From Hyphomicrobium sp. (GTDB lineage Bacteria; Pseudomonadota; Alphaproteobacteria; Rhizobiales; Hyphomicrobiaceae): a stretch of DNA of 35,681 bases. Positions 1 through 35,681 of this stretch are shown piece after piece. A model generated the notes under the pieces. The model was not told the DNA's origin. It worked only from the letters and a program-made list of their open reading frames with translations, and searched no databases. Where the stretch lies: the NCBI RefSeq assembly GCF_003987855.1, contig NZ_RXIZ01000004.1, forward strand, positions 226,028-261,708, in the 5' to 3' direction. How positions within the stretch are numbered: the stretch's first letter is position 1; every line of letters begins with the position of its first letter. A program made the position numbers and the translations under genes.

Positions 1-169
1 GCATTTGCGGTCCATAGCGATAGAAGATGTGGCGCCCCGAGGCCGTCGCAAAAGGCTCAAGCCCGAGAACGCGACGGTAAAAGTCTTCAGCCGCTCCGAG
101 ATCGTGGGCATAAAGAACTGTTTCAAGAATGCCGTGCGGCTTCGGCGGCTCGTTCAGATCGACGCCCAC
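1..169 (-). CDS. VOC/glyoxalase-family protein, C-terminus cut by window edge
   Basis: Reading leftward from a GTG at 169, the frame is open to the window edge (about 56 residues visible). After a short leader comes HGILETVLYAHDL, then AAEDFYRRVLGLEPF: a first beta strand followed by the helix of a vicinal-oxygen-chelate (VOC) repeat. This fold is used by glyoxalases, ring-cleavage dioxygenases and fosfomycin-resistance enzymes. The His before the first strand and the FYRRVLGL helix are typical of the family. The start overlaps the stop of the upstream DUF1772 gene by 16 bases, so the two are probably co-transcribed with rph. The substrate cannot be told from the visible half. The exact start is uncertain, because no ATG lies nearby. 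Confidence 0.75.
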   Translation of the reverse strand, partial: MGVDLNEPPKPHGILETVLYAHDLGAAEDFYRRVLGLEPFATASGRHIFYRYGPQM

Positions 170-588
170 AAAAACAATCCTAAGCTGAAAACACCCAGAA
201 CGCTGCGGACACCGTGAAGCATGCCCCAGCGCTCTATAAGCGAACGCGTCTCCTCATTTGCAAGTTCGATAGGCGTCTCTTCCAATTTCCGGTTTACCGG
301 CATGATGGCAAAAATTGTAAAGGGCCAGTTCGCGAGCAGCGCCGCCCCGCCCGCGAGCCAGATGACGTGGTCAGTCACCATCCACTCCAACGCGCCTAGA
401 ATGAACCCAATGATGGCGAGCGATGCCTGCATGAGGAAGCCGCGCTGATAGCTCGGCTTCCATTCCGCGAGCATCCAAGGATCATCGAGTGAAAGCCGCG
501 CCGGTTGTTCCGCCCAATTGATGTAGATCGCCGCCCCCGTGAAGAGAGCGGCGACGGCAAGGGCGAAAGGTCCGAACATGGCGAGCAT
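154..588 (-). CDS. DUF1772 (anthrone oxygenase-like) membrane protein
   Basis: A 144-residue protein with four hydrophobic segments (about residues 5-24, 50-68, 75-93 and 125-142). The pattern, including FTGAAIYINWAEQPAR near the N-terminus, NWPFTIFAIMPVN in the middle and RWGMLHGVRSVLG near the end, matches the DUF1772/anthrone oxygenase family of small integral membrane proteins. Biochemical function in bacteria is mostly unknown. An AAAGGA ribosome-binding site precedes the ATG at 588. It starts 13 bases after the rph stop and its own stop overlaps the VOC gene, so an rph-DUF1772-VOC operon is likely. In many related genomes rdgB follows rph; here it does not. Confidence 0.85.
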   Translation of the reverse strand: MLAMFGPFALAVAALFTGAAIYINWAEQPARLSLDDPWMLAEWKPSYQRGFLMQASLAIIGFILGALEWMVTDHVIWLAGGAALLANWPFTIFAIMPVNRKLEETPIELANEETRSLIERWGMLHGVRSVLGVFSLGLFLWASI

Positions 589-601
589 CCTTTGCTCAGG
601 C

Positions 602-1315
602 TCAGGCGACCGTCAGTTTCTGCAGCTGCACGAGTTCGCCTATTCCCTTCTTGGCGAGCGCCATGAGATCCGTGAAGCGCTCTTCAGTGAACGGCGTGGT
701 CTCCGCCGTCCCCTGAATTTCAACGATGCCGCCAGATCCTGTCATGACGAAGTTCGAATCCGCATCCGCGTTGCTGTCCTCTGCATAATCGAGGTCGAGC
801 ACCGGCTCGCCTTTGTAGAGACCGCATGAAACGGCGGCGACGTGATCGCGCAGCACCGCGTCCTTCACCATGTCGCGCATTTTCATCCATTGGATGCAAT
901 CGTGCAGAGCCACCCACGCGCCGGTGATCGAAGCCGTCCGCGTCCCCCCATCGGCCTGGATCACATCGCAGTCCACGGTGATCTGGCGTTCGCCAAGCTT
1001 CGTGAGATCGACCACCGCCCGCAGCGCGCGCCCGACGAGCCGCTGGATTTCCTGGGTTCGGCCGGACGGATGCCCACTCGTGACCTCCCGCCGCGACCGG
1101 TCATGGGTTGAGCGCGGCAGCATGGCGTATTCGGCCGTAACCCATCCCCGGCCCTGCCCTTTCAGCCATTGTGGTAGGCGTTCTTCCAGGCTCGCCGTAC
1201 AAAGGACATGGGTGTCGCCGAATTTGATGAGGCAGGAGCCTTCGGCATATTTGGAAACGGCGCGCTCGATCGAGACACGGCGCAACTCGTCTGGCTTGCG
1301 TTTGGAAGGTCGCAT
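602..1315 (-). CDS. rph: Ribonuclease PH
   Basis: The 237-residue protein is the usual RNase PH length. It begins [12 protein letters not shown] and carries the family signatures [23 protein letters not shown]-like [33 protein letters not shown] and [13 protein letters not shown]. RNase PH is a phosphate-dependent 3'-to-5' exoribonuclease that trims tRNA 3' ends and acts as a hexamer. An AGGGA ribosome-binding site lies just before the ATG at 1315. It is divergent from hrcA across about 150 bases, an arrangement common in Hyphomicrobiales. Confidence 0.97.
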
Positions 1316-1415
1316 GAGTTCCCTGAACTGTTGATAGTGCGGCCGCGACCCTAATGAAGGGCCCCCAGGCCTTCAACCGGAAACCAGGACAAGTAATGAA
1401 CGTCGCTTGCGATAT

Positions 1416-1444
1416 TTGACGTGAGCGCCTGTCATTCATAGATT
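1416..1444 (+). promoter_or_regulatory. Candidate housekeeping promoter of hrcA
   Basis: TTGACG (1416-1421) and TAGATT (1439-1444) are separated by 17 bases, a good fit to a sigma-70-type promoter. Transcription would begin near 1451, on top of the first in-frame GTG, which argues for a start of translation further in. No CIRCE inverted repeat (TTAGCACTC-N9-GAGTGCTAA) is visible here, so HrcA autoregulation is not indicated. Confidence 0.45.
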
Positions 1445-1471
1445 TTGCTGGTGAACACAGAAGAGCAAATC

Positions 1472-2542
1472 GTGGCGGCAACCCTCCTCGACGGCAAAAC
1501 CCAGCTGCAAAAGCTTAACGAGCGCTCGCGGACCATCCTGCGACGGATCGTTGAGAGCTATTTGGCGACCGGCGAGCCCGTGGGCTCCCGCAACCTGTCG
1601 CGCGCCCTGCCGATCGCCCTTTCGCCCGCCTCTATCCGCAACGTGATGTCGGATCTTGAGCAGTTGGGCTTGATCGTCGCCCCTCATACGTCCGCCGGAC
1701 GCCTGCCGACCCAGCTCGGCCTCCGGCTGTTCGTCGACGGACTTTTGGAGGTGGGCGACATCACGCCCGAAGAGCGCCGGCAGATCGAGGCTCAGATTGC
1801 TTTCCGGCGCGAGAAGTCGGTCGACCAGCTCTTGAGCGAGGCCGGCGAGTTGATGTCCGGCCTCTCCCACTGCGCCGGCGTCGTCCTCGCCGAGAAGCAG
1901 GTCGCGCGGCTGCGGCATATCGAATTCGTGCCTCTGGAGCCGGGCCGGGGGCTCGTTATTCTGGTCGATGAAGACCAGAACGTCGAAAACCGCATCATCA
2001 ACCTGCCCGACGGCTTGCCCCCCTCCGCGCTCCAGGAGGCCTCGAACTACCTCAATACCCATTTGCGCGGGATGACGCTCGCCGAAGCGAAGGCCGAAAT
2101 CGAAAAGTCGCTGAGCGTCGCGAAGGCCGAACTCGATCAGCTGACCCAAAAGGTCATCAAGGCTGGCTTGGCCGAGTGGTCGGGTGTGGCGGACGATCGC
2201 AAGAGCCTCATCGTGCGCGGGCAAAGCAATCTTCTCAAGGACGTAACGGCCGCCGAAGATCTTGAGCGCATCCGCCAGCTCTTTGACGCGTTCGAATCCA
2301 AGCAGGACATCGTCGAGTTGCTTGGCGCATCCGATTCGGCCGAGGGCGTGCGCATCTTCATTGGCTCGGAAAACAAGCTTTTCTCGCTCTCCGGCTCATC
2401 CTTGATTGTTGCTCCGTTTCGAGACCAGACCCGCCACGTGGTGGGCGTCCTGGGGGTGATCGGGCCAACCCGTCTTAATTATGCGCGGATTATTCCCATG
2501 GTCGATTATACCGCCAAGCTCATGAGCCGGCTGATCGGCTGA
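1472..2542 (+). CDS. hrcA: Heat-inducible transcription repressor HrcA
   Basis: HrcA represses groESL-type chaperone operons by binding CIRCE, and it is kept active by GroEL. The N-terminal winged helix is clear ([20 protein letters not shown] then [39 protein letters not shown]), followed by the GAF-like dimerisation region and a C-terminal [19 protein letters not shown] motif. I chose GTG 1472 because AGAAGAG lies 6 bases before it and the likely transcription start is near 1451. GTG 1451 (leaderless) or TTG 1445 would add 7 or 9 residues. At 356 residues it is of normal length. It heads the hrcA-grpE-dnaK-dnaJ block. In alphaproteobacteria dnaK is normally under sigma-32 rather than HrcA. 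Confidence 0.95.
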
Positions 2543-2676
2543 AACGGTAAACATCCCGAAAGTGTACTGACAAGGGTGCGCTGCGGCGCGAACGTTTGAA
2601 GCGCCTTGATTTTTAACGCCTAGCGGCCGATATCCCGGCACCGGTATTTTCAATAGCTAATGCAGCGAAGAGAACA

Positions 2677-3321
2677 ATGAGCGACGACAAGAAGCCCCTC
2701 GATCAAAACGCCCAAGCGACGTCTGCCGCTACGGCTTCCGAAGCCGGGGAGGTGGGCGTCGAGCAGTTGAAGGCAATGATCGCCGCTTTGCAGGCGGACG
2801 TCGACAAGAAAGCGGCAGAGCTGGCGGGCAAACAGGATCAGTACCTTCGCGCCGTAGCCGAGACGGAGAACGTCCGCCGCCGGCTGGAAAAGGAAAAGGA
2901 AGACACTGCGAAATACGCCATCAGCCGGTTCGCCAAGGACATGCTGACGATCGGCGATAACTTCCAGCGCGTGATCGCGGCGGTACCGAAAGAGGCAGTT
3001 GAAGCCGACCCGGCACTGAAGACCCTGTTGGATGGGGTTACGCTTGCTGAGCGCGATTACAAGACCGCACTGGAACGTCATGGGGTACGCATCATCGACC
3101 CGGCCGGTCAGCCGTTTAACCCGCATCACCATCAAGCTGTGATGGAGCAGGATAACCCGGGCGTTCCGTCCGGTACGGTGCTGCAGGTCTATCAGGTCGG
3201 GTATATGATCGACGATCGCAATCTGCGCCCCGCCATGGTCGTCGTCTCGCGCGGCGGCCCCAAGGCAGGGAAGTCTGATGAGCCGAGCTCCGACTTCCCA
3301 GGTGAGCCGCTGACGGACTGA
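2677..3321 (+). CDS. grpE: Nucleotide exchange factor GrpE
   Basis: A 214-residue GrpE, the cytosolic dimeric co-chaperone that releases ADP from DnaK. An acidic, low-complexity N-terminus leads into a long coiled coil (about residues 35-80) with YLRAVAETENVRRRLEKE, then KDMLTIGDNFQRVI. The C-terminal beta domain has the conserved FNPHHHQAVMEQ and VLQVYQVGYMIDDRNLRPAMVVVS. The length and motifs are typical. A GAAGAGAAC sequence precedes the ATG. It lies between hrcA and dnaK, in keeping with its role. Confidence 0.97.
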   Translation: MSDDKKPLDQNAQATSAATASEAGEVGVEQLKAMIAALQADVDKKAAELAGKQDQYLRAVAETENVRRRLEKEKEDTAKYAISRFAKDMLTIGDNFQRVIAAVPKEAVEADPALKTLLDGVTLAERDYKTALERHGVRIIDPAGQPFNPHHHQAVMEQDNPGVPSGTVLQVYQVGYMIDDRNLRPAMVVVSRGGPKAGKSDEPSSDFPGEPLTD

Positions 3322-3530
3322 TCCGGCGCAGGAGAACTCCACCTGCGACCTCATCGCCAGCATTAGGACAATGCAAACCAAGCCTGGCAAAGAAGACTGG
3401 GCATGATCATAAACAAGCCCTTCAATGCAGAAAAAGGCTTGCAAATCCGCTATGTTGTGTCCCCCGGCGGAGGACGAGGAACATGCAATCGAACGGCGAT
3501 AAAGTTGATCTTCGGAGGGGATAAGAAGCG

Positions 3531-3558
3531 TTGCACGCCCAAATCAGGCCCCTATATA
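3531..3558 (+). promoter_or_regulatory. Candidate promoter in the dnaK leader
   Basis: TTGCAC (3531-3536) lies 15-16 bases before CTATATA (3552-3558), which is preceded by CCC. The C-rich lead into the -10 box recalls sigma-32 promoters, but the -35 does not match CTTGAA well. It could be a housekeeping or a heat-shock promoter. Transcription would start about 110 bases before dnaK. Confidence 0.35.
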
Positions 3559-3587
3559 ACCGTCGGTCACACAATTGAAATCCTGGG

Positions 3588-3649
3588 GACCGGTGCCTCT
3601 GACCTCTCGTTGGGAGGCACGTTGGATGCCAAACAGGGTCCACCCGGTC
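3588..3649 (+). other. Structured leader of dnaK within the 355-base grpE-dnaK gap
   Basis: The gap 3322-3676 holds no convincing gene. Just before dnaK there is a nested pair of inverted repeats: GACCGG (3588-3593) with CCGGTC (3644-3649) outside, and GTGCCTC (3593-3599) with GAGGCAC (3614-3620) inside. Such a folded leader could affect mRNA stability or temperature-dependent translation, but the ribosome-binding site GAGAAGGA (3660-3667) lies outside the helix. No function is shown. Confidence 0.35.
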
Positions 3650-3676
3650 TGCCGCAACTGAGAAGGATTGACACTT

Positions 3677-5602
<1,926 letters not shown>

Positions 5603-5618
5603 GAGTCGAACACTGAAT

Positions 5619-5677
5619 CGCCCTCTCGCCGCGGTGGCGTGACCCGTTTCCGGGCCGCCACTTCCGGAGAGAGGGCG
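5619..5677 (+). other. Long hairpin between dnaK and dnaJ
   Basis: CGCCCTCTC (5619-5627) pairs perfectly with GAGAGGGCG (5669-5677), with a further GGTGGCG/CGCCAC pairing inside. No T-tract follows, so this is not a classical terminator. It may be an attenuator, a processing site that lowers dnaJ relative to dnaK, or a dispersed repeat. The 158-base gap it occupies is otherwise empty. Confidence 0.55.
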
Positions 5678-5760
5678 AAAAGTTGAGATAACCGCTTGTT
5701 ATCGATGCGACTTTCACCGCCCTGCAGCATGTCATTCAACGGGTCATAGAACAGCGCACC

Positions 5761-6912
5761 ATGGCTAAGCGCGATTATTATGAAATACTGGGCGTCAAGC
5801 GTGTCGCCACCGATATTGAAATCAAGACCGCCTACCGAGCCCTTGCCAAGGAATACCATCCCGACCGCAACGCCGGAGACAAAGAGGCGGAGCGCCGCTT
5901 CAAGGAACTCAACGAGGCCTACGAGGCGCTGAAAGATCCCCAGAAGCGCGCCGCCTACGATCAGTTCGGACATGCCGCGTTCGAAGGCGGCATGGGCGGA
6001 CGAGGCGGCCCCGGCTTCGGGCCGGACTTCGCGTCGTCGATGTCCGACATCTTCGACGACCTCTTCGGCGAGTTTATGGGCGGCCGGCGAGGCGGCGGCC
6101 AGGGCCGGTCACGCTCGGGCCGCGAAGCTGGCGCCGACCTTCGCTACAATCTCGAAATCACGCTGACTGAAGCCTACACCGGCAAGACCGCGCAGATCCG
6201 CGTCCCGGCGAGCGTCAAGTGCGAAACATGCTCGGGCACCGGCGCCAAGCCCGGCACCAAGGCCAAGACCTGCACGACCTGCGGCGGCGTAGGCAAGGTG
6301 AGAGCGAGCCAGGGCTTCTTCACCATCGAGCGGACCTGCCCGCATTGCCAGGGCCGCGGTGAAATGATCGAAGATCCGTGTGTGGATTGCGCCGGATCGG
6401 GCCGCGTCCAAAAGGAGCGCACGCTCTCCGTCAACATTCCGGCGGGTGTCGAGGACGGGACGCGTATTCGCCTCGCGGGCGAGGGTGAAGCGGGGCTCCG
6501 TGGCGGCGCGCCAGGCGACCTTTACATCTTCCTCTCCATCAAGGCGCACGAGTTCTTTCAGCGCGACGGAGCCGACATCTTCTGCAAGGTGCCGATCTCC
6601 ATGACGACGGCCGCTCTCGGCGGACAGATCGACGTTCCGACACTCGAAGGCACGACGACGCGCGTGAAGATCCCCGAGGGGACCGAGAGCCGCAAGCAGT
6701 TCCGTCTGCGCGGTAAAGGCATGCCGGTGCTTCGCGCCAAGGTCTCAGGCGACATGTACATCGAGGTCGATGTCGAGACGCCAAAGAACCTCACGCGCAA
6801 GCAGCGCGAACTGCTGGAAGAGTTCGAGCGCGCAAGCCACAAGGAAACGAGCCCGGAGAGCGCCGGGTTCTTTTCTCGCGTCAAAGAATTCTTCGAGGGC
6901 AAGAGCGGCTGA
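5761..6912 (+). CDS. dnaJ: Chaperone protein DnaJ (Hsp40)
   Basis: A 383-residue class I DnaJ. The J domain (1-70) has [10 protein letters not shown] and the HPD triad in EYHPDRN, which triggers DnaK ATP hydrolysis. A Gly/Phe-rich linker (about 75-120) follows, then four CxxCxGxG zinc repeats: [24 protein letters not shown] and CVDCAGSG. The C-terminal client-binding domain contains [22 protein letters not shown]. No strong ribosome-binding site is visible before the ATG, and the long hairpin upstream may limit its expression. Confidence 0.98.
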
Positions 6913-7015
6913 CACGCCGCTCGGCTCCTGAAGCGGCGAGCCTTGCCATCCCGATGAAAGGGGCTAGGGTCCGGCTCGAAAACCGCATCTCTTCCCTATC
7001 CGGATCACCCCTGAG

Positions 7016-7615
7016 ATGACCGACGCCAAAGCGCAGGAACCGCGCCTTCTCTTCTTCGCCGGCAGTGCACGCCGCGCCTCGTTCAACAAGCGCGTTGCAC
7101 GTCTAGGCGCGATGATCGCCGAGACGAACGGCATACCGGCCACCTTCGCCGATCTCGCCGATTATTCCATGCCGATCTACGACGGTGATCTTGAAGCCGC
7201 ATCGGGCCAACCCGACAACGCCCACAAGCTGAAAAACCTGATGATGGCGCACACCGGCGTCTTCATCATGAGCCCGGAATACAACGCTTCGTTCACGCCG
7301 CTTCTGAAGAATACGCTCGATTGGATCAGCCACATCCGCGACGACGGAGAAGCCCCGCTCGAAGTCTTCCGCACGCGCGTATTCGCCTTGGGCGCCGCCT
7401 CGAACGGCGGGACGGGCGGGCTACGCGGGCTGTCCCAACTTCGGCTGATGCTGGAACTTGGAACCGGCGCGCTTGTTCTACCGAACCAATTCCTTTTGCC
7501 TCGCGCCGCCGACGCCTTCGACGAGCACGGCCACTTCAAGAACAAGGACCAGACGGAGCAGTTCAAGACTGTCATTCAGATGCTCGCCCGCGCCGCACGC
7601 GTGCTGCACGGCTAA
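7016..7615 (+). CDS. NAD(P)H-dependent FMN reductase family protein
   Basis: A 199-residue flavodoxin-fold protein. The phosphate-binding loop FFAGSARRASFNKRVAR lies near residue 15, and the flavin-binding SPEYNASFTPLLKNTLDWIS lies at about 84-103, with GAASNGGTGGLRGLSQLR after it. This is the ChrR/azoreductase-type NADPH-dependent FMN reductase pattern, active in the cytosol on quinones, chromate or azo compounds. The physiological substrate is unknown. It ends 13 bases before pyrF, and GGAGG (the pyrF ribosome-binding site) begins directly after its stop codon, so the two are probably co-transcribed. Confidence 0.88.
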   Translation: MTDAKAQEPRLLFFAGSARRASFNKRVARLGAMIAETNGIPATFADLADYSMPIYDGDLEAASGQPDNAHKLKNLMMAHTGVFIMSPEYNASFTPLLKNTLDWISHIRDDGEAPLEVFRTRVFALGAASNGGTGGLRGLSQLRLMLELGTGALVLPNQFLLPRAADAFDEHGHFKNKDQTEQFKTVIQMLARAARVLHG

Positions 7616-7628
7616 GGAGGACAACGCG

Positions 7629-8333
7629 ATGATTGACGCCGCCACCCGCGACAAGCTCATCGTCGCCCTCGATCTCTCGTCCTATGACGATGCGCGGGCG
7701 CTCGTTGATCGCCTCGGCAATACCGTCAGCTTCTACAAGATCGGTTTGGAGCTGCTGTTCTCCGACGGCCTCGATCTCGCACGCGAGTTGAAAAACGACG
7801 GCAAACGCGTGTTCTTAGATTTGAAGTTCCTCGACATCGGCAACACCGTCGAGCGCGCAGTCGCCAACGCCGCCGCTCTCGACATCGACTTCACGACTGT
7901 CCACGGTCACGACACCAAGACATTGAAGGCCGCCGTCAAGGGACGCGCCGGCTCGAACCTGAAGCTGCTTGCCGTCACGGTGCTGACCAGCCTCGATCAG
8001 TTCGATCTCGATGAGCAGGGTATCGCGGCGACGCCGGCCGGGCTGGTGGTTGGCCGCGCGCGCATGGCAGAAATGGCGGGTTTCGATGGCGTCATCGCCT
8101 CGGGCCAGGAAGCCGCCGCTGTTCGCGCGGAAACGGGTCCTGACTTCCTCATCGTCACACCGGGCATCCGGCTAGCCGGAGCCGATGCCGGCGATCAGAC
8201 CCGCGTCACGACGCCCGAGGAGGCGATCGGTTTCGGCGCCAATCACATCGTCGTCGGCCGGCCGATCAATGCCGCCAAAGACCCGAAGGCCGCTGCCGAA
8301 GCGTTCCTGGAGCACATCGCGAGCGCAAGGTAA
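7629..8333 (+). CDS. pyrF: Orotidine 5'-phosphate decarboxylase
   Basis: This enzyme makes UMP from OMP in the last step of de novo pyrimidine synthesis. The 234-residue protein has the catalytic Lys-Asp array in FLDLKFLDIGNTV (about residues 57-70), HGHDTKTLKAAV, the phosphate-binding TPGIRL and GRPINAAKDPKAAAE at the C-terminus. The start ATG at 7629 follows GGAGGACAAC. An upstream in-frame ATG at 7458 lies within the FMN reductase gene and was rejected. Confidence 0.97.
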   Translation: MIDAATRDKLIVALDLSSYDDARALVDRLGNTVSFYKIGLELLFSDGLDLARELKNDGKRVFLDLKFLDIGNTVERAVANAAALDIDFTTVHGHDTKTLKAAVKGRAGSNLKLLAVTVLTSLDQFDLDEQGIAATPAGLVVGRARMAEMAGFDGVIASGQEAAAVRAETGPDFLIVTPGIRLAGADAGDQTRVTTPEEAIGFGANHIVVGRPINAAKDPKAAAEAFLEHIASAR

Positions 8334-8476
8334 GTTGCTTTTCCCATCAACGCCTTGCCACATCATCGCCCACCTCTCACCACGTCACGCGCATAGTCGC
8401 CGTTTACCTCCCCTTAACCGTCTCTGGCGAAGAACTGGGCGGTCCATGATGATGTTGTGCGGGGTTCAGGGACGGT

Positions 8477-9481
8477 ATGCGTTGGCTTCGATATTTGGCG
8501 CTGCAGATGCGTCTGCTCGCGACGGTTATCGCCATTGCCGGCCGGCTCACAGCGCCGGTGCTCGCTGACGAGAAGGCCGCTGAAAAGCCCCTTCCTTCCG
8601 CCGTCGAAGCCGCCCTCATCCTGAAAGACATCGATCCCGGCGCGCCGGTCTACATTCGCGTCTTCAAGGAAGAATCCGAACTCGAGGTCTGGAAGGCGCG
8701 CGAGGACGGCCGGTACGCGCTCATCAAGACGTTCCCCGTCTGCAATTGGGGCGGCACGCTCGGCCCCAAGCAAACGACAGGCGATCTCATGTCGCCCGAA
8801 GGGTTTTACAGCGTCACCGCCGGACGGCTGAACCCCGACAGCAAATACCATCTCGCCTTCAACATCGGATATCCGAACGCTCTTGATCGCGCCCTCGGCC
8901 GCACGGGCAGCGCCATCATGGTGCACGGCGATTGCCGAAGCGTCGGCTGTTTCGCCATGTCCAATCAGGGCATCGAAGAGATTTACGCGTTCGTCCGGGA
9001 TTCGCTTGCTGCCGGTGAGACGTCCGTTCCGGTTCACGTTTTCCCGTTCCGCATGAACGCCGCCAACATGAAGCGGCACGCCGACAATCCGGCGCGAACT
9101 ACGTGGGGGCCGCTCAAGGAAGCCTATGACGACTTCACCCGCACGCGCGAGCCGCCCGAGATCGGCATGTGCGGCAGGCGCTACGTCGTCAACTCATTGA
9201 GCCCTGTCGGCGACGACCCGAACGCCGCCTGCCCCACATTGATCGGCAAGCGGCTGGCGCCGCTGTCGCCGCGCTCCAAGAAGCGCCTCGTCAAGACCGA
9301 CCCGAGCCTCGAAGCTCAAGGGCAAAAATTAAAGGGCGTCGAAGTCTCGACCACGAACTGGGAGAGCTATCTTCTAGGAACGACCCTCAGCCCGGGCGGC
9401 GTGAAGCCCGCCCCGAGCAAGCAGTCGATCGCGACCAGCAGCGACGCTTCTCTCGGCGCGGTCCAATCCATCGTTAAATAA
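8477..9481 (+). CDS. Secreted L,D-transpeptidase, YafK-like (YkuD domain)
   Basis: The 334-residue protein has an N-terminal signal peptide (Arg-rich start, hydrophobic 10-26, cleavage after VLA at about residue 30). The YkuD catalytic domain follows, with PVYIRVFKEESELEVW, GDLMSPEGFYSV and the active-site block AIMVHGDCRSVGCFAMSN at about 153-170, where Cys of VGCF is the nucleophile. This is the arrangement of the E. coli YafK/DpaA family, which acts on peptidoglycan cross-links or on lipoprotein attachment in the periplasm. A C-terminal 120 residues with no recognised domain follow. A GGGACGGT sequence precedes the ATG. Confidence 0.88.
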   Translation: MRWLRYLALQMRLLATVIAIAGRLTAPVLADEKAAEKPLPSAVEAALILKDIDPGAPVYIRVFKEESELEVWKAREDGRYALIKTFPVCNWGGTLGPKQTTGDLMSPEGFYSVTAGRLNPDSKYHLAFNIGYPNALDRALGRTGSAIMVHGDCRSVGCFAMSNQGIEEIYAFVRDSLAAGETSVPVHVFPFRMNAANMKRHADNPARTTWGPLKEAYDDFTRTREPPEIGMCGRRYVVNSLSPVGDDPNAACPTLIGKRLAPLSPRSKKRLVKTDPSLEAQGQKLKGVEVSTTNWESYLLGTTLSPGGVKPAPSKQSIATSSDASLGAVQSIVK

Positions 9482-9582
9482 TGGGTTCGATCATCTTTGG
9501 CCCCCATGGGTTGCCGAAGGTAGGCCGCTCCGGCTATGGCTCCTCGACCGAAATCAACGCTGTGCGTTCAAGGAAGAAGCCA

Positions 9583-9870
9583 ATGCCCAAGGGATACGTC
9601 ATCGCCCACGCCACCGTCACCGACCCAGAGAAGTGGGCCCAGTACGTGGCGAAATCCAAGATCGCTCTCGACAAGTACGAAGGAAAGCCGATCGTGCGCG
9701 GCGGCAAGAGCGAGGTCATGGAAGGCAACGGCACGACTCGCAACGTTGTGCTCGAGTTTCCGAGCTACGATCACGCGCGCGGCTACGCGACGTCGCCTGA
9801 ATACGCCGAGGCAAAAGCGCTGCGGCAGGGCGCTGGCTCGATAGACATTACAATCGTCGAAGGCGTCTGA
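9583..9870 (+). CDS. DUF1330 domain protein
   Basis: A 95-residue protein matching DUF1330 (dimeric alpha-beta barrel): MPKGYVIAHATVTDPEKWAQ, then GKPIVRGGKSEVMEG, NVVLEFPSYDHARGYATSPEY and the final ITIVEG. The family is small, cytosolic and of unknown function; the fold resembles monooxygenases of the ABM type. I chose ATG 9583, preceded by GGAAGAAG, since the family begins with this MPKGY segment. An in-frame ATG at 9481 overlapping the previous stop would add 34 unlikely residues. Confidence 0.88.
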   Translation: MPKGYVIAHATVTDPEKWAQYVAKSKIALDKYEGKPIVRGGKSEVMEGNGTTRNVVLEFPSYDHARGYATSPEYAEAKALRQGAGSIDITIVEGV

Positions 9871-9893
9871 AAGCACTTCACCGCCAATGTCGT

Positions 9894-9964
9894 CCTCGGG
9901 CTCGTCCCGAGGATCCATCGGGCCGTCACCTCACAGAAACGGATCTCCCGCTTGAGCGGGAGAT
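9894..9964 (+). repeat. Pair of GC-rich palindromes between DUF1330 gene and trmD
   Basis: CCTCGGG (9894-9900) pairs with CCCGAGG (9906-9912), in a context resembling the dispersed GTCxTCCTCGGGCT repeats of Hyphomicrobiales. A second perfect palindrome, ATCTCCCGC (9943-9951) with GCGGGAGAT (9956-9964), ends only 9 bases before the trmD start and could hinder or set its translation. No T-tract follows either. Confidence 0.6.
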
Positions 9965-9973
9965 GACAACCCA

Positions 9974-10702
9974 ATGGCTCATTTTCCAGCGAGTGACGGA
10001 CGGCCGCCGTGGCGAGCACTCGTGCTCACGCTCTTTCCGGAGATGTTTCCAGGCCCGCTCGGCGTTTCGCTTCTCGGCCAGGCGCACGAGGCCGGACTGT
10101 GGTCGCTCGAGACTTTGCAGATCCGCGATTTCGGCCTTGGCCGCCATCGCCAGGTCGACGACACGCCCGCGGGCGGTGGCGCGGGTATGGTCCTGCGCGC
10201 CGACGTCCTTGGCCCCGCACTCGATCATGCGCGCACGAAATCGCCCGACTCTCCTCTGATCTATCTCTCGCCACGGGGCGCCCCTCTGACCCAGGCGGTC
10301 GCGCGCGACCTTGCACTTGGGCCCGGCGTGACACTACTCGCCGGCCGCTTCGAAGGCATCGACCAGCGCGTCATCGACGAAAAGGGCCTTCGTGAGATTT
10401 CGATCGGCGACTACGTTTTGGCAGGCGGCGAACTTCCGGCCATGGTTTTGATCGAGGCCTGCGTGCGGCTTATCCCGGGTGTTCTTGGCGCGTCCGAAAG
10501 CCTGGCCAGCGAGAGCTTCGAAACCGGGCTGCTCGAATACCCGCAATATACAAAGCCTCGTGAATGGCAGGGACGGTCGATCCCCGACATCCTGCTGTCC
10601 GGCGACCACAAGAAAATCGAGGAATGGCGGCGCCGTCAGGCCGAAGACCTGACGGCCGCACGTCGCCCGGATCTTATGGGCCCCACCCCGCGGCGAAAGT
10701 GA
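9974..10702 (+). CDS. trmD: tRNA (guanine-N1)-methyltransferase
   Basis: TrmD methylates G37 next to the anticodon and prevents frameshifting. The 242-residue protein shows the SPOUT trefoil-knot motifs: [72 protein letters not shown] and [12 protein letters not shown]. Length is normal. It normally sits in rpsP-rimM-trmD-rplS. Here no rpsP or rimM lies upstream, and rplS is 2.8 kb downstream, behind a transpeptidase gene and two small genes. Confidence 0.97.
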
Positions 10703-10831
10703 GCCTGTCCGGCCGCTTCGCCTTTCCATGGTCAGGATTTCCTGGGCAAATACGGCGGGGGAAGATTCGCGAACGTGTTCAATGCCGCGAAGCAGCCTCT
10801 CGGCATGTCGACACGGCCAACGAGAGACGCG

Positions 10832-12514
10832 ATGGGAAACGCCAGAAATCTGCTGCTGTGCCAAGTGCTGGGAATTTCAGCCGCGTTGGTGGTAGCCTCG
10901 CCGGCATTGGCCGATCCCACTCTGCCCGCTCCCGCCGCAGCTCAGCCGGTGCCTGCTGACGCCGCGCCGACCCCGTCGGCACCTCAAGCAACTCAGACCG
11001 CAGCGCCCGAGGCAGCCATCGCACCGCAGGTGCAAGATGACGCCGTCCTGATGGTCGCGCGCTCGAAGATTGCCGCCGAACCAGCCGCCGAAAACGAACG
11101 CGACCAAAAAGACCAAAAGGCGCTCGTCGACTTCTACGCCGCCCGCCACGGCGACGCGCTCTGGGTAACCGCCTCGGGACTGAAGCCCGAAGCCAAGGCG
11201 CTCGCCGCCGAGATCGCCAACGCCGGCAACTACGCGCTCGACGTTTCGCGCTTCAAGCTCCCGGCGCTGGCCGAAGGCGCGTTGACCGCAACCGATACCG
11301 ATGCGCTTGCCGAAGCGGAACTGATGTATTCGAAGGCCGCGCTTCTCTACGCCCGCGACGCACGCGGCGGCCGTATTCCGGATCCGTCCGAGCAGCTGAC
11401 GACGAACCTCGATCGCCGTCCGCAATGGATCGAACCGAAAGTCGTGATCGAAGGGCTCGCCGCGACCCACGAGCCCGACGCTTACCTTCGCAGCCTCCAG
11501 CCGCAGCAGCCGCAGTTCGAAAAGCTGCGGCAGATTTATCTGACGATGCTGCCGAAAGACGGCAAAGGCCCCTTGGGCCCCGCCGCCAAGCGCATCCGCG
11601 CCAACATGGAAGAATGGCGCTGGATGTGGCCCAACATGGGCGATTTCTACGTTTTCAATAATGTCCCCGAGTTCATGCAGTACGTCTACAAGGACGGCAA
11701 AATCGTTCGCTCGGAGAAGATCGTCGCGGGCCTCGTCGACAAGCAGACGACGATCTTTTCGCGGCCGCTGAAATTCGTCGTGCTGCGGCCGGCTTGGCGC
11801 GTGCCGGAAAGCATCATGGTCAACGAGCTATGGCCGAACCTCATTCGCGGCGGCGGCATGATGACGAAGTACGGTCTGCAGATCCGCACCAAGGACGGCC
11901 GCAACGTCGACTACCGCAGCATTGATTGGCGATCGAGCGATATCCGCAATTTCGAAGTCGTACAGCCGCCGGGCCGCAGCAGCGTGCTTGGGCACGTCAA
12001 GTTCTCGTTTCCGAGTCAGCACACGATCTTCATGCACGACACGCCCGACAAGTGGATGTTCAAGCCCGCCACGCGCGCCTTGAGCCACGGCTGCCTGCGC
12101 GTCTGGAAGCCGATGGAATTGGCGAAGATGGTGCTCGAAGAAGACAAAGGCTGGGATTCCGCCAAGGTCGACGAACTGGACCGCTCCGGTCCGCTCAACA
12201 ACGAAGTGCCGATCACCAAGGAAATCCCGATCCACATCGTCTACTTCACCGCCTGGGTGACGGATGACGGCAAGCTCAAGACCTTTGGCGATATCTATGG
12301 CCACGAACGCCGGATCACGCAGGCTCTCGACGGCCAGTGGAGCAAGATCAACAAGGGCCGTGACCACCTCGCGCCCGTCGAGCCCGACTTCAATCCTGAA
12401 GCGCTTGCCTCGGCCCGCGGCCGCACACCGGATGACGATTTCAATCAGTCTCCGAGCCAGAAGAATGCCGGTCTGACCGACTTCATCGGCAGCGCCCTCG
12501 GCTTAAGCAACTGA
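10832..12514 (+). CDS. Secreted L,D-transpeptidase, YcbB/LdtD-like
   Basis: A large (560-residue) periplasmic L,D-transpeptidase that would form 3-3 cross-links in peptidoglycan. A signal peptide (hydrophobic LLLCQVLGISAALVVAS, cleavage after ALA) is followed by a Pro/Ala/Gln-rich linker, a scaffold region with YSKAALLYARDARGGRI, and a C-terminal YkuD domain with VNELWPNLIRGGGMMTK, HTIFMHDTP and the active site RALSHGCLRVWKP (Cys nucleophile). I chose ATG 10832 because GAGAGA precedes it and it puts the signal peptide at the N-terminus. ATG 10805 or 10775 would add 9 or 19 residues. Hyphomicrobiales grow at a pole and use many L,D-transpeptidases. Confidence 0.9.
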   Translation: MGNARNLLLCQVLGISAALVVASPALADPTLPAPAAAQPVPADAAPTPSAPQATQTAAPEAAIAPQVQDDAVLMVARSKIAAEPAAENERDQKDQKALVDFYAARHGDALWVTASGLKPEAKALAAEIANAGNYALDVSRFKLPALAEGALTATDTDALAEAELMYSKAALLYARDARGGRIPDPSEQLTTNLDRRPQWIEPKVVIEGLAATHEPDAYLRSLQPQQPQFEKLRQIYLTMLPKDGKGPLGPAAKRIRANMEEWRWMWPNMGDFYVFNNVPEFMQYVYKDGKIVRSEKIVAGLVDKQTTIFSRPLKFVVLRPAWRVPESIMVNELWPNLIRGGGMMTKYGLQIRTKDGRNVDYRSIDWRSSDIRNFEVVQPPGRSSVLGHVKFSFPSQHTIFMHDTPDKWMFKPATRALSHGCLRVWKPMELAKMVLEEDKGWDSAKVDELDRSGPLNNEVPITKEIPIHIVYFTAWVTDDGKLKTFGDIYGHERRITQALDGQWSKINKGRDHLAPVEPDFNPEALASARGRTPDDDFNQSPSQKNAGLTDFIGSALGLSN

Positions 12515-12677
12515 GCGAGCTTGGCTTTCAGACCGAACGCCTGATGCAGGACCATTAGGGCGTACACGAACTGAGCAGTGGATAACTTCTCACAGCCTGG
12601 GGACTTAGGCACGGCAACGTGGTCAGTTGCTTGTGCAAGAAAGTTGGGTCCTCAATTTGAGAAAGTGAGTAATCGTC

Positions 12678-12884
12678 ATGGCTCAGAATGAGAAAACATC
12701 TGCGCGTGTAAGTTCGATAGCGTCTCGCGCCCTATCGAACCCTCAATCCGTAAGTGCTGATGAGATCAAAGAGCTTGCAGCATCAGTTCTGTCGCAGTCT
12801 CCCGATCCTCAGAGATCGCAACAAAACGCTCAGAACCAGCAAAACCAACCGAGCCAGCAGCATCAGGGACAGCAAAAGCGCTAG
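12678..12884 (+). CDS. Small conserved hypothetical protein
   Basis: A 68-residue protein. The first half, KTSARVSSIASRALSNPQS then SADEIKELAASVLSQ, resembles a short helical family I recall from many proteobacteria (consensus near KTS.RVA..A...L......EIK.LAAS.L.Q). The second half is almost all Gln, Asn, Ser and Pro, and is probably disordered. Function is unknown. Codon use is less GC-biased than its neighbours. The last 119 bases lie antisense to the end of the next gene. The ribosome-binding site is weak. Confidence 0.65.
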   Translation: MAQNEKTSARVSSIASRALSNPQSVSADEIKELAASVLSQSPDPQRSQQNAQNQQNQPSQQHQGQQKR

Positions 12885-13167
12885 TATCTGTATTGCCGTC
12901 CACGCTGGCAATTTCGACCAGTCTTTCAATCGAAAGAACGCAGCGAGTGGGTATCGTCATGATCCCGCTCGCCTGTGCTTTTTCAGGCTGATCGAGGTCG
13001 CCGACGTTCTGGCAGACGACTTTGACGTCCGCCGTATCCTTGACGAGCCACCCGACGGTCGCGACTTCAACGGGACGCGCGTCCGGTAGCGCTGCAAGAT
13101 AGCGCCACTGCCCGCACGGCTGCCGGCTGTCGAGCCACCGGATGATGACGAGCGGACAGTCGCTCAT
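12766..13167 (-). CDS. Small hypothetical protein, overlapping its neighbour tail to tail
   Basis: A 133-residue protein from ATG 13167, which has GGAGGCGGGG just before it; longer in-frame starts lack this. The part MSDCPLVIIRWLDS, then VATVGWLVKDTADVKVVCQNVGD and ASGIMTIPTRCVLSIERLVEIA (to about residue 88), looks like a compact beta protein seen as a hypothetical in phage and chromosomal settings of Hyphomicrobiales. The last 39 residues run antisense through the C-terminus of the 68-residue gene and may be a late extension. Function is unknown. Confidence 0.65.
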   Translation of the reverse strand: MSDCPLVIIRWLDSRQPCGQWRYLAALPDARPVEVATVGWLVKDTADVKVVCQNVGDLDQPEKAQASGIMTIPTRCVLSIERLVEIASVDGNTDTSAFAVPDAAGSVGFAGSERFVAISEDRETATELMLQAL

Positions 13168-13492
13168 TCCCCGCCTCCAGAAGTGATTCGACCAGATGAT
13201 AGCAGACGATGAAGCGAGCTTTGGCGGATGCGCCCGAAGAGCTGTGGGATCGTGGCGCGATGACCGCAGCCCCAGGCCAATGTTGCAGGTCCTCCCGCGC
13301 GGAAGGCCCACCGCATTTTTCGCCGCAGCCGCCCGGGCCCGCTCTCGACAAACCAGGGCACTTCGGCTATCACGCCGCCAACAACAATTCCCCTCAAACG
13401 GGTTGCCCATCCGGGCTTGCACGAACGGTTGCGGCGCATCGCGCCAAGCCGATCCTCTGCGTCATCAAAAAAAACGAAATGGAATCAACAAG
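13168..13492 (+). other. Gene-free 325-base gap upstream of rplS
   Basis: This space lies between the divergent 133-residue gene and rplS. In-frame open sequence continues upstream of rplS but encodes an Arg/Pro/Ala-rich stretch with no similarity to L19. No clear promoter was identified. It presumably contains the rplS promoter and leader, since a separate promoter is needed once rplS is detached from trmD. Confidence 0.5.
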
Positions 13493-14185
13493 ATGAACAT
13501 TATCCAGCAGCTCGAGCGCGAGCAGATGGACGCTGTCCTCGCAAAGCGAGGCGTCCCCGAATTTGGCCCCGGCGACACCGTCAAAGTGATGGTCAAGGTC
13601 ATCGAGTCAGCCGACGCCGACCCCAAGGACAAGAAAAAGAACGTCGTCAAAGAGCCGACTGTCCGCTTCCAGGCCTATGAAGGCGTTGTGATTGCCCGTT
13701 CGGGCGCCGGCCTCAACGAGAACTTCACGGTCCGCAAGATCTCTTACGGCGAAGGCGTGGAGCGCGTTTTCCCGGTCTATTCGCCTTTTATTGCCGAGAT
13801 CGAAGTCCTCCGCCGCGGCAAGGTTCGCCGTGCGAAACTGTACTATCTGCGCGGCCGTCGCGGTAAAGCTGCCCGCATCTTCGAGCGTACCGACGCCCGC
13901 GCCCGCCGCTTGAACGCCGCCTGGAAGGGCTTCAAGAAGCCGAAGGGCGAGGCTGAGGATCTGACGCAGATCAAGGGGATCGACATCGATCTGCAGACCC
14001 GCCTGAAGCATCTCAACTGCTACAAGATCGAGCAGATCGCCAACCTCTCGGACGACGACATCGCCAACCTCGATGAATCGCTGAACCTGAAGGGTGCGAT
14101 CGAGAAGCAGGATTGGGTGGGCCAGGCGCAGCGCCTTCTGGCCGAACTCACCGCCGGCGAAGTTCCCGCCGAAGACGCGAAGTAA
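13493..14185 (+). CDS. rplS: Ribosomal protein bL19 with C-terminal helical extension
   Basis: L19 bridges the 30S and 50S subunits. Residues 1-130 form the normal L19 ([79 protein letters not shown]). At 230 residues it is about twice the E. coli length (115). The extra part has [19 protein letters not shown] then [17 protein letters not shown] and [16 protein letters not shown], a helix-hairpin-helix-like domain that I know as an appendage of L21 and some other proteins in Hyphomicrobiales. A strong terminator follows. Confidence 0.96.
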
Positions 14186-14219
14186 TCACGGGCTGCCTGC
14201 CGCAGCTTCAGTAAATGCC

Positions 14220-14247
14220 AAAGCGCCGGATCTTCCCGGCGCTTTTC
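14220..14247 (+). terminator. Intrinsic terminator of rplS
   Basis: AAAGCGCCGG (14220-14229) and CCGGCGCTTT (14236-14245) form a perfect 10-base stem with a six-base loop, ending in TTTT. It lies 35 bases after the rplS stop and separates rplS from map. Confidence 0.9.
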
Positions 14248-14277
14248 ATTTGAATCGCCGCGACCCTGCCGCGTATT

Positions 14278-14306
14278 TTGCAGAAACGATTTTCGCACTA
14301 AATATA
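14278..14306 (+). promoter_or_regulatory. Candidate promoter of map-radC
   Basis: TTGCAG (14278-14283) and AATATA (14301-14306) are 17 bases apart, just downstream of the rplS terminator and 31 bases before the map ATG. The A/T-rich stretch stands out in a GC-rich genome. Confidence 0.45.
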
Positions 14307-14337
14307 TGGACGGTAGCGCGTCCCGCCGTGGAGTCTC

Positions 14338-15171
14338 ATGTCCAACATCGAAGTGTCCAAGACAGCAAGCCGCGACGGCAAGATTCCGCTGCACGGCCCG
14401 GAGGCTTTCGCTGCGATGCGGAAAGCCGGGCGGTTGGCGGCCGAGGCGCTCGACATGCTCGTGCCGATCGTCCAGCCCGGCGTGACCACCTCCGAGATCG
14501 ACGACCGCGTCCTGAAATTCGCGCTCGATAACGGTGCAATCCCCGCAACCTTGAACTATCGCGGTTACCGCTACGCGACGTGCACTTCGATCAACCATGT
14601 CGTCTGCCACGGCATGCCGAACGATAAGCCGCTCCGCTCCGGCGACATCGTCAACATCGACGTGACGCTGATCGTCGATGGCTGGCACGGCGACACGAGC
14701 CGCATGTATTCGGTGGGCGATGTTTCGCGCCGGGCCGAACGGCTGATGTCGGTCACCTATGAATCCCTGATGCGCGGCATCGCCGCCGTGAAGCCCGGCA
14801 ACACCACCGGCGATATCGGCGCCGCGATCCAATCCTTCGCCGAAAGCGAGCGCTGCAGCGTCGTCCGCGACTTCTGCGGCCACGGTCTCGGCCGCGTCTT
14901 CCACGACCGCCCGAACATTCTGCACTACGGCGAACCGGGCGAAGGCACGGTGCTCGAACCGGGAATGCTTTTCACGATCGAGCCGATGATCAACCTCGGC
15001 AAACCGCACGTGAAGATCCTGGCCGACGGCTGGACCGCCGTAACCCGCGACCGCGAGCTGTCGGCGCAGTTTGAACATGCCGTAGGCGTGACCGAGACAG
15101 GCTGCGAAATCTTCACGGTCTCGCCCGCCGGCTATCACTTCCCGCCCTACGATATTCGCGCGGCAGCATAG
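14338..15171 (+). CDS. map: Methionine aminopeptidase, type I
   Basis: It removes the initiator Met from nascent proteins. The 277-residue protein has the pita-bread fold with metal ligands in [20 protein letters not shown] (two Asp), [14 protein letters not shown] (His), [10 protein letters not shown] (Glu) and [12 protein letters not shown] (Glu), and the substrate His in [10 protein letters not shown]. It is slightly longer than E. coli Map (264), due to an N-terminal extension. radC starts 13 bases after its stop, so a map-radC operon is likely. Confidence 0.97.
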
Positions 15172-15184
15172 CGGAGACGTTCGA

Positions 15185-15946
15185 ATGTCGCGTTCCGGGG
15201 GGGCTCGCGACAAGACAAGTGCCGAGGAACAGTCGGCGCTTTTCACTCCTGTCTCCGAGACGACGAAGAAAGAGCCCGACGACAGACACGGCCACCGCCA
15301 ACGTCTGCGCGAGCGCTTCCAGAACGGCGGCGCCGAAGCAGTGCCGGACTACGAACTGCTCGAGATGATCCTGTTTCGCGCCTTTCCGAGGATCGACACC
15401 AAGCCGATCGCCAAGAAGCTCCTCACAAAGTTTGGCTCATTCGCCGATGTGATCCTGGCTCCCGCCGAAAGACTGAAGGAAGTCGAAGGCGTCGGCGACC
15501 GCGCAGTCGAAGAGCTGAAGCTCATCAAGGCCGCCGCCGAACGATTGACGAAGGGCGAGATTAAAGCACGCTCGGCGTTGACGTCCTGGAGCGGCGTTCT
15601 CGACTATTTGCGCTTGGCGCAGGGCTTTGAGACGCGTGAGCAGTTCCGCATCCTGTTCCTCGACAAGAAGAACCAGCTCATTGCCGACGAAGTGCAAGGA
15701 CACGGCACCGTCGACCACACGCCGGTCTACGTTCGCGAGGTCGTCAAGCGCGCGCTCGAACTCTCCGCGACCGCGATCATCCTCGTGCACAATCATCCCT
15801 CCGGCGACCCGACGCCGTCGCGCGCCGACATCGATATGACGAAGCAGATCATCGAGGCATCGCGGCCGCTCGGCGTCACCGTGCACGATCACGTCATCGT
15901 CGGCCGCAACGGCCACGCAAGTCTGAAGGCGCTGCGGCTGATTTAA
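15185..15946 (+). CDS. radC: RadC-family JAB/MPN domain protein
   Basis: The 253-residue protein has an N-terminal helix-hairpin-helix region ([28 protein letters not shown]) and a C-terminal JAB/MPN domain with the metal motif [16 protein letters not shown]. Despite the old name for DNA repair, a repair role has not held up in E. coli, and the family function is unsettled. GGAGA precedes the ATG. Its stop codon overlaps that of the convergent MFS gene within a TTAA. Confidence 0.93.
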
Positions 15947-17244
15947 TCGGCAGCGGAGCGGTCGATCGCGGAGTTGTCGCGCGTATCGCGCATCGTCGCA
16001 TACACGATGAGAGAGACGGCGATGCATGCCGAGACGTACCAGTAGAAATACGTTTCATGCCCGGCTTGCTTCAGCCAGAGCGCGATCCACTCTGCCGTGC
16101 CGCCAAAGGCCGCGACCGTCAAGGCGTACGGCAAGCCAACGCCCAGCGCGCGAATCGATGTCGGGAAAAGTTCAGCCTTCACCACGGCGTTGATCGCCGT
16201 GTAGCATGACACGATCGCAAGGCCGGCGATGACCAGAAGGAACGCCTCCCACGGATCGCGGACGCGTTCGATCGCGGTCAGGATCGGCACCGTCGTCAGC
16301 GCACCAAGGACGCCGAACGTCACCAGCACCGGCCGTCGTCCGACCACATCCGACACGGCCCCGACGATCGGCTGCAGGATCATGTAAACGAAAAGCGCCG
16401 ACGCCGAGATCAGGGTCGCCGTGTCTTTCGAAAAACCGGCGGTATTAGCGAGAAACTTCTGCATGTAGGTGGTGTAGGTGTAGAACGCGAGCGTACCGCC
16501 CATCGTGAGACCAATCACGATCAGGACCTCACGTGGGTGACGCAGCAGTTCGGCAATCGAGCCTTCGTGATGCTTGGCGCGCACGAACGATTCCGTCTCG
16601 TAAAGGTCGCGGCGCATGACGAACGCGATGAGCGCAAGACAAGCTCCAATGGCGAACGGAATGCGCCAGCCCCACGCGTCGAGTTCGGCCGGCGTCAGCA
16701 CGACCTTCTGCAGCAGGATGAGCACCAGCATGGCCGTCAGCTGTCCGCCGATCAGGGTCACGTATTGGAAGCTCGAATAGAAGCCGCGATGGCGCGCGGT
16801 CGCCATTTCGGAAAGATAGGTCGCGCTCGTCCCGTATTCGCCGCCGAGACTCAAACCCTGGATCATGCGCGCGAGGAGCAAAAGGATTGGCGCTGCGACC
16901 CCAATGGTCGCGTAGACCGGCGTCACCGCGATCAGCGCCGAGCCGAAACACATCAGCAGCACCGACGCTGTCAGAGACACACGCCGGCCATGCCGGTCCG
17001 CCATCCGCCCGAACAGCCAAGCTCCGATCGGACGCATGAGGAATCCGACCGCGAAAATCGCAGCTGTGTTCAACAGTTGCGCGGTCTGATTGCCTTCGGG
17101 AAAAAACGCCTTGGCGAAGTAGAGCGAGAACGCCGCGTAAACGTAGAAATCGTACCACTCGACCAGATTGCCCGACGATCCGACGAGGATGGCTTTGATT
17201 CGCTCAGCGAGGCTTAACCCCGGCTGGGCATTGGCGTTTTGCAA
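15943..17244 (-). CDS. MFS transporter, metabolite:H+ symporter (KgtP/ProP-like)
   Basis: A 433-residue inner-membrane protein with 12 predicted membrane segments. The start [21 protein letters not shown] is the hallmark of the metabolite:H+ symporter (MHS) family, which carries alpha-ketoglutarate, citrate, proline/betaine or shikimate. MFS motif A appears as [10 protein letters not shown], with [15 protein letters not shown] and a second-half [11 protein letters not shown]. The substrate cannot be assigned. The start is a TTG at 17244, supported by AAGGGGGCG just before it; no in-frame ATG is available near the N-terminus. The gene is isolated on the minus strand between radC and trxB. Confidence 0.9.
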
Positions 17245-17336
17245 GCGGCGCCCCCTTCGTTTTTAGCGAGCCTAGCATGTCCCGCGCCCGTCTGCCGCAC
17301 ATCCCGCACGAAACGAATGGCCCCTTCCCGCCGACA

Positions 17337-17366
17337 TTGACGATTCGGGAGCCTCACCCCTAATTA
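17337..17366 (+). promoter_or_regulatory. Candidate promoter of trxB
   Basis: TTGACG (17337-17342) and TAATTA (17361-17366), spaced by 18 bases (17 if CTAATT is used), lie 40 bases before the trxB ATG. This is a good housekeeping-promoter fit. Confidence 0.5.
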
Positions 17367-17367
17367 G

Positions 17368-18375
<1,008 letters not shown>

Positions 18376-18526
18376 TCGGCATTCATCCCGCCGGCAGATG
18401 CGATCAATCTGTGGACGGCGCGCGACAAGATCGCCTCCGTCCCATTTCCCTATTGCCTGTCTGCCATGCTCGCGCTGCAATGCGTCCAGCGCATAGCTTG
18501 CGCCACAGCAAACCTGGCGAGCCAAG

Positions 18527-19423
18527 ATGATGGATTGGGACAAGCTCAGGATTTTTCACGCGGCGGCGGAGGCTGGCAGCTTCACGCACGCTGGCGAGCA
18601 GCTGCACATGAGTCAGTCTGCCGTGAGCCGGCAGATCTCCGCGCTCGAAGCCAATCTCCGGGTGACGCTCTTCCATCGCCATGCCCGCGGGCTTGTCCTC
18701 ACCGAACAGGGCGAACTCCTCAATCGCACCGTCGCGGAAGTTTTTGCCAAGCTGCAGACGGCCGAGACGCTCCTTTCGGATTCGACGTCGAAGCCGTCGG
18801 GCGAACTCCGCATCACAGCGCCGATCGGCTTCGGCACGGTCTGGCTGACCCCACGCCTCAGAGAGTTCGGCGAGCTATATCCCGATATCCGCGTCGAGCT
18901 GATCCTCAACGACGATCAGGTCGACATCGGCATGCGCGCTGCCGACGCCGCGATCTGGACGCGTGAGCCCGAGCAGGCCGATCTTATCCGACGGCCATTG
19001 TTCGAAAGCCGGGTCCGGGCCTTTGCGTCCGCGCCATACATTCGCAAATATGGAACGCCGAAGACGCTGGCCGACCTCGATCAGCATCGCATCATCGGCT
19101 ACACCGGACCGTCCGCTCAGCACCTCGACGCCATGTCGTGGATCGAGACGGCCGGGCGCGACAATGGCCATCCGCGCGATACGGCGCTGCGCGTCAACAG
19201 CGTCGTCGCCATTAATTATGCGATCCGGGCGGGCATCGGCATCGGCATGATCCCCGATTACCTGGCCGACGAATTGAACGACCTCGTTCCGGTCCTGACC
19301 GAGATCGAGCAGCCCTCGCTCAACATGGTGTACGCCTATCCTGAAGAGCTCAAATCCTCCAAGAAGGTGCAGCTGCTACGCGATTTCCTGCTCTCGAAGA
19401 TTGCCAAAAATAGAGGTTCTTGA
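18527..19423 (+). CDS. lsrB: LysR-family regulator, LsrB/VtlR-like
   Basis: The 298-residue protein has a winged helix-turn-helix (1-60: MDWDKLRIFHAAAEAGSFTH, QLHMSQSAVSRQISALE, LFHRHARGLVLTEQGELL) and a LysR ligand-binding domain (about 90-290). The DWDKLRIFHAAAEAGSFTH start, HARG.VLTEQGELL and the position next to trxB match LsrB of Sinorhizobium meliloti and VtlR of Brucella. These control envelope or redox functions and, in Brucella, the AbcR2 small RNA. The symbol is given by this resemblance and context. The target genes here are unknown. A strong terminator-like hairpin lies 126 bases after the stop. Confidence 0.85.
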   Translation: MMDWDKLRIFHAAAEAGSFTHAGEQLHMSQSAVSRQISALEANLRVTLFHRHARGLVLTEQGELLNRTVAEVFAKLQTAETLLSDSTSKPSGELRITAPIGFGTVWLTPRLREFGELYPDIRVELILNDDQVDIGMRAADAAIWTREPEQADLIRRPLFESRVRAFASAPYIRKYGTPKTLADLDQHRIIGYTGPSAQHLDAMSWIETAGRDNGHPRDTALRVNSVVAINYAIRAGIGIGMIPDYLADELNDLVPVLTEIEQPSLNMVYAYPEELKSSKKVQLLRDFLLSKIAKNRGS

Positions 19424-19548
19424 AGGGCATTTTCGGCTTGCGCGGCCCCGGGCGCACCACCAGCTAACAGGCAGTAGGCGGAGGGGCGGACGGTTTGTTT
19501 GCCACCACCGTCCGTCATTCCGTATCAAATGCCAGACTCCCCTCAACT

Positions 19549-19575
19549 GCCGGGCTGTTCGCAGCCCGGCTTTTT
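19549..19575 (+). terminator. Strong intrinsic terminator between lsrB-like gene and leuC
   Basis: GCCGGGCTG (19549-19557), a TTCG tetraloop and CAGCCCGGC (19562-19570) are followed by TTTTT. The UUCG loop and 9-base GC stem make this very stable. It lies 126 bases past the lsrB-like stop, upstream of the probable leuC promoter. It may end the lsrB-like transcript or a small RNA encoded in the space. A second inverted repeat, GGACGGT with ACCGTCC, lies at about 19487-19513. Confidence 0.9.
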
Positions 19576-19603
19576 GATGATAGCAGCTGCGACGCACTCT
19601 GAT

Positions 19604-19632
19604 TTGCGGAATTGGGCGTCTGACGCTATCTA
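19604..19632 (+). promoter_or_regulatory. Candidate promoter of leuC
   Basis: TTGCGG (19604-19609) and TATCTA (19627-19632) are 17 bases apart. Transcription would start near 19639, about 39 bases before leuC and after the terminator at 19549-19575. That placement argues against the terminator being a leuC attenuator. Confidence 0.45.
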
Positions 19633-19677
19633 ACCCGTTCATCCCGAACCCGCCGTTCCAAAAGGCTCGCGAAAGTC

Positions 19678-21084
19678 ATGGCTAAGACGCTTTACGATAA
19701 AATTTTCGACGATCACTTGGTTGAGCAATCGCCGGACGGAACGAGCCTTCTTTACATCGACCGCCATCTTGTCCACGAGGTGACGAGCCCCCAGGCTTTC
19801 GAAGGCCTGCGCATGGCCGGCCGCAAGGTGCGTGCCCCTGAGAAAACGCTGGCCGTCGTCGATCACAACGTGCCGACCACCGATCGCAGCAAGGGCATCG
19901 CCGACGAGCAAAGCCGCGTGCAGGTCGAGACGCTGGCGACCAACGCGCGCGACTTCGGCATCGAGTACTTCAACGAACGCGACAAGCGCCAAGGCATCGT
20001 CCACGTCGTGGGTCCCGAGCAGGGCTTCACGCTCCCCGGCACGACGATCGTCTGCGGCGACAGCCATACCTCGACGCACGGCGCGTTCGGTGCGCTGGCT
20101 CACGGCATCGGCACCTCTGAGGTCGAGCACGTACTCGCCACGCAGACCCTGATCCAGAAGAAAGCCAAGAACATGCGCGTGACGGTCGATGGCGTCGCGC
20201 CGAAGGGCGTTGGCGCCAAGGACATCGTGCTGGCGATCATCGGCGAGATCGGCACCGCTGGCGGCACGGGTTCCGTCATCGAGTACGCGGGCGAAGCCAT
20301 CCGCGCGCTGTCGATGGAAGGCCGCATGACGGTCTGCAATATGTCGATCGAAGGCGGCGCGCGCGCCGGCATGATCGCGCCAGACGAAAAAACGTTCGCC
20401 TTCATCAAGGATCGTCCCAAGGCACCGAAAGGCATGGCCTGGGACATGGCGATGAAATACTGGGAAACCCTGAGCACCGACGAAGGCGCGCACTTCGACC
20501 GCGAGGTTCGACTCGACGCCGCGAAGCTGCCGCCGATCGTCTCCTGGGGCACGAGCCCCGAGGACGTGACGGCGATCACCAGCGCCGTTCCGAACCCGGC
20601 CGATGTGCACGACGAGAACAAGCGCGCGTCCATGCAGCGCGCGCTCGAATACATGGGCCTGACGCCCGGCACGAAGATGACCGACATCCCGCTGGACGTC
20701 GTCTGGATCGGTTCCTGCACCAACGGCCGCATCGAAGACCTTCGCGCCGTCGCCAAAGTCGTCGACGGCAAGAAGATCTCTTCCCGCTTGGCCTACGCGA
20801 TGATCGTTCCGGGCTCGGGCCTCGTGAAAGAGCAGGCGGAGGCCGAAGGTCTAGACAAGATCTTCAAGGAAGCTGGCTTCGAATGGCGTGAGCCCGGCTG
20901 CTCGATGTGCCTCGGCATGAACCCCGACCAGCTGAAGCCCGGCCAGCGCTGCGCCTCGACCTCGAATCGCAACTTCGAAGGTCGTCAGGGCTACAAGGGC
21001 CGCACGCATCTGGTCTCGCCGATCATGGCCGCTGCTGCCGCACTCGAAGGCCACTTCGTCGACGTTCGCGACTGGCAGGTGTAA
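19678..21084 (+). CDS. leuC: 3-isopropylmalate dehydratase, large subunit
   Basis: LeuC with LeuD isomerises 2-isopropylmalate to 3-isopropylmalate in leucine synthesis. The 468-residue protein is an aconitase-family [4Fe-4S] enzyme. Motifs include [56 protein letters not shown] and the cluster cysteines in [14 protein letters not shown] and [15 protein letters not shown]. leuD lies 2.6 kb downstream on the same strand with four genes between. Confidence 0.98.
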
Positions 21085-21107
21085 CGCTACACCTGACCAC
21101 TCCTCGT

Positions 21108-21132
21108 CATGGCCGGGTCAAGCCCGGCCATG
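21108..21132 (+). repeat. Dispersed palindrome (CATGGCCGGG family)
   Basis: CATGGCCGGG (21108-21117) pairs perfectly with CCCGGCCATG (21123-21132). The right flank GGCCATGGAGTGAA is shared with the palindrome at 24343-24370, after leuD. It occupies the space after leuC and has no T-tract. Confidence 0.75.
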
Positions 21133-21163
21133 GAGTGAAGTCGGACAAAGGGATGCGCAGGAT

Positions 21164-21976
21164 ATGGCCGACGACGTAACAGCTTCCGTTCAATCGCAGT
21201 TCGGACGCGCCGCAGCCGACTACGCGACGTCCTCGGTTCACGCTCAGGGCGAAAGTCTCGCCCGCATCGTTGAGCTGACGGCACCGCAGAAGACCTGGGA
21301 AGCGCTCGACGTTGCGACCGGCGCCGGACACACGGCGGCGATCTTCGCGCCGCACGTCGCCAGCATGATCGCAAGCGACATCACCGACGAGATGCTTCAG
21401 GAAGCGGCCAAGCTCGCCAACGCACGCCGCATCTCCAACATTTTGACGGCGAAGGCTGCCGCCGATGCGCTGCCGTTTCCGGATCAAAGCTTCGATCTCG
21501 TCTGCTGCCGCCTCGCTGCCCACCACTTTCCGGATTTGCACGCGTTCGTCCGCGAGGTTCGCCGCGTACTGAAAGTGGGCGGCCGCTTCGCCCTCGTCGA
21601 TAACGTCGCTCCTGACGCGGAACGGCTGCCCGGCGAGAGCGCGACGGCCATCGACGCCGCTATCGCCGACTACAACGGTTTCGAAAAACTTCGCGATCCG
21701 AGCCACGGCTTCGCGCCGCCGCCCCAAGTCTGGATCGATCTGCTGCAATCCAACGGTTTCAAGATCGCCGCCCACGAGCAGATCGAGAAGGAACTGGAGT
21801 TCACGCCCTGGGTGACGCGCATGCGGTGCACGCCTGAGGTGATCAGCGAACTGGAAACGATCCTGCGCGACGGTCCAGCTCCGCTACGAACGTTCCTGAA
21901 GCCCCGCCGCGATGATGCCGGTGCGCTGCACTTCACGTTGCAGGAGCTTCTGATCGTCGCCGACAGGCAGAGCTGA
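21164..21976 (+). CDS. Class I SAM-dependent methyltransferase
   Basis: A 270-residue UbiE-like methyltransferase. After a family-typical QSQFGRAAADYATSSVH start comes the SAM-binding motif I ALDVATGAGHTAAIFAP (about residues 45-60), then the acidic loop ASDITDEML, FPDQSFDLVCCRLAAHHFPD and REVRRVLKVGGRFALVDNV. The substrate is unknown; relatives act on small molecules such as quinone precursors. A GCAGGAT sequence lies just before the ATG. It is in the cluster between leuC and leuD. Confidence 0.87.
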   Translation: MADDVTASVQSQFGRAAADYATSSVHAQGESLARIVELTAPQKTWEALDVATGAGHTAAIFAPHVASMIASDITDEMLQEAAKLANARRISNILTAKAAADALPFPDQSFDLVCCRLAAHHFPDLHAFVREVRRVLKVGGRFALVDNVAPDAERLPGESATAIDAAIADYNGFEKLRDPSHGFAPPPQVWIDLLQSNGFKIAAHEQIEKELEFTPWVTRMRCTPEVISELETILRDGPAPLRTFLKPRRDDAGALHFTLQELLIVADRQS

Positions 21977-22043
21977 ATTATTCGCCCTATCTATTTCGCG
22001 CCGCACCACTTATCTCCTCGGCTCAACCCTAGAGGAGCCCGCG

Positions 22044-22454
22044 ATGCCGACCGACTGGAGTACCGCAACGGCCCCGACCCTCGCCGATTTCGAGGCGCTC
22101 GCGCAAAGCGCGTGGAACAAGCTGCCATCTGAATTCCGCACCATGGCGGGCGATGTCGTCATTCGCATCGAAGACTTCGCCGGCGACGATCTGCTCGATG
22201 AGCTGGACATCGAAGACCCCTTTGAACTGACCGGACTATATCAGGGTGTAAGCCTCGATCGGAAAAGCGTGAGCGAGGGCACGCGCGAACCGGACATGGT
22301 CTTTCTCTACCGTCGCGCCATTCTCGATGAATGGGCAGCGGGTGACGAAGAACTCGGGCACTTGATCGCACACGTGCTGATCCACGAAATAGGGCATCAT
22401 TTTGGCTTTTCCGACGATGACATGGAGAACATCGAAGCCACCGTCGGCGATTGA
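22044..22454 (+). CDS. Zincin-like metallopeptidase family protein
   Basis: A 136-residue cytosolic protein with the C-terminal zinc-protease motif HVLIHEIGHHFGFSDDDM (HExxHxxGxxD). This and the acidic front half with GDVVIRIEDF and DPFELTGLYQG match the small metallopeptidase family formerly called DUF1025. The catalytic residues are intact, but no substrate is known for the family. GAGGAG precedes the ATG at a good spacing. Confidence 0.85.
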   Translation: MPTDWSTATAPTLADFEALAQSAWNKLPSEFRTMAGDVVIRIEDFAGDDLLDELDIEDPFELTGLYQGVSLDRKSVSEGTREPDMVFLYRRAILDEWAAGDEELGHLIAHVLIHEIGHHFGFSDDDMENIEATVGD

Positions 22455-22597
22455 GCGATGAAAGCGTGGCCTGAAGTCACATCGGCTTAACTCACTTCGT
22501 GTCACAACACAGCTCAGCTTGAGCCCAACGCCGTTTCAGGCCATGTTGTAGCGGCCAAGCTATGCAGGGGCGGGGAAATGTCTGAAAGAATGAGCGC

Positions 22598-23146
22598 ATG
22601 AGCGTACGGCGATTCGTTTCCGGTTTCGTCTTGAGCGTTGGCTTGGGCCTAACGCTATCTTTCGCAACACCGGCATTCGCGCAGGATACGTCGGCGCCCA
22701 TTCGCGACGGCATCCCGACAGCGGAGCAGTATGTCTCCACGGTCGGCGGCGATGCGCACATCGTACCGCCCGGACAATTCATGCTGGACGGTCGCCCGCA
22801 ATATTGCGGCGCGCGCCCAACCGTCATCGACAACAAGCTCGATGATTACGGCGCCGCATACCCGGGCTTCCTCATCATGAACCCACGCCTGCTCGATAAG
22901 GTCTCGACACCGGTCAAGCAATGGATCTACGGCCATGAGTGCGGCCATCAGTTCCGCGGTCCGGACGAGGAAACCGCCGACTGCTTTTCCGTCCAGCGCG
23001 GCCGCCGGCAGGGCTGGCTGAAGCCCGAAGGCCTGGACGAGATCTGCACGTTCATTACGCCTGCCAAAGGCGACAGCATGCACTTCTCGGGCTCGTATCG
23101 TTGCGAGTACATGCGCAAGTGCTACGAAGACCCGAATATCCGCTGA
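22598..23146 (+). CDS. Secreted protein with HExxH zinc-protease-like motif
   Basis: The 182-residue protein has a signal peptide (RRFVSGFVLSVGLGLTLSFA, cleavage after AFA at about residue 28). The mature part contains IYGHECGHQFRGPDEETADCF at about 108-128: an HExxH zinc-binding motif with a downstream Glu in ETADCF as a possible third ligand, as in gluzincins. Eight cysteines in the mature part suggest disulfides. I do not recognise a named family. It likely acts in the periplasm as a small metallopeptidase, but this is inferred from motifs only. Confidence 0.75.
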   Translation: MSVRRFVSGFVLSVGLGLTLSFATPAFAQDTSAPIRDGIPTAEQYVSTVGGDAHIVPPGQFMLDGRPQYCGARPTVIDNKLDDYGAAYPGFLIMNPRLLDKVSTPVKQWIYGHECGHQFRGPDEETADCFSVQRGRRQGWLKPEGLDEICTFITPAKGDSMHFSGSYRCEYMRKCYEDPNIR

Positions 23147-23164
23147 CGCTGCCGATTTGGCTGT

Positions 23165-23207
23165 GGCGGCCGGCTCCGCGAATCGGAGCCGCCACGGCCC
23201 ATTAAAA
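23165..23207 (+). repeat. Dispersed palindrome (GGCGGCCGGCTCC family), copy 1
   Basis: CGGCTCCG (23171-23178) pairs with CGGAGCCG (23184-23191), extended by GTGG/CCAC outside. The whole 43-base element, from TGGCGGCCGGCTCC through GGCCCATTAAAA, recurs with a changed loop at 34420-34464. It lies just after the secreted HExxH protein gene and might also act as its terminator, though no T-tract follows. Confidence 0.75.
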
Positions 23208-23277
23208 ATGCAAAAAAAGTAATCCCCGCCTTCCGGCGCCGCCTTACACTCAGATCCGAATGACCGAAGGATCTGCC

Positions 23278-23709
23278 ATGCGGCTTGCCGATTACGTCCA
23301 GCGCCTCTCCGACCTCGCCCGCACGGTTAACCGCTGGCTCGCCCTCGCGGCCAAGCTCGACGGCTTGGGGCGCGAGAAGGTCGCGCTCTACGCCGAGGAA
23401 GTCGCAGCCACGTTGGCCCGCGCCGCCACAAACCTCGGAACCTTGGAAACCGCCCCGAACGACCGGATTGCGCTGATATCGGCCACCCGCGAGCTCGGCC
23501 GCATATCGGGCTACGTCGAAACCATCGTCGCGACGCTCGAACACCATCTTGACGGGCACAAGCGCGCTGGCGTTAAACGGCGGCTAGAACATCTGAAGCC
23601 CTTCGATCTCGAAGCCGCCATCCGGGAGTTCGGCGCTTTCCGGCACGCCCGGCGGCTTGCCGCGGCGGAAGGTTATTTCCGGGCGCTGGCAGACACGTTG
23701 CGGGCCTGA
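23278..23709 (+). CDS. Helical hypothetical protein
   Basis: A 143-residue protein, Ala/Leu/Arg-rich and predicted all helical, with no membrane segment, signal peptide or recognised motif. The start ATG 23278 follows AAGGA at six bases; an in-frame ATG 18 bases upstream lacks a site. The end ALADTLRA lies 16 bases before leuD, so it may be co-transcribed with leuD. Function is unknown. Confidence 0.7.
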
Positions 23710-23725
23710 ACAGGAGACAAGAACA

Positions 23726-24334
23726 ATGGAAAAATTCACGGTCCTGACCGGCGTCGCGGCCCCGCTGCCGATCCGCAACGTCGACACCGACATGATCATT
23801 CCCAAGCAGTTCCTGAAAACGATCAAACGGACCGGGCTCGGCAAATCGCTTTTCTATGAAATGCGCTACGACCCTGCGACCGGGAATGAGATTGCCGACT
23901 TCGTTTTGAACAAACCGCAGTACCGCAACGCGACGATCCTCGTCGCCGGCGACAATTTCGGCTGCGGCTCCTCTCGCGAGCACGCGCCGTGGGCGTTGCT
24001 CGACTTCGGCATCCGCTGCGTTATAGCCACGGATTTCGCCGACATCTTCTACAACAACTGCTTCCAGAACGGCATCCTGCCGATCAAGCTGCCGCAGAGC
24101 GATGTCGACAAGCTGATGGATGATGCCAACCGCGGCGCCAACGCGACAATTACGGTCGATCTCGAAAAGCAGGAAATCCGCGGACCCGATGGCGGCGTCA
24201 TCAAGTTCGATATCGACCCGTTCCGCAAGCACTGCCTCTTGAACGGCCTCGACAACATCGGCCTGACGCTCGAGAAGGGTAGCGCCATTTCGTCGTTCGA
24301 AAAGGAAACGTCCGCCTCGCGGCCCTGGTTGTAG
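23726..24334 (+). CDS. leuD: 3-isopropylmalate dehydratase, small subunit
   Basis: The partner of LeuC. The 202-residue protein has the swivelling domain with [36 protein letters not shown], the key [20 protein letters not shown] and [29 protein letters not shown] precedes ATG 23726; an upstream in-frame ATG at 23657 overlaps the previous gene and was rejected. A perfect palindrome follows at 24343. Confidence 0.97.
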
Positions 24335-24342
24335 GCTTATCC

Positions 24343-24370
24343 CTCCATGGCCGCCCTTGAGGCCATGGAG
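24343..24370 (+). repeat. Perfect palindrome after leuD (GGCCATGGAG family)
   Basis: CTCCATGGCC (24343-24352) and GGCCATGGAG (24361-24370) form a 10-base stem with an eight-base loop. Its right side GGCCATGGAGTGAA is shared with the element after leuC, so both ends of the leu segment carry copies. Confidence 0.75.
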
Positions 24371-24403
24371 TGAATTGAAGAAGGCACGGAGAAGGACCGG
24401 ACA

Positions 24404-24799
24404 ATGGCCAAAGCAATTCACATGATGATCCGCGTGCTCGACGAAGCGCGCTCAGTCAAGTTCTACGAAGCCTGCTTCGGCCTGAAAGTTTCCGAGCGTC
24501 GTGATTGGCCGGACTTCACGCTCATTTATCTGAAGAACGACGAGAACGACTTCGAGGTCGAATTGACGGTCAACAAAGGCCGCACGGAGCCCTATGACCT
24601 CGGCAATGGCTACGGCCACATCGCCTTCGCGGTGGACGATCTCGAATCAACGCGCGCGAAGATCACAGCTGCCGGCTACCAGCCGAAGGACATCAAGAAC
24701 ATGACGCACGACGGCAAGCCGTTCGGCACGTTCTTCTTCATCGAGGATCCCGACGGCTACAAGATCGAAGTTCTGCAGCGCGGCGGCCGCTTCCAGTAA
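24404..24799 (+). CDS. VOC-family protein, lactoylglutathione lyase-like
   Basis: A 131-residue two-repeat VOC protein. The four likely metal ligands are present: His in AIHMMIRVLD, Glu in DFEVELTVN, His in GYGHIAFAVDD and Glu in GYKIEVLQRG. The FYEACFGLKV and FFFIEDPDGYKIE motifs are those of glyoxalase I (GloA), which converts the methylglyoxal-glutathione adduct to lactoylglutathione. Sequence of this kind is usually annotated gloA, but other VOC enzymes look similar. GGAGAAGGA precedes the ATG. Confidence 0.88.
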   Translation: MAKAIHMMIRVLDEARSVKFYEACFGLKVSERRDWPDFTLIYLKNDENDFEVELTVNKGRTEPYDLGNGYGHIAFAVDDLESTRAKITAAGYQPKDIKNMTHDGKPFGTFFFIEDPDGYKIEVLQRGGRFQ

Positions 24800-24814
24800 A
24801 ATGCGAGACGCGTG

Positions 24815-25027
24815 ATGGTTGATGACGATTTCAAATTCGACGCGGGCACGATGGGGCGCTTGGCGGGCGCCCTGTCCTTTGTCGTCGGCGCCGATCACGA
24901 GGCGACGAAAGCCCTGAAGACCGCCGCCGAAACGGGCACCGCGAAAGACATCAAAGCGGCGCGCACGCAGTTCCTTCGCTTGAAGCCCGGCGACCGCCGA
25001 GCCGCGTTGACGATGCTGAACGACTAG
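24815..25027 (+). CDS. Small hypothetical protein after the VOC gene
   Basis: A 70-residue protein, acidic at the start (MVDDDFKFDAGTMGRL) and then helical with ATKALKTAAETGTAKDIKAA and LKPGDRRAALTML. The ATG at 24815 or the adjacent GTG at 24812 could start it. It follows the VOC gene by 15 bases, so co-transcription is likely. Function is unknown; it has no membrane segment or known motif. Confidence 0.6.
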   Translation: MVDDDFKFDAGTMGRLAGALSFVVGADHEATKALKTAAETGTAKDIKAARTQFLRLKPGDRRAALTMLND

Positions 25028-25057
25028 GCTCGGTCACGGCCGGACTGAGAACCTTAC

Positions 25058-25555
25058 TTAAAACCGCGAACCGCGCGTCGAGACGAGCGCGCCGGTCAAT
25101 GCATCGGCAAAATCGCGGCGCTCCTCGTCGGTGAGGAACTGCCCGAAACGAATCTGATGCCCCTGAGCTGACAGCCAGAGCGATGTCCGCCCATCGGGCC
25201 GGTCGACTTGGCAGCTCACCCGCGCCCAATAAGGATTGCATTCGAACGCGACGCTCTTCCCTGACGGATAGACGTGCGTCAGCGTCAACAGCTCGGGCGT
25301 CAGATGCACCGTCTCGAACTCACGACCGGCGCGGTAATTGAGTTTGAACGCGCCATAGATCAACGCCACGTCGAGACCGAAAAAGCCGAATACCGGCCAA
25401 GCGCCCATCAGAAAGAACACCATGCCTACGATGAAGCTCACTAGGCTGATCAAAACCATCATGATGACGAACCCGCTGGGCGCCAGCGAGCGGTGGGGGT
25501 GAAGCACGAATTGTGCATCTTTCACGGATTGCATTTCGGTCGGTTTATCGCTCAT
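25058..25555 (-). CDS. DUF2244 domain membrane protein
   Basis: A 165-residue protein from ATG 25555 (AGAGAG before it). Residues 28-38 HPHRSLAPSGF, two adjacent membrane segments (about 36-82, with WPVFGFFGLDVALIYGAFKLNYR) and a C-terminal cytosolic beta region with RAGREFETVHLT match DUF2244, a membrane family found near respiratory and nth genes in alphaproteobacteria. Function is unknown. It is divergent from nth across 65 bases. A longer frame into nth was rejected. Confidence 0.87.
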   Translation of the reverse strand: MSDKPTEMQSVKDAQFVLHPHRSLAPSGFVIMMVLISLVSFIVGMVFFLMGAWPVFGFFGLDVALIYGAFKLNYRAGREFETVHLTPELLTLTHVYPSGKSVAFECNPYWARVSCQVDRPDGRTSLWLSAQGHQIRFGQFLTDEERRDFADALTGALVSTRGSRF

Positions 25556-25620
25556 CTCTCTGATCGCACCCGACTGGATCGCGCGCTTGGGCTCACCGCC
25601 CCATCGAACCCGGAGCTCTG

Positions 25621-26373
25621 ATGTCCAAAACGTCTTCGGATGTACGTCATACAAGCATCGGCAGTTCCGCTTCAAAACGCAAGACCGCAAAGCCTGCCGC
25701 GAAAGTCGCCAAGAAGGCACGGAAATCCGCTTTGCTGAGCGAAGCGGAAATTCGTGAGGTTTTTCGGCGCTTTCACGCGGCGAACCCGGAGCCTAAGGGC
25801 GAACTCGAACACATCAATCCTTATACTCTGTTGGTCGCGGTCGTGCTCTCGGCCCAGGCGACGGACGCCGGGGTCAATAAGGCGACCCGCGCGCTCTTCA
25901 AGGTCGCCGATACGCCTGAAAAGATGCTGAAGCTCGGGGAAGAGAAGCTGCGCGACCACGTCAAGACCATCGGTCTTTATCGCGCCAAGGCGAAAAACGT
26001 CATCGGACTCTCCCAGCGCTTGATCGAGGACTACGACGGTGTCGTTCCCTCTGACCGAGACGCCCTGGAATCGCTGCCGGGCGTCGGCCGCAAGACGGCG
26101 AACGTGGTGATGAACATCGCCTTTCATCAGCCGACGATGGCCGTCGATACGCACGTGTTCCGCGTCGCCAATCGCGTCGGGCTATCACGCGGACAGACAC
26201 CTTTGGCCGTCGAGGAAGATCTGATGCATGTCGTGCCGAAGGAATACGCGATGCACGCGCATCATTGGCTGATCCTGCACGGGCGCTATGTTTGCAAGGC
26301 GCGCAAGCCCGAATGCTGGCGCTGCCTCATCAACGACATCTGCCGGTATCCGGATAAAACGCCGGCGCCCTGA
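25621..26373 (+). CDS. nth: Endonuclease III (DNA glycosylase/AP lyase)
   Basis: It excises oxidised pyrimidines in base excision repair. The 250-residue protein has a 36-residue Lys/Ala-rich N-terminal extension, then the core: LSAQATDAGVNKATRALF, the helix-hairpin-helix LPGVGRKTANVVMN with the catalytic Lys, AVDTHVFRVANRVGL with the catalytic Asp, and the [4Fe-4S] cysteines C-x6-C-x2-C-x5-C in KARKPECWRCLINDICRYP. GGAGCTCTG precedes the ATG. E. coli Nth has 211 residues; the difference is the extension. Confidence 0.96.
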   Translation: MSKTSSDVRHTSIGSSASKRKTAKPAAKVAKKARKSALLSEAEIREVFRRFHAANPEPKGELEHINPYTLLVAVVLSAQATDAGVNKATRALFKVADTPEKMLKLGEEKLRDHVKTIGLYRAKAKNVIGLSQRLIEDYDGVVPSDRDALESLPGVGRKTANVVMNIAFHQPTMAVDTHVFRVANRVGLSRGQTPLAVEEDLMHVVPKEYAMHAHHWLILHGRYVCKARKPECWRCLINDICRYPDKTPAP

Positions 26374-26380
26374 CGTCCTT

Positions 26381-26462
26381 CTCCCTTGGGAGAAGGTGGC
26401 CGAAGGCCGGATGAGGGGGCGGTCCCCCTCACCCTAACCCTATCCGCAAGGGGAGAGGTGAT
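26381..26462 (+). repeat. Dispersed CCCTCACCCTAACCC-type repeat, copy A
   Basis: The stretch contains TTCTCCCTTGGGAGAAGG, GGCCGGATGAGGGGG, CCCCCTCACCCTAACCC and GGGGAGAGG, a well-known Hyphomicrobiales/Xanthomonad-type intergenic repeat with several inner palindromes. The same order of blocks is found in reverse at 30364-30456. It lies between nth and the convergent hisF. Confidence 0.8.
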
Positions 26463-26466
26463 TCTT

Positions 26467-27240
26467 CTAATCGAGCCGCATCGCGAGACCTGCGTCTTCC
26501 ATGTACGCTTTCGCTTCGGGAATCGTGTGCGTACCGAAGTGAAAGATCGAGGCCGCCAGCACGGCGCTTGCGTGCCCCTCTTTCACGCCGTCGACCAGGT
26601 GCTGCAGCGTGCCGACCCCGCCCGACGCAATGACCGGGATCGTCACGGCGTCCGAAATCGCGCGCGTCAAGCCGACGTCGAAGCCTGCTTTCGTCCCGTC
26701 GCGGTCCATCGACGTCAGAAGGATCTCGCCGGCGCCCAAGGCCGCGACCTCACGGGCGTATTCGATCGCATCGATGCCTGTCGGCTTGCGACCGCCGTGC
26801 GTGAAGATTTCCCATCGCGGCGGTTGGCCGTCGGCCGACACCTTCTTGGCGTCGATCGCGACAACGATGCACTGCGCCCCGAACTTCTCGCTCGCCTCCT
26901 TGACGAAAGCGCGGTTCTCAACGGCCGCCGTGTTGATCGACACCTTGTCGGCACCCGCTTCGAGCAGCTTACGGATGTCGTCGACCGTCCGCACGCCGCC
27001 GCCGACCGTGAGCGGCATGAAGCAGCGGTTGGCCGTCCGCTCGACCACATCGAAGATCGTGTCGCGATTCTCGTGGCTCGCCGTGATGTCGAGAAAGCAA
27101 AGCTCGTCCGCGCCGGCGGCATCGTAGGCGGCGGCCGCCTCGACTGGATCGCCCGCGTCGATCAAGTCGACGAAGTTAACGCCTTTGACGACCCTGCCGT
27201 CTTTGACGTCGAGGCATGGAATGATGCGGACTTTCAGCAT
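26467..27240 (-). CDS. hisF: Imidazole glycerol phosphate synthase, cyclase subunit
   Basis: HisF takes ammonia from HisH and makes imidazole glycerol phosphate and AICAR. The 257-residue (beta-alpha)8 barrel has [19 protein letters not shown] with the first catalytic Asp, [34 protein letters not shown] with the second Asp, [14 protein letters not shown] and PVIASGGVG. Start ATG 27240 matches the family; a longer frame to 27291 was rejected. It is separated from hisA by prfC and small genes, against the usual hisA-hisF adjacency. Confidence 0.98.
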
Positions 27241-27401
27241 ATTTGCAGACGCGGCTTCTCTGAGACCAAGCGCTCCCCTATCACGGCGCATCCGGAACCG
27301 TCGAGAGTATTAAGGATCGCGACAGGGAACTCTCATCCGGTTTCGGAGTTGAAGTCGTCTAGCGGGACTACGCAGACAAATTTGAAGGGAAGCTTCCATC
27401 C

Positions 27402-27713
27402 ATGGTCGACGAATTCGCCCCCAAGAACCTCCGGGCCCGGTTGGCGGCCATCCAGGATCGCATTTCAGCGGCCCGTTCCCAGCTCGAAACGCACGGCATC
27501 ATTGGCGATCAGGCTGACGCCCTGACCAACTTCATCGATCAGCACGATAACATCCGTGGCTCGCTCGACACCGAAGGGACCATCACGGAGCTTCAGCACA
27601 GCAAGGCCTCCGCTCAAACGGATGCTCTGGAATCAGCGCTGCATAAGTGGCTCGAGGGTGTGGAAAGCAAGTTCGAGCATCCCCACCATCGCGAGCCGAA
27701 TATCTCGGTCTGA
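27402..27713 (+). CDS. Small hypothetical protein between hisF and prfC
   Basis: A 103-residue hydrophilic, mostly helical protein (RARLAAIQDRISAARSQLE, SALHKWLEGVESKFE), with a probable short coiled coil at 10-32 and a His-rich tail. AAGGGAAG precedes the ATG. It is on the opposite strand to its his and prfC neighbours. No family was recognised. Confidence 0.65.
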   Translation: MVDEFAPKNLRARLAAIQDRISAARSQLETHGIIGDQADALTNFIDQHDNIRGSLDTEGTITELQHSKASAQTDALESALHKWLEGVESKFEHPHHREPNISV

Positions 27714-27725
27714 TTGGTTGAGGCT

Positions 27726-27754
27726 CGTCATCCTCGCAACGTGCAAGGATGACG
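27726..27754 (+). repeat. Palindrome between convergent genes
   Basis: CGTCATCCT (27726-27734) pairs with AGGATGACG (27746-27754) in the 47-base gap between the 103-residue gene and prfC, which converge. It belongs to the CGTCATCC class of dispersed repeats and could serve as a two-way stop, although no T-tract is present. Confidence 0.6.
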
Positions 27755-27760
27755 GCTCAC

Positions 27761-29374
27761 CTACTGCCCGCGCTCGCGCAGCGCCGCAAATTTGATGTCG
27801 GGGAAGCGCTCGGTTTTGTACTTCAGCATCCATGCGCTTTCCGACAAAAACACCAGCGCCCCATCGCGATCGGTCGCGATCTCGCCGCGATGCGCGTTGA
27901 CGAACTTCTGAAGTTCCGCCGGATCATCCGCCGAAATCCAACGCGCCAATTCGAACGGCGATTGCTCCAGCGAGACAGGAACGCTGTACTCGTTCGCAAC
28001 GCGTGACTGCAGCACTTCGAATTGCAGCTGCCCGACGACGCCTAGGATTTGCCGGCCACCGGCGATCGGCGTGAACACCTGCACGATCCCTTCTTCGGCG
28101 AGATCGTCCAGCGCGCGATTGAGCTGCTTGGCCTTCATCGCATCTTGAATGACGACGCGGCGCAGAAGCTCCGGCGCAAAGTTCGGGATGCCGGTGAACT
28201 TCAAGGCTTCCTTCTCCGTCAGCGTGTCGCCGACGCGAAGCGTGCCGTGATTTGGCACGCCGATGATATCGCCCGCCCAGGCTTCGTCCGCCGTCTCGCG
28301 GCCCTGGCCGAAGAAAAACGTCGGCGATGACACCGTCATTGGTTTGTTGTCGCGCACGTGAAGAAGCTTCATGCCGCGCTTGAACCGGCCCGAGCACAAA
28401 CGCATGAAGGCGATGCGGTCGCGATGGTTCGGATCCATGTTGGCCTGGACCTTGAAGATGAAGCCCGTGACCTGCTCTTCGCCCGGCGCGACGACGCGCT
28501 GCGTCCCATCGCGCGGCAGCGGACCCGGAGCCCAGGCCGCAAGCGCATCGAGCAGCTGTTCGACTCCGAAATTTTTGAGCGCGCTGCCGAAGAAGACCGG
28601 CGACAAGTGCCCCTCGCGAAACGCCTCGAGATCGAACGTCGGCAGAGCGCCCTGCGCGAGTTCGACCCCTTCGATGGTCTTTTCCGCGATGCGTTCGTCG
28701 ATCCCTTCGATCCGCCGCAAGCCTTCGAACGTATCGAGCGGCTGCGAATGCCCGTATGAGGCGCCCCGCTCACTGCTCTCGGGCAGCAGGATCTTGTTGC
28801 CGACAAGATCGAGCACGCCGCGAAAATCGACGCCCATGCCAACGGGCCACGCCATTGGCACGAGATCGAGCGCCAAGTCGGCCGCGATCTGATCGAGCAG
28901 CGTCAGCGGATCCTCCGCCTCGCGGTCGATCTTGTTGATGAACGTGATGATCGGAATATCGCGCAGGCGGCAAACCTCGAACAGCTTCCGCGTCTGGCTT
29001 TCGATCCCCTTCGCCGCGTCCATCACCATCACGGCGGCGTCGACCGCCGACAGCGTGCGATAGGTATCTTCGCTGAAGTCTGAGTGGCCCGGCGTGTCGA
29101 GAAGATTATAGACGATGCCGTTGCGCTCGAACGTCATCACCGACGACGTCACCGAGATGCCGCGCTGCTGCTCGATCTGCATCCAGTCCGAACGCGTGCG
29201 CCGCCGCTCGCCGCGCGCCTTCACCGCGCCCGCCATCTGAATGGCTCCCCCGAACAGGAGAAGCTTTTCCGTCAGCGTCGTTTTACCCGCGTCAGGGTGC
29301 GAGATGATCGCGAATGTGCGCCGCCGCGCGATCTCGGGCGGCAGCGAGGGATCGACCCCCGCGCCTTGCGTCAT
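27761..29374 (-). CDS. prfC: Peptide chain release factor 3
   Basis: RF3 is a GTPase that ejects RF1/RF2 after termination. The 537-residue protein has G1 AIISHPDAGKTTLTEKLL, switch motif QIEQQRGISVTSSVM, G3 LLDTPGHSDFSEDTYR and G4 FINKIDREAED, then FNVQANMDP-like FKVQANMDPNHRDR and QLQFEVLQSRV. It resembles EF-G without domain IV. I chose ATG 29374; a TTG three codons upstream is in frame. It lies 12 bases after the 74-residue gene and within the split his series. Confidence 0.97.
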   Translation of the reverse strand: MTQGAGVDPSLPPEIARRRTFAIISHPDAGKTTLTEKLLLFGGAIQMAGAVKARGERRRTRSDWMQIEQQRGISVTSSVMTFERNGIVYNLLDTPGHSDFSEDTYRTLSAVDAAVMVMDAAKGIESQTRKLFEVCRLRDIPIITFINKIDREAEDPLTLLDQIAADLALDLVPMAWPVGMGVDFRGVLDLVGNKILLPESSERGASYGHSQPLDTFEGLRRIEGIDERIAEKTIEGVELAQGALPTFDLEAFREGHLSPVFFGSALKNFGVEQLLDALAAWAPGPLPRDGTQRVVAPGEEQVTGFIFKVQANMDPNHRDRIAFMRLCSGRFKRGMKLLHVRDNKPMTVSSPTFFFGQGRETADEAWAGDIIGVPNHGTLRVGDTLTEKEALKFTGIPNFAPELLRRVVIQDAMKAKQLNRALDDLAEEGIVQVFTPIAGGRQILGVVGQLQFEVLQSRVANEYSVPVSLEQSPFELARWISADDPAELQKFVNAHRGEIATDRDGALVFLSESAWMLKYKTERFPDIKFAALRERGQ

Positions 29375-29386
29375 GACGTTCAAAGT

Positions 29387-29611
29387 CTAGGCCTCAATCA
29401 ATTGCACTTGGCTCGGCTCGAGCCAGATCTGATGATAGTCTGCGGGCTTGCCGAACACCTCGCCGACGTGCAGCTCCACGAGCCCGTCATCGAACTTGAT
29501 GATGGGAAACGTCTTGCCCACACAGCTCTTGAACAGCTTCAGCAGCATCTTGTTGTCTCCAGGCACCCCATCCGGAACACCCAGGACGCGCACTCTGTCG
29601 CCAATGTTCAT
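29387..29611 (-). CDS. Small SH3-like conserved hypothetical protein
   Basis: A 74-residue beta-rich protein starting [13 protein letters not shown] and with [22 protein letters not shown], consistent with an SH3/KOW-like barrel. The start ATG overlaps the hisA stop (ATGA, 29608-29611), so translation is probably coupled with hisA. Similar small proteins are annotated hypothetical in relatives. No function is known. Confidence 0.75.
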
Positions 29612-30336
29612 GCCGTCTCCAGAAGTTCGAGCGCCTGCTTCGCATCGAGTCGCCCATCATAGAGCGCGCGGCCCGTGATGGCGCCTTCGAGCATGCGATA
29701 TTCTGGTTTCATCAGGTCGCGCACATCCTCGATCGACGCAAGACCTCCCGACGCGATCACGGGGATGCCGGTGGCCTTCGCGAGATCGGCGGTCGCGGGC
29801 AGATTGAGGCCTTTGAGAACACCGTCCCGTTCGATGTCGGTGTAGATGATGGCAGCGACACCCGCGTCCTCGAAGCGTTTGGCGAGGTCGATCGCCGAAA
29901 GCTCCGACGTTTCCGCCCAGCCTTCGACGGCCACCTTGCCGCCCTTGGCGTCGATGCCGACCGCGACGCGTCCCGGGAATCGCTTGGCTGCGTCCTTCAC
30001 CAAGGCCGGGTCGCGCACCGCCACCGTTCCGAGGATGACGCGGCGAATACCCTTGTCGAGCCAGGTCTCGATGGTCGCGAGATCCCGGATTCCCCCGCCC
30101 AGCTGCGCCGGCATCTTGATCGCCTTCAGGATCGCTTCGACCGCCGCCGCGTTGACCGGCTTACCGGCGAACGCGCCGTTGAGATCGACGATGTGCAGGT
30201 ACTTGAAGCCCTGGCGCTCAAAACTCGCAGCCTGCGCCGCTGGATCGTCGTTGAACACCGTCGCGGCGTCCATCTCGCCGAGCTTCAGCCGGACGCACTG
30301 GCCGTCCTTGAGGTCAATGGCAGGAAATAGGATCAA
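29608..30336 (-). CDS. hisA: Phosphoribosylformimino-AICAR phosphate isomerase
   Basis: HisA opens the ribose ring of ProFAR to form PRFAR, the HisF-HisH substrate. The 242-residue barrel has [16 protein letters not shown] with the catalytic Asp, [50 protein letters not shown] and [14 protein letters not shown]. The start is a TTG at 30336 (AAGAGAG nearby), with no in-frame ATG before it. An inverted copy of the CCCTCACCC repeat lies just upstream. Confidence 0.97.
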
Positions 30337-30363
30337 TCGTCGTCTCTCTTACGGATGTGCGGC

Positions 30364-30456
30364 GAACTCCCTCTCCTCTTGGAGAGAGGGTCGGGGTGAG
30401 GGGCGTGCCCCTCATCCGGCCTGCGACCAGCTTCTACCCAAGGGGGAGAAAGATCT
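30364..30456 (-). repeat. Dispersed CCCTCACCCTAACCC-type repeat, copy B (inverted)
   Basis: On the minus strand the order TTCTCCCCCTTGGG, GGCCGGATGAGGGGC, GCCCCTCACCCCGACCC and AGAGGAGAGGGAG follows the blocks of copy A at 26381-26462. The two copies point in opposite directions and bracket hisF, prfC and hisA. Copy B begins 28 bases upstream of the hisA start. The rest of 30337-30603 shows no gene. Confidence 0.8.
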
Positions 30457-30603
30457 TGGCGGCCATCAGATTGCTATCTTGGGTTTCTATGTTTCCCGTG
30501 CGATCAATCGCGGATCGCGCGCTACGTCAAGCCCGGCCCTGCGCCTGACGCACGGCGGCCGGATTGGCAAAGCCATGTCGCAGGGCAAAATTGTAGAGTT
30601 CCT

Positions 30604-30918
30604 ATGGCCACCGCGTTTCTCGTCGAACCTCCGCCAGCCGTCGCCCGGCGCCCTCTGACCGAGGAGGACGCCATCGACATCTGGATTGCCCGCTGGCTCA
30701 GGATCCGCCCCACGGACCTGCAGCGCCGTTATGCGTGCGATCCGCGCCGCCTCTATGAAATCTGGGAGGAAGTCCGCTTCCCCGGCACGCGCGCGCAGGC
30801 GCTGGCCGAGTTCCAGCGCCGCTTTCCGGGGCTTGAGCCGCGCTTTGATCCCGGACCGCACCGTCGCGTCCCGACGGCGCCGCATCCCGGGCAATTGAGC
30901 CTGTTTTCAGATAAGTGA
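30604..30918 (+). CDS. Small hypothetical protein at the left of the accessory island
   Basis: A 104-residue protein. The central part, LTEEDAIDIWIARWLRIRP, DLQRRYACDPRRLYEIWEEV and ALAEFQRRFPGL, is helical and basic, like a short DNA- or RNA-binding domain. The tail is Pro-rich and ends GQLSLFSDK. No confident family assignment. It converges with the 77-residue gene at 30941. Confidence 0.65.
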   Translation: MATAFLVEPPPAVARRPLTEEDAIDIWIARWLRIRPTDLQRRYACDPRRLYEIWEEVRFPGTRAQALAEFQRRFPGLEPRFDPGPHRRVPTAPHPGQLSLFSDK

Positions 30919-30940
30919 GCGCCTCAAAGGTCCGGCGCTC

Positions 30941-31174
30941 TTAGAACCCGAAGAACTTCCGCCGCAGAGCGTCCTCGTAGTCCTTCTTCGCGGCCTTCAC
31001 CTTCGACCGCAACTCGTCTTCGGCGAAATGCGCGGCTTCCCATTGGTCCACCTCGGCAACCGAATGGTTGACCGACGCCAGCTCTTCTTCCCGCTTGATT
31101 GCCGCGATCCACTGCTCGACGAGCGCCTTGTAGGCGCTCTGCAGCTGATCCAGTTCCGAGACGTTGTCGTCCAT
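30941..31174 (-). CDS. Small coiled-coil hypothetical protein
   Basis: A 77-residue protein from ATG 31174, preceded by GGGAGATGTGAG. It is almost wholly helical and charged (SELDQLQSAYKALVEQW, AIKREEELASVNHSVAE, DELRSKVKAAKKDYEDAL), with a predicted coiled coil and the end RRKFFGF. It points away from the LexA-box region (31308-31369), which lies 134 bases upstream of its start, so it might share that control. Function is unknown. Confidence 0.7.
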   Translation of the reverse strand: MDDNVSELDQLQSAYKALVEQWIAAIKREEELASVNHSVAEVDQWEAAHFAEDELRSKVKAAKKDYEDALRRKFFGF

Positions 31175-31307
31175 CTCACATCTCCCGCAAGGCTTCGGGA
31201 CGGTGTCTAGCGGCTCTGCGTGACCCGCCGACGACAAACCCGCGCAACATCAGGCCAAAGGCCGACGCTGGAGAGTTGCATAATCATCCGCAGCCCAGAA
31301 CGTCGAA

Positions 31308-31322
31308 GAACATTTTTGGAAC
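31308..31322 (-). promoter_or_regulatory. Candidate LexA operator, reverse orientation
   Basis: GAACATTTTTGGAAC reads GAAC-N7-GAAC, the reverse complement of the alphaproteobacterial LexA box GTTC-N7-GTTC. All eight specified bases match. It overlaps the candidate -35 box at 31316-31321. A second match lies 32 bases downstream in the other orientation. Confidence 0.65.
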
Positions 31323-31344
31323 AAACACTGGACAGACGGATAGA
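31316..31344 (+). promoter_or_regulatory. Candidate promoter of the Cas2-like gene
   Basis: TTGGAA (31316-31321) and GATAGA (31339-31344) are spaced by 17 bases. Transcription would start near 31351, with the -35 inside the first LexA box and the start just before the second. LexA bound at both would block polymerase. Confidence 0.5.
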
Positions 31345-31354
31345 GTCGTGGCAT

Positions 31355-31369
31355 GTTCTCCCTATGTTC
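31355..31369 (+). promoter_or_regulatory. Candidate LexA operator, forward orientation
   Basis: GTTCTCCCTATGTTC is an exact GTTC-N7-GTTC, the direct-repeat LexA box of alphaproteobacteria. It lies 79 bases before the ATG of the Cas2-like gene and just after the candidate transcription start. Confidence 0.7.
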
Positions 31370-31447
31370 ACGACGCCCTAAATGAGGCGCCAAACCGGGT
31401 CAGAGTAGTGCGTTCGACCCTCTCGAATAACCTTAGGAGAGCCCCCC

Positions 31448-31816
31448 ATGCGCACCTATCTGATCTCTTACGACCTCGCCCATCCGACCCGCAATCAGCA
31501 CGTCCTCGCCCAGACCATCATGGGCATCGGCGACAAGTGGGCACGGCCTCTCTCGAACACCTGGTACGTGATGTCCGAGCGCGAGGAAGTCGAACTCGAA
31601 GCCGACCTCAGGGCACTCCTCGCAGAAGACGACGGTCTCCTCATCCAGGCGACCAAGCGTGATGCGGCGATGACCAACACGTCGCTACGCTGGTTCCGTC
31701 AGCGGCGCCCGGGTCTCGACCTCGCCCCGGATGGCAACATCATCGCTTTCCCGCTACCTGCGACGCCGGCAGCCGAGCCGATGGAGCCCGAACTGCCCTT
31801 CGCCAAGGCGGGCTGA
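31448..31816 (+). CDS. Stand-alone Cas2/SinR-fold small protein
   Basis: A 122-residue protein with AGGAGAG before its ATG. The first strand TYLISYDLAHP has Asp 9 at the place of the conserved Cas2 Asp, then a helix NQHVLAQTIMGIGDKW, strand NTWYVMS, helix ELEADLRALLAEDDGLLIQA and TSLRWFRQRR. This ferredoxin-like order is shared by Cas2, VapD and SinR-like proteins, some of which are RNases or DNases. No cas1, effector or repeat array lies in the window. The tail is Pro/Ala-rich. Two LexA boxes upstream suggest SOS control, and a strong terminator follows. The next gene is a diverged paralogue. Confidence 0.8.
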   Translation: MRTYLISYDLAHPTRNQHVLAQTIMGIGDKWARPLSNTWYVMSEREEVELEADLRALLAEDDGLLIQATKRDAAMTNTSLRWFRQRRPGLDLAPDGNIIAFPLPATPAAEPMEPELPFAKAG

Positions 31817-31835
31817 AATCGCGACGAATTCCGGT

Positions 31836-31876
31836 CTTTGGGCGGGGCGGGTTTCTCCCCCCTGCCGTTCCCAAAG
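31836..31876 (+). repeat. Inverted repeat downstream of the Cas2-like gene
   Basis: CTTTGGG (31836-31842) pairs with CCCAAAG (31870-31876), with additional G-run/C-run pairing inside. It starts 19 bases after the stop codon. It may stabilise the 3' end of the mRNA. Confidence 0.55.
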
Positions 31877-31903
31877 GGCTCGTCCCGTCCAAAGCCCGAT
31901 GCT

Positions 31904-31965
31904 GGAGCTCCGGGGATCACGACTGACCTGTACCCTCAGCGGTCATGATCCCCGGCTCCTTTTTT
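31904..31965 (+). terminator. Intrinsic terminator between the two related genes
   Basis: The left arm GGAGCTCCGGGGATCA and the right arm TGATCCCCGGCTCC (to 31959) pair with a two-base bulge, extended inside by TGACC/GGTCA, and are followed by TTTTTT (31960-31965). It implies that the second gene has its own promoter or depends on read-through; TTGAAG (31964-31969) and TTTGTT (31987-31992), 17 apart, are a weak option. Confidence 0.85.
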
Positions 31966-32027
31966 GAAGTGGCGTACTGCGTTTCCTTTGTTCCGCTCCC
32001 CCAGCGCCTCTCCCCCGGATCAGCGTC

Positions 32028-32375
32028 ATGAAAACCTTCCTTCTCCATCAGACCCCCAAATCCGCCAACCAGGACACCTGGACGGTGACGTTCTCGCTTC
32101 CCTACATCGCCACCGAATATGCTCCCGCCGGTAACGGCGTCTGGTACGTCCGAAGCTGGCTCGGCGCCGAGCAGATCAAGCGCCGTCTCGCTATCCTGTT
32201 CGATCATCCCGATGAGCTGATCGTGCATGAATTGGGACGTGCCGACTTGGCCGGCACCGCCAAGCTCAAATGGCTCGAAGGACGCCTCGAAGACGACGAC
32301 ATGGATGCCTCATGGCACGTGCCGCGCGGCGTCTGGACGGTCATTCAGTCCGCGGTCGGCACGCTCGCCCGCTGA
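32028..32375 (+). CDS. Diverged paralogue of the Cas2-like protein
   Basis: A 115-residue protein. It aligns end to end with the upstream Cas2-like protein: MKTFLLHQ against MRTYLISY, NGVWYVRSW against SNTWYVMSE, QIKRRLAILFDHPDELIVHEL against ELEADLRALLAEDDGLLIQAT, and TAKLKWLEGRL against TSLRWFRQRR. The Asp of the Cas2 YD motif is absent here, so a catalytic role is doubtful and it may partner or regulate the first protein. The ribosome-binding site is weak. No named family is recognised. Confidence 0.72.
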   Translation: MKTFLLHQTPKSANQDTWTVTFSLPYIATEYAPAGNGVWYVRSWLGAEQIKRRLAILFDHPDELIVHELGRADLAGTAKLKWLEGRLEDDDMDASWHVPRGVWTVIQSAVGTLAR

Positions 32376-32409
32376 CTCCATCTGACGGCAAGCCATCAAG
32401 CCCCGCGTC

Positions 32410-32433
32410 ATGGCCGCTCCTGAGAGCGGCCAT
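32410..32433 (+). repeat. Dispersed palindrome (CATGGCCG family)
   Basis: ATGGCCGCTC (32410-32419) pairs perfectly with GAGCGGCCAT (32424-32433). It sits between the Cas2-paralogue and the convergent hisH. The core resembles the elements after leuC and leuD. Confidence 0.7.
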
Positions 32434-32483
32434 CGACGTCTGCGATGGCACGCGGCCGGCCCGAGGCTTCGCGCGCGGCCGCG

Positions 32484-33137
32484 TTACGGCGTCCACTTCA
32501 AGAAATTGGCGATGAGCTTCAGCCCGAGCTTCTGGCTCTTTTCCGGGTGAAACTGCGTGCCTGCGATGTTGCCGTCGCCGACGATCGCCGTAATCGGGCC
32601 GCCGTAATCCGTCTCAGCCACGACGACCCGTCGCTCGGTGGGCGTCATCGCGAACGAATGCACGAAGTAGGCGTGCCACCCATCGGGTCCTGTCGGGATC
32701 CCATCAAGCAGCGCGTGCGGGGTGACAACGTCGAGCGTGTTCCAGCCCATGTGCGGGATCTTGAGAGCCGGATCCTTCGGCTCGATCGCGCGCACCTCGC
32801 CCTTGATCCAGCCGAGCCCCGGCGTCTCGACGAATTCGAGCCCGCGTTCGGATAGAAGCTGCATGCCGACGCAAATGCCGAGAAAGGGCCGCCCCTTGTG
32901 ACGCACGGTCTCTTCCAGTGCCGCGATTAATCCAGGGACGCGCTCGAGCCCGTGCTTGCAATCGCCATAGGCACCAACCCCCGGCAGCACGATCCGGTCA
33001 GCGGAGAGAACATCCTCGGGCCTTGGACTGACGATGATCTTCGCATCAGCCGAGCTGTCGCGCGCCGCGCTCTCGAACGCCTTCGCCGCCGAGTGCAGGT
33101 TACCTGACCCGTAATCGATGATGACGACGCTTTGCAT
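32484..33137 (-). CDS. hisH: Imidazole glycerol phosphate synthase, glutaminase subunit
   Basis: HisH supplies ammonia to HisF. The 217-residue class I glutamine amidotransferase has [32 protein letters not shown], the nucleophile Cys in [11 protein letters not shown] and His/Glu in [16 protein letters not shown] 33137 fits the family; the longer frame to 33215 was rejected. An accessory island separates it from hisA. Confidence 0.97.
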
Positions 33138-33285
33138 GGGAGAGCAGGCCTCGGGCGAATTGGCAGTTGGATATCGGTGCGCGCATCCAATGCCGGAAGC
33201 CGGGCTGATTGTCACCCCGGCGGGCGCATGGTCGTCCCGCGCTTATTTGCGCCGGCAGGGAAAACGCCAGAACGGCGCCTGACCG

Positions 33286-33756
33286 TTAGGCGCTGGCGCC
33301 GAATGGCCAAAAGCGCGATCCGCGCTGCGGAGGCATGCCCTGCCCCCTCTCGTCGCTCGCGATCACGGGCTGCTGCGGCAGCCAGCTCTCGAAGAACCTT
33401 CGCTCGCATTCGGCCATGGTGCGGCCATTGACGACGCCGAGCATCTGCCAGCCCTTTTGATCCAGCATCCAGCGTTTGAACGTCGAAATCTCGAGCCCGA
33501 GATAGATGTTGAGCGCCAGAAAGAGGATACCCGACAATTCCGGGCTGACCTTCAGCGACTGGAGCAAATACGCGAGCAGTCCCGTGCCGGCGAGGTACGC
33601 GATCGCCATGAGCCAAAGCCCATTGGCGATGAACCCGAGCGGCGGACAGATCGCGGTCAGCCAGGAAAAGCCATCCTTCACGAATTCCAGCTCCACGCCA
33701 CGGTCGACACGGTCGGAATCCGCTTCCGGTGGTTCGTGAACGGTATAGGTCGCCAC
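33286..33756 (-). CDS. DUF2628 domain membrane protein
   Basis: A 156-residue protein. GTG 33756 gives ATYTVHEPP at the N-terminus, as in the family, with a GAGG close before it; a TTG three codons upstream has its purine-rich site directly adjacent. Two hydrophobic helices follow (about 30-60 and 68-85, with LTAICPPLGFIANGLWLMA), then a cytosolic segment with ERRFFESWLP. DUF2628 is a membrane family of unknown role, commonly sitting between hisB and hisH in Hyphomicrobiales, as here. Confidence 0.87.
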   Translation of the reverse strand: MATYTVHEPPEADSDRVDRGVELEFVKDGFSWLTAICPPLGFIANGLWLMAIAYLAGTGLLAYLLQSLKVSPELSGILFLALNIYLGLEISTFKRWMLDQKGWQMLGVVNGRTMAECERRFFESWLPQQPVIASDERGQGMPPQRGSRFWPFGASA

Positions 33757-33804
33757 AGACCTCAACTCCTCGCTACGTCTGAACCGTCGAAAGCCCAGGC
33801 CAAT

Positions 33805-34395
33805 CTAAAGGCTGCCCTTCGTCGAGGGAATGCGGCCTGCCTGCCGCGGATCGACCGCGATCGCAGCCTTGAGCGCGCGCGCCAGCCCCTTATAGCAGGT
33901 CTCGGCGATATGGTGATTGTTCTCGCCGTAGAGGTTTTCGACGTGCAGCGTGATGCCGGCGTTCTGTGCAAACGCCTGAAACCACTCGCGAAAAAGCTCA
34001 GTGTCCATCTCGCCGAGCTTCGGCCGGGTGAATTCGACCTTCCAGACCAGGAACGGCCGCCCCGACACGTCGAGCGCGACCCGCGTCAGCGTCTCGTCCA
34101 TCGGCAGATGAACGTCGGCATAGCGCACGATCCCGGCCTTGTCTTCGAGCGCTTTGGCGATCGCCTGCCCGACAACGATGCCCGTGTCTTCGGCCGTGTG
34201 GTGATAATCGATGTGCAGGTCGCCCTTCGCCCGGAGCGTGATGTTGATCAGCGAATGACGGGCGAGCTGCTCCAGCATGTGATCGAGGAAGCCGATGCCC
34301 GTCGCGATATCGTAAGCGCCGGTGCCATCAAGATCGACGGTCGCGGAGATCTCGGTCTCCTTGGTCTTGCGCGTGATCGTCGCCTGCCGCTTCAC
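33805..34395 (-). CDS. hisB: Imidazoleglycerol-phosphate dehydratase
   Basis: It converts IGP to imidazole acetol phosphate. The 196-residue protein has the duplicated metal motifs [11 protein letters not shown] and [12 protein letters not shown], plus [15 protein letters not shown] and [12 protein letters not shown]. The start is the GTG at 34395, with GGAGAGGG nine bases upstream; a longer frame to 34458 runs through a palindromic repeat and was rejected. It is monofunctional and divergent from hslV. Confidence 0.97.
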
Positions 34396-34419
34396 GTGAA
34401 TCCCTCTCCAATTTTGCCT

Positions 34420-34464
34420 TGGCGGCCGGCTCCCGGAACGGGAGTAGCCAGGGCCCACATAAAA
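34420..34464 (+). repeat. Dispersed palindrome (GGCGGCCGGCTCC family), copy 2
   Basis: TGGCGGCCGGCTCCC and GGGAG, then GGGCCCACATAAAA follow the same plan as the element at 23165-23207, with a changed loop and right arm. It lies between the divergent hisB and hslV. Confidence 0.7.
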
Positions 34465-34567
34465 GCCCTTACCCGCGGCGCTGCGAGCGTTTATCAGCTT
34501 CAGGCGCCCAGGGCCAAGGGGCCCGACCTTGCATCTTCACTCCAAAAGCTTAACTGACGCGATACAT

Positions 34568-35140
34568 ATGACGCATCCGAGCCAAAATGCCGGCGACTCC
34601 AGCTGGCACGCCACCACCATCCTGACGGTCCGCAAGGGCGGCAAAGTTGTAGTGGCCGGCGACGGCCAGGTCAGCCTTGGCCAAACGGTCATCAAATCGA
34701 ATGCCCGGAAAGTCCGCCGGCTCGGCAAGGGCGACGTGATCGGCGGCTTTGCTGGCGCCACGGCCGACGCATTCACCCTGTTTGAGCGGCTCGAAGCCAA
34801 GCTCGAGCAATATCCCGGTCAGCTCACCCGCGCCGCCGTGGAACTCGCCAAGGATTGGCGGACCGATCGCTTCCTGCGCCGGCTCGAAGCCATGATGATC
34901 GTTGCCGACGCCACGACCACCCTGGTTCTGACCGGTACCGGCGACGTACTCGAACCGGAAAACGCCATCGCCGGCATCGGCTCCGGTGGCAACTACGCCC
35001 TCGCCGCCGCCCGCGCACTGATCGACCAGCCCCTCGAAGCCGAGGCGATCGCCCGCAAGGCCATGTCCATTGCCGCCGAGATTTGCGTCTATACGAACGC
35101 CAACATTGTCGTCGAAAGCCTCGACGCCAAAGGCACGTGA
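34568..35140 (+). CDS. hslV: ATP-dependent protease peptidase subunit HslV
   Basis: HslV forms the double hexameric proteolytic core of HslUV. The 190-residue protein has a short propeptide, then the Thr nucleophile in [13 protein letters not shown], followed by [38 protein letters not shown] and [21 protein letters not shown] 34568 is the likely start; a TTG at 34529 would add 13 residues. It faces away from hisB. hslU does not follow directly; a membrane protein gene starts 18 bases after it. Confidence 0.96.
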
Positions 35141-35158
35141 CGCGAAGCGAGGACGGAC

Positions 35159-35681
35159 ATGGCCAACGGATTACCCAATGATGATCTGAAAGCGGCCGTC
35201 GACGCCGGCGTGATCGATGCCGCGCAAGCCGAAAAGCTGCGCGCCATGCGCCAGGCTCCGGCGCCGCTCGGACCCGACGGCGAGCCGAACGTCCTCGCGG
35301 ACGAAGAACGCTTCCGCTTCTTGAATGGCTTTAACGACATCTTCCTGACGATCGGCGTGCTGCTCGTTGCGGGCGCGTTTTTAAGCGTCACGTCCACCGG
35401 CCTCTTCGGCATAAGCTGGTTTGGGACTCTCGCCGTAGCCGCAGCGACCTTTTGGGTTTTGAGCGAGATCCTCGTCGGCCGCCTGCGCGCCGTGCTGCCC
35501 GGCTTGGTTCTGTCTCTGCTGTTCGTCGCCTTCGCGGCCTCCGCCGTGGTCGTCCAACTGCATTGGGACAATCTGAAAACATCGAACTGGGACGTCGCCT
35601 CCGAACTCACCTTCTGGCGAAATCCCACGCTCGTCTTCGGCTTGCCGGCGTTGATCGCGGCGCTCATCTACTACATTCGTT
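35159..35681 (+). CDS. Multi-spanning membrane protein, cut by window edge
   Basis: An open frame from ATG 35159 (GAGGACGG before it) to the window end, at least 174 residues. It opens with DDLKAAVDAGVIDAAQAEKL, an SHOCT/DUF2157-like helical start, then EERFRFLNGFNDIFLTIGV and at least four hydrophobic segments (about 60-75, 84-100, 107-127, 155-173). This is the pattern of DUF2157-type membrane proteins of unknown function. It is in the same direction as hslV. The C-terminus is not in the window. Confidence 0.75.
   Translation, partial: MANGLPNDDLKAAVDAGVIDAAQAEKLRAMRQAPAPLGPDGEPNVLADEERFRFLNGFNDIFLTIGVLLVAGAFLSVTSTGLFGISWFGTLAVAAATFWVLSEILVGRLRAVLPGLVLSLLFVAFAASAVVVQLHWDNLKTSNWDVASELTFWRNPTLVFGLPALIAALIYYIR

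Follow-up and report, generated by a model that had tools for sequence, protein, structure and literature searches.

Cas2-like proteins are found outside CRISPR systems on chromosomes, on plasmids and in phages. Among the described examples, BPSL1038 of Burkholderia pseudomallei is reported in PMC10491678 as a stand-alone, CRISPR-free DNase of the Cas2/VapD type, and VapW is presented in PMC11980593 as a VapD homologue that lacks the catalytic residues and acts as an antitoxin. With regard to regulation, SymE is described as an E. coli toxin that is under LexA control and is also held down by proteolysis (PMC1891008). In Caulobacter, the LexA box has been published as GTTC-N7-GTTC, and about 97% of SOS promoters are reported to carry a single box only (PMC12700426). 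In this study, we analyzed CAS2A, a gene located in a stretch of DNA of 35,681 nucleotides (the window) that corresponds to positions 226028-261708 of contig C17 in an assembly of 3.78 Mb. The closest named relatives of the organism belong to Hyphomicrobium (Hyphomicrobiaceae, Hyphomicrobiales), among them H. facile DSM 1565, to which the protein identity is 84%.

CAS2A resembles CRISPR-associated Cas2 (PF09827; Cas2b and Cas2g of PADLOC) in its predicted ferredoxin-like core, in the aspartate that ends strand 1, and in profile similarity over residues 3-72. Unlike CRISPR Cas2, it resides in a genome in which no match to Cas1 was found, has its own predicted LexA-controlled promoter and an extra C-terminal region with a degron-like end, and falls below detection by Pfam and NCBIfam. 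BPSL1038 was the best Foldseek hit of our first CAS2A model, but the D(X20)SST site described for it (PMC10491678) is absent from CAS2A, in which residues 30-32 read K-W-A and the nearest SST candidate, S36-N37-T38, lies six residues too far from D9; the main text of that paper does not contain the word SOS. The VapD-VapW system has in common with CAS2A in Hyphomicrobium the combination of a Cas2-related protein (a putative nuclease) and a neighboring paralogue without the aspartate. VapD toxins are described as inducing the SOS response when overproduced (PMC11980593), whereas CAS2A would itself be SOS induced. SymE is a parallel in control, as a small, SOS-induced protein subject to LexA and to proteolysis, which for CAS2A is a prediction; however, SymE is described as homologous to the antitoxin MazE and not to Cas2, and as being repressed additionally by the antisense RNA SymR (PMC1891008), whereas an Rfam scan of 30300-32500 around CAS2A returned one sub-threshold match that we take as chance. 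Among the titles and abstract openings of the literature matches listed, in which subscription journals are thinly covered, we found no LexA-controlled Cas2-like gene.

We propose that CAS2A is a chromosomal gene belonging to the SOS regulon of Hyphomicrobiaceae. LexA would occupy two inverted boxes, the first located just upstream of the -35 element and the second covering the -10/start region, and would keep CAS2A tightly off; DNA damage would release it through RecA-stimulated cleavage of LexA. The product would be a Cas2-fold protein, divergent and independent of CRISPR, that acts briefly on nucleic acid and either slows growth or replication or processes damaged DNA; it is probably an endonuclease that works as a homodimer through a pair of D9 residues. 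A ClpXP-type protease would then probably remove it via its C-terminal Ala-x, a control logic resembling that of E. coli SymE. What the sequences show are the boxes and their conservation, the identical box at lexA, the Cas2 relationship and fold, the conserved aspartate, and the conserved C-terminal end; that LexA binds and that the gene is induced, its nuclease activity and substrate, its degradation, and its physiological role are what we infer. Our confidence that CAS2A is a Cas2-fold nuclease induced in the SOS response is moderate, and it is lower for the degron step and for the physiological outcome. A broader picture, in which a family-wide CRISPR-free Cas2-fold nuclease serves as a damage effector with a two-LexA-site lock and proteolytic clearance, and in which a catalytically dead duplicate modulates it in Hyphomicrobium, is one that we put forward tentatively. 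If this is true, the Cas2 fold would gain a new biological role and the SOS effectors a new class. A family-wide LexA operator would provide a defined trigger, DNA damage, for a non-CRISPR Cas2-like protein, so that the role of CAS2A becomes directly testable. Should CAS2A cut DNA or RNA after damage, it would connect the SOS response, on its effector side, with the Cas2/VapD nucleases and would also bear on the proposal, made in PMC3506569, that Cas2 originated as a toxin-like nuclease.

The Cas2-related protein and its C-terminal tail

The features of the protein are as follows.

31448..31816, plus strand: CAS2A, Cas2-fold protein of 122 aa with the end ...ELPFAKAG (from profile comparison, PADLOC, and predicted fold)
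Codon 31472-31474, plus strand: D9, the position of the Cas2 catalytic Asp (from the orthologue alignment)
31808..31813, plus strand: Ala-Gly, the last two residues, degron-like (Ala plus a small residue is conserved)

A protein search of 103 Hyphomicrobiaceae genomes recovered CAS2A in 89 of them, including 70 of 76 good-quality genomes and 24 of 25 genera, with orthologues ranging down to 33% identity. The 89 do not include the second matches found in G289 and G327, and the orthologue counts given here describe related genomes and not independent events. The proteins of G299, G301, and G302, where the match runs over a stop, were read only to the first stop, and L025, which has an internal stop, was left out of the protein alignments.

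The first-pass annotation had assigned the product to the Cas2 fold and had named a structure prediction compared with Cas2 as a check, and both sequence profiles and predicted structures agree with that assignment. PADLOC matched the window protein to Cas2b (E 6.1e-5) and Cas2g (E 0.0035). Pfam and NCBIfam made no Cas2 call for it; among 26 homologues, one reached Pfam Cas2 (E 0.054) and one reached NCBIfam cas2 (E 0.18). HHalign comparison of the 89-orthologue profile with 28 Cas2 proteins of the order (28 of 30 loci, with L218 and L219 left out) gave an E value of 9.8e-6, a probability of 82.5, and a score of 34.9 over residues 3-72, versus at most 19.0 for 100 column shuffles and 16.7 for the reversed profile. 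A sequence search of the PDB gave no match with the single protein and only three chance-level hits with the profile. The first AlphaFold model was poor (mean pLDDT, 60). The second, from 14 sequences, had a mean pLDDT of 63, with ten-residue blocks over residues 1-70 at 74-86, and its predicted ferredoxin-like core runs strand-helix-strand-strand-helix-strand plus a further helix, with an unreliable tail at residues 86-122. In a Foldseek search with the second model, one of the 17 best-ranked PDB chains was GhoS and the other 16 belonged to Cas2 or to the Cas2-like BPSL1038; two of the sixteen, 1zpw and 3exc, are not labeled Cas2 but we take them to be Cas2. The best match was a Cas2 (E 2e-3; probability, 1.00). 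Neither model had a Foldseek match at an E value of 0.001, and the viral fold library gave no match at that threshold and none that was convincing. As judged from these profiles and models, CAS2A is very likely a divergent relative of Cas2.

The D9 position holds Asp in 88 of the 89 orthologues and Glu in the remaining one, and W31, A32, P34, L35, W39, Q67, and W82 are invariant. Not every CRISPR Cas2 protein works by catalysis, so a conserved Asp is no proof of cleavage. CAS2A could instead be a LexA-controlled, non-catalytic Cas2-fold protein that binds DNA or serves as an adaptor, aiding repair or replication-fork handling during the SOS response, a role that the LexA boxes and the predicted fold would also fit. 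The ELP[FL] tail seen in many genera, loosely like a beta-clamp peptide, would then recruit CAS2A to the replisome; [EQ]xELP[FL] is present near the end of 54/89 orthologues, and the product of the adjacent upstream gene ends with Q[LM]xLF, the classical beta-clamp-binding form, in 54 of its 70 orthologues that were read. However, the tail motif is missing from 35/89 CAS2A orthologues whereas the Asp is retained in 88/89, which is the pattern expected if chemistry matters, and we regard a purely non-catalytic role as unlikely.

The very end of the tail is its conserved part. The penultimate residue is Ala in 89/89 orthologues and the last is C, A, S, G, or V in 89/89, while the rest of the tail is variable. 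In a background set of ORFs of at least 200 aa, taken unfiltered from all six frames of family loci in related genomes, 13/159 end in Ala followed by one of these residues. C termini consisting of Ala and a small residue are known ClpXP signals, and the CAS2A C terminus resembles such a degron. It would thus suit a protein that is needed only briefly, although degradation is a less certain part of the model.

The upstream gene (30604-30918, plus strand) encodes a 104-aa protein with no Pfam match that ends in GQLSLFSDK. Its 70 orthologues come from 32 of the 37 loci with long upstream flanks and, for the rest, from shorter flanks; other orthologues seem to have related ends (e.g., QPGLF).

The downstream paralogue CAS2B

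Two features lie downstream of CAS2A in the window.

31904..31965, plus strand: terminator-like hairpin with U6 tail, in the CAS2A-CAS2B gap (from the predicted fold)
32028..32375, plus strand: CAS2B, an Asp-less paralogue of CAS2A with 115 aa (the two are 20% identical over 86 aa)

CAS2B, which weakly matches phrog_1090 (E 0.0081), follows CAS2A in 23 of the 89 genomes, namely all 19 Hyphomicrobium genomes that have CAS2A and four others. This association raises the idea of a toxin-antitoxin pair, with CAS2A as toxin and the Asp-less CAS2B as antitoxin, as in VapD-VapW, where a VapD homologue without catalytic residues is described in the antitoxin role (PMC11980593). VapW is a precedent for CAS2B by analogy, not a demonstration. 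Against the parallel, 18 genomes whose downstream flank extends 1.4-1.5 kb have CAS2A without a detectable CAS2B (in 48 more, coverage extended only 479-615 bp downstream). The weak similarity of the two proteins, a LexA box in only 1 of the 23 CAS2A-CAS2B gaps, and the hairpin that separates the genes in the window also speak against the pair, which we consider improbable. The fold of 31895-31972 has a predicted energy of -35.6 kcal/mol (z -3.9). A simple terminator scan did not list the hairpin, probably because its loop region exceeds the limit of the scan.

Paired LexA-type boxes and their regulator

The predicted promoter region of CAS2A contains the following features.

31308..31322, minus strand: predicted distal LexA box, exact GTTC-N7-GTTC, GTTCCAAAAATGTTC
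31328..31334, plus strand: CTGGACA, the likely -35 element between the boxes (invariant in 7/7 sequences of the genus alignment)
31352..31357, plus strand: CATGTT, probably a weak -10 element, separated from TGGACA by 17 nt and overlapping the proximal box (from spacing and conservation)
31355..31369, plus strand: predicted proximal LexA box, exact GTTC-N7-GTTC, GTTCTCCCTATGTTC, overlapping the presumed -10/start region

The two exact boxes had been noticed in the first reading of the sequence, and their positions, letters, opposite orientations, and the 32 bp between them are all confirmed. The promoter proposed at that time, TTGGAA-N17-GATAGA, did not hold up: TTGGAA lies mostly within the distal box, GATAGA is variable, and we rejected the assignment on the pattern of conservation, as neither hexamer is conserved. 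The most conserved stretch between the boxes in the genus alignment is CTGGACA, and CTnGAC is strongly conserved across 58 aligned promoters. In the arrangement TGGACA-N17-CATGTT, the distal box would sit just upstream of the -35 element and the proximal box would cover the -10/start region; a consensus promoter scan lists no promoter there, and hence this placement is one that we infer.

We discarded the number of motif matches alone as evidence. GTTC-N7-GTTC occurs 3 times in the window versus 1.45 expected, a number that 19 of 100 shuffles reach, and 117 times in the genome versus 104 for the reversed control, both at chance level. The arrangement of the boxes is a different matter. An inverted pair with a gap of 27-37 bp occurs once in this genome and the control occurs not at all, consistent with the earlier view that the pair is unlikely to have arisen by chance. 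Among 13 sampled Hyphomicrobiaceae genomes, 10 have exactly one such pair, always at the CAS2A promoter, and the remaining 3 have none by the exact 27-37 bp gap pattern.

It is conservation upstream of orthologues, named beforehand as a check, that settles the matter. Upstream DNA was obtained for all 89 orthologues, and every one has at least one exact GTTC-N7-GTTC box within 260 bp of the start. In the same test, the reversed half-site control, CTTG-N7-CTTG, was found at 1/89 and six other words at 0-8/89, and altering the GTTC spacer gave 8/89 for N6 and 2/89 for N8. Inverted pairs whose starts are 40-59 bp apart are present at 73/89, and at 69/89 the starts are 46-48 bp apart. In three of the sixteen genomes without a 40-59 bp pair (G257, G323, and G325), two inverted boxes lie 35 bp apart, and nine genomes have a second distal box that overlaps the first, 11 bp further out. 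The position of the proximal box relative to the start codon ranges from -200 to -27; since the distance from pair to start varies, the spacing within the pair is the conserved property. By the standard of Caulobacter, with its roughly 97% of single-box promoters, a double operator is unusual.

The regulator that reads these boxes is almost certainly LexA, because the principal lexA gene has the identical box, exactly one exact copy within 500 bp upstream, in 13/13 family genomes tested. The two extra LexA-like genes have no exact box within 500 bp upstream. Taken with the family-wide boxes, the lexA result supports the suggestion of the first-pass annotation that a Cas2-fold gene is under SOS control, and we are highly confident in predicting that CAS2A is LexA controlled. 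The recA gene (loci L103-L115) has an exact box within 500 bp upstream in only 3/13 family genomes and may have a variant box or none; this low count argues mildly against a uniform operator code and leaves the lexA result untouched. The recA count and the near lack of genome-wide enrichment of the motif alone (117 versus 104) are what one might cite for a different regulator with the same GTTC-N7-GTTC half-sites, but the box at 13/13 principal lexA genes and its identity with the LexA box published for a relative within the Alphaproteobacteria make such a regulator highly improbable.

In the loci whose upstream DNA was covered, the gene for the 104-aa protein upstream of CAS2A mostly has no LexA box to itself; in genus g2, 5/6 genomes have one at -24 to -28 of that gene.

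Chromosomal setting and distribution

CAS2A lies between hisH and hisA, both of which are on the opposite strand. Beyond hisA are genes for an RF3-type release factor and a hisF-like protein, and beyond hisH is a DUF2628 gene. In 18 family loci that were checked, some with flanks of only 1.5 kb, hisA adjoins CAS2A in 17 and hisH is visible on the opposite side in 14. No Pfam-detectable Cas2 is present in this genome, in keeping, together with the absence of a Cas1 match, with the earlier description of a Cas2-fold gene outside CRISPR, and across the family Cas1 is found in 22/103 genomes versus 89/103 for CAS2A.

A profile search of the order found relatives in 41/297 genomes, 13 in the family and 28 outside it, and we read 17 of the latter. 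Ten of these, from four other families (f8, f15, f30, and f48), are located beside hisA, nine of them with hisH on the opposite side, and the other seven have no his neighbor. CAS2A looks like an old chromosomal resident, since its relatives lie beside hisA both within and outside the family. At the ten same-site relatives, Asp is kept in four and absent in six; a lone exact box lies within 300 bp of three of them, and no box pair was found at any. The expectation that the boxes would be conserved upstream of orthologues is therefore borne out within Hyphomicrobiaceae but does not extend to these relatives in other families, and double LexA control looks like a feature of Hyphomicrobiaceae. 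That CAS2A serves against phages or belongs to a mobile element and has borrowed its SOS control from a prophage, as its match to phrog_1090, a phage protein family of unknown function (E 1.2e-9), and the 58 plasmid and 16 phage records among distant relatives of the homologue L021 might suggest, is extremely unlikely given the hisA neighbor in 17/18 family loci and in ten loci of four other families, identified window neighbors that are his genes, RF3, and DUF2628, and no plasmid match to the window protein.

A divergent ORF at 30941-31237 was considered as a co-target of the distal box and rejected, as it is poorly conserved. It is present in 2/6 genus loci with 5-kb flanks, and tblastn found it in 4/89 oriented loci including the window's own, where 52/89 have only 478-600 bp upstream.

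Across the order, an inverted pair with the 27-37 bp gap occurs somewhere in 42/297 genomes versus a control match in 4/297, the latter being our own count from the listed rows. We read the neighboring ORFs at 20 of 30 inverted-pair loci, a set in which ten are CAS2A promoters. At four loci (L059-L062; genus g86, family f42), the pairs precede a protein of about 165-180 aa with the motif LEHRxxGYFIAR, which is perhaps another SOS gene. Inverted pairs also lie near ORFs at L067, L068, L073, L074, and L086 (families f40, f43, and f44); the ORFs at L067, L073, L074, and L086 appear helicase-like by eye (GPTNTGKT), and the N terminus of that at L068 resembles the N terminus of L067.
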